Origin: Chromobacterium violaceum ATCC 12472 | GTDB taxonomy: Bacteria; Pseudomonadota; Gammaproteobacteria; Burkholderiales; Chromobacteriaceae | NCBI RefSeq assembly: GCF_000007705.1 | Contig: NC_005085.1 | Span: forward strand, 248,001 to 312,000 | Length of the DNA: 64,000 nt | Direction: 5' to 3' | Shown: in pieces, positions 1 to 64,000 of the stretch | Layout of the letters: every line of letters begins with the position of its first letter | How positions within the stretch are numbered: the first letter of the stretch is position 1 | The notes under the pieces: generated by a model | Seen by the model: the letters and a program-made list of their open reading frames with translations, nothing else | The model's database searches: none | Told to the model about the DNA's origin: nothing | Program-made: the position numbers and the translations under genes

Positions 1-1050
1 GAAATCCTGGCGGCGGCAATCCCATTCGTGCGCGCCGGCGGAGAAGGTGCAGCGCAGTTCCGGATGGCCGGGCAGCGGCGCCAGCTGGCGGAAAGCCTGC
101 AGCAGCCGTTCCGCCGCCTGCACGGCGTCGTCGATGTCGGCGTCCGGCATCAGCAGGCAGAACTCCTCCCCGCCGTAACGGATCAGCATGTCGTTGTCGC
201 GGATGCCGCTGCGCAGCACCATCGCCAGCGCCTGCAGCACCGCGTCGCCGGCCGGGTGGCCGTAGCGGTCGTTGACCGACTTGAAATGGTCGATGTCCAG
301 CATCACCACGCACACGCGCTCCACCGAGGCTTCCAGCGTGCGCAGCCAGTATTGCAGCGCGCGGCGGTTGCCGGCGCCGGTCAGCGGATCCAGGTTGGCG
401 GCGTCCTCCAGCCGGTTGTGCTGGCGCTGCAGCACGATGTTGAGAAAGCCCACCGCGCCGCAGACCTGGGCGGCGGCGGCGAAGGCCAGCGCCAGTTGAT
501 GCAGTTGATCCAGATTGTCCGGCTGGATCGGCGTCGCCTGCAGCCTGAGATAGAAATCGCTGGCGTCGCGCCAGATAAACAGCAGCGCGCCCAGCAGAAA
601 CAGCAGCGCGGTGGGGCTGAAGCGGTTGCGGCTGACCAGGCGCTCGGCGCGCTGGTATAGCCAGGCCGCGGCCAGATAGAGGATGGGGATCTCGGCGCTT
701 TCCAGCGCCAGCATCAGCGGGGGATAAGGCAGCAGCTTGTCCAGCGCCGACACCGCGCCGAAGGCCAGCCACAGCCAGTTGGGCGGCTTGAGGCCGGTGA
801 CGCGGGCGATGATGGTCAGCTGCAGCGCGATGCCGGCGTTGCTCATGCCGCTGCCCAGCGCCAGGCGCAGCATTTCTCCCTTGCCGGGCTCCACGTAGCC
901 TTCCACCAGCATGCCGGCGGCCAGCAGCAGCGAGGCCTGCAGCCAGCGGCGCCGCGCCCGCATCAGGTCGGAGCGCACGCTGTGCTGCCAGGTGATGAGA
1001 CCGATGCTGGCGACCGCCAGCGAAACCATGATCAGCAGGGAATTGGACAT
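1..1050 (-). CDS. GGDEF diguanylate cyclase, membrane-anchored (3' end cut by window edge)
   Basis: Reading from an ATG at 1050, 350 codons are visible and the frame is still open at base 1. The N-terminal 200 residues hold about six hydrophobic segments (for example residues 5-20, 40-50, 70-85, 92-103, 146-160), a membrane sensor of no family I recognise. A GGDEF domain follows from about residue 217. The active-site motif is GGEEF (293-297). An RxxD inhibitory c-di-GMP site (RDND, 284-287) sits five residues before it, so this is expected to be an active, product-inhibited cyclase making c-di-GMP at the inner membrane. The ribosome site is weak. The C-terminal end lies outside the window. 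Confidence 0.9.
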   Translation of the reverse strand, partial: MSNSLLIMVSLAVASIGLITWQHSVRSDLMRARRRWLQASLLLAAGMLVEGYVEPGKGEMLRLALGSGMSNAGIALQLTIIARVTGLKPPNWLWLAFGAVSALDKLLPYPPLMLALESAEIPILYLAAAWLYQRAERLVSRNRFSPTALLFLLGALLFIWRDASDFYLRLQATPIQPDNLDQLHQLALAFAAAAQVCGAVGFLNIVLQRQHNRLEDAANLDPLTGAGNRRALQYWLRTLEASVERVCVVMLDIDHFKSVNDRYGHPAGDAVLQALAMVLRSGIRDNDMLIRYGGEEFCLLMPDADIDDAVQAAERLLQAFRQLAPLPGHPELRCTFSAGAHEWDCRRQDF

Positions 1051-1117
1051 GCGGGCCTGTTGCGGGAGGAGAGAGCCATCGTCTCATCCTAGCAAAGGCG
1101 TTTTTACGCTGTCACGG

Positions 1118-1687
1118 TCAGAAGCGGGCGGTCACCTTGCGGCGCACGCTGTAGTCGGGGCGCAGGCAGGCCTCCGCGTCGAGGAAATAGCGGTTGCTGT
1201 CCAGCATGAAGTGCGGGTCGTTGCCGGGCTCTGGGTCGGACCAGCGCTGGAACAAGCGGTCCACCTGCTCGGGCAGGCGGCAGGCGGCCAGTTCGGCGCG
1301 GAAAGGGCGTTCGGCGAAGATGCGGGCGATCTCCGCCAGCAGTTGCAGGTGCGGCGCGCGGGTGTCGCGAGGCAACAGCAGCACCAGCGCGCCGCGCACG
1401 GCTTCCTGGTCCGGGGCGCCGAAGTCCAGCCCCCGTTTCAGGCCGATGAACAGCGCGCGCGCTCCGGCCAGGCCTTCCACGCGGGCATGGGGCAAGGCCA
1501 GGCCGTGGCCCAGCGCCGTGCTGCCGGTGGCCTCGCGCTGTTGCAGCGCCGCCTGCAGCGCCGGCGCGTTCAGCGCGTGGCGCTGGCCCAGCTGACGGGC
1601 GGCGTATTCGAACAGCTGGCGTTTATCCGGTATGTCGACGTCCAGCAGGATGTCGCCGCAGCGACAGATGTCGGCCAGGGTTTGCAT
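1118..1687 (-). CDS. PTS EIIA (PtsN/fructose-type) domain protein
   Basis: 189 aa. Residues 1-150 form a PTS EIIA-2 fold domain. The phosphoacceptor histidine is in GHGLALPHARV (H67), the hallmark of EIIA-Ntr and EIIA-Fru. A strong ribosome site (AGGAGAAGG) precedes the ATG. The protein is about 25-30 residues longer than a typical PtsN, with a Tyr/Arg-rich tail. It is not next to rpoN, hprK or a sugar permease, so it is probably a regulatory EIIA rather than a transport component. Which HPr or NPr feeds it cannot be read from here. Confidence 0.85.
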   Translation of the reverse strand: MQTLADICRCGDILLDVDIPDKRQLFEYAARQLGQRHALNAPALQAALQQREATGSTALGHGLALPHARVEGLAGARALFIGLKRGLDFGAPDQEAVRGALVLLLPRDTRAPHLQLLAEIARIFAERPFRAELAACRLPEQVDRLFQRWSDPEPGNDPHFMLDSNRYFLDAEACLRPDYSVRRKVTARF

Positions 1688-1784
1688 GGACCTTCTCCTG
1701 TGTGGGGATGCAGGCTCATGCTAGGTCGGCGTGTCTAAATTGAAGCTAAATAAATGGCGGCCGGACATCAAAATGTCGTCAACG

Positions 1785-2078
1785 CTATTCCTTCTTCGGC
1801 AGGATCGCGCCCTTGAGCGCCGACGCCTGCTCCTTGAGCTTGTCCATCTGCTGTTTCAGCTCCGGATTCTGGGCGGCGGCGGAGGCGGCCAGCTTGGCGG
1901 TGCCCAACGCGGCGCTGGCCTGTTCCTTCAACTGGCCGAGCGGCGCGCTGGCGTTGTCCACGCCCTGATGGACGCTGCCGATGGCGGCGGAGGCGGCCTG
2001 CTGCAGCTGGGTGGTCTGTTGCTGGTTGCAAGCGGCGAGCAGCAGCGCGCTGCTGGCGGCGAGGATGGCGATGCGCAT
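1785..2078 (-). CDS. small lipoprotein, Ala/Gln-rich helical
   Basis: 97 aa. The N-terminus MRIAILAASSALLLAAC is a lipoprotein signal with the lipobox LAAC (C17). The mature part is almost wholly helical, low-complexity Ala/Gln/Lys sequence, likely a coiled rod in the periplasm. No catalytic motif is present and I do not recognise a named family. An AGAGGA ribosome site precedes the start. It is divergent from the binding-protein gene at 2194. Confidence 0.7.
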   Translation of the reverse strand: MRIAILAASSALLLAACNQQQTTQLQQAASAAIGSVHQGVDNASAPLGQLKEQASAALGTAKLAASAAAQNPELKQQMDKLKEQASALKGAILPKKE

Positions 2079-2193
2079 GGTTGGGTCCTCTGATGGGCTA
2101 TGTTGCTAGAGAGCGGGTGAACGGGTTCCTAGTTCCGCTTGGTCGCTGTCCGGAGGGACAAGGCAGGGAAAATCGCCGAAGGAGCGCAGTCGC

Positions 2194-2916
2194 ATGCCAG
2201 TAGTGTGCCATTATTTCGTCGCGGCGATGGCCTGTTGACTGTTCGGCCCCGCGCAGGCGGCAGATGGGCCCGAAGCGCCGTTGCGGCTGGTGAATCTGTC
2301 GCCGCTCGACGCGCCCAATATGGTTGCGATGCGCAAGACGCTGGATGTGGCGTTTGCGCGCGCGGGCATGCGCTACACCATACGCTATCTGCCTCCCGAG
2401 CGTGCGCTGGCGGCATTCATCGCCGGCCAGTTTGACGGCGATCCCAATCGTGGGCCGCAGTTTCAGCTGTTCTTTCCCGATGCCGTCCGGATCGAGCCCC
2501 ATTTGCGCACGGCCTGGTATTTTGCCGTCAGCGCTTCGCCCGAGGTCAGACCCAAGTCCTGGGAGGATCTGAAGCGTTACCATATTGCTTTTCTGCGGGG
2601 CCTGCATGGCGTGGATGTGATGACCCGGGGCGTTGTGCTGCGTGAAATGGTTCCAAGCCATGAGGCATGCATCCGCATGGCGCAGATCAAGCGCGTCGAT
2701 CTGTGCATTGTTTCCAGCGAATCCGCCGATCGTCGGAAATTCGAGGAAAAATATGGCAGCCAGTTGTACAGCACGCAGTTCGAGCACTTGAATATTTACT
2801 TGTGGCTGTCGCCCAATCAGCGTGCTGCGGCCGACAAACTGACTCGGGCCATGCGAGGCATGGCGGCGAGCGGGGAGTTGCAGAAACTGATGGGGCCTTA
2901 CCGCGCCGACGAATAG
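2194..2916 (+). pseudogene. periplasmic solute-binding protein (SBP_bac_3-like) with a stop codon in its signal peptide
   Basis: An AAGGAG ribosome site (2179-2184) lies 9 nt before the ATG at 2194, which opens a signal-peptide-like sequence. Codon 15 is TGA (2236-2238). Past it the same frame continues LFGPAQAADGPEAP, a normal AxA-type signal-peptidase end, then about 210 residues of an amino-acid-type binding-protein domain ending at 2916. TGA would be TGG (Trp) with one base change. As read, only cytoplasmic products from weak internal starts (TTG 2281, GTG 2290) could be made, so secretion is lost. A sequencing error or a recent mutation would look the same. The gene at 5655-6419 is an intact relative of the same superfamily. 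Confidence 0.7.
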
Positions 2917-3011
2917 CGGATCTGCCGGACGAGCGCCGCCTCAAGATGACGTTGGCAAATCCGCCGTCAGCGGGTAACTTGACGTTTCCCATCCCCACGC
3001 GGAGGTTTGCC

Positions 3012-3371
3012 ATGATCACCGTCAGCGTCATCTACCCGCACCGCGCCGGCGCGCGTTTCGATTTCGACTATTACCTGCGGCAGCACATGCCCATGGTGCA
3101 ACAGTTATTGGGCAATGCCCTGAAGGGCATGCGGGTGGACCGCGGCCTGTCCGGCGCCGAGCCCGGCAGTGCGCCGGGCTATGTCGCGCAGGCGCTGCTG
3201 CTGTGCGAATCGCTGGAGGCCTTCCAGCAGGCGTTCGGACCGGTGGCTTCGCGCATCATGGGCGATATTCCCAACTACACCGACATCCAGCCCGACATCC
3301 AGTTCAGCGAGGTGGCGCTGTGGGACGAGCGCCAGCCCGGCGTCAGCGGCTGGTACGCCAACGCCCAGTAG
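3012..3371 (+). CDS. EthD-family small dimeric alpha/beta-barrel protein
   Basis: 119 aa. The opening MITVSVIYP followed by FDFDYYLRQHMPMV is the EthD pattern (D-x-x-Y-Y-x-x-H-M-P). GGAGG at 3001-3005 sits 6 nt before the ATG and fixes this start. EthD proteins are small ferredoxin-fold proteins, some needed for ether or quinone degradation. No heme-binding partner is nearby, so the substrate is unknown. Confidence 0.75.
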   Translation: MITVSVIYPHRAGARFDFDYYLRQHMPMVQQLLGNALKGMRVDRGLSGAEPGSAPGYVAQALLLCESLEAFQQAFGPVASRIMGDIPNYTDIQPDIQFSEVALWDERQPGVSGWYANAQ

Positions 3372-3372
3372 C

Positions 3373-4581
3373 TCAGGCCAGGATGCGCGCGGCCAGGTCG
3401 CCGGGCGCCTGGCCTATCGCCAGCCGGGGCGCGCCGTGCCATGCCGCCATCCGGCTCAGCGCCGCGGAGAGGTCGTCGGCCAGCCGCTGGCTGACGCGCG
3501 CGCCCGGCTCCAGGTGCAGCGACTTGACCTCGAACACGCCTTCCTTGCGGTGGGCCTTGGCGTCCAGCCTGCCCACCAGCTTGCCGCGGTTGAGCACCGG
3601 CAGCGTGAAGTAGCCGTACTTGCGTTTGGGCGCCGGCGTGTAGCACTCGATCTTGTAGTCGAAATCGAACAGCTCCAGCGCGCGCTTGCGGTCCCACACC
3701 AGCGGGTCGAACGGCGACAGGATGGCGGTGTTGCCGCTGTTGAGCTTGCCAGCCGCGGCCAGTTCCAGCTCGGCGGCCAGGCCGGCGTGGACGAAGGCGT
3801 CGTGGCTCCAGCCTTCCACTTTCACCGGGATCAGCTCGCCCTTGTCGGCCAGGCCGTGCAGCATCTCGCCGTACGGCGCGCGTTTCAGCCGGTAGTAGTC
3901 GGCCACCCAGCCGGCCTTGACCAGCCCCAGCGCGCGGCAGCTGTTGCGCACCATTTCCAGCCGCGCGTCCTCCGGCGGCGGCAGGTCGCGCCCGTCGTCC
4001 CAGCCGGGCATCACCCGTTCCGCCAGGTCGTAGACGCGCTGGAAGGCGCGCCGCTCCTTCACCATCAGCCGACCCAGCGTGAACAGCACTTCCAGGTGGC
4101 GCTTCTCCGGCTTCCAGTCCCACCAGCCGTTGCTCTTGCCGCCCTTGCGCTCGAAGTCGGCGGAGCGCACCGGACCGTGGGCGCGGATGTGTTCGACGAT
4201 GGCTTCGATGTCGGCGCGGTGCTGGTCCAGCCAGCGCTGCGAATATTTCCAGCCCATGCTTTCGGCGTTCAGCATCCGGTGGCGCATCAGGCCGTAATCG
4301 CCGGCGGGCACGAAACAGGCTTCGTGCGCCCAGTACTCGAACAGTTCCCCCTCGGCCAGCAGCTGGTCCAGCCAGGCCGGATCGTAGGCGCCCACGCGGC
4401 TGTACAGCACCAGGTAGGGGCTGCGCGCCACCACGCTGATGGTGTCGATCTGCAGCAGCGCCATGCGGCGGACGGCGGCCAGCACGTCGGTCTTGGCGGC
4501 CTTGCGGCGCGGGGCGGCAAGCAGTCCCTGGGCGGCCAGTTGCAGGTGGCGGGCTTGTTGCAGCGACAGGTGGAGCGTCAT
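3373..4581 (-). CDS. ycaQ: YcaQ-type DNA glycosylase (winged-helix HTH_42 family)
   Basis: 402 aa from the chosen ATG at 4581; 39 further codons are open upstream, but homologues begin near MTLHLSLQQA. The sequence carries the catalytic Gln-x-Asp motif QID (Q44, D46) inside ALLQIDTISVVARSPY, followed by the winged-helix repeats of the family. E. coli YcaQ excises alkylated purines and unhooks interstrand crosslinks. It is convergent with the EthD gene, with one base between the two stops. No clear Shine-Dalgarno precedes either start. Confidence 0.85.
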   Translation of the reverse strand: MTLHLSLQQARHLQLAAQGLLAAPRRKAAKTDVLAAVRRMALLQIDTISVVARSPYLVLYSRVGAYDPAWLDQLLAEGELFEYWAHEACFVPAGDYGLMRHRMLNAESMGWKYSQRWLDQHRADIEAIVEHIRAHGPVRSADFERKGGKSNGWWDWKPEKRHLEVLFTLGRLMVKERRAFQRVYDLAERVMPGWDDGRDLPPPEDARLEMVRNSCRALGLVKAGWVADYYRLKRAPYGEMLHGLADKGELIPVKVEGWSHDAFVHAGLAAELELAAAGKLNSGNTAILSPFDPLVWDRKRALELFDFDYKIECYTPAPKRKYGYFTLPVLNRGKLVGRLDAKAHRKEGVFEVKSLHLEPGARVSQRLADDLSAALSRMAAWHGAPRLAIGQAPGDLAARILA

Positions 4582-4713
4582 GTCCGGACCGGAGTGAAAG
4601 CGGGAGAGATGACTATACCAGCGGCGACCATGGGCATGGAATGCCGCGGGCATGACAAGCCGGCGCGCTTGTGGCAGTGTGGATAGTCCGTTTTCCACTC
4701 AGGAGTGGTGGCC

Positions 4714-5085
4714 ATGATCAGCCATATCGACCATATCGTCCTGACCGTGCGCGACATCGAGGCGGCGGTGGACTTCTACCGGCGCGCGCTGAAACTGGAG
4801 GCGGTGACCTTCGGCAATGGCCGCCGCGCGCTGCGTTTCGGCAACCAGAAGATCAATCTGCAGACCCTGGGCCAGGAGACGCGCAACCATGCGGCGATCG
4901 GCTCCGGCGATCTGTGCCTGATCGCTTCCGCGCCACTGACCGCGGTGATCGAACACCTGAAGCGCGAGGGCGTCGCCATCGTCGAAGGGCCGATCACCCG
5001 CAGCGGCGCGATGGGCCCGATCACCTCGGTGTATTTCAACGATCCGGACGGCAACCTGGTCGAGGTCAGCAGCTACAGCTTCTGA
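4714..5085 (+). CDS. VOC / glyoxalase-fold protein
   Basis: 123 aa with a single vicinal-oxygen-chelate unit: HIDHIVLTVRDIEAAVDFYRRAL at the start and YFNDPDGNLVEVSSY near the end. The likely metal ligands are the His of HIDHIVL and the Glu of LVEV. AGGAG at 4701-4705 places the start at ATG 4714 rather than the in-frame GTG at 4705. It resembles the small glyoxalase-like proteins often labelled virulence protein STM3117. Substrate unknown. Confidence 0.8.
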   Translation: MISHIDHIVLTVRDIEAAVDFYRRALKLEAVTFGNGRRALRFGNQKINLQTLGQETRNHAAIGSGDLCLIASAPLTAVIEHLKREGVAIVEGPITRSGAMGPITSVYFNDPDGNLVEVSSYSF

Positions 5086-5236
5086 CGGCGGAATGACATT
5101 TATCCTGAATAGGACTGTCTTTTTAGCTGATTGTAATTGAATCGCAGCTATCGTTTAATCCATCATCATTGCCGGATGGCCGGCGATTCAACCCTGATGC
5201 CGCGCCGAGGCCGGCTCCCTTTCTTTGGGCGATGTC

Positions 5237-5644
5237 ATGGATACCAGCAAGGCAGTGATTCAACGTTTCAACCGGGAAGTGATAGAAAACGGCGACATGG
5301 CGGCGTTCGCCGAACTGGTGGCGCCCGACTTCGTCAACCATTCGGCGCCGCCCGGCGTGTCGCCGGGGCCGGACGGTTTCGCCGGCTTCTTCACCGGCAT
5401 GCTGCATCCGGCGCTGTCCGATATCCGCGTGCACATCCACGAGCAGATCGAGGAAAACGGCAAGGTGGTGACGCGCAAGACCATAGAGGCCACCCACACC
5501 GGCGCCTTCTTCGGCCAGCCCGCCAGCGGCAAGCGCATCGCCATCCACGCGATGGACATCGTGGTAGTGCGCGACGGCAAATACGCCGAGCACTGGAGCT
5601 GCGCCGACCTGTACGGCGCGCTCGCGCAGATCCGCGCCGCCTGA
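5237..5644 (+). CDS. SnoaL-like / ester cyclase family protein
   Basis: 135 aa with the NTF2-like cone fold typical of SnoaL polyketide cyclase relatives: FNREVIENGDMAAFAELVAPDFVNH at the start and VVVRDGKYAEHWSCADLYG at the end. The family's Asp/His pocket residues appear conserved. The ATG at 5237 matches homologue length better than an in-frame TTG at 5225. It is not in a polyketide cluster, so a small-molecule isomerase or hydrolase role is only a guess. Confidence 0.7.
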   Translation: MDTSKAVIQRFNREVIENGDMAAFAELVAPDFVNHSAPPGVSPGPDGFAGFFTGMLHPALSDIRVHIHEQIEENGKVVTRKTIEATHTGAFFGQPASGKRIAIHAMDIVVVRDGKYAEHWSCADLYGALAQIRAA

Positions 5645-5654
5645 AGCGGTTTTC

Positions 5655-6419
5655 TCAATCGCCGTTGGCGTTGAAGAAGCCGCGCACCAGCCTGTCGTAG
5701 CTGCCGTCCTTGCGCATGCCTTCCAGCGACAGGTCGAAGCGGGTCAGTAAGGCCTGCTGCTGAGCATGCTTGTTGATGGCGAGATAGGCATGATTGGCCG
5801 CCAGCGTTTCCGCCGACAGCGCGAAGCCATGGTGGCCGCCCTCCCGCAGCGCCAGCTGCAGCGTCTCGCGTATGCCCAGCACCACGTCCAGCCGGCCCAG
5901 TTTCAGCTGCTGCAGGTTTTGTTGGTCGCTGTCGCCGTCGAAGGCGGCGAACCTGCCGTCCTTGCGGGCCTGGTCGAACGCGTCGCCGTAGCTCCAGCCG
6001 GCGATCACGCCCACCCTTTTGCCGTTCAAGTCTTCCAGCCGGCGGTAGGGCTGCGCGCGCGCGCGGGGATAGGCCATGACGACCCGTTCGATGAACAGCG
6101 GCTGGCTGAAGTCGAACAGCTTTTCCCGGCTGGCGGTCTTGATGATGCCGCCGGCGGCGGCGCTGCCGGCGCGCAAGTCCTGCAGCGCCATGCGCCAGGA
6201 CACGGCGCGCAGGGTGACGGCGATGCCGGCGCGTTCGCAGACCTTGGCGATCAGCAGCGGATAGAAGCCGGCCGCGCTCTGCTTGTCGGCGTACATCAGC
6301 GGCGGGTTGCTGGCGTCGAAGTCGACGATCAGGCCGGGCGGCTCGCCGGCGCGGCAAGGCAGGCAGGCGAACAGCAGCAGAAGCAGCGCCAGCGCCCAGA
6401 ATGGAGACATCGGCCGCAT
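5655..6419 (-). CDS. periplasmic amino-acid-type solute-binding protein
   Basis: 254 aa from ATG 6419; a GTG at 6440 is also in frame. A signal peptide with a Leu-rich core and a CRA-GE junction ends near residue 25. The body is an SBP_bac_3 fold, with GFYPLLIAKVCERAGI and YRRLEDLNGKRVGVIAGWSYG matching the two-lobe pattern. No permease or ATPase is adjacent, so it may be a stand-alone sensor or share a transporter elsewhere. It is convergent with the SnoaL-like gene (10 bp between stops) and lies downstream of pyk beyond a terminator. Confidence 0.8.
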   Translation of the reverse strand: MRPMSPFWALALLLLLFACLPCRAGEPPGLIVDFDASNPPLMYADKQSAAGFYPLLIAKVCERAGIAVTLRAVSWRMALQDLRAGSAAAGGIIKTASREKLFDFSQPLFIERVVMAYPRARAQPYRRLEDLNGKRVGVIAGWSYGDAFDQARKDGRFAAFDGDSDQQNLQQLKLGRLDVVLGIRETLQLALREGGHHGFALSAETLAANHAYLAINKHAQQQALLTRFDLSLEGMRKDGSYDRLVRGFFNANGD

Positions 6420-6483
6420 GGAGTTCTCTATCGTTTTCACTGTTGCAGCATAGTATCCGGCGCGGACCGCGGAGGCTCGGACA

Positions 6484-6511
6484 AGAAAAAACGGAACCCG
6501 AAGGTTCCGTT
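6484..6511 (-). terminator. rho-independent terminator of pyk
   Basis: A perfect 9-bp stem (AACGGAACC/GGTTCCGTT, loop at 6499-6502) is followed on the - strand by a run of six T. It lies 24 bp past the pyk stop. Confidence 0.9.
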
Positions 6512-6534
6512 GTCGTATCGATGCCGGCCAAGCC

Positions 6535-7941
<1,407 letters not shown>

Positions 7942-8548
7942 GACAGTCCTTTGCGGCCCATGCGGCCGATTAGCTTGGAACCATTGCGTGTGTCTTCTGG
8001 CCGGCGGCGGCTGTCGGGCGGTGGGCGCCGCGTCGCGTACCCGGCTGCGGCGATGATGCCATATCGCCGCGGCCGCTTCCTTGCGCTGGGTCGAACTCCC
8101 GGCGCGTCGCCCGCGCCGGATGCGCGGCCGGCCTTGCCGTTCATGCTGCCATAACTGCGTTGTAGCGGCAGGATTACGTGTTTGCGGCTATTTGTTGGCG
8201 AAACAACGTTTTGCCACCATGTCGTGCGCGGACTTCCCGGTTTTTAAGTTCGATTATTTTCTTAATTTTTCGTTTTCAGGCAAGCGGCTGTAACGCATGC
8301 AAATGCTTGTTGCGGTGCGGAATCGAAGATTTTCCCATTCTATTGTCCTGAGGCCTCTCTCCTGCGCGGCGACACCGCCGGTCTGCCCCGGCATCTTGCC
8401 CGCGGCGGAGGTTGTCCTGGCCGGACGTGCGAAAATGTAGCGCTGTGTTACAGGTTTTATCTGATTGATTTTAAATGATTTCATGTTGTACTTATCGATG
8501 AATTCTTCTGGTTGCAGTGCGGAAAATGTATTTTTTTTTACCGGAAGA

Positions 8549-8576
8549 TTGACAAGGTTCTGTTCGGGCCTAGAAT
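8549..8576 (+). promoter_or_regulatory. sigma70-type promoter for glpK
   Basis: A perfect -35 TTGACA (8549-8554), a 16-bp spacer and -10 TAGAAT (8571-8576). The predicted transcript start near 8583 leaves a leader of about 100 nt before glpK. An AAAACGAACG operator candidate sits at the start point. Confidence 0.7.
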
Positions 8577-8587
8577 TGTCCGCAAAT

Positions 8588-8597
8588 AAAACGAACG
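8588..8597 (+). promoter_or_regulatory. candidate GlpR operator at the glpK start point
   Basis: AAAACGAACG lies just after the -10 element. The AAAACGAA core recurs upstream of glpD as a perfect inverted repeat and, reversed, at 8266-8277. Recurrence before two glp genes suggests the site of the DeoR-family repressor GlpR, whose gene is not in this window. Assignment is by pattern only. Confidence 0.45.
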
Positions 8598-8640
8598 TCA
8601 TAAGCAAAAAAACAAACATTTAGCGCAACGTCGACACCCA

Positions 8641-8657
8641 GGCATGGTAACCATGCC
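8641..8657 (+). other. leader hairpin before glpK
   Basis: A perfect 7-bp stem GGCATGG-TAA-CCATGCC in the 5' leader, 15 nt before the AGGAG ribosome site (8673-8677). There is no T-run, so it is not a terminator. It could stabilise the transcript or tune translation. Confidence 0.5.
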
Positions 8658-8683
8658 GCCTTACCGGCAAACAGGAGAAAGTC

Positions 8684-10186
<1,503 letters not shown>

Positions 10187-10255
10187 GCGTATCGCGATTG
10201 AATGATCCGCCGCGCCAAGCGGCGGGCGCATCCTTTAAGTTGGAAAGAGACAATC

Positions 10256-10963
10256 ATGAATCCTTTGATGGGCGAATTCATCGGCACCGCGCTTTTGGTG
10301 CTGCTGGGCAACGGCGTGGTGGCCAACGTGCTGCTGAAAAACACCAAGGGCCACAACAGCGGCCTGATCGTGGTGGCCTTCGGCTGGGCGATGGCGGTGT
10401 TCGTCGGCGTGTTCAGCGTGGCGGCGATCAGCGGCGCCCACCTGAATCCGGCGGTGTCGGTGGCGCTGGCGGTGGCGGGCAAGTTCCCGTGGGAAAAAGT
10501 GCCGGGCTACGTCGCCGCGCAGATGCTGGGCGGCATGGCCGGCGCCGGCCTGATGTGGCTGATCTACCGCAAGCACTACGAGACCACCGATTGCGCCGAC
10601 ACCAAGCTGGCCACTTTCTGCACCGGTCCGGCCATCCGCAGCCTGCCGGGCAACCTGGTGTCCGAGATCGTCGCCACCTTCGTGCTGGTGTTCGCCATCC
10701 TGTCCATGGTGGCGCCCAAGATGTCGCTGGGCGCGATCGACGCGCTGCCGGTCGCCCTCTTGGTGCTGGGCATCGGCGTGTCGCTGGGCGGCACCACCGG
10801 CTACGCGATGAGCCCGGCGCGCGATCTGGCGCCGCGCATCATGCACGCCATCCTGCCCATCCCCGGCAAGCGCGACAGCGACTGGGGCTATGCCTGGGTG
10901 CCGGTGGTCGGCTCGCTGATCGGCGGCGCGCTGGCGGCGCTGGCCTTCACGCTGCCGCTTTGA
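10256..10963 (+). CDS. glpF: glycerol facilitator (aquaglyceroporin)
   Basis: 235 aa with six membrane segments and two half-helices, MIP family. The first pore motif is NPA (64-66). The second is SPA (186-188) followed by the selectivity Arg (R189) and Asp, where E. coli GlpF has NPARD. The conserved Asn is therefore Ser. A GGAAAGAG ribosome site precedes the ATG at 10256, which I prefer to in-frame codons upstream. It lies 69 bp after glpK, with a small GC hairpin between, and is followed by a strong terminator, so glpKF is probably one transcript. Confidence 0.95.
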   Translation: MNPLMGEFIGTALLVLLGNGVVANVLLKNTKGHNSGLIVVAFGWAMAVFVGVFSVAAISGAHLNPAVSVALAVAGKFPWEKVPGYVAAQMLGGMAGAGLMWLIYRKHYETTDCADTKLATFCTGPAIRSLPGNLVSEIVATFVLVFAILSMVAPKMSLGAIDALPVALLVLGIGVSLGGTTGYAMSPARDLAPRIMHAILPIPGKRDSDWGYAWVPVVGSLIGGALAALAFTLPL

Positions 10964-10979
10964 TGTCCTAGCTTTTCGA

Positions 10980-11007
10980 CGCCGCCGTGTCCGCACGGCG
11001 GCGTTTT
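10980..11007 (+). terminator. terminator after glpF
   Basis: A perfect 10-bp stem CGCCGCCGTG/CACGGCGGCG with a 4-nt loop, then TTTT. It closes the glpKF unit. Confidence 0.85.
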
Positions 11008-11158
11008 CACAAGCCAGCGCAAGACTGGCCCAAGCGGGACCGCCGCCGACAGAGCGCGCGGCCCGCCGGAGCGATCCGCCCCCTTGGGCGACGCCTTATG
11101 GTTTCGCCCGGGACGGTGGATAGCTGTTGTCCGCACCTCAACTCGGAAAGAAGTTCCC

Positions 11159-12502
11159 ATGATCAGCCTGTTCAAACCCGCGCCACACCTTCCCCCGCTG
11201 CCCGACGCGCAGCAGCACGGCCTGTACCGCCGGCTGCGCTGGCAGATCTTCCTCGGCATTTTCATCGGCTACGCCGGCTACTACCTGGTCCGCAAGAATT
11301 TCTCGCTGGCCATGCCTTATCTGGTAGAGCAGGGCTTTTCGCGCGGCGACCTCGGCTTCGCGATGTCCGGCGTCGCCATCGCCTACGGCCTGTCCAAGTT
11401 CCTGATGGGCGCGGTGTCCGACCGCTCCAACCCGCGCGTGTTCCTGTCCGCCGGCTTGGTGCTGTCCGCCGCCGTGTTCCTGCTGATGGGCTTCGCGCCG
11501 TGGGCCACTTCCAGCGTCGGCGTCATGTTCGTGCTGCTGTTCCTCAACGGCTGGTTTCAGGGCATGGGCTGGCCGGCCTGCGGCCGCACCATGGTGCACT
11601 GGTGGTCGCAGAAGGAGCGCGGCGGTGTGGTGTCGATCTGGAACTGCGCGCACAACGTCGGCGGCGGCCTGATCGGCCCGCTGTTCATCCTGGGCATGGG
11701 CTGGTTCAACGACTGGCGCGCCGCCTTCTACGTGCCGGCCGCCGCCGCGATCGGCGTCGCCGTCTTCGCCTGGCTGACCATGCGCGACACGCCGCAGTCT
11801 TGCGGCCTGCCGCCGGTGGAGGCTTACCGGAACGACTACCCGGAAGACTACAGCGACAAGCATGAGCAGGAGCTGACCGCGCGCGAAATCTTCCGCAAAT
11901 ACATCCTGCCCAACAAGCTGCTGTGGTACATCGCGCTGGCCAACGTCTTCATCTACCTGCTGCGCTACGGCGTGCTGGACTGGGCGCCGACCTATCTGAA
12001 GGAGGTCAAGCACTTCTCGGTCGACAAGTCGTCGTGGGCCTACTTCCTGTACGAGTGGGCCGGCATTCCCGGCACGCTGCTATGCGGCTGGATGTCGGAC
12101 AAGCTGTTCCGCGGCAACCGCGGCGCCACCGGCGTGTTCTTCATGGCGCTGGTGACCCTGGCCACCGTGGTCTACTGGCTGAACCCGGCCGGCAACCCCA
12201 CCGTGGACATGCTGGCGCTGATCGCCATCGGCTTCCTGATCTACGGCCCGGTGATGCTGGTGGGCCTGCACGCGCTGGAGCTGGCGCCCAAGAAGGCCGC
12301 CGGCACCGCCGCCGGCTTCACCGGCCTGTTCGGCTACCTGGGCGGCTCGGTGGCCGCCAACGCGGTGGTGGGCTACACCGTCGACCATTTCGGCTGGGAC
12401 GGCGGCTTCGCGTTGCTGATCGGCTCCTGCGTCGCCGCCATCGTGCTGCTGGCGCTGACCACCTGGCATGGCCATCAACAGGGCAAGCTGGCTTCGGCTT
12501 GA
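11159..12502 (+). CDS. glpT: glycerol-3-phosphate:phosphate antiporter
   Basis: 447 aa, a 12-segment major-facilitator protein of the organophosphate:phosphate antiporter family. The GlpT signature region is present: [19 protein letters not shown], then [19 protein letters not shown]. It imports glycerol 3-phosphate in exchange for phosphate, feeding GlpD directly. GGAAAGAAG precedes the ATG at 11159; a longer reading to 11084 has no homologous N-terminus. It follows the glpF terminator, so it should have its own promoter. Confidence 0.95.
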
Positions 12503-12511
12503 GCATGAAGG

Positions 12512-12538
12512 GCGCGGCCGGCCAGTCGGCGGCCGCGC
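12512..12538 (+). other. GC-rich hairpin after glpT
   Basis: A perfect 9-bp stem GCGCGGCCG/CGGCCGCGC 10 bp past the glpT stop. It is followed by A-rich rather than T-rich sequence, so it may be a weak or rho-assisted 3' end rather than a classic terminator. Confidence 0.5.
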
Positions 12539-12578
12539 GAAAACCCATTTGCACACATAAAACGCGCAAAATAAAACT

Positions 12579-12616
12579 AAAAACGAAAATGACATGTTGT
12601 ATTCAGGTTCGTTTTT
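12579..12616. promoter_or_regulatory. inverted-repeat operator upstream of glpD (candidate GlpR site)
   Basis: Arms AAAAACGAA (12579-12587) and TTCGTTTTT (12608-12616) are exact reverse complements, with centres 29 bp apart, about three helical turns. The site ends 58 bp before glpD and overlaps a weak -35/-10 pair (TTGCAC at 12549, TAAAAC at 12572, 17-bp spacer). The same core occurs at the glpK promoter. Confidence 0.6.
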
Positions 12617-12673
12617 AATTATTCTGGGTAGTAAAGCTGGCGAGGCCAGCCTGGACTTTAAGCGAGGTATGCG

Positions 12674-14185
12674 GTGGAAACTTACGATCTGGTAATCATA
12701 GGCGGCGGCATCAACGGCGCGGGCATCGCGCGCGACGCCGCCGGGCGCGGCCTGTCGGTGCTGCTGTGCGAAAAGGACGACCTGGCCTCGCACACGTCGT
12801 CGGCCAGCACCAAGCTGATCCACGGCGGCCTGCGCTACCTGGAATATTACGAGTTCGGCCTGGTGCGCAAGGCGCTGCAGGAGCGCGAGGTGCTGCTGAA
12901 AGCCGCGCCGCACATCATCTGGCCGCTGCGCTTCGTGATGCCGCACGCGCGCGACCAGCGCCCGGAGTGGATGATCCGCGCCGGCCTGTTCCTGTACGAC
13001 CACCTGGCGAAACGCGAAGTGCTGCCGGGTTCGGAAACCGTCAGTTTCGCCAGGCACCCGTCGGGCGCGCCGCTGAAGGACGCGTTCAAGCGCGGCTTCG
13101 TCTATTCCGACGGCTGGGTGCAGGACGCGCGGCTGGTGGTGCTGAACGCGATGGACGCCGCCGAGCACGGCGCGAAAATCCATGTCCGCACCGCCTGTGT
13201 CGCCGCCCGCCGCGACGGCGAGCACTGGCTGGCCACGCTGGAGCGCGAGGACGGCAGCCGCTTCGAGGTCCGCGCCCGCGCGCTGGTCAACGCCGCCGGA
13301 CCATGGGTGCAGAGCCTGATCGAGGACAAGCTGGCGATGCCGTCCAGCAAGTCCATCCGCCTGGTCAAGGGCAGCCACATCGTGGTGAAGAAGATTTTCG
13401 ACCACCCGTTTGCCTACATCTTCCAGAACCCGGACAAGCGCATCATCTTCGCCATCCCGTACGAAAAGGACTTCACGCTGATCGGCACCACCGACGTCGA
13501 ATACCACGGCGATCCAGCCCAGGTGGCGATTGACGGCGACGAAATCAATTATCTGTGCGAGATGAGCAACCGCTATTTCCACAGCCAGATCACGCCCGCC
13601 GACGTGCTGTCCACCTATTCCGGCGTGCGCCCGCTGCTGGACGACGCGTCCGACAACGCGTCCAGCGTCACCCGCGACTACGCGCTGGAAATGGACCTGA
13701 AGGGCGCGCCGCTGCTGTCGGTGTTCGGCGGCAAGATCACCACCTTCCGCAAGCTGGCGGAAGAGGCGGTGGACAAGATCGCGCCGCTGCTCGGCTGCGG
13801 CCAGGCCACCTGGACCGCCGGCGCGCCGCTGCCGGGCGGCGACATGCCGGGAGCCGATTTCGGCCGCTTCCTGCAAGGCCTGCGCCAGCGCCATCCGTGG
13901 CTGCCGGAAGCGCTTGCCGAGCGCTGGGCGCGCGCCTACGGCACCCGCGTCGGCAAGCTGATCGGCAAGGCGGACAGCCTGGCCGGCCTGGGCAAGGAAG
14001 TGCTGCCGGGCCTGTACGAGGCCGAGCTGGCCTACTTGGCGGACGCCGAGTGGGCGACCCGCAGCGAGGACATCCTGTGGCGTCGCTCCAAGCTCAAGCT
14101 GCACCTGCCGGCCAACGCCGCCGAGGTGGTGGACGCCTGGCTGGCCGCGCGCGCGCAGCCGCCGCGCGAGGCGCTGAGCGCCTGA
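12674..14185 (+). CDS. glpD: aerobic glycerol-3-phosphate dehydrogenase
   Basis: 503 aa FAD-dependent membrane-associated enzyme that oxidises glycerol 3-phosphate to dihydroxyacetone phosphate and passes electrons to quinone. The N-terminal FAD dinucleotide-binding motif is LVIIGGGINGAGIARDAAGR, followed by STKLIHGGLRYLEYYEFGLV, a family hallmark. The start is GTG at 12674 with GAGG 6 nt upstream. With glpK, glpF and glpT it completes glycerol and G3P catabolism into glycolysis. A terminator follows. Confidence 0.97.
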   Translation: METYDLVIIGGGINGAGIARDAAGRGLSVLLCEKDDLASHTSSASTKLIHGGLRYLEYYEFGLVRKALQEREVLLKAAPHIIWPLRFVMPHARDQRPEWMIRAGLFLYDHLAKREVLPGSETVSFARHPSGAPLKDAFKRGFVYSDGWVQDARLVVLNAMDAAEHGAKIHVRTACVAARRDGEHWLATLEREDGSRFEVRARALVNAAGPWVQSLIEDKLAMPSSKSIRLVKGSHIVVKKIFDHPFAYIFQNPDKRIIFAIPYEKDFTLIGTTDVEYHGDPAQVAIDGDEINYLCEMSNRYFHSQITPADVLSTYSGVRPLLDDASDNASSVTRDYALEMDLKGAPLLSVFGGKITTFRKLAEEAVDKIAPLLGCGQATWTAGAPLPGGDMPGADFGRFLQGLRQRHPWLPEALAERWARAYGTRVGKLIGKADSLAGLGKEVLPGLYEAELAYLADAEWATRSEDILWRRSKLKLHLPANAAEVVDAWLAARAQPPREALSA

Positions 14186-14204
14186 TTTTCGCGCCTTGTC
14201 GATT

Positions 14205-14228
14205 CAAGCCCGGCCACGCCGGGCTTTT
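14205..14228 (+). terminator. terminator after glpD
   Basis: A 9-bp stem AAGCCCGGC/GCCGGGCTT with a 3-nt loop and five consecutive T from the stem end. It sits between convergent glpD and the C58 protease gene. Confidence 0.85.
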
Positions 14229-14236
14229 TGCTTGGC

Positions 14237-15184
14237 TTACTCGATATCGGCCAGCTCGGCCATCCGCGTCGGCGCCGGCGGGACGCCCGGGTCGAGCTTC
14301 AGTTCGGTCAGCATGAACGGCGGCTTGTGGCCCTCGGCCAGCAGGAAGGCGGCGACGAAGTCGTCGAAGCGGCGCTTGTCCTGGAAGCTGGCCATGCCGT
14401 AGTTGGGCTCGAAGAAGCTGTAGGTTCCGCCGCGGCTGGACATGGCCATCGTATGTTCGGTGGTGCGGAACACCAGCGCGCCGTCGTCGTGCGCGGGTAG
14501 ACGCGCGCATAGCTGGCGCTCGGCCGGCGTCGCGCCGGGATTGAGGATGTCCACGCTGGCATCCATGCCGTTGCGCTTGCCCCAGCCATCGACCGCCTGC
14601 AGGTAGTTGCTCATGTCCTGCTTGGGACTGCCGGTGTTGGCGAACTGGCTGAACTGGAAGTCCTGCATCTTCTTGAGCTGGTTGAGCAGAGGAATGCGCG
14701 ATTGGCTGAGCGCAGACGGCGTCGCGTCGCCGCGCGGGCCGCGCGCCAGGCTGTCGCTGGCGGCCACCCGGGCTATCCAATCCAGCGTGTTCGCGCCGTT
14801 GCCGGTTTTCAGCTGTTCCTCGGCCCAGGCATAAGACAGGCCGTTGCACACGCCCTCCTTCATGTCGGTCAGGCCCAGCTTGGCCAAATCGGCGCGGCAG
14901 GGCGTCAGCACCGCCAGCTTCTGGTCGAATACCAGCTTCTGGTCCGCGCCGCCCTGAGCGTTCAGCGTTTTCTCGAAGGGATTGGCCAGCAGCATGCGCA
15001 TGCGGTCCAGCAGGCCGCCGCCGCCGTGGCGGCTGACCATGGCCGGTTGGAAGCCTGGCGCGCCGACAGGCGTGTTGCCCAGCGCGCGGACGCGGGTTGC
15101 CAGCGCGGATGCCGAGGCGTTGGTCGCATCTTGGCGCAGGGTTGAGAGGCCGGATGTCTGGATCATGGGGGAGTGCACGCGCAT
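14237..15184 (-). CDS. YopT-type (peptidase C58) cysteine protease, candidate type III effector
   Basis: 315 aa from the ATG at 15184, preceded by AAGGA; 36 more codons are open upstream without a better start. C58 features: the nucleophile in GVCNGLSYAW (C113), the histidine in TTEHTMAM (H244), and EPNYG, where the family has DPN. The third catalytic position is therefore Glu (E259) instead of Asp, at the family's His-to-acid spacing of 15. YopT and AvrPphB are injected proteases that cut host proteins. The first 35 residues are Ser/Thr/Ala-rich and uncharged, like a type III secretion signal, and there is no Sec signal. No chaperone or secretion gene is adjacent. Effector status is inference. 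Confidence 0.7.
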   Translation of the reverse strand: MRVHSPMIQTSGLSTLRQDATNASASALATRVRALGNTPVGAPGFQPAMVSRHGGGGLLDRMRMLLANPFEKTLNAQGGADQKLVFDQKLAVLTPCRADLAKLGLTDMKEGVCNGLSYAWAEEQLKTGNGANTLDWIARVAASDSLARGPRGDATPSALSQSRIPLLNQLKKMQDFQFSQFANTGSPKQDMSNYLQAVDGWGKRNGMDASVDILNPGATPAERQLCARLPAHDDGALVFRTTEHTMAMSSRGGTYSFFEPNYGMASFQDKRRFDDFVAAFLLAEGHKPPFMLTELKLDPGVPPAPTRMAELADIE

Positions 15185-15422
15185 GACGAAGTCCTTCGGT
15201 GTTGATGGCCGCAGTGTCCGTCCTTGGATCTGGCGGGTCTTGCAGATTTCGCTGCCGGGCAAGCCGTTCACTGGCGCGTTGTCGGACTGCATTGCGTCGA
15301 CCTTGCATGGATGCGCGACGTCAACATCAGCGTTACAGGCCCTAATGCCCCATTAAAAGCTTTCGTTTCACGTCCGGCGGCGGCTTGGCTAGCATGGTGC
15401 CGATGCGATCGAAGGAGTCGAC

Positions 15423-16079
15423 ATGCGTGTGGCTTTGAGCCCGGCCCTGCTGGACAGGCTGCCGGAAATGGAAGTGAGCGGGCTGCTGGCCCTGGACCTG
15501 GATGCCGCCGCCTTGCCGGCCGCCGTGCCGTCGTTGCCGGCGCAGGAAGCGGACCTGGACGCGCTGCTGCGGCGCTGGAAGACAATCTACCGGGCGCTGC
15601 CCGGCGACAAGAAGGCGCGCTGCTCGCTGGAATACCTGGTGAAGGCGGCGCAAAACGGCAAGCTGCGCAGCATCCTGCCGCTGGTGGATCTGTACAACCA
15701 GGCGTCGCTGATCAGCCTGGCGCCGTTCGGCGGCGAGGACGTCGACAAGCTGGGCGGCGAGCTGACGCTGGATCTGGCGCGCGGCGACGAGCGCTTCCTG
15801 CCGCTGGGCCGCGCCGAGGCCGAGCGGCCGCAGCCGGGCGAGGCGGTGTGGCTGAACGGCGAGCGCGAGGTGGTGTGCCGCAGCCTGAACTGGCTGGAAT
15901 CGGAGCGTTTCAAGCTGACGGCGGGCTGCCGCAACGCGGTGTTCGTCAGCGAGCGGCCGGACGCGGGTTTCCCGTCCGGCGAGGCGGGCATGGACTGGCT
16001 GCAGGAGAAGCTGGCGCCGCATGCCGGCCGCTTGCTGCGTTTTCGGCTTGACGCCGGGCGGCCGGATTTCGCCGGCTGA
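15423..16079 (+). CDS. B3/B4 tRNA-synthetase-like domain protein
   Basis: 218 aa resembling the free-standing B3/4 domain found in phenylalanyl-tRNA synthetase beta chains: ARCSLEYLVKAAQNGKLRSI and SILPLVDLYNQASLISLAPFGGEDVDKL are typical. Stand-alone members are proposed to edit or bind aminoacyl-tRNA, but the role is not settled. AAGGAG lies just before the ATG. It is divergent from the C58 gene and convergent with the chemoreceptor. Confidence 0.75.
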   Translation: MRVALSPALLDRLPEMEVSGLLALDLDAAALPAAVPSLPAQEADLDALLRRWKTIYRALPGDKKARCSLEYLVKAAQNGKLRSILPLVDLYNQASLISLAPFGGEDVDKLGGELTLDLARGDERFLPLGRAEAERPQPGEAVWLNGEREVVCRSLNWLESERFKLTAGCRNAVFVSERPDAGFPSGEAGMDWLQEKLAPHAGRLLRFRLDAGRPDFAG

Positions 16080-16083
16080 GGCC

Positions 16084-17706
16084 TCACAGGCGGAATTTGC
16101 CCGCCATCTCCTGCATGCGCGTGGACAGGCCGTTCAGGCTCTGCACCGCGCCGTGCAGCTCGCCGGCGGCCTGGGAATTGTCGGCCACCATTTGCGCCAC
16201 CGTTTCGAAACGCTGGGCGATGCTGTTGCAGACGCTCTTCTGTTCCGAAATGGCGTCGCGGATCTGGCCGACGCCGCCGCTGGCTTCCTGCACGCTGTCG
16301 TTGGCTGCCTGCAGATTGGCCATCACCGTTTCCATGGTGTCGCGGCTCTGCCGGGTGGCGTCCAGTCCGCTTTGCACCGTCGAGCCGACCGACTGCGCGT
16401 TCTGGCTCAACTGCTCGGTCACCTCCTTGATCTCGCTGGCCGCCTTGGCCGAATTCTCCGCCAGCTTGCGCACTTCGTCGGCCACCACGGCGAAGCCGCG
16501 GCCCATCTCGCCGGCGCGCGCCGCCTCGATCGCCGCGTTCAGCGCCAGCAGATTGGTCTGTTCGGCGATGTCGCGGATCTGGGCGGTCAACAGGCCGATG
16601 GCCTGGGTGCTGTCGCGGAAGGCCTGCGACGCCTGGTCCACCTGGCCCATCACCGTGTCTATGGTTTCCGCCTGGCGGCGCAGCCGCGCCACCTCGTCCA
16701 GGCCGTCGCGGGTTTTCTGCGCGCTATGGCGCGAATCGTCGCTGATGCGGGCGGTCTGGTCGGCGATGGTGTCCACGCTGGTGGCCATCTCCTCAAGCGA
16801 GGCGGCGTTGCCGGCGATCGCGTCGTTCTGGGTCTCCGCGCCTTGCGCCAGCGCCTGGGCGGAGCGGCCCAGCTCCTGGCTGGTGCCGCCCACTTGGCGG
16901 GCGGCGTTGAGCAGTTCCCCTATCAGCGCGCCCAGGTGGGTACGCACCGTTTCGCTGCAGGCGGCGATGCGGCCGATCTCGTCCATCCGACCGGGTTGGA
17001 ACGGCCGGGTGAAGTCGCCGTCGGCCAGCCGGGTCAGGTTGGCGACCACCTCGCGGGCGCGGCGGATGATGGTGGCGTTGACGTAGTAGAGGAAGAAGCC
17101 CAGACCCAGCACGGTGCCGGCGGCCATGGCGACGCCCACCCGCCATAGCGCGGAGTCGGCGCTGCTTTCGGCTGCGGCGGCGTTGGCCTTGGCGCGCTTG
17201 GCCAGCAGTTCGCTGGCCTGGGTCAGCAGCTCGGTCGGCGGCCGGTCCATGCCGGCCACCTGCTTGTCGCCCACCTTGAAGTCGGCGCCGGCCTGCTTGT
17301 AGGCGTCCAGCCCTTTGCGGTAGTCGTCGCCCATTTTCTGGTGGGCGGCGACGAATTGCTGCAGCAGTTGCCGCGCCTGGGGATCGGTCGCCGACGCGGC
17401 CAGCGCGTTGCCCTCGTCGCGGACCTGTTGTTCCTTCTTCTCGAAATTGCCCCAGTACTTGGCCAGCTTGGCCGGATCCTGCCCGCGCAACAGGGTGTCC
17501 TTCCACTCCTGCACCTGCTTCTTGAAATCCACTTGCATGATCAGCACCTGCTGCACGCTTTGCTGGTCGGCGGCCACCTGGTCGCGGAAGGCGCGGATGC
17601 TGCCCCACAGCTGGTACAGCGAGAACAGCGACGCGCACAGCAGGATGGCGATCACCAGGCCGACGATGGCGGCCAGCTGTCCGGCCAGCGAAGTTTGACG
17701 ATCCAT
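16084..17706 (-). CDS. methyl-accepting chemotaxis protein
   Basis: 540 aa. TM1 at about residues 9-30, a helical periplasmic domain at 31-185 of the four-helix-bundle kind, TM2 at about 190-210, HAMP to about 265, then a cytoplasmic coiled-coil signalling domain. The hairpin tip includes [20 protein letters not shown], then [17 protein letters not shown], where Met replaces the usual Gln. There is no C-terminal CheR-binding pentapeptide. GGAGG precedes the ATG. The ligand is unknown. The DnaA-box array lies directly upstream. Confidence 0.93.
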
Positions 17707-17835
17707 GCGACCCTCCAGGCAAGAACGATTCTGTTCTAGTTGTAGGGTAGATCAGGATGTCTTACGAATATTTACGTATTCATTTCAAGCACTTTCCGCC
17801 CATCAAGCGGCGCTGACGGGGCGCCATCCCCGGGC

Positions 17836-17961
17836 TATGGACAAGTCGGCGCGCCGCCGTTGCTTGTGGATAAGCATATCCTGTCGCACGGCGGCGGATT
17901 GGCGCGCCCTGGCGGGCGCGTATTGTGGATAAGTCTGCGGCTCGAACATGCCTGTGGATAA
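17836..17961 (-). promoter_or_regulatory. DnaA-box array
   Basis: Three perfect consensus boxes TTATCCACA, all on the - strand (17865-17873, 17924-17932, 17953-17961), plus a two-mismatch box TTGTCCATA (17836-17844). Start-to-start distances are 29, 59 and 29 bp, so all lie on one face of the helix in the same orientation. The array fills most of the 302-bp gap between a chemoreceptor gene and a transport ATPase gene, and an AT-richer stretch lies at 17755-17795. No dnaA, dnaN, parAB or gid genes are near, so this is more likely a DnaA-titrating, reactivating or regulated site than oriC itself. Confidence 0.65.
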
Positions 17962-18008
17962 AGCACGCTGAATGTTTCGAACGGCGGGTGACGCGCCCGC
18001 CTTCCGCC

Positions 18009-19127
18009 TCACGCGATCAGCTCGGCCTCCGGCAGCGCCGCCGGGTCCGCCCGCCGCGCGATGGCCAGCCCGCCGCCGTCGAACAAGTGGCAGTGGCGCG
18101 GGTCCGGCGCCAGGAAGCGGCGCTCGCCGGGACGCGGCTCGGGCTCGTGGCCGGGCAGCTTCAGCGCGATGGTCTCGCCCTCGCCTTCGTGGCGCAGATA
18201 GACGATCTGCTGGTCGCCCAGATGCTCGACCAGCTGCACCGTCGTCGGCAGGCCGGACTCGGCGAAGTACAGGTGCTCGGCGCGCACCCCCAGCGTCAGC
18301 GGGCCATCGCCGGCGCCGGCCAGCGGCAGCGTCAGCCGGCAGTGTCCGGGCAGCTCCAGCTCCACGCCGTTGGCGTGCTGGTCCAGCGCCTGCGCCGGGA
18401 TGAAGTTCATCTTCGGCGAACCGAGGAAGCCGGCGACGAAGCGGTTGGCCGGGCGGTTGTACAGATCCAGCGGCGTGCCCACCTGCTCGATGCGGCCGGC
18501 GTTGAACACCGCGATGCGGTGGCCCATGGTCATCGCCTCCACCTGGTCGTGGGTGACGTAGATCATGGTGCTGCCCAGCTCCTGGTGCAGCCGCGCCAGC
18601 TCGATCCGCATCTGCACCCTGAGCGCGGCGTCCAGGTTGGACAGGGGCTCGTCGAACAAGAACACGCCGGGCTTCCTGACGATGGCGCGGCCGATGGCGA
18701 CGCGCTGGCGCTGGCCGCCGGACAGGGCCTTGGGCTTGCGCTCCAGCAGGTGTTCGATCTGCAGCGTCTGCGCCGCGCGCCGCACCGCGGCGTCGATCTC
18801 CGCCTTGCTCTTGCCGGCCAGCTTCAGGCTGAAGGCCATGTTGTCGCGCACCGTCATGTGCGGGTACAGCGCGTAGCTCTGGAACACCATCGCCAGGCCG
18901 CGCTTGGCCGGCTCGATGTCGTTGGCCAGCCTGTCGTCTATCCACAATTCGCCGGCGCTGATGTCCTCCAGCCCGGCGATCATCCGCATCATCGTCGATT
19001 TGCCGCAGCCGGACGGGCCGACGAAGACCATGAATTCGCCGTCGCGGATGTCCAGGCTGACGTCGTGGATCACGGCGTTGCCGTCGTCGTACACCTTGCG
19101 GATGTTCTTCAGCGAGAGTCTGGACAT
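18009..19127 (-). CDS. sugar ABC transporter ATPase (MalK/UgpC/MsiK type)
   Basis: 372 aa. Walker [10 protein letters not shown] (37-45), the Q-loop in [14 protein letters not shown], signature LSGGQ (135-139), Walker B FLFDEP and the switch His in YVTHDQ. The C-terminal 130 residues form the TOBE/OB regulatory domain of CUT1 ATPases. It is the last gene of the porin-to-ATPase operon, one base after the GH3 stop. Such ATPases can energise several sugar permeases. Here it should serve the permeases at 20643-22382. Confidence 0.93.
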
Positions 19128-19128
19128 C

Positions 19129-20646
19129 TCATTGCTCCTGATAAGGTTGGCCCAGCGCCACCGGCAGGCGGCCGGCGGCGGCGATCTCGCCGGCCAGGCA
19201 GCGGCTGGCCGCGAAGAGCGCGGCGTCGGCGAAGCCGTAGCTGATCAAGGCCGGCGCGGCGATGTCGGCGGCGGCGTAGGGGTTCCATAATGCCAGATGC
19301 AAGTCCGGTTTCCAGCTTTGCTGTTCGCGCTGTCCGTAGCGCTCGCGGGTGGTGGAGGCCAGCACGGTGAACAGGCCGTCTTGCGGCAGGGTGGACCAGT
19401 CGAGCATGGCGCGCTCCTGGAAACGGACGACCTCCAGCGCGTGGCGCCGGGACAGCGCGGCGATCAGCGCATCTGCCGCCAGCCCTTCCTCGGACACGCC
19501 GTCGGACGGCGCCTGGTCCTGCACCACCAGCCGCAGCCGCTGGCCGGCCGCCAGCGTCGGGATCTCGCCGCGGGCGGTCAGCGCGCGGGTCCAGGCGTCG
19601 GCGAACAGCGCCTCGTCGGCCGCGCGCCGTTCGGCTGGGTAGCCGCAATCGTTGCGGCTGGGATAGCGGCGGATCAGCGCGTCCACCCGCGCGGCGGCCT
19701 CTTCCAGCCGCGCCTGCGCCAGTTCGCCGTTTCGCAGGGCGGCGCGCAGCGCGTCGAAACTGGCTTCCATCTCGTCGGCGAATTGCAGCACCAGCGCCAG
19801 GTCCGCCCCGGCTTTCAGCGTCTGCACCGCGCCGGCCGGCTGGCCCCAGCGCTCGCGTATCGCCCGCATGTTCAGCGCGTCGGTGATGGCCACGCCGCGA
19901 AAGCCTAGCTCGCGCCGCAGCAGGCCGGTGAGGATGGCCGGCGACAGCGTGGCCGGCCAGTCGGCGTCCAGCGCCGGGAAGCGGATGTGGGCGCTCATCA
20001 GCGCCGGCGCGTGGGCGGACAGCGCCTTGAACGGCGCCAGCTCGTAGTCGCGCAGCTCGGCCTGCGGCTTGTCCACCACCGGCAGGTCGAGGTGGGAGTC
20101 GGTATGGGTGTCGCCATGGCCGGGGAAGTGCTTGACGCAGCAGGCGACGCCCTCGGCCAGGTGGCCTTCCATCCAGGCGCGGGCCAGGGCGGCGGCGCGC
20201 GCCGGATCGGCGCCGAAGGAGCGCTCGCCTATCACCGGATTGGCCGGATTGTTGTTCAGGTCCAGCACCGGCGCGAAGTTCCAGTTGACGCCCAGGCTCT
20301 TGAGGCCGCGCGCCACCGCGCCGCCGACCCGGCGCGCCAGCGCCTCGTCGCCGACGGCGGCCAGCGCCATCGCCGCCGGGGCCTGCGGCAGGAAGCGGGT
20401 GCGCATCACCGCGCCGCCTTCCTGGTCGATGCCGATCAGGACATCGTGGCCCAGCGCGCATTTCAGGTCCGCCACCAGCCGGCGGGTGGAGGCCGCGTCC
20501 GGCACATTGCGGCGGAACAGGCAGACGGCGCGCACGCGCATCCTCTGCAGCCGCGCCGCTTCTTCTTCGGTCAATACCGGGCCTGCCACGTCCACCATCA
20601 GGCAGCGGCCGGCCAGCTGGTCCAGTCGTTCGTCGCTCAGGGTCAT
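19129..20646 (-). CDS. GH3 beta-N-acetylglucosaminidase
   Basis: 505 aa glycoside hydrolase family 3. The general acid/base Asp-His motif is [18 protein letters not shown] (172-189, with D183/H185), which marks the NagZ/N-acetylglucosaminidase branch. The likely nucleophile is D256 in ITDALNM. There is no signal peptide, so it acts in the cytoplasm. It is longer than NagZ (about 340 aa), with an extra C-terminal domain of about 170 residues. Its ATG overlaps the permease stop (ATGA), so it is co-translated with the transporter. It should cleave imported chitooligosaccharides to GlcNAc. A muropeptide role is the alternative. Confidence 0.88.
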
Positions 20647-21503
20647 TTCACCGCTCCATCGAATCCGCGCAGGAAATAGCGCTGGGTGAACAGGAACACG
20701 ATCAGGATGGGCAGCACGGTCAGCACCGCGCCTGCCGCCACCACCCGCGTCTTGAAGCTGAAGGCGCCGGCCAGGTACAGCACGCCGACCGACAGCGGAA
20801 ACTTGTCCGGGCTGGACATCACGATGGATGGCCAGATGTACTGGTTCCACGCCGACACCGTGGTGAGGATGGTCAGCGCCGCCAGCGCCGGCCGCGCCAG
20901 CGGCAGCATGATGCGCCAGAAGATCTGCCATTCGGACGCGCCGTCGACGCGGGCGGCGTCGATCAGATCCTGCGGCACCGCCTCGAACGCCTGCTTCAGC
21001 AGGAAGATGCCCACCGCGCCTGCCAGCGTCGGCAGCACCACGCCGCTGTAGCTGTCGGTCAGCTGCAGCTTGGACACGGTGATGAAGTTGACCAGGAAGT
21101 TGACCTCGCTGGGCAGGATCATGGTGGCGAGGATGGCGCCGAACACCAGCCGGCGGCCGGGAAACTTCATGCGCGCCAGCGGGTAGGCGGCCAGCGCGCT
21201 GACCAGCAGCGTGCCGGCCACCGTCAGCGCGGCGATGGCGAAGGAGTTGCGGTAAAAGGCCAGGATGTCGATGCTGGATACCGCCTCGTGGAAATGCTCC
21301 AGCGTCGGCGCGGTGGGCAGCAAGGGCGGCGGAAAGGCGAACACCTCGCCGTCGCCGGACAGCGCCGTCGCCAGCGTCCACCAGAACGGGTAGACGGTGA
21401 TCAGCGCGATCGCCGACAGCGCCAGGTAATGGACGGCCCGCGCGGCCAGCCGGTCCGCGCGCGCGCGGGCGGCGGGGATGGCCAGGGTGGTGGAGTGGTT
21501 CAT
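20643..21503 (-). CDS. CUT1 sugar ABC transporter permease (MalG/NgcG-like)
   Basis: 286 aa, six membrane segments. The EAA loop that docks the ATPase reads EAVPQDLIDAARVDGASEWQ and continues into IFWRIMLPLARPALA. GAGGAG precedes the ATG, and the gene starts 9 bp after the upstream permease. It is the second of the permease pair. Confidence 0.92.
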   Translation of the reverse strand: MNHSTTLAIPAARARADRLAARAVHYLALSAIALITVYPFWWTLATALSGDGEVFAFPPPLLPTAPTLEHFHEAVSSIDILAFYRNSFAIAALTVAGTLLVSALAAYPLARMKFPGRRLVFGAILATMILPSEVNFLVNFITVSKLQLTDSYSGVVLPTLAGAVGIFLLKQAFEAVPQDLIDAARVDGASEWQIFWRIMLPLARPALAALTILTTVSAWNQYIWPSIVMSSPDKFPLSVGVLYLAGAFSFKTRVVAAGAVLTVLPILIVFLFTQRYFLRGFDGAVK

Positions 21504-21512
21504 CGCGTCTCC

Positions 21513-22382
21513 TCAGCGGTCTCGCGGTTGCAAGTAGCGGAAGTTCAGCCAGGCCAGCGCGATGCAGAACGCCGACATCACCAGGCTGGCGGCCAGCGCG
21601 CGGCCGAAATTCAGCGACTTGATGCCGAACTCGTAGGCGTAGTACAGCGCGGTGTAGGTGGATTGCATCGGCCCGCCCTTGGTCAGGATCTGCACTTCCT
21701 CGAAGGCCTTCACCGCCGCCAGCACCGACATCACCGAGCACAGCAGGATGGTGGGGGCCAACAGCGGCACGGTGATGCGCCAGAAGCGCTGCCAGCGGCC
21801 GGCGCCGTCCAGCTGCGCCGCTTCGTAGACGTCGGCCGGTATCGCCTGCAGGCCGGCCAGGTACAGCACCATGTACCAGCCGATGCCGCGCCAGACGGTG
21901 ATGAACATCACCGCGAACAGCGCGATGTGGTCGTCGGTGAGCCAGCCCACCGGATCATTGACCAGATGCAGCCAGCGCAGCGCGGCGTTGAGCACGCCGT
22001 CCTCGGTGTACATGAAGTTCCAGATGATGCCGATCACCGACACCGAGGTGACCACCGGCAGGTAGTAGGCGGCGCGGAACAGCTTGATGCCGGGCAGATT
22101 GTTGTTGACCAGCACCGCCAGCAGCATGGCCAGCAACTGGATGATAGGCACCACCAGCAGGTAGAGCGCCGAATTCTTCAGCGCCGACAAAAACAGCTCG
22201 TCGCCGAACAGCTCGCGGAAATTGTCCAGGCCCACCCACTGCGGCGCGTCGATCAGGTTGTAGCGGGTGAAGGCCAGGAAGGAGCCGAAGCCCACCGGCC
22301 AGAATGAGAATATGGCCAGCAGCAGCAGCGCCGGCGTCAGGAACAAATAAGCCTGCAGCGTGGTTTTGCTAGGTTTGCGCAT
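21513..22382 (-). CDS. CUT1 sugar ABC transporter permease (MalF/NgcF-like)
   Basis: 289 aa from the ATG at 22382, with GGTGG 9 nt upstream; an in-frame GTG at 22394 is the alternative. Six membrane segments, with the EAA loop DVYEAAQLDGAGRWQRFWRI. It pairs with the next permease to form the channel for the sugar delivered by the binding protein at 22453. Confidence 0.92.
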   Translation of the reverse strand: MRKPSKTTLQAYLFLTPALLLLAIFSFWPVGFGSFLAFTRYNLIDAPQWVGLDNFRELFGDELFLSALKNSALYLLVVPIIQLLAMLLAVLVNNNLPGIKLFRAAYYLPVVTSVSVIGIIWNFMYTEDGVLNAALRWLHLVNDPVGWLTDDHIALFAVMFITVWRGIGWYMVLYLAGLQAIPADVYEAAQLDGAGRWQRFWRITVPLLAPTILLCSVMSVLAAVKAFEEVQILTKGGPMQSTYTALYYAYEFGIKSLNFGRALAASLVMSAFCIALAWLNFRYLQPRDR

Positions 22383-22452
22383 GCGAAGTGCCACCGTGTC
22401 GAAAGAAAGGCGGCCCGCCGCCGGCGAGGGGGCGGGCGCGGGGAGGTCCGGC

Positions 22453-23700
22453 TTACAGCTTGCCGCTCCAGTAGGCGGCGGCCTCGTCCAGCGCGGCCTT
22501 GGCGTCCTGGCGGCCGGTCACCGCCTTTTCCACCGCGGCCGACAGCCTGGCCGACAGCGTGTCGGCGTTCTTCACCGACAGGAACAGGGTGCGGGTCTTG
22601 TCCAGATTGGCGGCGGCGATGCCCACCGCGCGCTCGGCCGGGCCGGCATTGGCGGCCACTTTCTGGAAGTGCGGGTCCTGCGCCGCCTTGCGCGCGGTGG
22701 GCAGGGTGCCGGCAAGCTTGGCGAACGCCAGCTGGTTGTCGGCGTTGGTCAGGTAATTGCCGAACTTGCCGATCTCCGGCAGCAGCGCCTTGTCCACGTT
22801 CTTCGCCACCGCGAAGTTGAACATCCAGCCGCCGGCGGCGATGCCGGTCGGACCCAGCGGCGCGGCGGCGACGCGGGTGTCGCGATAGACCTTGGGCGCT
22901 TCGTCGCGCACGCGGGTCAGCGTGGTGGGCGTGGATTCCAGCATCGCCAGCCGGCCGCTGTTGTACGCCGCCATCGCCACCTGGAAGTTGTCCTGGGCGA
23001 ACAGATTGTCCTTCAGCAGCGCGCCGGACTTGTAGGCGTCGGCCAGCTTTTTGACGAAGGCGACGTGGGCCGGGCTGTTGAACGCCGGTTTGCCGTCCTT
23101 GACCACCTCCAGGCCGTTCTGGATCAGCAGCGCCTCGATCTTGGTCGGGCCCAGGGTGGGCGCGAAGCCGGCGACGCCGGTCCTGGCCTTGATGGCCTTC
23201 GCGTATTGCAGCTCCTCGTCGAAGGACTTGGGCGGCTTGTTCGGGTCCAGACCGGCCTTCTTCAGCAAGGCGGCGTTGTAGGCGATGACGTTGGCGCCGT
23301 TGTAGTGCGGGAAGGCGTAGACCTTGCCATTGAAGGTGACGTCCTTCAGCGCGCCGGCCACGTACTGGTTCTTGTCGATCAGGCCGTCCAGCGGCTGGAT
23401 CAGGCCCTCCTGCTGGTAGTCGTAGGCCCAGGGCACGTTCAGGTTGACCAGGGCCGGCGGCTTGCCGGCGCCGACGGCGGCGGTGAACTTGGCCTGGATC
23501 ACGTCCCAGGGATAGTCGGTCCACTTCACTTCCACGTTCGGATGCTGGGCGTTGTACTTGGACACCAGTTCCTTGAAATAGCCGTCGAACTTGGGCGACA
23601 GGCTCATGGTCCACACTTCCAGCACCGGCTTGTCGGCGGCGTGGGCGAACAGGGACGCGGAGGCGATCAGCAGCGACAGGCTCAGGGTCTTCAGTTTCAT
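22453..23700 (-). CDS. extracellular sugar-binding protein (SBP_bac_1) of the operon
   Basis: 415 aa. The Sec signal peptide MKLKTLSLSLLIASASLFAHA ends at an AHA-AD site. The mature protein is a cluster-B sugar-binding protein; AYDYQQEGLIQPLDGLI and GKVYAFPHYNGANVIAYN are typical. AAGGAG precedes the ATG. Its position between a chitoporin-like porin and the CUT1 permeases suggests it binds GlcNAc or chitooligosaccharides in the periplasm. Binding specificity itself cannot be read. Confidence 0.9.
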   Translation of the reverse strand: MKLKTLSLSLLIASASLFAHAADKPVLEVWTMSLSPKFDGYFKELVSKYNAQHPNVEVKWTDYPWDVIQAKFTAAVGAGKPPALVNLNVPWAYDYQQEGLIQPLDGLIDKNQYVAGALKDVTFNGKVYAFPHYNGANVIAYNAALLKKAGLDPNKPPKSFDEELQYAKAIKARTGVAGFAPTLGPTKIEALLIQNGLEVVKDGKPAFNSPAHVAFVKKLADAYKSGALLKDNLFAQDNFQVAMAAYNSGRLAMLESTPTTLTRVRDEAPKVYRDTRVAAAPLGPTGIAAGGWMFNFAVAKNVDKALLPEIGKFGNYLTNADNQLAFAKLAGTLPTARKAAQDPHFQKVAANAGPAERAVGIAAANLDKTRTLFLSVKNADTLSARLSAAVEKAVTGRQDAKAALDEAAAYWSGKL

Positions 23701-23787
23701 CGGAGCGTTCTCCTTGGTGGCTTCGGCTTATCGGAGCCGATAGGCGAAATGGCCGGTACTGGCATACCGGCCACTTGTGGCTGGGCG

Positions 23788-25179
23788 TCAGAAGGTCTTG
23801 CTGTAGGAAGCGATCACCTTGACGTCGTTGCGGTCCTTCTTGCCGTAGAAATCGCCGGAGCGGTACCAGGCCGGATACACGCCTATGCTGGCGCCTTTGA
23901 GCCAACCGCTTTGCACCGAGTAGCTGGCGCTGAGGTCGATCTCGTGCGCCTTGCTGTCCGGCGCGCCGTTCGGGTTCTTCAGCCCGGTGGCGTAATTGCC
24001 GCTGGCGCCGACGCTGAAGCCGGGCAGGCCTTGCTTGGAAAAGTCGTAGCTGACGCCCAGCTTCATCACCCGGGTGCCGTCCCAGACGAAATCGTCATCC
24101 TGGCCCCAGGTCTGGATGAAGTTGCGGTTGTCGCTGTTGCCGTACGGTGTCAGGCGGAAATTGACTTCGCCGCCGTCCGGATTGCGGCTCTTGCCCAGGC
24201 CGGCCATCAGCGACAGGCCGCCGGTGGCGTAGGTGATGCTGGCGCTGGCATGGCTGGCGGTCTGTGAGTTTTTCAGGCCCAGCGGCGCTTCGTCCTTGCC
24301 CTGGAAGTAATAGCCGACGCTGGTCAGCGTGTCGCCGCCGGAAAGTTTCCAGGTGTAGGAGCCGGCGATTTGCGCGGTGCGGCGGTAGTCCTTGCCCTCG
24401 CCGAAGCCGATGTCGACGAAGGCGTTTTCCGGCGCGTAGCGGAATCCTATGCTGTTGACGTACTTGATCTTGCCCGGGTTGCTGCCATTGCTGCGGCCCT
24501 GTTCCCAGGAATTGGTCATGTCGCGGAAGCGGTTGTCCCACTCGTTGCGGAACTGGTCGGCCCAGCCGTAGCCGAGTTCGAAGTCGCCGATCTTGTACTT
24601 GGCTTCCACGCCCCGGTAGGAATGGGATTGCAGGCCGCCTGAGGTGCCCATGGCGCCGATGCTGATCGGGGTGTAGCCGGCGCGGGCGGAAAAGCCCTGT
24701 CCGTCCGGGTTCTGGCGGAATTTCAGCGCCGCCTGGCTCAGCACCGCGTCGCTCTTGTCCCTGCCGCCGCCGCCTTCCGCCGGATCGCTCACGTCGTTGT
24801 AGTCGTGGTACAGCACTTCGGAAAAGCCTATGCCCTTGCTCAGCCGCAGCGAGGCGTGAGCGGCGGCGTCAAAGCCCAGCTTGTCCCAGGCATAGCCCGA
24901 TTTGAAGTTCAATCCCAGGTTCAGCGCGTTGACGCGGATGTCGCCGCCATTGCTGTTGTTAGGCTGTTTTTCCTGCCGGTCGCGGCCGTAGTACAGCGCG
25001 CTGAGCGTGGTTTCCGATTTGGTCAGCAGGTCGTAGACGTCGCTCTCAGGAATGGTTTGACCGGTGCCCTTCAACGCGGGGCCGTCGCTGCCAGGAGGAA
25101 CGGAAGACTCTTCCGCCGCCAGGGCGTGGCCGGACAGCGCGGCCAAAACTGCCAGGAATAAGAGATGTTTCTGATGCAT
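23788..25179 (-). CDS. OprD-family outer-membrane porin, chitoporin-like
   Basis: 463 aa beginning at the ATG 25179, with GGAG 7 nt upstream. The signal peptide ends at ALA-AE. The mature sequence is an amphipathic beta-barrel with the OprD pattern, such as ETTLSALYYGRDRQE near the N-terminus and a terminal Phe after VIASYSK. In gammaproteobacteria ChiP of this family passes chitooligosaccharides. The operon downstream with a glucosaminidase supports the same role here. It is the first gene of the unit. Confidence 0.85.
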   Translation of the reverse strand: MHQKHLLFLAVLAALSGHALAAEESSVPPGSDGPALKGTGQTIPESDVYDLLTKSETTLSALYYGRDRQEKQPNNSNGGDIRVNALNLGLNFKSGYAWDKLGFDAAAHASLRLSKGIGFSEVLYHDYNDVSDPAEGGGGRDKSDAVLSQAALKFRQNPDGQGFSARAGYTPISIGAMGTSGGLQSHSYRGVEAKYKIGDFELGYGWADQFRNEWDNRFRDMTNSWEQGRSNGSNPGKIKYVNSIGFRYAPENAFVDIGFGEGKDYRRTAQIAGSYTWKLSGGDTLTSVGYYFQGKDEAPLGLKNSQTASHASASITYATGGLSLMAGLGKSRNPDGGEVNFRLTPYGNSDNRNFIQTWGQDDDFVWDGTRVMKLGVSYDFSKQGLPGFSVGASGNYATGLKNPNGAPDSKAHEIDLSASYSVQSGWLKGASIGVYPAWYRSGDFYGKKDRNDVKVIASYSKTF

Positions 25180-25238
25180 GTGCTTGCTCCAGGTCCGATT
25201 GCCGAATTCAGGTTGGGACGTCCTGGCTGCACCATATC

Positions 25239-25266
25239 TGGTCTTATATTGGTCTTCAATTGGTAT
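25239..25266 (+). promoter_or_regulatory. tandem GntR/NagR-type operator half-sites
   Basis: TGGTCT (25239), TGGTCT (25250) and TGGTAT (25261) repeat at exactly 11-bp steps, and the last runs into GAGACA, giving an imperfect inverted repeat TGGTATGAGACA. This resembles the TGGTCTAGACCA core bound by GlcNAc-responsive GntR regulators (DasR, NagR, NagQ). Position about 60-85 bp before the porin start fits an operator. Confidence 0.5.
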
Positions 25267-25505
25267 GAGACAATTCCAGTTTGAATGGAATGTCACCATG
25301 TTGTAATGCTGCCATGCAAGATGGGAATTTTAATAAAAACTCAATGAATGATCATTGTTTGCAATAAATACAATATTAACTAGCAAATAATCGCAATTTA
25401 ATTATGAGTTTGGAGGTGTTGGGAATATATTTTGATCGACTGTGAAAATAAACCAGTAAAATACCACTTTTGGTCATTCCAATTGGAAAACAAATGTTCG
25501 GATTG

Positions 25506-25528
25506 CGGATGTTGCGATGCAGCATCCG
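25506..25528 (-). other. hairpin downstream of the chemoreceptor gene
   Basis: A 10-bp stem with one G-T pair (25506-25515 with 25519-25528, 3-nt loop). There is no T-run on either strand. It may stabilise the 3' end left after termination at the neighbouring hairpin. Confidence 0.4.
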
Positions 25529-25529
25529 T

Positions 25530-25558
25530 GGCAAGAAAGATGCCCGCGCGAGGCGGGC
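25530..25558 (-). terminator. terminator of the chemoreceptor gene at 25619
   Basis: Stem GCCCGC/GCGGGC (25542-25547 with 25553-25558), then ATCTTTCTT on the - strand. It lies 61 bp past the stop. Confidence 0.65.
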
Positions 25559-25618
25559 CAGAACGAGAGAGGAAGGTGCGGGAGCAAGGCGGGGCCTTGC
25601 TGTGGAAAACTCGCCGGC

Positions 25619-27316
25619 TCAAGCCTGCCAGGCGGTCGCGGCCAAGGGCTGCGCGGTTCTGTCCGAGCTTTGCGGCTGGCCGCCTGCCGGGAGCCTGAAG
25701 CGGCTGATCGCCGACTGCAGCGCGCCGGCCATCTGCTCCACCTGGCTGGCCGCCTCGGCGGTCTGGGTCGCGGCGGCGCTGGTTTCCTCCGACATCTGCG
25801 CCACCTGCTCGACATTGGCGGCGATGCTGGTGCCGGCTTGCTGCTGTTCGTTCAGCGAGATCGAGATGGTGGCCAGCGAAGCCTTGACCCGGTCCACGTT
25901 GCCGGAGATGCCGGATACCGCCTCGCGGGCGCGGCCGGCCTGGGCCAGCCCGGTTTCCATCTGATCCACGGTGTGGTGGATGTTGTCCACCACGTGCTGG
26001 CTGCAGTCCAGCAAGTCGCGGATGCTGCCGCTGATCTCGGTGGTGGATTGGGCGGTGCGCTCAGACAGCTTGCGCACCTCGTCGGCCACCACCGCGAAGC
26101 CGCGGCCCTGTTCGCCGGCGCGGGCGGCCTCGATCGCGGCGTTCAGCGCCAACAGATTGGTCTGCTCGGCCACGTCGCGTATCACCTGGATCACATTGGC
26201 GATTTCCTGCGAGCGGCTGCCCATCAGGTCAGCCTGCTGTTGCGAGGAGCGGGCCTGTTCGGCGACGCGTCCTATCGTCTGCAGCGTCTCGTCGATGATG
26301 GTTTCGCCCTGGTGCGCCAGCTCGCCGCTGGATACCGAGTCCTTGGCCACGTCGGCGGCGGTGTCGTTGACCGAGCAGATGCTGACCGACAGCTGCTCCA
26401 CCGACGCCGACATCGACGACGCGGCTCGGGTTTGCTCCTCGGCGCTGGTGGCCACCTGCTCCGACGCGGCGGCGAGCTCGGTCGCGCTGTTGGACAGCCT
26501 GAGCGTGATGTCCTGCATATTGCGCACCAGCTGGATCAGCGCGCTTTGCATCCGCGCCATCGAGGCGACGATGCTGTGATGGTCGTCCGGCTTCACCGCC
26601 AGTTTTTGATCCAGGTCGCCTTCGGCGATGCGTTCCGCCAGCGCCACCACGTCGCGGGGCTCGCCGCCCAGTTCCGACAGCAGCCCGCGCACGATCACCC
26701 AGGCCAGTAGAAAGCCCACCACCACGCCGACGGCGATCAGCGCGATGTTGGCGGCGTGGCTGAAGGCCGCGCGCTGCTGCGATTGGGAGAATTCCTCGGC
26801 GGCCACCCGCAGCTGCAGGTCGACCAGCGCGGAGATGCGCTGCGAGACCGGGTCCAGCGCCGGGTACATTTCCCGGTCCACGTAATGCTGCAGCGCGGCC
26901 GCGTCGCCGCTCTGCACGATCTGCCGCAGCTTGTCCACGCTGCGGTTGGCGTTGGCCATCGCCGCTTCGGCCTGGTCGGCCAGCCGTTTTTCCTCCGGCG
27001 TCAGATAGGTGGCGCGGTAGTCGCCCCATTGTTGCCTGACGTCGAGCTGCGCCTTTTGCAGATTGGCGAGGAAACCGGCGACGGTCTGGCTTTGGTTGCG
27101 CAGTTTTTGCGCGTTGTCGACGATGCCGACCGCGTAGCCGTCGCCGACGATCTTCAGCTGTTTCAGGCAGACCACGCGGTCGTTGTAGGTGGTGGCGAAG
27201 TCGCCGAGTATGCCTTCCTGGGTGTGCAGGCCGTACCAGCCGACCAGCACGGGAATGGCCAGCAAGGCGCAGACCATGACGGCCAGGCGCTGGGCGATGG
27301 TGAGGGTGTTGAACAT
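25619..27316 (-). CDS. methyl-accepting chemotaxis protein
   Basis: 565 aa from the ATG at 27316. 34 more codons are open upstream, but the homologous start is [14 protein letters not shown], directly before TM1. A four-helix-bundle periplasmic domain (residues 35-190), TM2 at about 195-215, HAMP to about 270, then the signalling coiled coil with the canonical [18 protein letters not shown] tip. The tail (about 30 residues after RFRLP) is Gln/Ala-rich without a CheR pentapeptide. It neighbours the chitin-uptake operon, so sensing a related sugar is possible but unproven. Confidence 0.93.
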
Positions 27317-27468
27317 GGAAGACTCGCTGCTGAGGACGGGGCCGCGCCCCGATACTCTTCGGCGTAGCAGCCGCCGTGAAGGCAGGCAATCTGGATACAG
27401 TATTTTAAGTAGTCGCACCTAGTATGGCCCGCCGCAATCGCCGGCTACCTATAAGCCCATGATTCCGT

Positions 27469-27474
27469 TATAAT
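27469..27474 (+). promoter_or_regulatory. -10 element upstream of rlhA
   Basis: A perfect TATAAT 51 bp before the rlhA start. No good -35 lies 16-18 bp upstream, so confidence is limited. Confidence 0.4.
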
Positions 27475-27525
27475 TCCGCCCCCACCCAACCACGCATCGT
27501 ACCCATCGATCAGCCCGGAACCGCC

Positions 27526-29499
27526 ATGAGCCTGCTGCCGCACCAAGTCGAACTGCTGTCGCCCGCCAAAACCGCCGAAATCGGCCGCGAAGCCATCCTG
27601 CATGGCGCCGACGCGGTGTACATCGGCGGGCCGTCGTTCGGCGCGCGCCACAACGCCTGCAACAGCGTGGAGGACATCGCCGGGCTGACCGCCTTCGCCC
27701 ACCGCTACCACGCGCGCATCTTCGCCACGCTCAACACCATCCTGCACGACGCCGAGCTGGAAGGCGCGCGCAAGCTGATCTGGCAACTGTACGACGCCGG
27801 AGTGGACGCGCTGATCATCCAGGATATGGGCATCCTGCAGATGGACCTGCCGCCTATCCAGCTGCACGCATCCACCCAGTGCGACATCCGAGACGCCGAC
27901 AAGGCGCGCTTCCTGTCCGACGCCGGCTTCAGCCAGATCGTGCTGGCGCGCGAGCTGACCATCCCGCAGATCCGCAACATCGCCGATCGCGTGGCGGACA
28001 GCGCCACCATCGAATACTTCATCCACGGCGCGCTGTGCGTGGCCTTCTCCGGCCAGTGCTACATCAGCCACGCCGACACCGGCCGCAGCGCCAACCGCGG
28101 CGACTGCTCGCAGGCCTGCAGACTGCCGTACACCCTGACCGACGAAAAGGGCGGCGTGGTGGCTTTCGACAAGCACCTGCTGTCCATGAAGGACAACAAC
28201 CAGAGCGCCAACCTGGAGGCGCTGCTGGACGCCGGCGTGCGGTCCTTGAAGATAGAAGGCCGCTACAAGGACGTGTCCTACGTCAAGAACATCACCGCCC
28301 ATTACCGCCTGCTGCTGGACGAGATCTTCGAGCGCCGTCCGGAACTGGCGCCGGCCGCTAGCGGCAGCAGCGAAATCTACTTCACGCCGGATCCGGACAA
28401 GACTTTCCATCGCGGCGCCACCGATTATTTCGCCACCGGCCGCAAGCAGGACATCGGCGCCTTCGATTCGCCGAAGTTCGTCGGCGTCGGCCTGGGCACC
28501 GTGCACAAGGTCGGCGACGGCTGGCTGGAAATCGCCACGACTGAACAGATGTCCAACGGCGACGGCATCAACTTCATGAAGAAGCGCGAAGTGGTGGGCA
28601 TGCAGCTCAACACCGTCAAGCAGGTGGGCAAGGCCGAGGGCGGGCTCTTGGTGTGGCGCTGCGAGCCCAACGACCCGGCGGCGCTGGCTGGCCTCAAGCC
28701 AGGCGTCGACATCAGCCGCAACCGCGACCACGCCTGGGAGCTGGCGCTGCTGAAGAAATCGGCCGAGCGCCGCGTCGGCGTCTGGGCCGCGCTGTCGGAA
28801 ACCGCCGACGGTCTGGAGCTGAGCTACACCGACGCCGACGGCTGCAGCGCCAGCGCCCGCGCCGAGCTGGCGTTGGTACCGGCCAAGGACGCCGCCCGCG
28901 CCGAGCAAAGCCTGCGCGACGCCGCCGCCAAGCTGGGCAACACCATGTTCCAGGCGCACGACGTGTCGCTGAGCCTGTCCCAGCCGTGGTTCGTGCCGGC
29001 CTCGGTGATCAACGGCCTGCGCCGCGACGCCGTGGAAAAACTGGAAGCCGCGCGCGCCGCCGCCTGGGTCCGCCCCGAGCGCAAGGCCGCCGTCGAGCCG
29101 CCGCCGATCTTCCCGCAGAAGGAGCTCAGCTATCTGGCCAACGTCTACAACGCGCTGGCCTGGGACTTCTACAAGCGGCACGGCGTGGAAGTGATAGCGC
29201 CGGCCTATGAGGCGCACCAGGAAGAAGGCGAGGTCAGCCTGATGATCACCAAGCACTGCCTGCGCTTCTCCTACAATCTGTGCCCGAAGCAGGCCAAGGG
29301 GGTGAAGGGCGTGATGGGCCAGGTGCGCGCCGATCCGATGATCCTGAAGTCCGGCGACGAGACCTACACGCTGAAGTTCGAATGCCGGCCTTGCGAGATG
29401 CACGTGATGGGCAAGATGAAGAAGCACATTCTCAAATCCCCGCCGCCGAGCGAGATTCCGGCTTCGGCGCCGATGACTTTCTTCAGGCAGCGGCCGTAG
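27526..29499 (+). CDS. rlhA: 23S rRNA C2501 hydroxylase (U32 family)
   Basis: 657 aa, matching E. coli RlhA (YdcP, about 653 aa) rather than shorter U32 proteins such as TrhP. The U32 signature is EYFIHGALCVAFSGQCYISH, followed by NRGDCSQACRLPY. A DUF3656-type middle follows, then a cysteine cluster at the C-terminus (KHCLRFSYNLCPKQ and FECRPCEMH), likely an iron-sulfur site. RlhA hydroxylates C2501 of 23S rRNA, using prephenate-derived chemistry. Single gene with its own promoter and terminator. Confidence 0.88.
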   Translation: MSLLPHQVELLSPAKTAEIGREAILHGADAVYIGGPSFGARHNACNSVEDIAGLTAFAHRYHARIFATLNTILHDAELEGARKLIWQLYDAGVDALIIQDMGILQMDLPPIQLHASTQCDIRDADKARFLSDAGFSQIVLARELTIPQIRNIADRVADSATIEYFIHGALCVAFSGQCYISHADTGRSANRGDCSQACRLPYTLTDEKGGVVAFDKHLLSMKDNNQSANLEALLDAGVRSLKIEGRYKDVSYVKNITAHYRLLLDEIFERRPELAPAASGSSEIYFTPDPDKTFHRGATDYFATGRKQDIGAFDSPKFVGVGLGTVHKVGDGWLEIATTEQMSNGDGINFMKKREVVGMQLNTVKQVGKAEGGLLVWRCEPNDPAALAGLKPGVDISRNRDHAWELALLKKSAERRVGVWAALSETADGLELSYTDADGCSASARAELALVPAKDAARAEQSLRDAAAKLGNTMFQAHDVSLSLSQPWFVPASVINGLRRDAVEKLEAARAAAWVRPERKAAVEPPPIFPQKELSYLANVYNALAWDFYKRHGVEVIAPAYEAHQEEGEVSLMITKHCLRFSYNLCPKQAKGVKGVMGQVRADPMILKSGDETYTLKFECRPCEMHVMGKMKKHILKSPPPSEIPASAPMTFFRQRP

Positions 29500-29536
29500 A
29501 GCTGCTGTGGTGGCATTAATTTAATCCAGTATTATG

Positions 29537-29568
29537 AAGGCAAGCTTGTATAGCTTGCCTTTTTTTTG
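29537..29568 (+). terminator. terminator after rlhA
   Basis: A perfect 10-bp stem AAGGCAAGCT/AGCTTGCCTT with a 5-nt loop and a run of eight T. It also marks the left border of the AT-rich islet. Confidence 0.93.
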
Positions 29569-29596
29569 TCAATTTTCTATTGGATAAAGGTTTGAT

Positions 29597-30355
29597 ATGG
29601 AAAAGAGGGCTTGGTTAAGTAAGGAGGTTTTTGACTGGTATGTCAGTTATGAAGGGGGGCGCCTCATTCCAGAGGGAGATTTTGTACGAGCTTATGAAAT
29701 TTGGAGTCATGCCGAAAGAATATTATTGAGTAGTAGTGATGAGTTTCACAGGGCTGATTCAATATTGGCGCTTAAGCGATGCTTAAATCAAAGACTTAAA
29801 TTTATAGAGCAAATTTATAATCTTAGACAGATTGCATTGCCAAATTCTCCAAGGGGGTATTTGGAATACTTGGAAACATTTAATGTTGTTAGGCCGTTGA
29901 TGTTGAAAAAGCTATTGGAAGTCAGGAATGATATTGAGCACAATGATGCTGAGCCACCTGGTATAGAAAGGTGTTTAGAACTATTGGATATGTGTTGGTA
30001 TTTTTTGAAATCAACAGATGGTTTCTTAAGATGTCGCAGGGATAATATTTTATACAACAGAGTGGATGAAAATGGAGAAGAAAGCCATTATGGCTTTGGA
30101 GTTAAGATTATTTATGATTTAAACCATAAGATCGAGATGTCAGGATGGTTTCCAAGTGAACTTATTCATATGACTGAAAGCAGTAATGGAGTTGGTATTA
30201 TTATTGATGTTATGCATACAAAAGAGGAAAAGTGCGTGAATGATTTTTATCACAAAGAAAAATTAGCAGATGATGTGTGGATTGTTGGCTGTTTGGATTG
30301 TGATGCGAAAGTTAGATTCAATATCATAAAGGATGCTTTGAATGCAAATGACTAA
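29597..30355 (+). CDS. AT-rich orphan gene with a HEPN-like RNDIEH motif
   Basis: 252 aa. Base use is strikingly AT-rich (about 35-40% GC by eye, against well over 60% around it), with codons such as AAA, TTA and ATA that are rare elsewhere here: a horizontally acquired gene. AAAGG lies before the ATG. Residues 35-140 look all-helical and contain LLEVRNDIEHND (R110, H115), the R-x4-H motif of HEPN ribonuclease domains. The second half (150-250) reads as a beta-rich domain with scattered Cys/His. There is no signal peptide or membrane segment. HEPN proteins include toxins and phage-defence nucleases. No antitoxin-like partner is evident. Function is unknown; the HEPN call rests on one motif and helical context. 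Confidence 0.7.
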   Translation: MEKRAWLSKEVFDWYVSYEGGRLIPEGDFVRAYEIWSHAERILLSSSDEFHRADSILALKRCLNQRLKFIEQIYNLRQIALPNSPRGYLEYLETFNVVRPLMLKKLLEVRNDIEHNDAEPPGIERCLELLDMCWYFLKSTDGFLRCRRDNILYNRVDENGEESHYGFGVKIIYDLNHKIEMSGWFPSELIHMTESSNGVGIIIDVMHTKEEKCVNDFYHKEKLADDVWIVGCLDCDAKVRFNIIKDALNAND

Positions 30356-30620
30356 TATATTTATAAGGTTAGTAGTTGTTTTGTATGAAGCTATTTAAAT
30401 GCAGGTGCAGGCCAATGGGCGAGCTTATTTCTTTTGTGTAGCTAAAAGACAAGAAAAAGAGAGACTCAGCAGCACTGCACAATTCGGTCTCCCAAACCAC
30501 TGTAAGGAGTGACTATAACTTTGCTCAAGCAGACGCGGTTTGAACTTGGGTGATTGACGTTGCGTTGGCGATGATGGCTCTGCAATCATGAGCCATTGAA
30601 CGCAACCGGAGGCCTGACGC
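30356..30620. other. right end of the AT-rich islet, non-coding
   Basis: Composition moves back to GC-rich across about 30360-30560. No gene is supported: frames here are short and overlap. An imperfect A/T hairpin (TCTTTT/AAAAGA near 30430-30450) may end the HEPN transcript. A long hairpin at 30559-30606 abuts the next gene's ribosome site. No integrase, transposase or clear flanking repeat is visible. Confidence 0.5.
30559..30606 (+). other. long two-part hairpin before the 30621 gene
   Basis: Outer stem GTTGCGTT/AACGCAAC (30559-30566 with 30599-30606) and inner stem ATGGCTC/GAGCCAT (30574-30580 with 30590-30596), both perfect. It ends 1 nt before the GGAGG of the next gene (30608-30612), so folding could influence ribosome access. 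Confidence 0.55.
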
Positions 30621-30839
30621 ATGCAAACGTATCGATTCAACGTCTACGGCCATATCGTGGTGGCGGAGCGGCATGGCTCCGGCTGGCGGGCCTTTTTGCC
30701 CGACAACGACGGCAAGCGCCGGCCCGCCGATTTCGTCATTCCGGACTGGGTGACGGAAGACGGCCTGGCCCAGTATCTGGAAGACCTGTTTCACGAGAAC
30801 GCGACGCCGCGCAACGGCGATGTGACGCCGCTGGATTGA
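30621..30839 (+). CDS. small conserved protein, unknown function
   Basis: 72 aa, GGAGG 8 nt upstream. It begins MQTYRFNVYGHIVVAERHG and ends acidic. No cysteines, signal peptide or membrane segment. The pattern looks like a small beta-sheet protein of the uncharacterised DUF7661 kind, but I am not certain of the family. Confidence 0.6.
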   Translation: MQTYRFNVYGHIVVAERHGSGWRAFLPDNDGKRRPADFVIPDWVTEDGLAQYLEDLFHENATPRNGDVTPLD

Positions 30840-30910
30840 AAAGCGGCTGCGGGCGCGAAGCCGCATGCGTTGGCTTTGCCATGCTGGATTGATCGCAATA
30901 GGGAGAAACG

Positions 30911-31309
30911 ATGATCTATCCGATGTTCGCTTTGGTGCTGCTGACCATTTTCGTCGGCGTCCGCCTCGGCGCCGCCCGCTTCGCCAATGCCCGCTCGGGG
31001 AAGGTGAAGGGCAGCTATTACCGGCTGATGCAGGGCGACGCGCCGCCGGACGGCGAATTGAAGCTGGCGCGCAATTTCTCCAATCTGTTCGAGACGCCGG
31101 TGCTGTTCCACGTGTTCGGCGCCATCGTCATCGCCAAGAACCTGGCCGCGCCGCTGCCCCTGGCGCTGGCCTGGAGCTATGTCGCGCTGCGCGCGGTCCA
31201 CACCGCCATCCATCTTTCCTACAACCATCCGATCCACCGCTTCCTGGCCTTCCTGGCGTCCAACATCCTGCTGCTGGCGATGTGGGTCTGGCTGGCGGTG
31301 GTGCTGTAA
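30911..31309 (+). CDS. MAPEG-family membrane protein
   Basis: 132 aa with four membrane segments. The MAPEG pattern is clear: AARNFSNLFETPVLFH-like sequence (here ARNFSNLFETPVLFH) and YVALRAVHTAIHLSYNH. Eukaryotic relatives are glutathione transferases of eicosanoid metabolism; bacterial roles are mostly unknown. GGGAGAAAC precedes the ATG. Confidence 0.85.
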   Translation: MIYPMFALVLLTIFVGVRLGAARFANARSGKVKGSYYRLMQGDAPPDGELKLARNFSNLFETPVLFHVFGAIVIAKNLAAPLPLALAWSYVALRAVHTAIHLSYNHPIHRFLAFLASNILLLAMWVWLAVVL

Positions 31310-31336
31310 GCCGGCGGCGGGGCGCGATGCCTGGCG

Positions 31337-32254
31337 CTATTGCCCGGCGATAGCGATGATCTGCTCCTCCAGCCAGTCCAGACCGGGGTCGCCGCCACTG
31401 GCGGCGTGGCGAATCAGCGAGACGGTGAACGGCGGGATGTCGATCGGCGGCGGGCTGACGCGCAAGCCGTGGGCCTCGGCCCACTCTTCCGCCAGCGCTG
31501 CCGGCACGGTGGCCAGCAAGGGCAGGGCTTTCAGCAACGGCGGCAGCGAGGCGAAGCGGGCGGTGGTGTGGCTGACGACGCGGGACAGACCCTTTTCGGC
31601 CAGCATCCGGTCGACGATGCCTTGGCGCGCGCCGCGGTAGCTGACCAGCGCGTGCTCGCGCGCGAGGTAGTCGTCCAGCGTCAGCGGCGACGGCAGCGGC
31701 AGCCGTTCAGGGTGGTAGACGACGGCGAAGCCCATCGAGCGCAGCGGCCTGGTGTGTTGCCAGGCCGGGCCGGGCGCGAACACCGACACCCCCAGCTCCA
31801 TCCGGCCCTGCTCCAGCATCGCGCTGCCGCTGAACGGGTCGACGGCTTCCAGCGCGACGCTCAGGCCGGGCGCCAGCGCGCGCAGCCGGGGCAATAGCTT
31901 AGGCGCCAGCCAGATCTCCACCCAGTCGCTCATGCCCAGCGAGAACGCGCGCGCGGAACAGGCCGGCTCGAACGCGGGCTCGGCGAACAGCAGCGTCTGC
32001 AGCTGTTCCAGCAAGGGGGTCAGTTGGCCTTGCAAGGCCAGCGCCCGGGCGGTGGGCGCCATGCCTTGCGGCACCCGCACCAGCAATTCGTCGTCGAACA
32101 GCTCGCGCAGCCGGCCCAGCGCGCCGCTGACCGCCGGCTGGCCCAAGTGCAGGCAGGCGGCGGCGCGCGACACGCTGCGCTCGCGCAGCAGCACGGCGAG
32201 CGTGACCAGCAGGTTCAGGTCCACGCCGCGGAAATCTTTTTCCCTGATAGTCAT
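31337..32254 (-). CDS. LysR-family transcriptional regulator
   Basis: 305 aa from the ATG at 32254; three ATG codons are in tandem, and GGA is best spaced for this one. Winged-helix HTH at residues 8-67 (LLVTLAVLLRERSVSRAAACLHLGQPAVSG), then a substrate-binding-like effector domain. It is divergent from the metallo-beta-lactamase-fold gene at 32338, so probably its regulator from the 83-bp shared promoter. Confidence 0.9.
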   Translation of the reverse strand: MTIREKDFRGVDLNLLVTLAVLLRERSVSRAAACLHLGQPAVSGALGRLRELFDDELLVRVPQGMAPTARALALQGQLTPLLEQLQTLLFAEPAFEPACSARAFSLGMSDWVEIWLAPKLLPRLRALAPGLSVALEAVDPFSGSAMLEQGRMELGVSVFAPGPAWQHTRPLRSMGFAVVYHPERLPLPSPLTLDDYLAREHALVSYRGARQGIVDRMLAEKGLSRVVSHTTARFASLPPLLKALPLLATVPAALAEEWAEAHGLRVSPPPIDIPPFTVSLIRHAASGGDPGLDWLEEQIIAIAGQ

Positions 32255-32337
32255 CATCATTCCAATCGATTTGAATGTCATGGACGGCCGCTTCATCATC
32301 GGGGCACTTGAACGCCACGCCCGGAAAGGACCACCCC

Positions 32338-33360
32338 ATGCGCATCATCTCCGCACCATACCATGCCGCCGCCCGCGCCATCCGTCTGCTGCCCCTGGCC
32401 ATCGCCCTGGCGGGCGCCGCCGCCGCGCCGACGCATGCCGCCGAGCTGTCCCCGCCGCCGCAGGCGCGCGTCCAGGCCCCGGGTTTCTACCGGATGATGC
32501 TGGGCGCTTTCGAAGTGACCGCGCTGTCGGACGGCACGGTGACCATTCCGCTGGACCAACTGCTGCGCAACCCGCAGGCGGATACCGCGCGCCGCTTGGC
32601 GCAGGCTCACCTCGGCACGCAGGTTGAAACCTCGATCAACGCCTTCCTGATCCACACTGGCAGCCATCTGGTTCTGGTGGACACCGGGGCCGGCGACCTG
32701 TTCGGCCAGGCCGGCGGCAAGCTGCTGGACAGCATCCGCGCGGCCGGCTACCAGCCGGAGGACATCGACACGGTTTTGCTCACCCACATCCACGCCGATC
32801 ATTCCGGCGGCCTGACGCGCCAGGGCAAGCGGATGTTCCCCGCCGCCGACATCCGGGTGGACCAGCGGGACGTGGATTTCTGGCTGAATCCGGCCAATGC
32901 CGGCAAGGTAGCCAAGGAGGAGCGCCATGCCTTCGCCGACTCCGAGGCGGCGCTGCGGCCCTATATCGAAGCCGGCAGGTTGAAGCCGTTCGTCGGCGAG
33001 ACGGAGTTGCTGCCCGGCATCCGCGCGGCATCGGGCGCCGGGCATACCCCGGGGCACACGCTGTACCTGGTGGAAAGCGAAGGCAGGAAGCTGGTGCTGT
33101 GGGGCGATCTGATCCACGCGCAGGACGTGCAGTTCGCCAAGCCCGGCGTGACCATACGCTTCGACGTGGACGCCGCCGCCGCCGCCAAGCAGCGGCTGGC
33201 GCGGATGGACGAGGCGGCGGGCCAGGGCTGGCTGGTGGGCGCCGCCCACATCCGCTTCCCAGGCCTGGGCTATGTCAGCCGCGACGGCGCCGGCTACGCC
33301 TGGCAGCCTGTCCCTTACAGCCTGGCAGGCCTGAAGTCGGCGGCCGCGCCGGCGCGCTAG
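32338..33360 (+). CDS. exported metallo-beta-lactamase-fold hydrolase
   Basis: 340 aa. A signal peptide (hydrophobic 18-33, cleavage near THA-AE) sends it to the periplasm. The zinc motif is THIHADHSGG (H150, H152, D154, H155), with a further ligand in GHTPGH (H240) and the bridging Asp in LWGDLIH. It resembles the AHL-lactonase/quorum-quenching-like and arylsulfatase-like MBL groups. The substrate cannot be named. AAAGGA precedes the ATG. Confidence 0.88.
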   Translation: MRIISAPYHAAARAIRLLPLAIALAGAAAAPTHAAELSPPPQARVQAPGFYRMMLGAFEVTALSDGTVTIPLDQLLRNPQADTARRLAQAHLGTQVETSINAFLIHTGSHLVLVDTGAGDLFGQAGGKLLDSIRAAGYQPEDIDTVLLTHIHADHSGGLTRQGKRMFPAADIRVDQRDVDFWLNPANAGKVAKEERHAFADSEAALRPYIEAGRLKPFVGETELLPGIRAASGAGHTPGHTLYLVESEGRKLVLWGDLIHAQDVQFAKPGVTIRFDVDAAAAAKQRLARMDEAAGQGWLVGAAHIRFPGLGYVSRDGAGYAWQPVPYSLAGLKSAAAPAR

Positions 33361-33410
33361 CCTTATTTCAGATCAATGACGAGGGACGGGAGCGGCCGCA
33401 CAATGCGCAT

Positions 33411-33611
33411 ATGTCATCCTCCGTCCCCGGCACCGCCAAGAAGTTTCCCCTCCATCCCCGCCACCCCGAGCGCATCTGCTGGGGCTGCGACAAGTACTGT
33501 CCGGCCGCGGACATGGCCTGCGGCAACGGCAGCAGCCGCACCCAGCACCCGGCGGAGATCTTCGGCGACGGCTGGTTCGAACCGGAGGACGGCGCGGATA
33601 GGGAAGCGTAG
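33411..33611 (+). CDS. DUF3079 small zinc-ribbon-like protein
   Basis: 66 aa. The core KKFPLHPRHPERICWGCDKYC with AADMACGNGS and HPAEIFGDGW is the DUF3079 pattern, with four Cys that could bind a metal. Function unknown. The start has only a weak ribosome site. A bidirectional terminator follows. Confidence 0.75.
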   Translation: MSSSVPGTAKKFPLHPRHPERICWGCDKYCPAADMACGNGSSRTQHPAEIFGDGWFEPEDGADREA

Positions 33612-33638
33612 GCGCGGCGAATTCGCGCCGGCAATGAA

Positions 33639-33668
33639 AAACGGGACGCTCGGCGTCCCGTTTCTTTT
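33639..33668. terminator. bidirectional terminator between 33411 and 33681 genes
   Basis: A perfect 11-bp stem AAACGGGACGC/GCGTCCCGTTT with a 3-nt loop. T-rich tails occur on both strands. It serves two convergent genes. Confidence 0.9.
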
Positions 33669-33680
33669 GCGGCTTCGCGC

Positions 33681-34001
33681 TTAGCAGCGGCCTTTTTTCG
33701 CCTGTCCCGGCGGGCAGAAATTGCCGCGGTCGTGATGGTGGCGATGATGGCGGTGCTTGCGGTAGCTGCGATCTTCTTCGCGCGGTTCCGGCTTGCGGCC
33801 GTAATCGTGGCCGATGGCCGCGCCCGCGCCGCCGCCGACCGCGCCGCCGATGATGGCGCCGTTGCGGCCGCCGACAGCCTCGCCCACCGCCGCGCCCGCG
33901 GCGCCGCCCAGCGCGCCGCCGACGATGGTGGAGGTGTCCGCCTGGGCGGTGGCGGCCAATCCGGCCAAACTCAGCGAAATGATGACAAATGCGCGCTTCA
34001 T
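33681..34001 (-). CDS. glycine-zipper exported protein with His-rich tail
   Basis: 106 aa. The signal peptide ends at AQA-DT. Residues 26-66 are a glycine zipper (GGALGGAAGAAVGEAVGG repeats), likely membrane-inserting. A tail with about ten His (RKHRHHRHHHDRG) may bind metal. GGAG precedes the ATG. Role unknown; similar proteins act in envelope integrity. Confidence 0.8.
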   Translation of the reverse strand: MKRAFVIISLSLAGLAATAQADTSTIVGGALGGAAGAAVGEAVGGRNGAIIGGAVGGGAGAAIGHDYGRKPEPREEDRSYRKHRHHRHHHDRGNFCPPGQAKKGRC

Positions 34002-34181
34002 GCGGCTATCTCCAGTAAAAAACAGATGGACGCAGCATACTGGTTTGCGTGGCGGCCAACTGTATCAGATTGTTAGCGAATGTAATGCTTGCGTTGGCTG
34101 TCCGGCCGCCCGCCGCATCGCGTTGACGCGGCGGCGCGCGCTGCCGAGAATGGGGTTCTTACCTTTCCCGGGAGGGCTGCG

Positions 34182-35363
34182 ATGGCCGATCTGGCTACCT
34201 TGTGCCCCGGCGCGGCATGGCCGGACTACCAGGGCGGCGGGCTGCTCAACCTGATGCAGACGCTGAGCCTGGAACTGGGCGGACCCGACCTGGGCCACGC
34301 GCCGCTGACATCCGGCGCGCTGGCCGGCATCGGCAACCATCGCCATGTCTGCCTGATCCTGATCGACGGCCTGGGCGACGCCCAGCTGCGGCGGCTGGGT
34401 CCGGACAGCCGGCTGCGCGCGCTGCAGCGCGCGACGATCAGCAGCGTGTTTCCGCCGACCACGGCCGCGGCCGTCACCACGGTGCTGACCGGCCGCTCCC
34501 CGGCGGAACATGGGCTGATCGGCTGGCACCTGTTGCACGGCGAGGAAATCATCGCGCCCTTGCCGCTGTACGCCCGCCATCCGGCCGACGCCGGCGGACA
34601 GGAACAGCATCGCGCGGACACCTTGTACCGCGCGCGACCGATGTTCGACCGGCTGGCGCGGCCGGCGTTCCTTTACCTGCCGGATTTCATCGCTTATTCC
34701 CCGTGCAGCCGCCACCACGCCGGCCATGCGGAGCGCGTCGCCTATCGCGGGCTGGCCGACGGCTTCGCCCGGCTGGCGCGGCGGCTGGCGGATCCGCAGC
34801 CGGCCTTCCATTACCTGTACCTGCCGCAGCTGGACACGCTGATGCATGAACAGGGACCGGATTGCGACGCGGCGCGCGCGCTGCTGGCGGAAATCGACGC
34901 CGCATTCGCCGCCTTGCTGGACGAGGCCGGCCAGTGCGACGCCGCGGTGGCGGCCATCGCCGATCACGGCTTCGTCGCCGCGCCGGACGCTCAATGGCTG
35001 GACGTGGACGCCGATCCGGAGCTGTATGGCCTGCTGGCGCGGCCGCTGTCAGGCGAGACGCGGCTGGCCTACTGCCACGCGAAGCCGGGCAGCGCCGCGC
35101 GTTTCATCGAGCTGGCGCGGCAACGCCTGGGCCACGCCTGTTGGGTGGTGGAGGGCAGCGAGCTGCGGACTTCCGGCGTGTTTGGGCCGGGGCCGGCGCA
35201 TCCGGACCTGGCGCGCCGCTGCGGCGACGCGGTGCTGATCGCCAAGTCGGGCTGGAACCTGCGCGACACGCTGCCGGGCGAGAAGACGTTGCGCCTCGCC
35301 GGCGTCCATGCCGGCGTCCACCCGGACGAGCAGGCGATTCCGCTGATCGTCTACCGGGGTTGA
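34182..35363 (+). CDS. type I phosphodiesterase / nucleotide pyrophosphatase family protein
   Basis: 393 aa, start fixed by GGAGG 6 nt before the ATG at 34182. Alkaline-phosphatase superfamily: the metal Asp lies in CLILIDGLGD, the Thr nucleophile in SSVFPPTTAAAVTTVLTG, further metal ligands in LYLPQLDTLMHEQG and AIADHGF. It has no signal peptide, so is probably cytoplasmic. It should hydrolyse a phosphodiester or phosphonate; the substrate is not identifiable. Confidence 0.85.
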   Translation: MADLATLCPGAAWPDYQGGGLLNLMQTLSLELGGPDLGHAPLTSGALAGIGNHRHVCLILIDGLGDAQLRRLGPDSRLRALQRATISSVFPPTTAAAVTTVLTGRSPAEHGLIGWHLLHGEEIIAPLPLYARHPADAGGQEQHRADTLYRARPMFDRLARPAFLYLPDFIAYSPCSRHHAGHAERVAYRGLADGFARLARRLADPQPAFHYLYLPQLDTLMHEQGPDCDAARALLAEIDAAFAALLDEAGQCDAAVAAIADHGFVAAPDAQWLDVDADPELYGLLARPLSGETRLAYCHAKPGSAARFIELARQRLGHACWVVEGSELRTSGVFGPGPAHPDLARRCGDAVLIAKSGWNLRDTLPGEKTLRLAGVHAGVHPDEQAIPLIVYRG

Positions 35364-35434
35364 GCGGCACATTTTCGCAAGCGTAGGCGGGCGGGCCGCC
35401 GCAGAATGGCCGCAATGTTTTCCGGACATCGCCG

Positions 35435-36232
35435 ATGCAGACCCAACTACGCAGGCCCGCTCCAGGGCTTGAACCCTGGATACACAGTTTTCGCCGCTAT
35501 CGTTTCGAGCCATCCGATCCCCAGGTTTTGACGCTGTTGCCCGGCACCGGCGCGGAATTGTGGCTGGGCGAGGACGGCGCGGCCGGCTTGCTGTGCTTTC
35601 GCAGGCGCATCCAGCGGATCGCGCGCCCGGCGCTGCCGGTCTTCGCCGTACGCTTCCGCGCTGGCGCCTTGCCGCAGCTTTGCTCGCTTCCGCTGTCGCT
35701 GCTGGTGGACCGCGTCACGCCGCCCGCGCGCGCGTGGCCAGAGGCGGGCGGCTTGTGGGCGCGCATGGCGCGGGCGGATTTCGATGCGCAATGCGAGATG
35801 GCTGGCCGTTTCCTGCGCGGACGGCTGCGGCCGGAGCCCGAGCTGGAGCGGATGCGGCATCTGGCGCGGCAGATATTCGCCGACAGCGCCGTTTTCGCGC
35901 TGGGCGAATACGCGGTGGAGAAGGGCGTGGACCGTTGCGGCTTGTCCCGCCGCTTCCATGCCAGCCAGGGCGTGAGCGCCAAGCTCTATCACCGGCTGTG
36001 CCGGTTCGAGAAATTCCTGCGCGACGCGGCGTTCCAGCCGCGGCCGGCCTTGGCCGGGCTGGCCTGCGAGCATGGCTATTGCGACCAGTCCCATCTGCAT
36101 CGCGACGCGCTGGCCTTCGCTGGACAGCCGCCGGCGCGTTTGCTGCGCGATCCGGCGCTGTCCTTGTTCTATTCCCCGTTGGCCGGCGCTCAGGCCAGTT
36201 CGTCGCCGGAGCGATGGCCGAGCAAGGGGTGA
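35435..36232 (+). CDS. AraC-family transcriptional regulator
   Basis: 265 aa. The N-terminal 120 residues form a ligand domain of the DUF6597 kind (PGTGAELWLG, FAVRFRAGALPQLC). The C-terminal two-helix-turn-helix AraC domain spans about 140-240, ending with ACEHGYCDQSHLHRDALAFAG. The 3' end overlaps the convergent gene at 36190 by 43 bp. Confidence 0.85.
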   Translation: MQTQLRRPAPGLEPWIHSFRRYRFEPSDPQVLTLLPGTGAELWLGEDGAAGLLCFRRRIQRIARPALPVFAVRFRAGALPQLCSLPLSLLVDRVTPPARAWPEAGGLWARMARADFDAQCEMAGRFLRGRLRPEPELERMRHLARQIFADSAVFALGEYAVEKGVDRCGLSRRFHASQGVSAKLYHRLCRFEKFLRDAAFQPRPALAGLACEHGYCDQSHLHRDALAFAGQPPARLLRDPALSLFYSPLAGAQASSSPERWPSKG

Positions 36233-36492
36233 GGATCGAAGCGCACCGCGCCGACGGCGGCCAGCTTGCCGACCGCGGCGGCGACGATGGCGACGCCCTG
36301 ATGGCCGAAGCCGCCGCATAGCTCGATGGCGGCGCAGCCTTGTTCAGCCAGTTCGCGGGCGACTTCGCCGGCCTGGCGGTAGCTGGAGACGGCGAGGGTG
36401 AGGACCTCCACTTCCGGCGTAGCGGTCGTGGATCGATGGCGTTGAGGGTCGCCATGCGGGGCGATGAAGATAAAGGCGGCTTTCAGGGCCAT
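36190..36492 (-). CDS. DUF6506-family small protein
   Basis: 100 aa from the ATG at 36492, with AAGGAA upstream. The sequence FIFIAPHGDPQRHRST followed by a short alpha/beta body with ELCGGFGHQG matches small proteins called DUF6506. No catalytic assignment is possible. It overlaps the end of the AraC gene on the other strand. Confidence 0.7.
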   Translation of the reverse strand: MALKAAFIFIAPHGDPQRHRSTTATPEVEVLTLAVSSYRQAGEVARELAEQGCAAIELCGGFGHQGVAIVAAAVGKLAAVGAVRFDPHPLLGHRSGDELA

Positions 36493-36631
36493 GGCGGTTT
36501 CCTTCTCTGTGCGTGAAAACCTGAGCTTAAGCGGCGCCTCGCCCTGGCATCTTGGAAAAACGTGCGGCCGCCGGCATGGATATTTCAATGGAATAATGCC
36601 GGTGCTATGCTGTTTTGTTTGGGGAGGCGGC

Positions 36632-36751
36632 ATGAGGCACAGGATCGTAGCTGCCGCGATCCTCAGACATGAAAGTAGGATTCTTCCATTGCTGGCTGGG
36701 TATCTACGATTTCGAGGTGGCGCCGGCCTGCGGAGGATGGCGTTCAATTGA
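36632..36751 (+). pseudogene. possible NUDIX hydrolase N-terminal remnant
   Basis: GGGGAGG directly precedes an ATG opening MRHRIVAAAILRHESRILPL, which looks like the first strands of a NUDIX hydrolase. The frame stops after 39 codons and no NUDIX box follows. Either a relic or a chance short frame. Confidence 0.25.
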
Positions 36752-36770
36752 AATGGGAGAAATCAAGCAG

Positions 36771-37175
36771 ATGGCTTTGACTGCATTGAATCCAGACACG
36801 GTGTTTGACAGCCTGCAATATGGCTTCAGCCAAGCTGTGGCGGTGCCGGCGATGGCGCGGCGCCTGTTGTTGTCTGGCCAGGTAGGCGTGGATCGCGAAG
36901 AGAACACGGTAGCGCCGGATCTGGCGGGACAGACCGAGCAGGCGCTGGATAATATCGAGCGGGTATTGGCGGCGGCGGGTGGCCGGATGGATCAGGTGGC
37001 GATGCTGCGCATCTATATCGCCGAATCTGCCCGGCACGAACAGCAGGTTATCGCTGATGCGTTGCGCGCTCGTTTTCCCCGCAATCCGCCCGCCAGTTCA
37101 TGGATTCTGGTCAGCGGCTTGTCGTTGCCGGAATGGTTGATAGAAATCGAAGCCGAGGCGGTTTTGCCTGGCTGA
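36771..37175 (+). CDS. RidA/YjgF-family protein lacking the catalytic arginine
   Basis: 134 aa from the ATG at 36771; an ATG at 36753 is also possible. The N-terminus ALNPDTVFDSLQYGFSQAV and the end LIEIEAEAVLPG are RidA-like. At the position of the substrate-binding Arg (R105 in E. coli RidA, in an ARS motif) the sequence reads PASSWI, so the Arg is absent. This suggests it is not an enamine/imine deaminase but a related Rid protein of unknown use. Confidence 0.8.
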   Translation: MALTALNPDTVFDSLQYGFSQAVAVPAMARRLLLSGQVGVDREENTVAPDLAGQTEQALDNIERVLAAAGGRMDQVAMLRIYIAESARHEQQVIADALRARFPRNPPASSWILVSGLSLPEWLIEIEAEAVLPG

Positions 37176-37191
37176 TGCCGTGGAGGGCGCG

Positions 37192-37482
37192 ATGTTTCCC
37201 CTGATTGTGACCTTGGAAGCGAAAACAGAGGCCGATGTGCCGGCCATCGCCGCCGCGCTGGCGCGGATGCGGCCGCGGTGCCTGGCCGAGCCCGGCTGCC
37301 TGCTGTGGGAGGCCTACCATTCCGAGGCCGATCCCAAGGTGTTCGTGCTGGTCGAGCATTGGCAAAGCCGCGCGCATTGGGAGGCGCATGGCAAGCTGGA
37401 CGCGATCCAGACCATTTATTTGCCCGAGGTGCTGCCGCGCGCGCGCCGCGCCGCGCATCCGTCGGTTCGGCTGGGCGGTTGA
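37192..37482 (+). CDS. ABM-domain (antibiotic biosynthesis monooxygenase-like) protein
   Basis: 96 aa, GGAGG 5 nt before the ATG at 37192. A short ferredoxin-like fold: LARMRPRCLAEPGCLLWEAY, then VFVLVEHWQSRAHWEAHGK. These act as small quinol monooxygenases or heme-degrading enzymes in some hosts. Here only the fold is supported. It lies 16 bp after the Rid gene, so is probably in one transcript through 38976. Confidence 0.8.
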   Translation: MFPLIVTLEAKTEADVPAIAAALARMRPRCLAEPGCLLWEAYHSEADPKVFVLVEHWQSRAHWEAHGKLDAIQTIYLPEVLPRARRAAHPSVRLGG

Positions 37483-37506
37483 AACCGCATTTGAGGGAGC
37501 ATGCAG

Positions 37507-37860
37507 ATGCTGGACAAGTCATGCGCCGAAGAACTGGCGCGGGAATGGATAGACGCCTGGAACAGCCATGACCTGGCGCGCATCCTGGCGCATTACCGCG
37601 ACGATTTCGAAATGAGCTCGCCCTATATCGCCGAGCTGGCCGGCGAGCCGTCCGGCCGGCTGCAAGGCAAGCCGGCGGTGGCCGCCTACTGGGCCGAGGC
37701 GCTGCGGCGGCTGCCCGACCTGCGTTTCGAGCATCTGGCCACGCTGACCGGCGCGGATTCGCTGACGATACATTACCGCGGCGCGCGCGGCCTGGCGGCC
37801 GAGGTGCTGTGGCTGGACGAGGCCGGCAAAATCCGGCGGGCGGCGGCGCATTACCAATGA
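37507..37860 (+). CDS. NTF2/SnoaL-like protein
   Basis: 117 aa from the ATG at 37507, with GGGAG 8 nt upstream; the ATG at 37501 is too close to it. REWIDAWNSHDLARILAHYRD, with EMSSPYI after it, is typical of NTF2-like fold proteins. Substrate unknown. Its stop overlaps the next gene's start (ATGA). Confidence 0.75.
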   Translation: MLDKSCAEELAREWIDAWNSHDLARILAHYRDDFEMSSPYIAELAGEPSGRLQGKPAVAAYWAEALRRLPDLRFEHLATLTGADSLTIHYRGARGLAAEVLWLDEAGKIRRAAAHYQ

Positions 37861-38408
37861 CGGAGCGCTTGCCCAACCGGGTGTTGATCGTCGGCGGCAG
37901 CGGCGCCGGCAAGAGCACGCTGGCGACCCGCTTGGCCGCAGTCTCCGGCGTGCCGCTGGCGGAGCTGGACGCCTGGTTCTGGGGGCCGGGCTGGACGCGG
38001 CGCGAAGCGTTTTCCGCCGAGGTGGCGGCGCTGGCGGCGCAGCCGCGCTGGGTGGCGGAAGGCAGCTACGCGTCCGCGCTGCGGACGCTGCTGCCGCGGG
38101 CGGAGCTGGTGGTCTGGCTGGACTACCCGCGGCCTTTGCAGGCCTGGCGCATCGTACGGCGCAGCCTGCGGCGGGCCTGGCAGCGGGAGACGCTGGCGCA
38201 CGGCAACCGCGAAACCTTGCGCGGCGCGCTGTTCTCGCGCGATTCGCTGCTGCTGTGGATGTGGCGGGGCCATGGCAAGCGCCGCGCCGAGCTGTCCGCC
38301 CTGCGCGCCGCCTGTCCGGCGTCGTGGCAAGTCTTTCGCGCCCCGGCGCAAACCGCGCGCTGGCTGAACGGGCTTATCTTGCCGGAAGGCGATGGGCGGC
38401 ATGATTGA
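37857..38408 (+). CDS. P-loop kinase of the adenylate-kinase-like (topology modulation) group
   Basis: 183 aa. Walker A GGSGAGKST near residue 12. The sequence VPLAELDAWFWGPGWTRR and the LVVWLDYPRPLQAWRIVRR region match small P-loop proteins named topology modulation or FlaR-like, predicted nucleoside or shikimate-type kinases. It is translationally coupled to both neighbours. No proven substrate. Confidence 0.75.
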   Translation: MTERLPNRVLIVGGSGAGKSTLATRLAAVSGVPLAELDAWFWGPGWTRREAFSAEVAALAAQPRWVAEGSYASALRTLLPRAELVVWLDYPRPLQAWRIVRRSLRRAWQRETLAHGNRETLRGALFSRDSLLLWMWRGHGKRRAELSALRAACPASWQVFRAPAQTARWLNGLILPEGDGRHD

Positions 38409-38976
38409 GTCCGTCCTGCTGCTGGTCAGCGGCTTGCCCGGCAGCGGCAAGAGCACGCTGGCGCGCGGCATGGCCGAGGCTTTGGCTTGGCCATGCCTGG
38501 ATAAAGATGATTTTCTTGAAGCGCTGTTCGACGCGCGCGGCATTGGCGATGCGGCCTGGCGCAGGGCCTTGAGCCGCGAGGCCGACTCGCGTTTTCTGGC
38601 GGCGCTGCAGGCCGCGCCGCGCGCCGTGGCCTGTTCCTGGTGGCGGCATCCGCGGGGAGAGGGCGGCTCAGGCACGCCGATAGGGGGCTTGGCGCGGCCT
38701 GGACGCTTGGTGCTGGAGCTGCACTGCCGCTGTCCCGCCGAATTGGCCGCCGCGCGTTTCGCCCGCCGCGTCCGCCACCCCGGCCATCTGGATGCGCAGC
38801 GCGATCCCGGGGCCTTGTCGCTGCAGTTGCGCCGCGCCGAGCGTTTAGGCCCTCTGGGCCTGGGGCAATGCCTGATTCTGGATGCCTCGGTCCAGACCGA
38901 CTTGAGCGGGGCGCTGGCGTGGACGCGTGATGCGCTTGCCGCCGGCGCGCTTGCCGATCCGCCGCGGCATCCGTAG
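38401..38976 (+). CDS. AAA_33-type P-loop kinase
   Basis: 191 aa from the ATG at 38401; an in-frame ATG at 38392 is also open. Walker A GLPGSGKST near residue 11, then PCLDKDDFLEAL, the pattern of small-molecule kinases of the AAA_33 group. It overlaps the previous P-loop gene by 8 bp, so two unlike kinases are made from one message. Confidence 0.75.
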   Translation: MIESVLLLVSGLPGSGKSTLARGMAEALAWPCLDKDDFLEALFDARGIGDAAWRRALSREADSRFLAALQAAPRAVACSWWRHPRGEGGSGTPIGGLARPGRLVLELHCRCPAELAAARFARRVRHPGHLDAQRDPGALSLQLRRAERLGPLGLGQCLILDASVQTDLSGALAWTRDALAAGALADPPRHP

Positions 38977-39034
38977 AATGCGCGCTTTCCCGCAATGGGA
39001 AAGTTTCGCGTATTCAATGTGTTAAGGATGAGCC

Positions 39035-39424
39035 GTGGCCGACATCAACCGCCTGGAAACCTGGATCAAGTACAAGAACGGCCTGTGCGACGACTGCATG
39101 GCGTCCTGTTGCACGATGCCGGTGGAGGTGAAGTTGCCCGACCTGGTGCGCATCGGCGTGATCGACGAGTTCGAGCTGGAAGAGCCGATCAAGGGCATCG
39201 CCAAGCGGCTGGAGAAGCAGCGCGTGATCCAGCATTTCAACTTCAAGAACAGCCTGTTCACGCTGGCGCAGCGGGCCAATGGCGACTGCCTGTACCTGGA
39301 CGCGCAAACGCGGCGCTGCACCATCTACGAGCGCCGTCCCAACACGTGCCGCAACCATCCCAAGGTCGGTCCCAAGCCCAATTTCTGCGCCTATACCCGC
39401 GATAGCCGTCCGCGTTTGAAATAA
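39035..39424 (+). CDS. YkgJ-family cysteine-cluster protein
   Basis: 129 aa with a GTG start and AAGGA 6 nt upstream. Cys motifs CDDCMASCC, DCLYLD with RRCTIYERRPNTC, and FCAY define the YkgJ/UPF0153 zinc- or iron-chelating fold. Function is not established. Confidence 0.85.
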   Translation: MADINRLETWIKYKNGLCDDCMASCCTMPVEVKLPDLVRIGVIDEFELEEPIKGIAKRLEKQRVIQHFNFKNSLFTLAQRANGDCLYLDAQTRRCTIYERRPNTCRNHPKVGPKPNFCAYTRDSRPRLK

Positions 39425-39708
39425 TTCATTTATCATTGTCGGCCCGTTGGCCCTTCCTGAAACCGGCATGTCCAGAGCGATGATGCGCCGTCACGGCAGA
39501 CGCATGCGGATGCTAGGCATCGACAACGCATCGTCTGCGCGGGCGATATCGGCAACCGCGCGGCCTGCGAGGCCGCGTTCCACGTGGAACGTCGGATGCC
39601 GGCCGGCATCCGCTTTTTCATCTTGAAGGATGGAGAAATCCGGCGGCCGCGGGATTGCCATCTGTCGAAACGCGCGGCGGCGGCAGGGCATTATTGAGGA
39701 ACATGGCG
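39425..39708. other. intergenic region carrying a parS-like site
   Basis: 284 bp without a supportable gene. Its main feature is the 16-bp palindrome at 39576-39591. Short frames on the - strand here lack ribosome sites or homology. Confidence 0.55.
39576..39591. promoter_or_regulatory. parS-like ParB binding site A
   Basis: CGTTCCACGTGGAACG is a perfect 16-bp palindrome that contains the conserved parS core GTTYCACGTGRAAC without mismatch. Two more copies lie at 49121 and 57678. Confidence 0.75.
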
Positions 39709-40173
39709 ATGCAGACGATTTTTCCCTTGCTGGCTTTCCTGGTCGGCGTGGTGGTGCCGCTGCAGGCGGCGGTCAACAACCAGTTGCGCCTGTTGCTGGG
39801 CAACAGCACGCTGCTGGCGGCGCTGGTATCGTTCGGCACCGGCTGCCTGACGTTGGCGCTGCTGTCGTTGGCGACTGGCCAGCGCTGGCAAAATTTGGCG
39901 GCGCTGGCCCGCGTCGAATGGTGGATGTTGCTGGGCGGGGTGCTGGGCGCGGGTTTCGTGTTCGGCACCACCTTGCTGGCGCCGCGGCTAGGCGTGGCGA
40001 CCATGGTTTCGCTGATCATCGCCGGCCAGGTGTTCACCTCGCTGTGCTTCGACCGTTTTGGCTGGCTGATGATGCCCTTGCGCGAGTTGAGCGCGGCCAG
40101 GCTGGCCGGCGCGGCGCTGGTGGTGGCGGGCGTGCTGCTGGTGAATTTCGGCGACCGCTGGTTCGGGCGCTGA
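39709..40173 (+). CDS. DMT-superfamily transporter (DUF606/YdcZ)
   Basis: 154 aa, five hydrophobic segments. FPLLAFLVGVVVPLQAAVNN and LLGGVLGAGFVFGTTLLAPRLG are DUF606 hallmarks; members often work as paired half-length permeases. No second half is next to it. GAGG is spaced well for the ATG at 39709; the ATG at 39703 is the alternative. Substrate unknown. Confidence 0.85.
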   Translation: MQTIFPLLAFLVGVVVPLQAAVNNQLRLLLGNSTLLAALVSFGTGCLTLALLSLATGQRWQNLAALARVEWWMLLGGVLGAGFVFGTTLLAPRLGVATMVSLIIAGQVFTSLCFDRFGWLMMPLRELSAARLAGAALVVAGVLLVNFGDRWFGR

Positions 40174-40204
40174 AAAACGATCCCGCCGGACAAGCCGGCG
40201 GGAT
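40174..40204 (-). terminator. terminator of the 40215 gene
   Basis: A perfect 10-bp stem ATCCCGCCGG/CCGGCGGGAT (40180-40189 with 40195-40204). On the - strand it is followed by CGTTTTTC. It may also stop the convergent transporter transcript less efficiently. Confidence 0.8.
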
Positions 40205-40214
40205 GGACACGGAC

Positions 40215-40409
40215 TTATTGCTGGGCGGGCGCCGTTTGCGGGGCGTGAGCCGGCGCGGGAGCCTGCGGCGCCGGATTCATGTCTTGCAGCGACAGCGGCA
40301 CGCTGGGCGGGACGGCGGGGTTGTCGAAGGGGCGGACATTGGCGTCCTGGGCGCTGGCGAACGCGCTGGCCAACACTAGCGCCAGCGTGGGCATGAGCGG
40401 TCTGAGCAT
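40215..40409 (-). CDS. small exported Pro/Ala-rich protein
   Basis: 64 aa from the ATG at 40409, with AAAGGA upstream. The signal peptide ends at ASA-QD near residue 18. The mature 46 residues are rich in Pro, Ala and Gln, probably disordered in the periplasm. No family recognised. Confidence 0.6.
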   Translation of the reverse strand: MLRPLMPTLALVLASAFASAQDANVRPFDNPAVPPSVPLSLQDMNPAPQAPAPAHAPQTAPAQQ

Positions 40410-40587
40410 GGCGGAATCCTTTGGTGTTGTTGAATGGATCGCCCGTGGTTTCCCGTTGCGGCCCCGGAAATGTCTTGGGCGTACTTTCATTATTAATGCC
40501 AATTCGACCGAAGGTGTTTCCTGAAGTTTTCTTTTTGTTTCAATATGTTGAATGGTTTTTGTTGGCGCTTGTTTCGCCCGTATTGAA

Positions 40588-41049
40588 TCAATAGGGCGGC
40601 GGCGGCGGCAGATAGGCGCGCCGCGCCGGATACTGGCCGGGCAACTGGTTGCCCTTCGCGTACATGCACTGCTGGTAGGCGATGTTGTAGCGGGTTTGGG
40701 AATCGTAGCCGGCGTAGGCGCCGCTGGAGCCGCCCGCCGCGGTGCCGGCCAAGAGGCCGACGCCGGCGCCGACCCCTGCCCCCTGATGGTTGCCGCCTAT
40801 CAGCGCGCCCGCGGCGGCGCCCGCCACCGTGCCCAGCGCCATATTGCCGGCCAGGCTGGCGTTGGCGGCCTGGTTGCTGTCGCCGCCTATGCTGCCGGCG
40901 GCATAGGCGCGGCACTGCTGTTCTTCCTGCGCGAACACATCGAACGGCTTGCCCTGCGCCGGCATGACCGCGACGGTGGGGCCGGTGGGCAGCGTGGCGC
41001 AGGCCGCCAGCAGAGGAGGCAGCAACAGCATGCGGTAGCGCGTTTTCAT
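40588..41049 (-). CDS. glycine-zipper lipoprotein
   Basis: 153 aa from the ATG at 41049, with GGGAGGAAA upstream. Lipobox LAAC (about C15). Residues 60-110 are Gly/Ala zipper repeats ([14 protein letters not shown]) like those of YMGG/OmpA-associated lipoproteins. It ends in a run of prolines after QYPARRAYL. Likely outer-membrane associated. Confidence 0.75.
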   Translation of the reverse strand: MKTRYRMLLLPPLLAACATLPTGPTVAVMPAQGKPFDVFAQEEQQCRAYAAGSIGGDSNQAANASLAGNMALGTVAGAAAGALIGGNHQGAGVGAGVGLLAGTAAGGSSGAYAGYDSQTRYNIAYQQCMYAKGNQLPGQYPARRAYLPPPPPY

Positions 41050-41065
41050 GACGTTTCCTCCCGGC

Positions 41066-41482
41066 TTACCTGGGCGGTTGAGCCGGCACGGTTTTCCAGC
41101 CGCCCGGGCACTCGCTGACATAGGGGTAGTACTGCTTGGCCGCCTTGCAGTAGTACCAGACCTGGGCCGGCTCCTGCGGCGCCGCGGGAACGACCGGCAC
41201 GGCCGGCGCGGCGGGCACCGCCGGGGCCACGGCGATGGCGGGCGGCGCGTACAGGCTGGGGTAGGGATAGATGGGGGCGGTGTAGAAATACCAGGCGCCG
41301 CCGGCCACCCACCACCAGCCCGTCCTGCCATGGTAATAACCGTGGTGCCAGTAACCGCCGCGCCAGACGTCGATGCTGACGCGCGGTCCGCCGTGGTGGG
41401 GGTAAGCTTCGGCGGGCGCGACGGCGGCCACGGCCAGCGCGGCGGCCAGCCATGCGCCGCTCAAGCGGATGCAGCCTTTCAT
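41066..41482 (-). CDS. exported aromatic- and Pro-rich protein
   Basis: 138 aa. The signal peptide ends at AEA-YP. The mature part has a Tyr/Trp/His/Gly-rich region (WRGGYWHHGYYHGRTGWWWV), an Ala/Pro linker, then WYYCKAAKQYYPYVSECPGGW, a small two-Cys domain seen at the end of many uncharacterised envelope proteins. AGAGG precedes the ATG. It starts 16 bp before the zipper lipoprotein, so is likely co-transcribed. Confidence 0.75.
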   Translation of the reverse strand: MKGCIRLSGAWLAAALAVAAVAPAEAYPHHGGPRVSIDVWRGGYWHHGYYHGRTGWWWVAGGAWYFYTAPIYPYPSLYAPPAIAVAPAVPAAPAVPVVPAAPQEPAQVWYYCKAAKQYYPYVSECPGGWKTVPAQPPR

Positions 41483-41532
41483 GATGGGCCTCTTTCGGTC
41501 GGTTGCGGCGCGCGCGGGATCGGTTTGCCGGC

Positions 41533-41991
41533 TCAGCCGTTGGCTGGCGGGGCGCCGTCCGGCTTCTTGGGATGCCGCGGCATGCCGTGCGGACCATGCA
41601 GATGGTCCATGATCTTCTGCTGCTCCGGCGTCAACTGCCCGTAGAAGGCTTTCAATGCGTCCAGCCGCTTCTGCATGCGGGCCTGCTGGCGCTGCATCAT
41701 GCTTTCCATTTTCTCCGGCGCGGTGGCCTTGTCGTCCATCGGCGGTTTTTCCATTTTTTCCGGCTTCATCGACGCGGCGAAGGCCTGCCAGGCGGCTTCC
41801 TGCTTAGGCTGGATCTTCAGCTTGTCGTGCAGCGCCTGCAGGTGCTTGGCCATCATCGCGTCCCGCTTGGCCGGATCCATCATGTGCATGCCCTGTTCCG
41901 GCATGCCGGGGGCGGCATCCTCGGCGTGGACGGCGGCGGAGCCGGCGAGCAGCAGGCCGGCGACGAGCAGGGGTTTGAGCAGCTGGGTCAT
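41533..41991 (-). CDS. Spy/CpxP-like periplasmic protein (LTxxQ)
   Basis: 152 aa from the ATG at 41991, with AAGGAA upstream. Signal peptide ends at VHA-ED. The mature helical protein is Met-rich (GMHMMDPAKRDAMMAKHL) with one LTPEQQ motif, the mark of the CpxP/Spy chaperone family, and a His/Pro/Gly end. Spy-like proteins protect periplasmic proteins or bind metals. The Met/His content hints at copper or similar metal, as inference. Confidence 0.8.
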   Translation of the reverse strand: MTQLLKPLLVAGLLLAGSAAVHAEDAAPGMPEQGMHMMDPAKRDAMMAKHLQALHDKLKIQPKQEAAWQAFAASMKPEKMEKPPMDDKATAPEKMESMMQRQQARMQKRLDALKAFYGQLTPEQQKIMDHLHGPHGMPRHPKKPDGAPPANG

Positions 41992-42180
41992 GATGGTCTT
42001 CCTTCGCGTGAGTGTTTGGTGGCTGCAGTATTGGACGCAATTGTCAGGCGAGTTTTGCCGCCCGCATCGCTTATGTTCATGACTGTTAATCCGCAATAAC
42101 TCATTGATACTCTTGCCGTGGGGCGGTGGGGGCAGCCGCCGTGGGCTACAGTGGAAGCTGGGGACAAGCGGGAGATCGGC

Positions 42181-44424
42181 ATGGCGGAAACCGACAAGGG
42201 GGGCTGGTGGTCGTGGGGGCAGCATTGGGTCGATTACTGGACCGACGCCGCCCAGCGGGGCCTGCTGTTCTGCGACGTGCTGCGCGAGCGCGGCGACACC
42301 TACCTTGAGCACCAGGCGTCCGGCAATCCGCCGGTGCTGGTGTTCGACTACGACATCATCGTAGACGGCCGCGAGCTGGATGAGCCGGTCAATTACGCGC
42401 TGGCGGCGATTCGTCCCCCGGCCAACTGCCCGCCCACCGATCCCGGGCTGCGCCCCTTCGTCGTCATCGATCCGCGCGCCGGCCACGGGCCGGGCATCGG
42501 CGGCTTCAAGATGGACAGCGAGATCGGCATCGCGCTGCGCCAGGGCCATCCCTGCTATTTCGTGATGTTCTTCCCGGTGCCGGTGCCCGGCCAGACCATA
42601 GAGTGCGTGTGGCGGGCGGAAAAGGCCTTCCTGCACAAGGTGCGCGAGATGCACCCGGGCAACGCCGGCAAGCCGTTCGCGATCGGCAACTGCCAGGGCG
42701 GCTGGGCGCTGGCGATGGTGGCGGCCTCGGCGCCGGAGGACGTCGGCCCCATCCTGCTGGCCGGCTCGCCGCTGTCCTACTGGGCCGGCGTAGCCGGCAA
42801 GAACCCGATGCGCTACCAGGGCGGCATGCTGGGCGGCACCTGGCTGGCCTCGCTGACCGGCGACCTGGGCCATGGCCAGTTCGATGGCGCGCACCTGGTC
42901 TCCAACTTCGAGCAGCTGGACCCGGCCAACACCTACTGGAAAAAGGGCTACCACCTGTACGCCAACATCGACAAGGAGCGCAACCGCTTCCTGGAGTTCG
43001 AGCGCTGGTGGGGCGGCCACTACCTGCTCAACAAGGAAGAGATGGAGTGGATCAGCCAGAACCTGTTCGTCGGCAACCGGCTGAGCCGCGGCGAGGTGTA
43101 TCTGGACGACGGCGCGGTGCGGATAGACCTCAGGCAGATCCGCTCGCCCATCATCGTGTTCGCGTCCTGGGGCGACAACATCACGCCGCCGCAGCAGGCG
43201 CTGTTCTGGATCGCCGACCTGTACAAGGACGTGGAGGAAATCCGCGGCAACGAGCAGACCATCGTCTATTGCCTGCACGAGCAGATCGGCCACCTGGGCA
43301 TCTTCGTGTCCGCAGGCGTGGCCAACAAGGAGCACAGCGAGCTGGCCAGCGCGCTGGACCTGATCGACGTGCTGCCGCCCGGCCTCTACGAGGCGGTGAT
43401 CACCGACACCTATCCGGAAATGCCCGGCCTGCAGTATCTGCAGGGCCGTTACGTGATCCGCTTCGAGCCGCGCGAGGTGGACGACATCCTGGCGCTGGGC
43501 GACGGCCGCGACGGCGAGCGCGCGTTCCAGGTGGTGAAGCGGGTGGCGGAGATCAACCAGCAGCTGTACGACAGCTTCGTGTCGCCGTGGCTGCAGGCCT
43601 GCACCACGCCGTGGACCGCGCACCTGATGCGGGAGATGCACCCGTCGCGCTTCGAGCGGCGCTGGTTTTCCAGCCGCAACCCTCTGCTGACCGGCATGGC
43701 GGAATGGGCGGACAAGGTGAGGGCGGCGCGCAAGCCGGTGTCCGAGGACAATCCGTTCTGGCAGTGGCAGCAGACGGTGTCGGACTGGACCGCCAGCCTG
43801 CTGGACGGCTGGCGCGACCAGCGCGACGCAGTGAAGGAAATGACTTTCCGCGCCGTCTACGACGCTCCGCTGACCGCCGCGCTGGTCGGCCTGCATCCGC
43901 GGCGGCCCTACCGGCTGCGCAGCCACCACGGCGGCTGGGAGCGCAAGGAGATGCTGCGGCTGAAGCGGCGCGAGCTGGAGCAGCATTATTCCGAAGGCGG
44001 CGCGGTGGATGGTTTCCTGCGCCTGCTGATCTATGTCGCCATCGGCAACGGCGTGGTCGACGTGCGGCCGTTCAACGCGATACGCCGGGTGATGCAGGAC
44101 ACCGGCCTGGGCGAGGAGCTGACGCTGGAGGCGTTCAAGCAGGTGGTGAGGCGGCAGACCTGGCTGGTGCGCAACGACGAGAAGCGCGCGCTGTCCACCA
44201 TCAAGGACCTGCTGCCGGGCGAGGCGCAGCGGTCGATGGCGCTGGAGCTGGTGATGCTGCTGCTGGCGGCCGCCGGGCCGATCAGCGTGGAAAAGCAGCA
44301 GCGGCTGGGCCGGGTGGCGCTGGCGATGGGGGTGACCGGCGGCGAGGTGCCGGACGCCGGCGCGGCGGTGGTGCTGAAAAAGCCGCGCGCGGGCGGCGGC
44401 CGCAAGAAGACGGCGGCCAAGTAG
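42181..44424 (+). CDS. DUF3141 protein, PHA-synthase-like alpha/beta hydrolase
   Basis: 747 aa from the ATG at 42181, with GGGAG 6 nt upstream. Residues 50-400 resemble class I/III PHA synthases. The lipase-like box is GNCQGGW (169-175) with a Cys nucleophile (C171), and a late [14 protein letters not shown] segment supplies the His. The C-terminal 120 residues ([20 protein letters not shown] onward) look like a TerB-type helical domain, and the tail is Lys/Arg-rich. It is annotated elsewhere as DUF3141. Whether it polymerises hydroxyalkanoates is unproven. No phaA, phaB or phasin is next to it. Confidence 0.85.
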
Positions 44425-44485
44425 CTTTGCCAGCGGACGGGCGGCGGCTTACACTCGCCGCTTTTGCTTTTACAGGATGTTTTCG

Positions 44486-44746
44486 ATGAGCGGCCAGGCC
44501 AACAATCCCACCCACGGCGTCACGCTGGAAATGATGCTGGAGCAGCTGCAGGCGCATTACGGCTGGGACGGGCTGGCGGCGCGCGTCGATGTCCGCTGCT
44601 TCCGCAACGATCCCAGCATCAAGTCCAGCCTGGTCTTCCTGCGCCGCACGCCGTGGGCGCGCGCCAAGGTGGAGGCGCTGTTCATCGAAATGAAGTCGCG
44701 GCCGGCGGATACCCGGCCGCGGCTGTTCGGCAAGAAGGCCGGCTGA
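44486..44746 (+). CDS. VF530 family (DUF2132) small DNA-binding-like protein
   Basis: 86 aa from the ATG at 44486; an in-frame ATG at 44477 overlaps the CAGGA ribosome site. [21 protein letters not shown], then [23 protein letters not shown], is the VF530 signature. The structure is known for a family member, and a nucleic-acid-binding role is proposed from it. Confidence 0.85.
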
Positions 44747-44820
44747 CATCCGATCGCCGCTTGCCGCGTTATGTTGTACCAGGCGGCGGATAGTCCGCCG
44801 CCGACGCAAGGGGAGAGGAC

Positions 44821-45390
44821 ATGGAAGTCGAAATCAGCGTGGAAGCGGAGAAGAAGCGCCTGAACAGCTGGGTGGCGCTGACCGTGGTGCTGTTGTCGGT
44901 GCTGATGGGACTGGGCAAGCTGAAGGACGACAACATCGTTCAGGCGCGCCAGCTGCTGAAGGCCGACGCGGCGGACGCCTGGTCCGAATACCAGGCCAAG
45001 AAAATCAAGCTGCACCTGACCGAGGCCAGCGCGCGCCAAGCCGAGCTGCTGGCGCTGGCGAATCCGGCCGGCGCGGCGGCGCTGAAGCCGCAGCAGCAGC
45101 AATTGCAGCATGAGCTGGCGCGCTACAAGGCCGAAAGCGAGGCCTTGAAGCGCAAGGCGGAAGGCAAGGAGCAGGGCTTCGAGTCGCTGAACGCGCGGCA
45201 CGATCTGTTCGACATCAGCGACGCCGCGCTGTCGATCGCGGTCGCCTGCGCGGCGGTGGCGGCGCTGTCGGCCAACCTGCTGCCCTTGTTCGCGTCCTGG
45301 GCTTTCGGCGCGGTGGGCGTGCTGTTCTGGCTGGCCGGCTTCGCCGGCTGGAATTTGCGCATCGAGTGGCTGATCAGCCTGCTGGGCTGA
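44821..45390 (+). CDS. DUF4337 membrane protein
   Basis: 189 aa. One membrane segment at about 17-34, a long coiled coil at 55-130, then two membrane segments at about 138-185. This matches the DUF4337 pattern (NSWVALTVVLLSVLMGLGKL, DNIVQARQ). Function unknown. Preceded by GGGGAGA. Confidence 0.8.
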   Translation: MEVEISVEAEKKRLNSWVALTVVLLSVLMGLGKLKDDNIVQARQLLKADAADAWSEYQAKKIKLHLTEASARQAELLALANPAGAAALKPQQQQLQHELARYKAESEALKRKAEGKEQGFESLNARHDLFDISDAALSIAVACAAVAALSANLLPLFASWAFGAVGVLFWLAGFAGWNLRIEWLISLLG

Positions 45391-45489
45391 GCGGCAAAGC
45401 CCTGGCGGGAAGGGGGTTGCAATCGGCATGGTTTTGGCTCAGGCTGGCGCGGTTGCGTTTTATCCCATCCTTCCCACAGGAGCATTGCG

Positions 45490-46101
45490 ATGAAACTGTA
45501 TTACTCACCCGGCGCCTGCTCGCTGGCCTCGCACATCGTCTTGTTCGCCAGCGGCCTGCCGTTCGATGCGGAATCGGTCAGCCTGCGCGAGGTGCCGCAC
45601 ACCACCGCCGGCGGCGTCGATTTCACCACCATCAATCCCAAGGGCTATGTGCCGGCGCTGCGGCTGGACAACGGCGAGCTGCTGACCGAGGGCGTGGCCA
45701 TCATGCAGTACGTCGCCGACCAGGCGCCGGACAAGCAGCTGGCGCCGGCCAACGGCACGCTGCCGCGCTACCGGCTGCAGGAGTGGCTGAACTTCATTTC
45801 CACCGAGATCCACAAGAATTTCTCGCCGCTGTTCTTCGGCAAGAACGACGAGGTCAAGGACGACGCCTGGGGTCGGCTGCAGCCGCGCTTCGTGCTGCTG
45901 CAGGCGCAGCTGGAGAAAACGCCTTACCTGCTGGGCGGCCAGTTCAGCGTGGCGGACGCCTATCTGTTCACCTGCCTGTCCTGGGCGCAGTACGTGCAGC
46001 GCTCGCTGGCCGATTATCCAGCGCTGCTGGACTACCTGAAGCGGGTGGCCGCGCTGCCGGCGGTCCAGCAGGCGCTGAAGGCGGAAGGCCTGCTCAAGTA
46101 A
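45490..46101 (+). CDS. glutathione S-transferase, beta class
   Basis: 203 aa, normal length. N-terminal thioredoxin-like domain MKLYYSPGACSLASHIVL, with the beta-class catalytic Cys at position 10 and Ser 11; NPKGYVPALRLDNG carries the cis-Pro; C-terminal helical domain from about 85 (FSVADAYLFTCLSWAQYV). It conjugates or binds glutathione for detoxification in the cytoplasm. CACAGGAG precedes the ATG. A terminator follows. Confidence 0.93.
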   Translation: MKLYYSPGACSLASHIVLFASGLPFDAESVSLREVPHTTAGGVDFTTINPKGYVPALRLDNGELLTEGVAIMQYVADQAPDKQLAPANGTLPRYRLQEWLNFISTEIHKNFSPLFFGKNDEVKDDAWGRLQPRFVLLQAQLEKTPYLLGGQFSVADAYLFTCLSWAQYVQRSLADYPALLDYLKRVAALPAVQQALKAEGLLK

Positions 46102-46120
46102 GCCTCCGCCGCCGTTCGCG

Positions 46121-46147
46121 ATGCCCGGCCCATGCCGGGCATTTTCT
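46121..46147 (+). terminator. terminator after the GST gene
   Basis: A 9-bp stem ATGCCCGGC/GCCGGGCAT with a 4-nt loop, then TTTTC. It lies between convergent genes. Confidence 0.8.
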
Positions 46148-46159
46148 TTGGCGCGCGGC

Positions 46160-46696
46160 TCAGGCCGCCAGGTCCAGATAACGCAGGTAGGCATCGGCGC
46201 TGGCGTCGATCTCGGCGTCGCTCAGATCGTGTTCCGCGCCGTGCAGCGTGAAGGCCGGCAGCCAGCGGGCGCGGATGTAGCGGCAGGTCAGCTCGAATGG
46301 GCGCAGCAGCTCGTCCATCGGGTAGCGGTAGCGTCCGCCGGCGGCGAAGTCTTCGCCGCGGATGCCGGTGGACACCGCCACGCTGATGCGCTTGTCCGCC
46401 ATCCGCCGGTCCTCCGGCCGCGGCCCCACCGCGAAGCCCTCGTCCAACACCAGATCCTGCCATTTCTTCAGCAGCGGGGGCGAACTGAACCAGTAGAAGG
46501 GGAACTGCAGCACGATGCGCGAGTGGGCTTCCAGCAGCGCCTGTTCGCGCGCGACGTCAATGCGCTCATCCGGATAGACGTCGTAAAGCGAGTGAACGGC
46601 GTAGCGTTCGGGATGTCTTGCCAAGGCTTCCGTCCAGCGGCGGTTGACGCGGGATCGGGCGAGGTCGGGGTGGGCAACGATGATCAGCGTTTTCAT
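46160..46696 (-). CDS. NAD(P)H:quinone oxidoreductase, flavodoxin fold (KefF/MdaB type)
   Basis: 178 aa. MKTLIIVAHPDLARSRVNR is the flavin phosphate loop of the family, and RIVLQFPFYWFSSPPLLKKW is its strongest signature. It reduces quinones or electrophiles by two electrons. AAGGAG precedes the ATG. It is divergent from an HxlR-type regulator, a common pairing for quinone or aldehyde response. Confidence 0.92.
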   Translation of the reverse strand: MKTLIIVAHPDLARSRVNRRWTEALARHPERYAVHSLYDVYPDERIDVAREQALLEAHSRIVLQFPFYWFSSPPLLKKWQDLVLDEGFAVGPRPEDRRMADKRISVAVSTGIRGEDFAAGGRYRYPMDELLRPFELTCRYIRARWLPAFTLHGAEHDLSDAEIDASADAYLRYLDLAA

Positions 46697-46734
46697 GGCA
46701 TCTCCTTGAAGTGAGTCGCCATGCTATGGTCTTT

Positions 46735-46746
46735 TCAATTAATTGA
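46735..46746. promoter_or_regulatory. palindromic operator candidate between oxidoreductase and HxlR regulator
   Basis: TCAATTAATTGA is a perfect 12-bp palindrome in the middle of the 93-bp divergent gap, placed where both promoters would lie. It is the likely site for the adjacent HxlR regulator. Confidence 0.5.
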
Positions 46747-46789
46747 TAAGTAAGCACTTTTTCGTTTCATGGGAACCTGAAGGTAATCT

Positions 46790-47125
46790 ATGCGGGAGTT
46801 GGCGGAACTGAATTTTCCGATAGACGCGACGGTGCGGCTAGTCGGCGGCAAGTGGAAGTGCGCGATCCTTTGCCATCTGATGGACGGCGGCGAGCTGCGC
46901 ACCGGCGAACTGCGCCGGCGGCTGGCCGCCGTGTCGCAAAAGGTGCTGACTGAGCAGTTGCGCGAGCTGGAGCGCGATGGCCTGGTTTCGCGTACCGTGC
47001 ATCCCGAGGTGCCGCCGCGGGTGGAATACCGGCTGACCGAGCTGGGCGGCTCGCTGCGGCCCATCATCGACGCGATGTGCGAGTGGGGGGCCGGCTACCT
47101 GGCGCGGGGCCGGACGGGCGTATAA
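46790..47125 (+). CDS. HxlR-family transcriptional regulator
   Basis: 111 aa winged helix: FPIDATVRLVGGKWKCAILC, then LRRRLAAVSQKVLTEQLREL as the DNA-reading helix region. Two Cys (C24, C28) sit at the N-terminal helix where redox or quinone-sensing HxlR proteins (QorR, HypR) carry theirs, so it may sense quinones or thiol oxidants and control the divergent oxidoreductase. That is inferred from context. Confidence 0.9.
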   Translation: MRELAELNFPIDATVRLVGGKWKCAILCHLMDGGELRTGELRRRLAAVSQKVLTEQLRELERDGLVSRTVHPEVPPRVEYRLTELGGSLRPIIDAMCEWGAGYLARGRTGV

Positions 47126-47162
47126 TGCGGACGCGATAAAAACACCCAGAAGGCCTTCCCTG

Positions 47163-49067
47163 ATGAAACTTGCGCCGTTGTCCGCCTCCTTCGCCGCCGT
47201 GCTCGCCGCCTCCGCCTGGGCCGCCCCGGTCCAGCTGCGGGTGCTGGAAACCTCCGACGTCCACATGAACCTGTTGGCTTACGATTACTATCAGGACAAG
47301 CCGGTGGCCGACTTCGGCCTGGAACGCGCCGCCAGCCTGATCGCCGCCGCGCGCGCCGAGTCGCCCAACAGCCTGCTGATCGACAACGGCGACTTGCTGC
47401 AGGGCAGTCCGATGGGAGACCTGGTGGCGAAGGTCAAGCCATTGAAAGCCGGCGACACCCACCCGGCTTACAAGGCGCTCAACGCGCTGGGCTATGACGC
47501 CGGCAATCTCGGCAACCACGAATTCAACTACGGCCTGCCTTTCCTGCGGCAGTCGCTGAAAGGCGCGGCCTTTCCCTACGTCAACGCCAACGTGCTGGAC
47601 GCCGGGACTGGCCAGCCGCTGTTCACGCCTTATGTCTTGCTCAAGCGCGAGGTGAAGGACGCCGAGGGCCAGACCCACGCGTTGAGCGTGGGCGTGATCG
47701 GCTTCGCGCCGCCGCAGATCCTGCAATGGGACAAGAACAATCTGCAGGGCAAGGTCACGGTGCGGGACATCCTGGAAACCGCGCGCGACTACGTCCCCAA
47801 GATGCGCGCCGCCGGCGCCGACGTGGTGATCGCGGTGCCGCATTCCGGTTTCGAGAAAGGCGAGCTGCCGCGTTTCGCCGAGAACGCCGTGTCCGGCCTG
47901 GCCGAGGTGCCGGGCATCGACGCCATCCTGTTCGGCCATGCCCACGCCGAGTTTCCTTCCCAGGCCTTCGCCGGCTACCCCAAGGTGGATGTGAAGGCCG
48001 GCACCATCAATGGCGTGCCGGCGGCGATGCCGGGCCGCTGGGGCGACCACCTTGGCGTGATCGACCTGACGCTGGAGCAGGCGGACGGCAAGTGGCGGGT
48101 GGTGGACAAGCGGGCGTCGCTCAGGCCCATTTTCGACAAGCAGGCCAAAAAGCCGCTGGTCGACGCCGATCCGCGCATCAAGGCGCTGGTGGGCGCCGAG
48201 CACCAGGCGACGCTGGATTACGTGCGCGGCGAGGTGGCCGCGACCCGCCGGCCGATCTACAGCTATTTCGCCCAGGTAGCCGACGATCCGTCGGTGGCCA
48301 TCGTCGCCGAAGCGCAGCGCTGGTACATGCAGCGGGCGTTGCAGGGCACCGAATACGAGAAGCTGCCCATCCTGTCCGCCGCCGCGCCGTTCAAGGCCGG
48401 CGGCCGCCAGGGCTGGAACTACTACACCGACATCCCGGCCGGCAAGCTGGCCATCCGCAACCTGGCCGACCTCTACATCTACCCCAACACCATCAAGGCG
48501 GTGAAGATCACCGGCGCCGACGTGCGCGAGTGGCTGGAGATGTCGGCCGGCCAGTTCCGGCGCATCGATCCCAAGGGCCCGGCGGCGCAGGAACTGATCA
48601 ATCCGGACTTCCGCTCTTACAATTTCGACAGCCTGTACGGCGTCAGCTACCAGATCGACGTCACGCAGGCCGCCCGTTACGACGGGGACGGCAAGCTCGT
48701 CGCGCCGGACAGCCGCCGCATCGTCAACCTGACCTTCAACGGCAAGCCGATCGACCCCGCGCAGCGCTTCGTCGTGGTGACCAACAATTACCGCGCCAGC
48801 GGCGGCGGCAACTTCCCCGGCATCAGCGCCGACAAGATCGTGGTGGACGCGCCGGATGAGAACCGCGCCGCGCTGGCCGGCTATCTCGCCAGCAAGAAGG
48901 TGATCGATCTGGGCCAGAGCCGGAACTGGCGCGTGCTGCCTGTGGCCGGCGTCGGCCTGCGCTTCACCACCGGCGCCGGGGCGCTGCGCTATTTGCCGGA
49001 GCAGAAGCAGTTCAAGCTGGTGCAGGAAAACGGAGACGGCTCGGCGACGCTGGAGCTGGCGGAGTAA
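47163..49067 (+). CDS. cpdB: periplasmic 2',3'-cyclic-nucleotide 2'-phosphodiesterase / 3'-nucleotidase
   Basis: 634 aa. The signal peptide ends at AWA-AP (about 21). Metallophosphatase domain: RVLETSDVHMNL, LLIDNGDLLQGSPMGD, NLGNHEFNYG, AVPHSGFE and LFGHAHAEFP. The C-terminal nucleotide-binding 5'-nucleotidase domain includes NLYIYPNT-like (here DLYIYPNTIKAVKITG) and NNYRASGGGNFPG. It turns 2',3'-cyclic nucleotides into nucleosides and phosphate in the periplasm. The ribosome site (AAGG) is distant from the ATG. Confidence 0.95.
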   Translation: MKLAPLSASFAAVLAASAWAAPVQLRVLETSDVHMNLLAYDYYQDKPVADFGLERAASLIAAARAESPNSLLIDNGDLLQGSPMGDLVAKVKPLKAGDTHPAYKALNALGYDAGNLGNHEFNYGLPFLRQSLKGAAFPYVNANVLDAGTGQPLFTPYVLLKREVKDAEGQTHALSVGVIGFAPPQILQWDKNNLQGKVTVRDILETARDYVPKMRAAGADVVIAVPHSGFEKGELPRFAENAVSGLAEVPGIDAILFGHAHAEFPSQAFAGYPKVDVKAGTINGVPAAMPGRWGDHLGVIDLTLEQADGKWRVVDKRASLRPIFDKQAKKPLVDADPRIKALVGAEHQATLDYVRGEVAATRRPIYSYFAQVADDPSVAIVAEAQRWYMQRALQGTEYEKLPILSAAAPFKAGGRQGWNYYTDIPAGKLAIRNLADLYIYPNTIKAVKITGADVREWLEMSAGQFRRIDPKGPAAQELINPDFRSYNFDSLYGVSYQIDVTQAARYDGDGKLVAPDSRRIVNLTFNGKPIDPAQRFVVVTNNYRASGGGNFPGISADKIVVDAPDENRAALAGYLASKKVIDLGQSRNWRVLPVAGVGLRFTTGAGALRYLPEQKQFKLVQENGDGSATLELAE

Positions 49068-49120
49068 GGTGGGTGCGCCGCCGGATGGTTTTCCCGGAGC
49101 CGGCGGCGCCAAACGACAGA

Positions 49121-49136
49121 GGTTCCACGTGGAACA
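49121..49136. promoter_or_regulatory. parS-like ParB binding site B
   Basis: GGTTCCACGTGGAACA contains the perfect core GTTCCACGTGGAAC. It lies in the gap between cpdB and the MazG-like gene. Confidence 0.75.
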
Positions 49137-49146
49137 GGGATGCCCG

Positions 49147-49479
49147 ATGAACGAAGAGAAACTGATCGATACCCGCGGCCTGACGGCGGCGTTGCAGCGC
49201 TTCGCCGACGAGCGCGGCTGGAACCGCCACCACACGCCGCGCAACCTGTTGCTGGCCCTGGTGGGCGAAGTGGGCGAGCTGGCGGAGATCTTCCAGTGGC
49301 TGGACGACGACGCGGCGGCGCGGCTGCGCGAAGACCCGGCCCAGTTCACCCACCTGCAGGAAGAGATCGCCGACGTGCTGTTGTATCTGACCCGGCTGGC
49401 GATGGTGACCGGCGTGGATCTGGATGCGGCGGTTCGGGATAAGATGGTCAAGAATGCAATAAAATATCCGGCGCCTTGA
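49147..49479 (+). CDS. MazG-like nucleotide pyrophosphohydrolase
   Basis: 110 aa from the ATG at 49147; 26 more codons are open upstream across the parS-like site. The metal-binding Glu/Asp sets are ALVGEVGELAEIFQW and LQEEIADVLLYLTRLA. This short type resembles RS21-C6/dCTPase and cleans up modified or excess (d)NTPs. Confidence 0.9.
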   Translation: MNEEKLIDTRGLTAALQRFADERGWNRHHTPRNLLLALVGEVGELAEIFQWLDDDAAARLREDPAQFTHLQEEIADVLLYLTRLAMVTGVDLDAAVRDKMVKNAIKYPAP

Positions 49480-49528
49480 CCCTTACGCTATAGTGGCCAT
49501 GAATGGCCCGGCGGCAAGGAAGCGGTGG

Positions 49529-50263
49529 ATGAGCGCAACGGAACGGCAGCTGCAGTACCTGCGACAACTGGTGGACGGCGCGCGGCGCATCGCGGTGCTG
49601 ACCGGCGCCGGCATGAGCACCGAGTCCGGCATTCCCGACTTCCGCTCCGCCGACGGCTTGTGGTCCAGGGACATGAGCCTGACCGACGCGGTGTCGGTAG
49701 ACTATTTCCGGCGCGATCCCGCCGCTTTCTGGCGCGCCTTCCGCGACATCTTCCACATCAAGCTGGTCGGCGATTACCAGCCCAATGACGGCCACCGTTT
49801 CCTCGCCGCGCTGGAGGCGTCCGGCAAGGAAGTCACCATCCTCACCCAGAATATCGACGGCCTGCACGGCCGCGCCGGCAGCCGCCGCGTGCTGGAGCTG
49901 CACGGCACGCTGCTGACCGCCAGCTGTCCGGACTGCCGCTCGCCGCACCCGCTGGACTACGTACAGCGGCACGAGCTGCCGGCCTGCCGCCGCTGCGGCG
50001 CCGCGTTGAAGCCCGACGTGGTGCTGTACGGCGAGGCGGTACCGCTGATCGACGTCGCTTTCCAGGCGGCGTTGAACGCCGAACTGCTGCTGGTGATGGG
50101 TTCGTCGCTGGAAGTGTCGCCGGTCAACCTGATCCCGGTGGAGGCGGCGCGGGCCGGCATCCCCTGCGCGCTGATCAACTACACGCCCACCCGCTTCGAC
50201 GCCCTGTTCGATCTGTGCATCCAGGCCGGCATCGGCGACACCTGCCGCCAGCTGCGCGCCTGA
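49529..50263 (+). CDS. Sir2-family NAD-dependent protein deacylase
   Basis: 244 aa from the ATG at 49529, with AAGGA 8 nt upstream. NAD motif GAGMSTESGIPDFRS, TQNIDGLH, catalytic His in ELHG (H125), and a zinc ribbon of four Cys (C133, C136, C153, C156). It removes acyl groups from lysine, using NAD. It is not next to an acetyltransferase or acs gene. Confidence 0.94.
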   Translation: MSATERQLQYLRQLVDGARRIAVLTGAGMSTESGIPDFRSADGLWSRDMSLTDAVSVDYFRRDPAAFWRAFRDIFHIKLVGDYQPNDGHRFLAALEASGKEVTILTQNIDGLHGRAGSRRVLELHGTLLTASCPDCRSPHPLDYVQRHELPACRRCGAALKPDVVLYGEAVPLIDVAFQAALNAELLLVMGSSLEVSPVNLIPVEAARAGIPCALINYTPTRFDALFDLCIQAGIGDTCRQLRA

Positions 50264-50338
50264 TCCCGCTGGCACCGAGCCGGGCCAGCGCCTATCTTGA
50301 GAAGGCCGCCGTTCGCGGCAATTCAAGGGGAATAGGCA

Positions 50339-51142
50339 ATGGATCGCATCAACTGGAATCACTGGCTGGACCTGGCGGCGAACTTCGCCGGCAATATCGT
50401 CGCCGCCATCCTGCTGTGGCTGATCGGCCGCTGGCTGATCGGCCTGTCCACCCGGATGCTGGACGAGCAGCTGAGCGCGCGCCAGCTGGACCCGACGCTG
50501 CGCCGTTACGCGCATTCCTTCCTGTCGGTGACGCTGACCGTAGTGCTGGTGATCGGCATTCTCGGTTTCTTCGGCGTGCAGACCACCACCTTCGCCGCGG
50601 TGATCGCCGCCGCCGGCGTCGCCGTCGGCATGGCCTGGAGCGGCCTGCTGGCCAATTTCGCCGCCGGCATCTTCCTGGTGGTGCTCAGGCCCTTCAAGGT
50701 GGGCGACGTGGTGCTGGTGGCCGGCATCGCCGGCCAGGTGCGCGAGATCGGCCTGTTCGCCACCACGCTGGACACGCCTGACGGCGTGCAGACGCTGGTC
50801 GGCAACAACAAGATCTTCTCCGACACCATCCAGAACTACAGCGCCAACGCGATGCGGCGCGTCGATCTGAAGGCGCAGCTGGCCAGCAGCGCCGACCACG
50901 CCCAGGCGATACGTCTGCTGCAGGATGCGATCGGGCGCATTCCCAATGTGCTCGCCGCGCCGGCGCCGGACGTGGGCCTGCTGGAATCCACCGCGCTGGG
51001 CCCGGTGCTGGCGGTGCGGCCCTACTGCGCGCCCGAACATTACTGGCAAGTGTATTTCGACGCCAACCGGGCGATCCGGGAAACGCTGGGCGCGGCCGGT
51101 TTCCCGACGCCGGAGCAGGCGATGGTGGTGCGCCAGGGCTGA
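50339..51142 (+). CDS. small-conductance mechanosensitive channel (MscS family)
   Basis: 267 aa. Three membrane helices: about 18-38, 58-80 and the pore-lining TM3 (GVAVGMAWSGLLANFAAG), followed by the beta domain starting LRPFKVGDVV and the cytoplasmic cage. It releases solutes on osmotic downshock. GGGGAATAGG precedes the ATG. Confidence 0.93.
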   Translation: MDRINWNHWLDLAANFAGNIVAAILLWLIGRWLIGLSTRMLDEQLSARQLDPTLRRYAHSFLSVTLTVVLVIGILGFFGVQTTTFAAVIAAAGVAVGMAWSGLLANFAAGIFLVVLRPFKVGDVVLVAGIAGQVREIGLFATTLDTPDGVQTLVGNNKIFSDTIQNYSANAMRRVDLKAQLASSADHAQAIRLLQDAIGRIPNVLAAPAPDVGLLESTALGPVLAVRPYCAPEHYWQVYFDANRAIRETLGAAGFPTPEQAMVVRQG

Positions 51143-51252
51143 TCTCTTTCCCTTCCCGCCTTGAGCCATTTTTACAAGCCCGGCAGCGGCGCTTGCCTTT
51201 AAATGCGCTGGCATGCCGTGCGATCGGCGCGGCGGAAACAGGAGGGAAGGCG

Positions 51253-51978
51253 ATGAAGATAGGCGTATTGAACGCCGGACTGCGCCAGTTCGCGGCCGAG
51301 TTCGGCGAGCGGGCGGCGCGGGCCGGGCGCGGTCTGGCCGGCATGTTTCGCCGGGCGGCGAATGTGGCGGAAGCGGCGCCGCGCCGTTCCGCGGCGGCGA
51401 TCGAGCAGGGCTGGCAGCGGTTTTCTGCCCGCTTTCTTGGCGCCCGCGGCGCGGATAAGCCCGCGCCGACTACGTTGACGCGGGGCGGGGCGGCGCGGTC
51501 GCCGCTGAGCCCGGGCGACGTCAAGGCGATGATACGGTCGCGGCTAGACAGCCTGCGGGACGGCATGGCCGACCCGGTCTATCGCCGGCAGGCGCTGGAA
51601 TCCACTTACGCGACGATCTACAGCGAGGCCAAGCAGGCCTTCTATCGCGCCAACGGCGGCAAGATGCCGGAAGGCTATCTGCGCGAACTGGGCGAGGCGG
51701 CGCGCGCGGCTGGCCTGCCGGGCGAGAACAAGCACGGCGTCTTCATCCCTTCCGGCGACGGCGCCAGCCCCTTCGTCAATTACCTGCTGATCCCGGTGCA
51801 GAAGGAATTCGGCCACCGTTTGCGCAACGAGTCGCAGCAGCGGCTGTTCCGCGACTTCGCCCGCCAGCTGTCGATGGAGCTGGTGGCGCCGCACGCCGCC
51901 GAGCGCGGATGGGAGCCGCCGGCCGCCTTCGCCGCCAGGCTGGAGGCGGTCGGCCGACCGTGGCTGGCGCAAGCCTGA
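51253..51978 (+). CDS. uncharacterised soluble protein
   Basis: 241 aa from the ATG at 51253, with GGAGGG upstream. I do not recognise a family. Residues 1-100 are low-complexity, Ala/Arg-rich amphipathic helix (RQFAAEFGERAARAGRGLAG) with no Sec signal. Residues 105-235 look folded, with YATIYSEAKQAFYRANGGK and ENKHGVFIPSGDG. The disordered basic N-terminus and lone position are compatible with a secreted effector, but nothing proves it. It is convergent with the SDR gene (4 bp between stops). Confidence 0.6.
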   Translation: MKIGVLNAGLRQFAAEFGERAARAGRGLAGMFRRAANVAEAAPRRSAAAIEQGWQRFSARFLGARGADKPAPTTLTRGGAARSPLSPGDVKAMIRSRLDSLRDGMADPVYRRQALESTYATIYSEAKQAFYRANGGKMPEGYLRELGEAARAAGLPGENKHGVFIPSGDGASPFVNYLLIPVQKEFGHRLRNESQQRLFRDFARQLSMELVAPHAAERGWEPPAAFAARLEAVGRPWLAQA

Positions 51979-51982
51979 CCGT

Positions 51983-52600
51983 TCAATCCAGCCGGCCCAG
52001 CCGGTAAGTCTGGCCGGTTTGCGCGCCTTCTATGCTCAGGCTGTAGGCGCGCGCCACCTGGCGCGCCTCCACCAGCGGCACGCCGCGGAACAGCGGCCCG
52101 TATTCCGCTTCCGACTCCGCCAGCAGCAGCGGGCTGACCAGGTTGATGCGCAGCCGGCGCGGCAGTTCGACCGCGGCGGCGTTGACGAAACCCTCCAGCG
52201 CGGCGTTGGCCATGTAGACGTTGCTCAGCAGCGGCACGATGGCCTGCGGCTGCCAGGCGCCGCCCACCAGCGTGAACGAGCCCCCGTCGGCCACCTTGTC
52301 CAGCCCGCGCAGCACCAGGTTGACCTGGCCCATCAGCTTGGCATCCAGGCCGACGCGGTAGCGCTCGGCGTTCATCTCGGCCAGCGGCCCGACATGGCCG
52401 TTGCGCCCGCCGGTGGCCACCGCCACCGCGTCCAGCCGGGGCAGCTGCCGGTACATGGCGGCGATGCTTTGCTCGTCCTCGATGTCCACCCGCACGTCGC
52501 CGTGATGGCGGCCGGCGGCGATGATTTCGTGGCGGCCGGACAGCTCGGCGGCGATGGCGCGGCCGATGTTGCCGCTGCCGCCTATCAGCAGAATCTTCAT
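51983..52600 (-). CDS. short-chain dehydrogenase-like protein with atypical active site
   Basis: 205 aa. N-terminal Rossmann motif LLIGGSGNIGRAIAAEL. The usual catalytic Y-x-x-x-K is replaced by YMANA (Ala in place of Lys) within NVYMANAALEGFVNAAAVEL, so the standard mechanism is unlikely. AAGGAAG precedes the ATG. It is divergent from the LysR gene at 52695. Confidence 0.8.
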   Translation of the reverse strand: MKILLIGGSGNIGRAIAAELSGRHEIIAAGRHHGDVRVDIEDEQSIAAMYRQLPRLDAVAVATGGRNGHVGPLAEMNAERYRVGLDAKLMGQVNLVLRGLDKVADGGSFTLVGGAWQPQAIVPLLSNVYMANAALEGFVNAAAVELPRRLRINLVSPLLLAESEAEYGPLFRGVPLVEARQVARAYSLSIEGAQTGQTYRLGRLD

Positions 52601-52694
52601 ATCGTCTTCCTTGCAGCTTGAGTGGGGGAATCGTCAGCTTAGGCGCGCGCGCGGCTTGGAAAAACCGGGCAAACGTGGAAGTATTGGAACCGAT

Positions 52695-53613
52695 ATGGAA
52701 ACAATCGAACCCTCGTCCGAACTGGCGCTGGTCTTCCTCGAAGTGGCGGAGGCCGGCAGCATCACCGCCGCCGCGGAGCGGCTGGCCACGTCCAAGTCGC
52801 AGGTCAGCAAGCAGCTGAGCCGGCTGGAGGCGCTGTTGGGCGCGCAGCTGCTGTTCCGCAGCACCCGCAAGCTGACGCTGACCGAGGCCGGCCACGCCTA
52901 TCTCGGCTACTGCCGCCGCTTGCGCGCGCTGCTGCGGGAATCGGCCGCGGCGGTGCGCGGCCTGAGCGGCGACGCGCACGGCACGGTGAGGCTGACCGTG
53001 CCGCAGATGTTCGCCGGCGCGTTCGGCGCCGAGCTATTGTTGGCTTTTCATCAACAGTATCCGCGCATCTCGGTGGCGCTGGACGTCAGCGTGGCCGAGC
53101 GCGACCTGGAGGAGGAGGGCTTCGACCTGGCCATCCGCTCCAGCCGGGAGCTGCCGCCGCAGCTGGTGGCGCGCCAGCTGTTCCTGACCCGCGACTGGGT
53201 GGTGGCGGCGCCGGCGCTGCTGGCCGAGCGCGGCGCGCCGGCCGAGCCGGCCGATCTGGCGCGGCTGCCCTGCGTGGTGCACAGCCGCTACCACGGCGGG
53301 GCGCGCTGGCGTTTCGAGCGGGACGGGCGCTGAAGAGGTGGAGGTGGCGCATTGGCTGCAGGTCGGCGATTACAGCCTGAACCGCAAGCTGGCCGAGGCC
53401 GGCGCCGGTTTCGCGCGGCTGCCGGATTTCGTCGCCGGCGCCGCCTTGCTGGGCGGCAGGCTGGTCAGGGTGCTGGCCGGCTGGGAGACGCCGGCGCGGC
53501 CGGTCTATCTCGTCTATCCGAAGAAAACGCCGCAGCCGGCCAAGTCCCGGGCGCTGATCGATTTCTGCGCCGAGTGGTTCGCCGGCCAGGCTTCGCCGCC
53601 AGGCCGGCGCTGA
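52695..53613 (+). pseudogene. LysR-family regulator disrupted by a frameshift
   Basis: The first frame (52695-53333, 212 codons) gives a normal LysR HTH (FLEVAEAGSITAAAERLATS) and half the effector domain, then stops with RFERDGR. The +1 frame immediately continues AEEVEVAHWLQVGDYSLNRK and runs to 53613 with the rest of a LysR effector domain (ARLPDFVAGAALLGGRLVRVL). Removing one G from the GGG before 53330 joins the frames as DGAEEVEV. So a one-base insertion (or a sequencing error) splits the gene. An intact protein would be about 305 aa and is the likely regulator of the divergent SDR-like gene. Confidence 0.8.
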
Positions 53614-53637
53614 GGGCGCCGGCCTGGTTGGAGACGC

Positions 53638-56268
53638 TCAGCGGCGCGACAGTTCGTCCGGACTCGCCGGCTTCAGCCGCGGCGGGCCGGACAGCGCCCG
53701 CAGGAAGGCTTGCAGCGCCTGTTTTTCCGCCTCGCCGAGGCCAAGCGGCTTGAGCAGCGGCGAAGGCTTGGGCTGGGTGTATTTGTCCAAGCCGGCCGCG
53801 GCCACCTCGTTGCCCCCGTTGTTGTAGAACTCCAGCACGCCGCTGCCGTCGTCGGTGAACAGCGGCATGTCGCCGTTGTGCATGTAGCCGCCGGTGTACA
53901 GCAGCTCGCGCAGGCCCGGCGTGCGGAAGGCGCCCATGTCCTCGGCGCGGCCGGTGACCGCGCCGCGGCCCCGGTCCTCGCGGTCGCGGCCGATGAAGTG
54001 CAGGCCCAGGTTGTGGAAGCGCTGGTCGGACAATTCCGGCCCGTTGTGGCAGTTGAGGCAGCGCGCCTTGGTGCGGAACAGCTGCAGGCCCCACAGCGCC
54101 TGGTCGCTCAGGGCCTGCGCGTCCCCCTTCAGGAAACGGTCGAAGGCGCTGTCGCGGCTGATCAGCGTCCGCTCGAAGGTGGCCAGCGCCTGCGCCAGCC
54201 GTCCGCTGTCCACCGCGGCGTCGCCGAAGGCGGCGGCGAACAGCGGCGGGTATTCCGGCGCGGCGGCGATCTTGGCTACCGCCGCGGCCAGCGGCTGGTG
54301 CATCTCCAGCGGGTTGGCGATCGGGCCCAGCGCTTGTTGTTCCAGGCTGGCGGCGCGGCCGTCCCAGAACAGGCGGGCGAAGTAGCCGCTGTTGATCACC
54401 GTCGGCGCGTTGCGGCCGCCCAGCTGGCCGACATGGCCGGACGAGACTTCGCGGGGGTCGGCCCAGCCGTGGGCGGGGTCGTGGCAGCTGGCGCAGGCGA
54501 TGCGGTTGTTGCGCGACAGCCGGGCATCGAAGAACAGCTTTTCGCCCAGCGCCGCCTTGGCCGGCGTGTACGGATTGTCAGCCGGGAAGGGCATCGCCGG
54601 CAGCAGGCCCAGGTCGCGGAAACCGTTGCGGGCGTCGGCGTCCAGCGTCGGCGCCGGCCAATCCGGCTGCGCGGCCTGGCCGGGACGGTAGCGCAGGTAC
54701 TGCTGGCGCCAGCCGGCCAGCGTGGCGGCGTCGGGCGGCGCGTCGTCGCTGTCCGGCATCGGCGGTCTGGCCGGACGTTTGCTGATGGCCAGCAAGGCGG
54801 CGGCGCCGGCATCGGCGTATTGGCCGTCCGCGCGCAGGATGCGCGCCGTGCCGGCCTGGTCGCGGACCCAGATCGCCGTCGTCGCGGCGGCAGCGGGGAA
54901 GGCCGCGCGGAACGCGGCGTCGCCGGCCAGGCGCAGCTGCAGCCAGCGGCCGCCGTCGGCCGCGCTGGGCAGCGACCAGTCGCGTTGGCCGCACCAGGCC
55001 TGGGCATTGGCTTCACCGAGCGCGGCGGAGAGTTGTCCGGCCTGGATGTCGCGCGGCCGCGCCTGCCACAGCACCACGTTGAGGAAGGCGTCCGGGTGCT
55101 CGCCGTCGTCGACGCAGGCGGCGTCGGCGCCCGGCTTGGCCAGTTCGCCGCCGCGGTCCACCGGGATGTAGGGCGGAATCGTCTGCGGCAGGTCTTCCGG
55201 ATTGGGCGCGTCCGGCAGCGACGGGCCGCGCACCAGCCGGATCCGCGCCGGCATGCCGAGGCTCAGGCTGACGTGCGGCAGCGTGCGGTGGGTGTCGTCG
55301 AAGGCCACGGCCAGCGAGCCCCGGGCCTGGCGGCTGGTGGCGGTCCAGTAGAACGCCGGCTCGGCGTCGGGGAAGGCGTGGCGGTCTATCGCCGGCAGAT
55401 TGCGTTGCGGATCGCGCTGGCTCCAGTCGAGCAGCGTTTTCAGCTCGCGCTCGCTGGGCAGCCGCCAGTCGTCGTGGCCGCACAGCTGCTGCTGGTTGAC
55501 TGCGTCGACGTAGGTGACGGCCAGGCAGTCTTCCTGTCCCGGCTCGCACTGCGCCGGCTGTTCGGTTTCGCGGCTGGCGCTGGCGTAGTAGCTGTGCAGG
55601 CGGCTGCGCAGCCCGGTTTCCGCCTTCACTTCCCAGCTGAGTCCGGTCTGGCCGTCATCCATGCAGCCGGCGGTCTCGCCGGACGCGAGGGGATGGCCGT
55701 CGGCTGCGCCGCGGGCCTGGAAGCGGGCGGGGCGCTTGGGATCGAGCGCGGCCAGGCTCAACTGCAGATGGGCCTGGGCGTATTCGGCGCTGACCAGGCT
55801 GCGGCCGATGCCGAGCCGGTCGAGCAGGGCTTGGGCGTCGTCGATGTCGGCCAGCTTTTTCGGCTCCCGGAAACGGGCGGCGTCGGCCGGATCGATCTGG
55901 ATGCCGTTGGCCGGGTTGTCGTCCTGGTCCAGCGTCAGCAGCAGGCGGGCGATCTTCAGCGCGGCGGGATCGCCGGCGTCTCGCGCGCCGGCCAGGCTGA
56001 GCGGCGTCAGCACCTGGGCGCCCGCGGCGGCGCCGATTTCCAGCTTGCCGATCCGGAAGGCGACGGTTTCGCCAGCCTGGTACAGGAATTCGCCGGCGGC
56101 GGTGGTCTTGCCGGCGCGGGTCGGCGTTTCGTAATCCAGGCCGCTGACGGCGCTGTCGATGAAGCGGCCGGTTAGCGGCGCAGAGGATGCGGGGCCGCTG
56201 ACGCCGATGGCGTCGCCGCAGCCGGCGAGCAGCAGAACGGAAAGCAGAGGTGGTGCGAGGCGGTGCAT
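53638..56268 (-). CDS. lipoprotein fusing DUF1566-type domains to a di-heme peroxidase (MauG/CcpA-like)
   Basis: 876 aa from the ATG at 56268. Lipobox LAGC (C17). Residues 31-180: a domain with SGLDYETPTRAGKTTAAGEF, common in large exported proteins. Residues 200-350 and 385-500: two DUF1566/Lcl-type domains (CGHDDWRLPSERELKTLL; CGQRDWSLPSAADG). Residues 545-860: a di-heme cytochrome-c-peroxidase module with heme sites CASCH (592-596) and CLNCH (737-741) and the late GGYMHNGDMPLF. It acts at the membrane facing the periplasm and reduces peroxide or oxidises a protein partner. A Fur box directly precedes the start. In-frame codons upstream to 56697 lie inside the next gene's region and are rejected. 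Confidence 0.85.
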   Translation of the reverse strand: MHRLAPPLLSVLLLAGCGDAIGVSGPASSAPLTGRFIDSAVSGLDYETPTRAGKTTAAGEFLYQAGETVAFRIGKLEIGAAAGAQVLTPLSLAGARDAGDPAALKIARLLLTLDQDDNPANGIQIDPADAARFREPKKLADIDDAQALLDRLGIGRSLVSAEYAQAHLQLSLAALDPKRPARFQARGAADGHPLASGETAGCMDDGQTGLSWEVKAETGLRSRLHSYYASASRETEQPAQCEPGQEDCLAVTYVDAVNQQQLCGHDDWRLPSERELKTLLDWSQRDPQRNLPAIDRHAFPDAEPAFYWTATSRQARGSLAVAFDDTHRTLPHVSLSLGMPARIRLVRGPSLPDAPNPEDLPQTIPPYIPVDRGGELAKPGADAACVDDGEHPDAFLNVVLWQARPRDIQAGQLSAALGEANAQAWCGQRDWSLPSAADGGRWLQLRLAGDAAFRAAFPAAAATTAIWVRDQAGTARILRADGQYADAGAAALLAISKRPARPPMPDSDDAPPDAATLAGWRQQYLRYRPGQAAQPDWPAPTLDADARNGFRDLGLLPAMPFPADNPYTPAKAALGEKLFFDARLSRNNRIACASCHDPAHGWADPREVSSGHVGQLGGRNAPTVINSGYFARLFWDGRAASLEQQALGPIANPLEMHQPLAAAVAKIAAAPEYPPLFAAAFGDAAVDSGRLAQALATFERTLISRDSAFDRFLKGDAQALSDQALWGLQLFRTKARCLNCHNGPELSDQRFHNLGLHFIGRDREDRGRGAVTGRAEDMGAFRTPGLRELLYTGGYMHNGDMPLFTDDGSGVLEFYNNGGNEVAAAGLDKYTQPKPSPLLKPLGLGEAEKQALQAFLRALSGPPRLKPASPDELSRR

Positions 56269-56286
56269 GTAATGAGAATTATTATC
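56268..56286 (-). promoter_or_regulatory. Fur box at the start of the di-heme lipoprotein gene
   Basis: The - strand reads GATAATAATTCTCATTACA, 14 of 19 matches to the Fur consensus GATAATGATAATCATTATC. It directly abuts the ATG, so transcription probably starts within a few bases of it and the message is near-leaderless. Iron-dependent repression is predicted. Confidence 0.7.
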
Positions 56287-56330
56287 AAAATCCTCGATTA
56301 TGCACCGCCGGCCGCCTCCATCGCAAACGC

Positions 56331-56897
56331 TTACATCGTCGGCGGGAAGGCGCCCTCGTCCTGGCAGTTTTCCACCTGGATGTCGTCCGGGCTGGTGTTG
56401 GGGACGTAGACCTGGTTGACCGGCGACGGCGGGAAGTCGGGATCGGGCGCGCAGTCGGCGCTCTGGCCCGGGCCCACCGCCACCTGGACGCCGGTTTTCA
56501 GCTGGCAGCGCACCACGCTGTTGAGCTGGCTCCAGGCCGGGCAGATCGCGTTGGCTGCCTGGTACTGTGCGACCGGGCCCCGCGGCTGGCTGAACGACCA
56601 CCAGCGCCCGAGCCGGGAGCCCGGCTTGGCGCTGTCCCACACCCGGTACACGACGGCGCCGGCGGCGGCGTCCTGGCGGTAGACCGCGCCTTCGCACAGG
56701 CCGCCCTTGCCCGGCGCGCCGACGGCTTTGGCCAGCAGCTCGGGATTCTGCGCCGCGCTCATGCCGGCCGGCGGCGGCATCACGGCGCCGACGCAGCCGT
56801 TGGCGGACAGGCCCGGTTTGGCGGGCGGTGTGGTGGAGCAGGCGATCAGGATCAGGCTGAACGAAGCGACGGCGGCGCGGCGCAGCAGGACGGACAT
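56331..56897 (-). CDS. Cys-containing lipoprotein, unknown function
   Basis: 188 aa from the ATG at 56897, with GGAG upstream. Lipobox LIAC (about C20). The mature part has seven further Cys in a spread pattern (NGCVGAVMPP, GGLCEGAVYR, NAICPAWS, VRCQLKTG, SADCAPD, ENCQDEG), suggesting disulfides in the periplasm. No family recognised. It precedes the di-heme lipoprotein in the same direction, but the Fur box lies between them. Confidence 0.65.
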   Translation of the reverse strand: MSVLLRRAAVASFSLILIACSTTPPAKPGLSANGCVGAVMPPPAGMSAAQNPELLAKAVGAPGKGGLCEGAVYRQDAAAGAVVYRVWDSAKPGSRLGRWWSFSQPRGPVAQYQAANAICPAWSQLNSVVRCQLKTGVQVAVGPGQSADCAPDPDFPPSPVNQVYVPNTSPDDIQVENCQDEGAFPPTM

Positions 56898-57029
56898 GGC
56901 GTGTCTCCAGTCGGTGGGAAAGCGGTTCGCATACTGCAAAACATAGTTGATTCGAATGTCATTTGCAGCGGCGGGCGGAAAAAAGGCGTCGGACAGAGCC
57001 GACGCCCAAAGCTGCGGAAACAATCGTCG

Positions 57030-60000
57030 TCAGGCCACGGCTGCGCTGGCGGCAGGCTTGCCGGCCTGGGCCGCGCCGCCCATCAGCTCGGCCTGGCGCG
57101 CCTTGGCTTGCCGGTAGTTGGCGGTCTTGATGTGGCCGAAGCCGCGCACGCCCTCCCAGGTCTTCACCCATTCCACCGTGCGCGGCAGCGCGTCCGGCGA
57201 CAGCTTGGCCAGCAGCGCCGGCAGCTCCCGCTCGAATTCGGCGATCAAGCGCCTCTCCAGCTTGCGGTCGTCCTGCCAGGCGAACGGGTCCAGCGCGGTG
57301 CCGCGCAGGAAGCGCAGTTTGGCCAGCATCTTCATCGCCGGCATCAGCCACGGGCCGAAGGCGATCTTGCGCGGCTTGCCGCCGGTGAGCCAGGCCACGC
57401 CGATGTGGAAGCGCAGCTTGTAGTCGCCGTCGAACTGGGCGGCCACCTCGCGCTGGAACTCGCCGTCGCTGTACAGGCGCGCCACTTCGTACTCGTCCTT
57501 GTAGGCCAAGAGGTGGTGGTAGGCGCGGGCGGCGGCCAGCGTCAGCGCGGTGCTGCCCGGCTGCGCGGCTTCCTCGGCCTGGCGCACCTGCTGCACCAGC
57601 GCCTTGTAGCGTTCGGCCAGCTTGGCGTTCTGGTAGGCGGCGAGCAGGGTGGCGCGATGGTGGACCACGGCGTCCGGCGTTTCACGTGGAACGAAGGCCA
57701 CCACGGCGGTCGGGCTGACCAGCGCTTCGACGCGGGCCAGGTCCTGGGCGGCGTGGCGGCCCCAGGTGAAGGCGTCCTGGTTGAACTTGACCGCGGCGCC
57801 GTTCAGCCGCACCGCCTCCATGATCGCTTCCAGCGTCACCGGCACCAGGCCCTTCTGCCAGGCGTAGCCCAGCATGAACATATTGGCGGCGATGGCGTCG
57901 CCCATCAGCGAGGTGGCGAGGCGGGTGGCGTTGACTTCGTTGAAGAGGCCGGCGCCGACCGCTTCGACGATGGCGTCCTTCATCGCCTTGGCCGGGAAGC
58001 GTAGGTCGGGGTTTTTCAGGAAGCCGCTGGTCGGCGATTCGTAGTTGTTGACGATGGCGTGGCTGAAGCCTTCGCGCATCTTGGCCAGCGCTTCCTCGGC
58101 CGCCGTCACCACCAGGTCGCAGCCCAGCACCAGGTTGGCGTCGCCGGCGGCGATGCGCACCGCGTGCAGCTTGTCCTGAGAGTCGGCGATGCGCACGTGC
58201 GACCATACCGAGCCGCCCTTTTGCGCCAGGCCGGCCATGTCCAGCACCGTCACGCCCTTGTTGTCCAGATAGGCGGCCATGCCCAGCACCTGGCCGATGG
58301 TGACCACGCCAGTGCCGCCGACGCCGGTGACCATGATGCCGAACGGCTCGTGCAGCGCCGGGATCTTCGGCGCCGGCAGCGCCGGCATCTTGGCGAGGTC
58401 GGCGCTGGCGCCGGCCGGCTTCCTCAGCTTGCCGCCCTCGACGGTGACGAAGCTGGGGCAGAAGCCCTCGACACAGGAGTAGTCCTTGTTGCAGCTGGAC
58501 TGGTCGATCTTGCGCTTGCGGCCCAGCGGCGTTTCCACCGGCAGCACCGACAGGCAGCCGGACTTCTTGCTGCAGTCGCCGCAGCCTTCGCACACGCGCT
58601 CGTTGATGAAGGCGCGCTTGGCCGGGTCGGGGAATTCGCCCCGCTTGCGGCGGCGGCGCTTCTCGGCGGCGCAGGTCTGGTCGTGGATCAGGATGGTCAC
58701 GCCCTCGATGTCGCGCAGCTCGCGCTGCACCCGATCCAGCTCGCGGCGGTGGAACACGTCGATGCCGGGGGCCAGGCCCTGGGCGTTCTGGTACTTGTCC
58801 GGGTCGTCGCTGGTGATCACGATGCGCTTGACGCCCTCGGCCGCCAGCTGGCGGGTCATCATCGGCACGTCCAGGTAGCCGTCCACGTGCTGGCCACCGG
58901 TCATCGCCACCGCGTCGTTGTACAGGATCTTGTAAGTAATATTGACTTTCCCGGCCACCGCGGCGCGGATGGCCAGGATGCCGGAGTGGAAGTAGGTGCC
59001 GTCGCCCAGGTTGGTGAAGATGTGTTTGGTGGTGGTGAACGGCGCCTGGCCCAGCCAGGTGATGCCTTCGCCGCCCATCTGGGTGAAGGTCTTGGTGGTT
59101 TCCGGGCTGATCCAGTGCGCCATGTAGTGGCAGCCGATGCCGGCCACCGCGCGGCTGCCTTCCGGCAGCTTGGTGGAGGTGTTGTGCGGGCAGCCGGAGC
59201 AGTAGTGCGGCACGCGGGCGATGGATTCGCGCGGCTGCACCAGCTGCGCTTCCTTGTCTTCGTAGAACTTCAGCCGGTCGTGGATCACCGGGCTGTCGAA
59301 GATCAGCGCCAGCCGGCTGGCGATGGCGCGGGCGATCATCGCCGGAGTCAGCTCGCCGGCGGCCGGCAGCAGCCAGTCGCCGTGCGGCAGCGCCCATTCG
59401 CCCTTCTCGGCGAACTTGCCCACCACGCGCGGCCGGATGTCGTCGCGCCAGTTGTACAGCTGTTCCTTCAACTGGTATTCGATGATCTGGCGCTTCTCTT
59501 CCACCACCAGGATTTCTTCCAGGCCCTGGGCGAACTGGCGCACGCCTTCCGGCTCCAGCGGCCACACCATGCCCACCTTGAAGATGCGCAGGCCGATGTC
59601 GGCGGCCTGGGCTTCGCTGATGCCCAGGTCGTCCAGCGCCTGCATCACGTCGAGATAGCTCTTGCCGCAGGTGATGATGCCGAGGCGCGGCTTGGGCGAA
59701 TCCAGCGTGATGCGGTTGAGCTTGTTTTCGCGCGCGTAGGCCAGCGCCGCGTACAGGCGGTGGTGCAGTACGCGCTTTTCCTGCGCCAGCGGCGTGTCGG
59801 GCCAGCGGATGTTGAGGCCGTCGTCGGGCAGCGGGAAATCCTGGGGAATCTTGAATTCCAGCCGTTCCGGCGTGATGTCGACGATGGCCGAGCTCTCGAT
59901 GGTGTCGGTGATCGCCTTGATCGATACCCAGCAGCCGGAATAGCGGCTCATCGCCCAGCCGTGCAGGCCCAGGTCCAGCACTTCCTGCACGCCGGACGGG

Positions 60001-60515
60001 CTCAGCACCGGGATCATGCTGGCGGCCAGGATGTGGTCGGACTGGTGCGGGAAGGTGGACGATTTGGCGGCGTGGTCGTCGCCACACACCAGCAGCACGC
60101 CGCCGTGCTTGGAGGTGCCGGCCGCGTTGCCGTGCTTGAGCACGTCGCCGGAGCGGTCCACGCCCGGCCCCTTGCCGTACCACAGCGAGTAGACGCCGTC
60201 GTACTTGGCGCCTTCGAAGATGTTGACCTGCTGGGTGCCCCACACGGCGGTGGCGGCCAGGTCTTCGTTGAGGCCGGGATGGAACACTACGTTGTGGGCG
60301 TCCAGGTGCTTCTTGGCCTTGAGCATGGTCTGGTCGACGTTGCCCAGCGGCGATCCCCGGTAGCCGGTGACGTAGCCGGCGGTGTTGAGGCCGGCGGCGC
60401 GGTCCAGTTCCTGTTGCAGCATGGGCAGGCGCACCAGCGCCTGGATGCCTGTCATCAGAACCTGGCCGGTGGGGGCGGTGTATTTTTCTTCCAGGTCTGC
60501 GTGGCGGATTGACAT
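57030..60515 (-). CDS. indolepyruvate ferredoxin oxidoreductase (fused IorA-IorB type)
   Basis: 1161 aa, usual for the fused proteobacterial form. It starts MSIRHADLEEKYTAPTGQ, with GGAGGAG before the ATG. Order: PP/pyrimidine-type domain (GYVTGYRGSPLGNVDQT), thiamine-diphosphate domain with GCPHNTSTKLPEGSRAVAGI, a 4Fe-4S motif CEGCGDCSKKSGC and further Cys, then a gamma (acceptor-oxidoreductase) domain starting near FGIMVTGVGGTGVVTIGQVL. It decarboxylates aryl-pyruvates from aromatic amino acids to acyl-CoA, reducing ferredoxin. A parS-like site lies inside the gene at 57678. Confidence 0.93.
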   Translation of the reverse strand: MSIRHADLEEKYTAPTGQVLMTGIQALVRLPMLQQELDRAAGLNTAGYVTGYRGSPLGNVDQTMLKAKKHLDAHNVVFHPGLNEDLAATAVWGTQQVNIFEGAKYDGVYSLWYGKGPGVDRSGDVLKHGNAAGTSKHGGVLLVCGDDHAAKSSTFPHQSDHILAASMIPVLSPSGVQEVLDLGLHGWAMSRYSGCWVSIKAITDTIESSAIVDITPERLEFKIPQDFPLPDDGLNIRWPDTPLAQEKRVLHHRLYAALAYARENKLNRITLDSPKPRLGIITCGKSYLDVMQALDDLGISEAQAADIGLRIFKVGMVWPLEPEGVRQFAQGLEEILVVEEKRQIIEYQLKEQLYNWRDDIRPRVVGKFAEKGEWALPHGDWLLPAAGELTPAMIARAIASRLALIFDSPVIHDRLKFYEDKEAQLVQPRESIARVPHYCSGCPHNTSTKLPEGSRAVAGIGCHYMAHWISPETTKTFTQMGGEGITWLGQAPFTTTKHIFTNLGDGTYFHSGILAIRAAVAGKVNITYKILYNDAVAMTGGQHVDGYLDVPMMTRQLAAEGVKRIVITSDDPDKYQNAQGLAPGIDVFHRRELDRVQRELRDIEGVTILIHDQTCAAEKRRRRKRGEFPDPAKRAFINERVCEGCGDCSKKSGCLSVLPVETPLGRKRKIDQSSCNKDYSCVEGFCPSFVTVEGGKLRKPAGASADLAKMPALPAPKIPALHEPFGIMVTGVGGTGVVTIGQVLGMAAYLDNKGVTVLDMAGLAQKGGSVWSHVRIADSQDKLHAVRIAAGDANLVLGCDLVVTAAEEALAKMREGFSHAIVNNYESPTSGFLKNPDLRFPAKAMKDAIVEAVGAGLFNEVNATRLATSLMGDAIAANMFMLGYAWQKGLVPVTLEAIMEAVRLNGAAVKFNQDAFTWGRHAAQDLARVEALVSPTAVVAFVPRETPDAVVHHRATLLAAYQNAKLAERYKALVQQVRQAEEAAQPGSTALTLAAARAYHHLLAYKDEYEVARLYSDGEFQREVAAQFDGDYKLRFHIGVAWLTGGKPRKIAFGPWLMPAMKMLAKLRFLRGTALDPFAWQDDRKLERRLIAEFERELPALLAKLSPDALPRTVEWVKTWEGVRGFGHIKTANYRQAKARQAELMGGAAQAGKPAASAAVA
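57678..57693. promoter_or_regulatory. parS-like ParB binding site C
   Basis: CGTTTCACGTGGAACG contains GTTTCACGTGGAAC, which fits GTTYCACGTGRAAC exactly, though not perfectly symmetric. It lies inside the ior coding region, as many parS sites do. Confidence 0.7.
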
Positions 60516-60662
60516 GGTTTCTCCTCCTGTCGTGCTCGCTTGTGGCGATCAGCCCGCGGCGGCCTTGTGGGCGGCGTGTTCCGGGCGTGTGCTGCTTGGC
60601 AACGTGTCGGACACTTTATTTTTGTACCGTGTGCCCTGGGTATGCGCGGCTGTCGCAGCTTG

Positions 60663-60727
60663 GAGCCTGTTCACGCCCTCAGGGGGCCGCTTTCCGCCGT
60701 TGCCGGAAATAGATCGCGAACAGGCTC
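60663..60727 (-). repeat. 65-bp inverted-repeat element (possible MITE or structured leader)
   Basis: Ends GAGCCTGTTC (60663-60672) and GAACAGGCTC (60718-60727) are perfect 10-bp inverted repeats. Inside are two smaller stems, GCCC/GGGC (60675-60678 with 60684-60687) and TTTCCG/CGGAAA (60691-60696 with 60704-60709), so the RNA would fold as a three-way junction. There is no T-run and no obvious target duplication. A small mobile repeat or a leader structure are both possible. Confidence 0.55.
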
Positions 60728-60753
60728 TTAGAGTGTTAACCCTAATGTCGCCG

Positions 60754-60782
60754 ACTATAGTTTACGTTTACGTCAACGTCAA
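60754..60782 (-). promoter_or_regulatory. ior promoter with ACGT-repeat operator
   Basis: On the - strand -35 TTGACG, a 17-bp spacer and -10 TATAGT, each 5/6 to consensus. Four ACGT-containing half-sites (TTTACG/CGTCAA type) fill the -35 and spacer, a layout like MerR-family LiuR sites on amino-acid catabolic genes. The leader to ior is about 230 nt. Confidence 0.6.
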
Positions 60783-60948
60783 AAGGATCGCGCTGCGGCG
60801 CCCCCGGGGTGCGGTTTATGTGCCAGTGCAGCAAAAATGGTTCGTTGTTAAATGTTTGTAAACCGACTGTGCAGGCAAAGAAGATTTTTCCGGAGGCCTA
60901 AAGCAGGTAAGCTGGGACGCTGGAATATTCCGTGTCGCAGAGAACCGC

Positions 60949-61860
60949 ATGTCCTCCTCTTCTTCCGCCGGCGACAGCCGCGGCGTGCTGTACACCGTCG
61001 GCGCCTTCATCTGCTGGGGCCTGTTTCCGTTGTATTGGAAGCCGCTGCACGAGGTGCCGGCCTTGCAAATTCTGTGCCACCGCATCGTGTGGTCGGCCTT
61101 GTTCGTCGCGCTGGTGCTGACCGCGCTCAGGCAATGGGGTGATCTGCGCGCCGCGCTGCGCCAGCCGCGCCAGCTGGGCATCTTCGCGCTGTCGTCGACG
61201 GTGTTGTCGCTGAACTGGCTGATCTATATCTGGGCGGTGAATGCCGGCCATGTGGTGGAGGCCAGCCTCGGCTACTTCATCAATCCGCTGGTCAACGTGC
61301 TGCTGGGGCGGCTGGTGCTGTCGGAACGGCTGAGCCGGCCGCAGAAGCTGGCGGTGGGGTTGGCGGCGGCGGGCGTGGCTTGGCTGACCTTCAGCGCCGG
61401 CGCGTTGCCGTGGATCGCGCTGTCGCTGGCCGCCACCTTCGGCCTGTACGGCTTGCTGCGCAAGATGGCGCCGCTGCCGTCGCTGCCGGGCCTGGCGCTG
61501 GAAACCTTCCTGATGTCGCCGCTGGCGCTGGCGGCTTTGCTGTGGTTCGAATGGAATGGGCAGGGCGCCTTCGGCCACGCCGACGCGCTGCGCAACGGCC
61601 TGCTGATCGGCGCCGGCGTGGTGACGGCGGTGCCGCTGTTGATGTTCGCCGCCGGCGCGCGCCGGCTGAAGCTGGCCACCGTCGGGCTGATCCAGTACAT
61701 CGGTCCCAGCATCCAGCTGGCGCTGGGCGTGATGCTGTACGGCGAGCCGTTCGGCGCGGACCGGGCGCTGGGCTTCGCGCTGATCTGGAGCGCGCTGGCG
61801 CTGTATTCGGCGGTGGGCGCGCGCGAGCTGTGGCGCGGCAGGCGCCGGCAGCCGGCTTGA
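60949..61860 (+). CDS. rarD: EamA-family permease RarD
   Basis: 303 aa, ten membrane segments. The RarD signature is RGVLYTVGAFICWGLFPLYW, then LQILCHRIVWSALFV and SLNWLIYIWAVNAGHVVEAS. It is annotated for chloramphenicol sensitivity in some species; the physiological substrate is not known. It ends at a strong bidirectional terminator. Confidence 0.93.
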   Translation: MSSSSSAGDSRGVLYTVGAFICWGLFPLYWKPLHEVPALQILCHRIVWSALFVALVLTALRQWGDLRAALRQPRQLGIFALSSTVLSLNWLIYIWAVNAGHVVEASLGYFINPLVNVLLGRLVLSERLSRPQKLAVGLAAAGVAWLTFSAGALPWIALSLAATFGLYGLLRKMAPLPSLPGLALETFLMSPLALAALLWFEWNGQGAFGHADALRNGLLIGAGVVTAVPLLMFAAGARRLKLATVGLIQYIGPSIQLALGVMLYGEPFGADRALGFALIWSALALYSAVGARELWRGRRRQPA

Positions 61861-61880
61861 GCCGCTCGAACCTTGCAAAG

Positions 61881-61912
61881 AAAAACGGCCATCCCGAGGG
61901 ATGGCCGTTTTC
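61881..61912. terminator. bidirectional terminator between rarD and the LuxR-type gene
   Basis: A perfect 13-14-bp stem AAAACGGCCATCCC with GGATGGCCGTTTT and a 3-nt loop, with A/T tracts at both ends. Confidence 0.93.
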
Positions 61913-61929
61913 ATGCGCGATGCGCCGTT

Positions 61930-62529
61930 TCAGTGCGCGGGCTCGGTCAGCTTGAGCAGCAGCTGGAGCCGGTCCTCGACGCCGAACTTCTGGAAGATGG
62001 CGGTCAGGTGGGCCTTGACCGTGCGCTCGGTGATGTCCAGCTCGCGGGCGATCTCCTTGTTGGAGCGGCCCTGCTTGAGGATGGCGATCACCTCGGCCTC
62101 GCGGCTGGACACCCGCTCGCGCCAGCCGGCCTGCTCGGACGGCGGCACCAGCGCGCCGAAGCGCTGGCACAGCCGCAGCAGCAGGCTGCGCCCCAACCAG
62201 GTGCCGCCGGCGGCGACGCTGGCGGCGATCTGGCGCAGCTCGTCGGCGCCGGCGTAGGCGTGGGCGTAGCCGGCCGCGCCCAGCTGCAGCCAGTGCATGC
62301 CTTCGGCGTCGTTGGGCGAGGAACTGAGCGCCACCACCCGGTAGCACTGGCACAGCGACGGCCAGTCCGCGTCGCGCTCTGCGGCGTCCAGGCTGGCTAG
62401 GTCCAGCCACAGCGCGGCGTCCCGCTCTTGCGGCGGCTGCGGCAGGCGCGCGCAGCGGCGCGCCTCGCCCAGCGCGTCCTGCCAGTAGCCGGCCAGCACC
62501 GAGCTGGCGGTGAACAGCAGGTGGGCCAT
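61930..62529 (-). CDS. LuxR-type regulator with degenerate receiver domain
   Basis: 199 aa. The C-terminal HTH is complete (SSREAEVIAILKQGRSNKEI, then ARELDITERTVKAHLTAIFQ). The N-terminal 120 residues align loosely with a receiver domain, but the acidic pocket and phospho-Asp are not evident (WLDLASLDAAE where VLLDL.MP would be), so it is probably not controlled by phosphorylation. One base separates its start from the adaptor stop, so it belongs to the secretion operon and may control it. Confidence 0.85.
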   Translation of the reverse strand: MAHLLFTASSVLAGYWQDALGEARRCARLPQPPQERDAALWLDLASLDAAERDADWPSLCQCYRVVALSSSPNDAEGMHWLQLGAAGYAHAYAGADELRQIAASVAAGGTWLGRSLLLRLCQRFGALVPPSEQAGWRERVSSREAEVIAILKQGRSNKEIARELDITERTVKAHLTAIFQKFGVEDRLQLLLKLTEPAH

Positions 62530-62530
62530 G

Positions 62531-63940
62531 TCAGCGCTCCCGCAACGCTTCCGCCTTGGCGCGCAGCACCGGCTTCAGCAGATAGGACAGGATGCTCTTC
62601 TTGCCGGTCATGATGTCCACCTGGGCCACCATGCCGGGGAAGATGGGCAGCTTTTCCTTGCCCAGCAGCGAACCCTGGGTCTTCACCTTGACGATGTAGA
62701 AGGCGTTGCCTTTCTCGTCGGTGATGGTGTCGGCGCCGATCTCGGCCACGCTGCCCTCCATGCCGCCGTAGATGGTGAAGTCGTAGGCGGTGAAGCGCAC
62801 CACGGCGCGCTGGCCGGGATGGAGGAAGGCGATGTCGCGCGGGGTGATCCGGGTTTCCAGCAGCAGCGAGTCGTCCATCGGCACGATCTCGATGATGTCC
62901 TTGCCCGGCTGCACCACGCCGCCGATGGTATTGATGAACAGCCGCTTGATCTGGCCGCGCACCGGGGAGCGCACTTCGGACAGCTTGACCTTGTCGGCCA
63001 GCGCCACGCTGCCGGCGGACAGGCTGCTGGCCTTGGCCATGGTGTCGGACAGCTCGGCGCTGGCGGTGTTGCGCATCGCCAGCTCCACTTCCTGGATCTT
63101 GCGCTGCGCTTCGCCGATGGCGGCCTGGATCTTGGGCATCTGGGCGGCGGCCTGGTCGCGCTCGCCGCGGAAGCGGGCGACGTCGCGCTCCAGGCGCAGC
63201 AGGTCGACGTCGGACACCGCGCCGGACTCCTTCAGCGGCCGGGTGACGTTCAGCTCCTTCACCGTCAGGTCGTAGCTGGTGATCGCCTGGTCGCGGCGGG
63301 CGCGCACCTCGTTCAGCTCCTGGCTGCGCTGGGCCAGCTGCTGGCGGGCGATGCCGACGCTGGCGTTCAGCTCCATCTGCTTGGAGTTGTAGAGGTCCAT
63401 TTCCTGCTTGGCGATCTCCGGCGCCAGCTGCAGCACCTTGGGCGGCAGCTCGAACGGCGTGCCGTTGGCCAGCGCCTTCAAGCGCGCGGTCTTGGCCTGC
63501 AAGGCCAGGTACTGCGCCTGGTTTTCCTCCAGCGAGGAGACGAAGCGGGTGTTGTCCACCTTGAGCAGCAGCTGGCCCTTCTGCACCACCTGGCCTTCCT
63601 TGACCAGGATCTGCGACACCACGCCGCCGTCCAGGCTCTGCAGGTGCTGGTTCTGGCTGGAGGGGATCACCTTGCCTTCGCCGCGCGACACTTCGTCCAC
63701 CTTGGCGAAGGCCGCCCACAGAAAGGCGACGATGAACACGCCCAGCATGCTCCAGACGAAGATGCGCGGCCGGCCCGGGTTCTGCTGCAGGATCGCCCAG
63801 TCGGCGTCGGCGGCGAAGTCGTTGCGGTCGGCCAGGTCGCGGGCGGAGGCCCAGTCCATCAGCTTGTCCCAGTACGGGGCGGTGCGTTCCTGACCGCGCT
63901 CCACCCAGCCGTTGACGCGTTGTTTCCAATTAATTTCCAT
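62531..63940 (-). CDS. type I secretion membrane-fusion protein (HlyD/LapC-like)
   Basis: 469 aa. One membrane segment at about 61-80 (IFVWSMLGVFIVAFLWAAFA), a biotinyl-lipoyl half (LQSLDGGVVSQILVKEGQVV), a long coiled coil at about 140-300, the second lipoyl half, and the C-terminal beta barrel (GMVAQVDIMTGKKSILSYLL), all HlyD-family. It bridges the inner-membrane ATPase and the outer-membrane channel for export of adhesins or RTX proteins. The N-terminal 55-residue cytoplasmic tail fits the LapC type. One base after the upstream ATPase gene. Confidence 0.92.
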   Translation of the reverse strand: MEINWKQRVNGWVERGQERTAPYWDKLMDWASARDLADRNDFAADADWAILQQNPGRPRIFVWSMLGVFIVAFLWAAFAKVDEVSRGEGKVIPSSQNQHLQSLDGGVVSQILVKEGQVVQKGQLLLKVDNTRFVSSLEENQAQYLALQAKTARLKALANGTPFELPPKVLQLAPEIAKQEMDLYNSKQMELNASVGIARQQLAQRSQELNEVRARRDQAITSYDLTVKELNVTRPLKESGAVSDVDLLRLERDVARFRGERDQAAAQMPKIQAAIGEAQRKIQEVELAMRNTASAELSDTMAKASSLSAGSVALADKVKLSEVRSPVRGQIKRLFINTIGGVVQPGKDIIEIVPMDDSLLLETRITPRDIAFLHPGQRAVVRFTAYDFTIYGGMEGSVAEIGADTITDEKGNAFYIVKVKTQGSLLGKEKLPIFPGMVAQVDIMTGKKSILSYLLKPVLRAKAEALRER

Positions 63941-63941
63941 C

Positions 63942-64000
63942 TCAGACGCCCGCCTTTCCGATCTTGCCCTGTTGCAGCGCCTCGATCACCTGTTGCTTGG
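63942..64000 (-). CDS. C-terminal end of the type I secretion ATPase (partial)
   Basis: Only the last 19 codons are visible: KQQVIEALQQGKIGKAGV and a stop, in frame from the window edge. Position one base before the HlyD-like gene, and the helical ending typical of LapB/HlyB ATPases, support the call, but the sequence alone is too short to prove it. Confidence 0.55.
   Translation of the reverse strand, partial: KQQVIEALQQGKIGKAGV

Follow-up and report, generated by a model that had tools for sequence, protein, structure and literature searches.

Whether titration of DnaA or switching of its nucleotide state serves as the bacterial replication timer has been argued for decades. In E. coli, datA stimulates hydrolysis of the ATP bound to DnaA and DARS promotes the release of ADP from it, and the consensus for IHF is WATCARNNNNTTR. 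The available portion of PMC10380432 states that datA requires an IHF site at a set distance among its essential boxes and that DARS requires its boxes I and II to stand head-to-head. For the E. coli chromosome, the accessible text of PMC12371093 describes DnaA boxes as enriched near oriC with a preference for the lagging strand and proposes titration, and that of PMC11317965 reports that binding at a double DnaA box favours two boxes with 2-3 bp between them and that only 13 of 32 consensus single boxes fall in ChIP-bound regions. In B. subtilis, the joint removal of six DnaA-box clusters led to strong early initiation according to the available part of PMC5295017, which also states that clusters with significant roles are unidentified in B. 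subtilis, unlike in E. coli. The oriC of Laribacter has eight boxes, with no pair rule in the accessible part of PMC3135505, and we found no earlier report of DnaA-box pairs spaced by 29 or 30 bp in the open-licence literature.

The locus described here lies in the window, the whole 64-kb stretch of DNA that was analysed. A scan of the window finds three perfect TTATCCACA boxes, at 17865-17873, 17924-17932 and 17953-17961 on the minus strand, and none elsewhere; a fourth box at 17836-17844 (TTGTCCATA, two mismatches to TTATCCACA) has the same orientation, and the start-to-start steps across the four are 29, 59 and 29 bp. All lie in a 302-bp intergenic gap (17707-18008, G+C 0.59, no strand assigned) between the start codon of a gene for a methyl-accepting chemotaxis protein (MCP; 17706) and the end of an ABC-ATPase gene (18009). 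The preliminary description had reported this arrangement, which the scan bears out, and had judged a chance origin unlikely, which also held: 100 dinucleotide shuffles of the window gave a mean of 0.09 perfect boxes and a maximum of 1, and the real signal lies in the 29-bp steps. The UgpC/MalK-like ABC transporter ATPase (18009-19127, minus strand; Pfam ABC_tran, TOBE_2 and OB_MalK) served as the syntenic anchor, the MCP gene (16084-17706, minus strand; Pfam MCPsignal) lies downstream of the array, and a conserved 218-aa ORF (g15423; 15423-16079, plus strand) is convergent to the array block and becomes the pair's next neighbour where the chemoreceptor is absent. The loose motif HHMTHCWVH, by which PMC12371093 defines datA/DARS boxes, has a single opposite-strand match in the gap, ATATCCTGT at window positions 17876-17884 on the plus strand, which adjoins a perfect box at a distance of two bases and is, by eye, absent from the orthologues.

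The array is two side-by-side copies of one head-to-tail two-box module and not a four-box unit. Pair 1 (17924-17961, minus strand) consists of the perfect boxes at 17953-17961 and 17924-17932, head-to-tail, 29 bp start to start with a 20-bp spacer, and is separated by 47 bp from the point where the ABC-ATPase gene ends. Pair 2 (17836-17873, minus strand) joins the perfect box at 17865-17873 to the degenerate one at 17836-17844 (TTGTCCATA), again 29 bp start to start, and sits 130 bp upstream of the MCP start. A count of all same-strand spacings of up to 150 bp over the 450 kb surrounding the origin, with one mismatch per pair allowed in total and the oriC cluster described below set aside, gave 29 bp (six), 30 bp (one), 59 bp (one) and 88 bp (one), with no opposite-strand pair in the same count; the spacings of 59 and 88 bp both come from this locus, which is why we read the array as two adjacent pairs. 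Where no gene intervenes, the starts of the two pairs of orthologous loci are 88-233 bp apart, so that the 59-bp step is unconstrained and a four-box array with a meaningful 59-bp step is ruled out.

The same module recurs elsewhere in the genome, a single contig of 4,751,080 bases with 37 perfect boxes. All nine same-strand matches to TTATCCACA-N(0-30)-TTNTNCACA are spaced 29 or 30 bp start to start. A spacing of exactly 29 bp with up to three mismatches gives 12 pairs, none of them with three mismatches, against 0 for the reversed-pattern control, and two 30-bp pairs bring the genome to at least 14. The 29/30-bp rule is not absolute: with up to one mismatch per box, same-strand spacings of 14 and 34 bp occur inside the oriC cluster, one of 12 bp at 3870371, and others of 21 and 39 bp near 4635570, and the genome has one opposite-strand pair (3645337/3645364). 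Six box-like 9-mers of mixed orientation (one perfect, five with one mismatch) also crowd into about 170 bp at C1:4635429-4635599, some 350 kb from oriC, in a cluster that lacks the 29-bp step.

Across the genus, the ATPase gene was matched in 19 of 19 genomes, and at least one pair is kept in the block ugpC-pair-(MCP)-g15423 in 18 of the 19 species. Conservation of the array and its spacing in relatives, which the preliminary description had proposed as a check, holds for the pair, kept in these 18 at 29/30 bp, and fails for the 59-bp step, which varies. Two pairs are kept in 13 of 19 (G000, G001, G002, G004-G008, G010, G012, G013, G015 and G017), where the second pair includes a two-mismatch box in this genome and in G008. 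The pair stands directly behind the ATPase gene in 15 of 19 genomes; in G003, G009 and G018 other sequence with no pair follows that gene directly, and a one-mismatch pair remains roughly 85-220 bp upstream of the MCP gene. In G002, G012 and G015 the two pairs are about 1.5-1.8 kb apart and look as if they had been split by an insertion. G014 has no pair at the locus and no 29-bp pair in its genome. The boxes stay while the spacers vary freely from one species to another and some loci have inserted genes or lack genes, a persistence that would be expected if the pair itself were under selection.

With one mismatch allowed, 29-bp pairs occur in 18 of 19 genus genomes (144 pairs, control 0), and among perfect same-strand pairs at 9-39 bp in the 19 genomes, 114 of 115 are spaced 29 or 30 bp (control 0), the single exception among the perfect pairs listed being one of 12 bp in G018. 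Of the 61 genomes of the family, 47 carry some perfect pair spaced 9-39 bp and 14 carry none; among the matches listed, the two g4 genomes have a 14-bp pair only, and 16 of 20 pairs of genus g5 are spaced 30 bp and two 29 bp. The preference of g5 (G035, G036) for 30 bp goes with a spacer core of roughly AAGYCNCNAA, unlike that of the Chromobacterium genus, and the g5 pairs with this core are possibly the site of another protein. Of 300 genomes of the order, 48 have some perfect pair at 9-39 bp (seven of the nine family genomes sampled and 41 others), and spacings outside the family are mixed and include 29 or 30 bp in five genomes, with a single such pair in each. In the class, a 29/30-bp pair was found in 2 of 369 genomes (this one and one other) and in 1 of 369 with the reversed-pattern control, so that its frequency at this level is that of chance. 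Within the genomes sampled, the fixed-spacing module is numerous only in this family.

The origin probably lies away from dnaA, the gene at the contig start. In 20-kb stretches, the skew is below zero from 0 to 240 kb, except at 140-160 kb (+0.001), and above zero between 240 and 410 kb; summed over a joined 450 kb (4,711,081 to 410,000), it reaches its minimum at 238,322. Most of the stretches sampled elsewhere agree with a single arm each, and that at 2.30-2.32 Mb has near-zero skew. Ten box-like 9-mers (up to one mismatch) in both orientations lie at C1:236334-237056, 1.3-2 kb from the skew minimum, eight of them in the gap that separates a waaC-like heptosyltransferase gene from a family 2 glycosyltransferase gene. 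In all four other genus genomes tested, the box cluster of highest density within an 80-kb stretch again lies next to waaC, and the local skew minimum falls within about 2 kb of it. These patterns suggest that oriC is probably the box cluster beside waaC rather than the stretch around dnaA. This probable oriC lies just outside the window, about 29 kb from the array at 265.9 kb. The earlier remark that the gap has no origin genes around it is true within the window and misleading beyond it, with the probable oriC about 29 kb away. The suggestion that the array might be a second origin-like element is rejected, as the skew minimum and the dense box cluster are found 28-29 kb away and the gap itself has a G+C of 0.59. 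Near the contig start, an integrase/transposase-type ORF was seen by eye close behind gyrB (L009:5504-5998).

Six genomes with complete or nearly complete chromosomes were mapped, and none of their 61 listed pairs is farther from oriC than 0.353 of an arm, the median being 0.061; for G008, waaC was the only marker used to place the origin. Several strong DnaA boxes are found outside yet near the inferred oriC, as in sites of the B. subtilis DnaA-box cluster (DBC) type. Genomes of genus g2 have at most one pair each, 10-22 kb from the waaC/oriC marker in eight of the eight compared and reading towards it in seven. Six of the eight pairs (29/30 bp) on the waaC contig of G036 read towards the marker, and three others are on other contigs; G035 has one pair on its waaC contig, about 94 kb off and reading towards the marker, and G053 one that reads away from it at a distance of about 245 kb. 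In other genera, most pairs fall on contigs that lack the waaC marker and are hence unplaced, among them the listed pairs of G031, G032, G047, G048, G050 and G051. This genome has a 30-bp pair at C1:246327-246365, about 10 kb from oriC, and pairs about 9-14 kb from oriC occur also in G007, G008, G013 and G015. Two further pairs, at C1:206649 and C1:208977, lie 28-30 kb on the other side of oriC and roughly mirror the present locus; each of the five other genomes mapped has pairs about 25-35 kb from oriC on both sides.

We favour, with moderate confidence, the reading that the array is an origin-proximal DnaA sink or regulator working like datA or the B. subtilis clusters, a predicted module that would oppose re-initiation. 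A DnaA-titrating or regulating locus was one of three ideas put forward at the outset and is the best supported of them because the pairs are numerous, origin-centred and conserved; the DARS half of that idea did not stand, as the 302-bp gap has no head-to-head strict boxes and one loose opposite-strand match only. In the mechanism that we propose, two DnaA molecules would hold the outer boxes of each pair and one or two more would sit on the spacer, so that a small head-to-tail oligomer of DnaA would form. Since the pairs lie near oriC, they would be doubled early after initiation; the doubled pairs could then soak up DnaA or speed the loss of its ATP form, and re-initiation would be opposed until newly made DnaA had refilled them. 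Plain titration needs no fixed spacing and so leaves the 29/30-bp rule unexplained, which hints at a defined DnaA complex. Hda is encoded in this genome.

This hint leads to the reading that the pairs are active nucleotide-state switches, in which the fixed 29-30 bp geometry would bring DnaA protomers side by side and cause hydrolysis of DnaA-ATP, as happens at datA, though perhaps with no need for IHF. We regard it as unlikely, and it is best weighed against the anatomy of the spacer, for which the 144 genus pairs (orthologues included) were reduced to 89 non-redundant spacers. The spacer of the module is 20-21 bp long and biased in sequence, not fixed: 98% of the 89 begin with G or A directly after box 1, 91% carry A or T two bases ahead of box 2, and positions about 13, 20-22 and 28 are A+T-rich. 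In 50 non-redundant sequences with flanks, a pyrimidine precedes box 1 in 92% and a purine follows box 2 in 88%; an A or T stands two bases ahead of box 2 in 96%, compared with 46% ahead of box 1, a feature strong before the one box and absent before the other, which makes the module directional. Little else stands out in these sequences, with no common flank sequence beyond the box-adjacent bases. The strict spacing together with a structured spacer suggests a defined complex and not mere affinity, and weak box-like matches inside the spacer are most marked at offset 10 (z 4.2) and offset 19 (z 5.4) when compared with shuffled spacers, a pattern no more than suggestive of hidden weak DnaA boxes. 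However, the box-like match within the spacer averages only 2.8-2.9 of 9 letters and further offsets rise above the null as well (z up to 3.4 on the same strand and 3.9 on the other), so that a filled row of four protomers would be a guess; genus g5 moreover has a different spacer core, and no such weak-box pattern is apparent in its 16 spacers. The IHF-like consensus WATCARNNNNTTR with 0-1 mismatch has no match in this genome's own copy (290 of the 302 bp scanned) and a single match in each of 7 orthologous sequences out of 19, where shuffles would give about 3; of the seven, three are one common motif before the MCP gene and two fall at one place overlapping the spacer.

That the pairs are promoter elements through which DnaA would control transcription of a neighbouring gene, here the chemoreceptor, we consider improbable. 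In favour of such a role, pair 2 lies 130 bp upstream of the MCP start, and the MCP gene follows the pair in 12 of the 18 pair-keeping species, including the three (G003, G009, G018) with other sequence on the ugpC side. The remaining six (G001, G004, G005, G006, G011 and G013) have no MCP gene between the ATPase gene and the convergent ORF and yet keep one or two pairs; this weakens control of the chemoreceptor as the main function and means that the DnaA-controlled promoter of the preliminary description cannot be the sole reason for conservation. Elsewhere in this genome, by a simple and crude codon-composition rule for gene calls that at a different threshold calls some overlapping ORFs, 12 of 14 pairs lie outside called genes and two inside, and six of the 14 stand between convergent genes, the last a placement that also argues against promoters. 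Nor do the identified neighbours have a common function: among 16 neighbour ORFs scanned, a set that left out the neighbours of the pair at 138185, only two, a guanine deaminase and a GGDEF-domain protein, reach the NCBIfam cut-offs, the looser matches include a methyltransferase, an MFS transporter, a HisP-like ATPase and an ABC permease, and no shared function or DnaA-regulon theme was seen.

A role as directional chromosome-organisation sites, polar marks near the origin read by DnaA or another protein, for example in origin segregation or fork-related regulation of DnaA, is likewise improbable. The evidence that raises it is orientation, for 51 of the 61 listed pairs in the six genomes read towards oriC, compared with 4 of the 11 unpaired perfect boxes of this genome, and a lagging-strand preference of E. 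coli boxes is reported in the accessible text of PMC12371093. A G-rich leading strand alone would, however, be expected to give a share of about 63% towards oriC (an estimate, not a fitted null); the excess over it (p 3.7e-4) treats orthologous pairs as independent and is uncorrected for relatedness, and this genome by itself has 10 of 14. A mobile or repeat-derived sequence that carried DnaA boxes and landed near oriC is rejected as very improbable, since, although spacers are alike at a few loci of this genome (such as 138185 and 885668), the 144 genus pairs collapse only to 89 dissimilar spacers and the 50 non-redundant flanks have no common sequence beyond the box-adjacent bases.

Returning to the favoured sink or regulator, a more far-reaching proposal, which we offer tentatively and hold to be rather doubtful, is that Chromobacterium and its near kin evolved a distributed DnaA control: a dozen or so mostly origin-facing 29/30-bp pairs of equal geometry, each nucleating a short DnaA oligomer of defined make-up that would change the nucleotide state of DnaA or hold it in an inactive assembly, would stand in place of one datA locus. 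The locus has wider meaning in three respects. About 14 countable pairs of the same geometry, kept near oriC amid change, make the titration model testable by discrete units; the 29/30-bp rule also points to a predicted DnaA assembly absent from the available portions of the E. coli sources; and the probable oriC of this genome is placed away from dnaA, where the contig starts.

Set beside the known systems, the array resembles E. coli DARS1 and DARS2 in being a box set outside oriC that could act on the nucleotide state of DnaA, and differs from them in that all its boxes (up to two mismatches) are head-to-tail on one strand. With the E. coli double box, as described in the available part of PMC11317965, it shares two boxes at a set spacing; the 20-21 bp between boxes here compare with a preferred 2-3 bp there, so that the 20-bp gap departs from the cooperative geometry that is known. 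Boxes gather near oriC here as they do in the chromosomal titration of E. coli (PMC12371093, accessible text), whereas loose single motifs are counted in that work and the word 'spacing' is absent from its main text. Like the B. subtilis DBCs, which are origin-proximal by a title cited in PMC5295017, the pairs are DnaA-box sites outside oriC; unlike them, as far as the available part of PMC5295017 describes them, they are built of a 29-30 bp head-to-tail unit, and they belong to another phylum. E. coli datA is likewise non-coding, with strong DnaA boxes near oriC, and exerts the negative control of initiation that we propose here, but datA is one locus and this genome has at least 14 pairs. 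DnaA sites near oriC are thus known in kind; what is new in form is a spacing-locked, directional and lineage-specific family of them.
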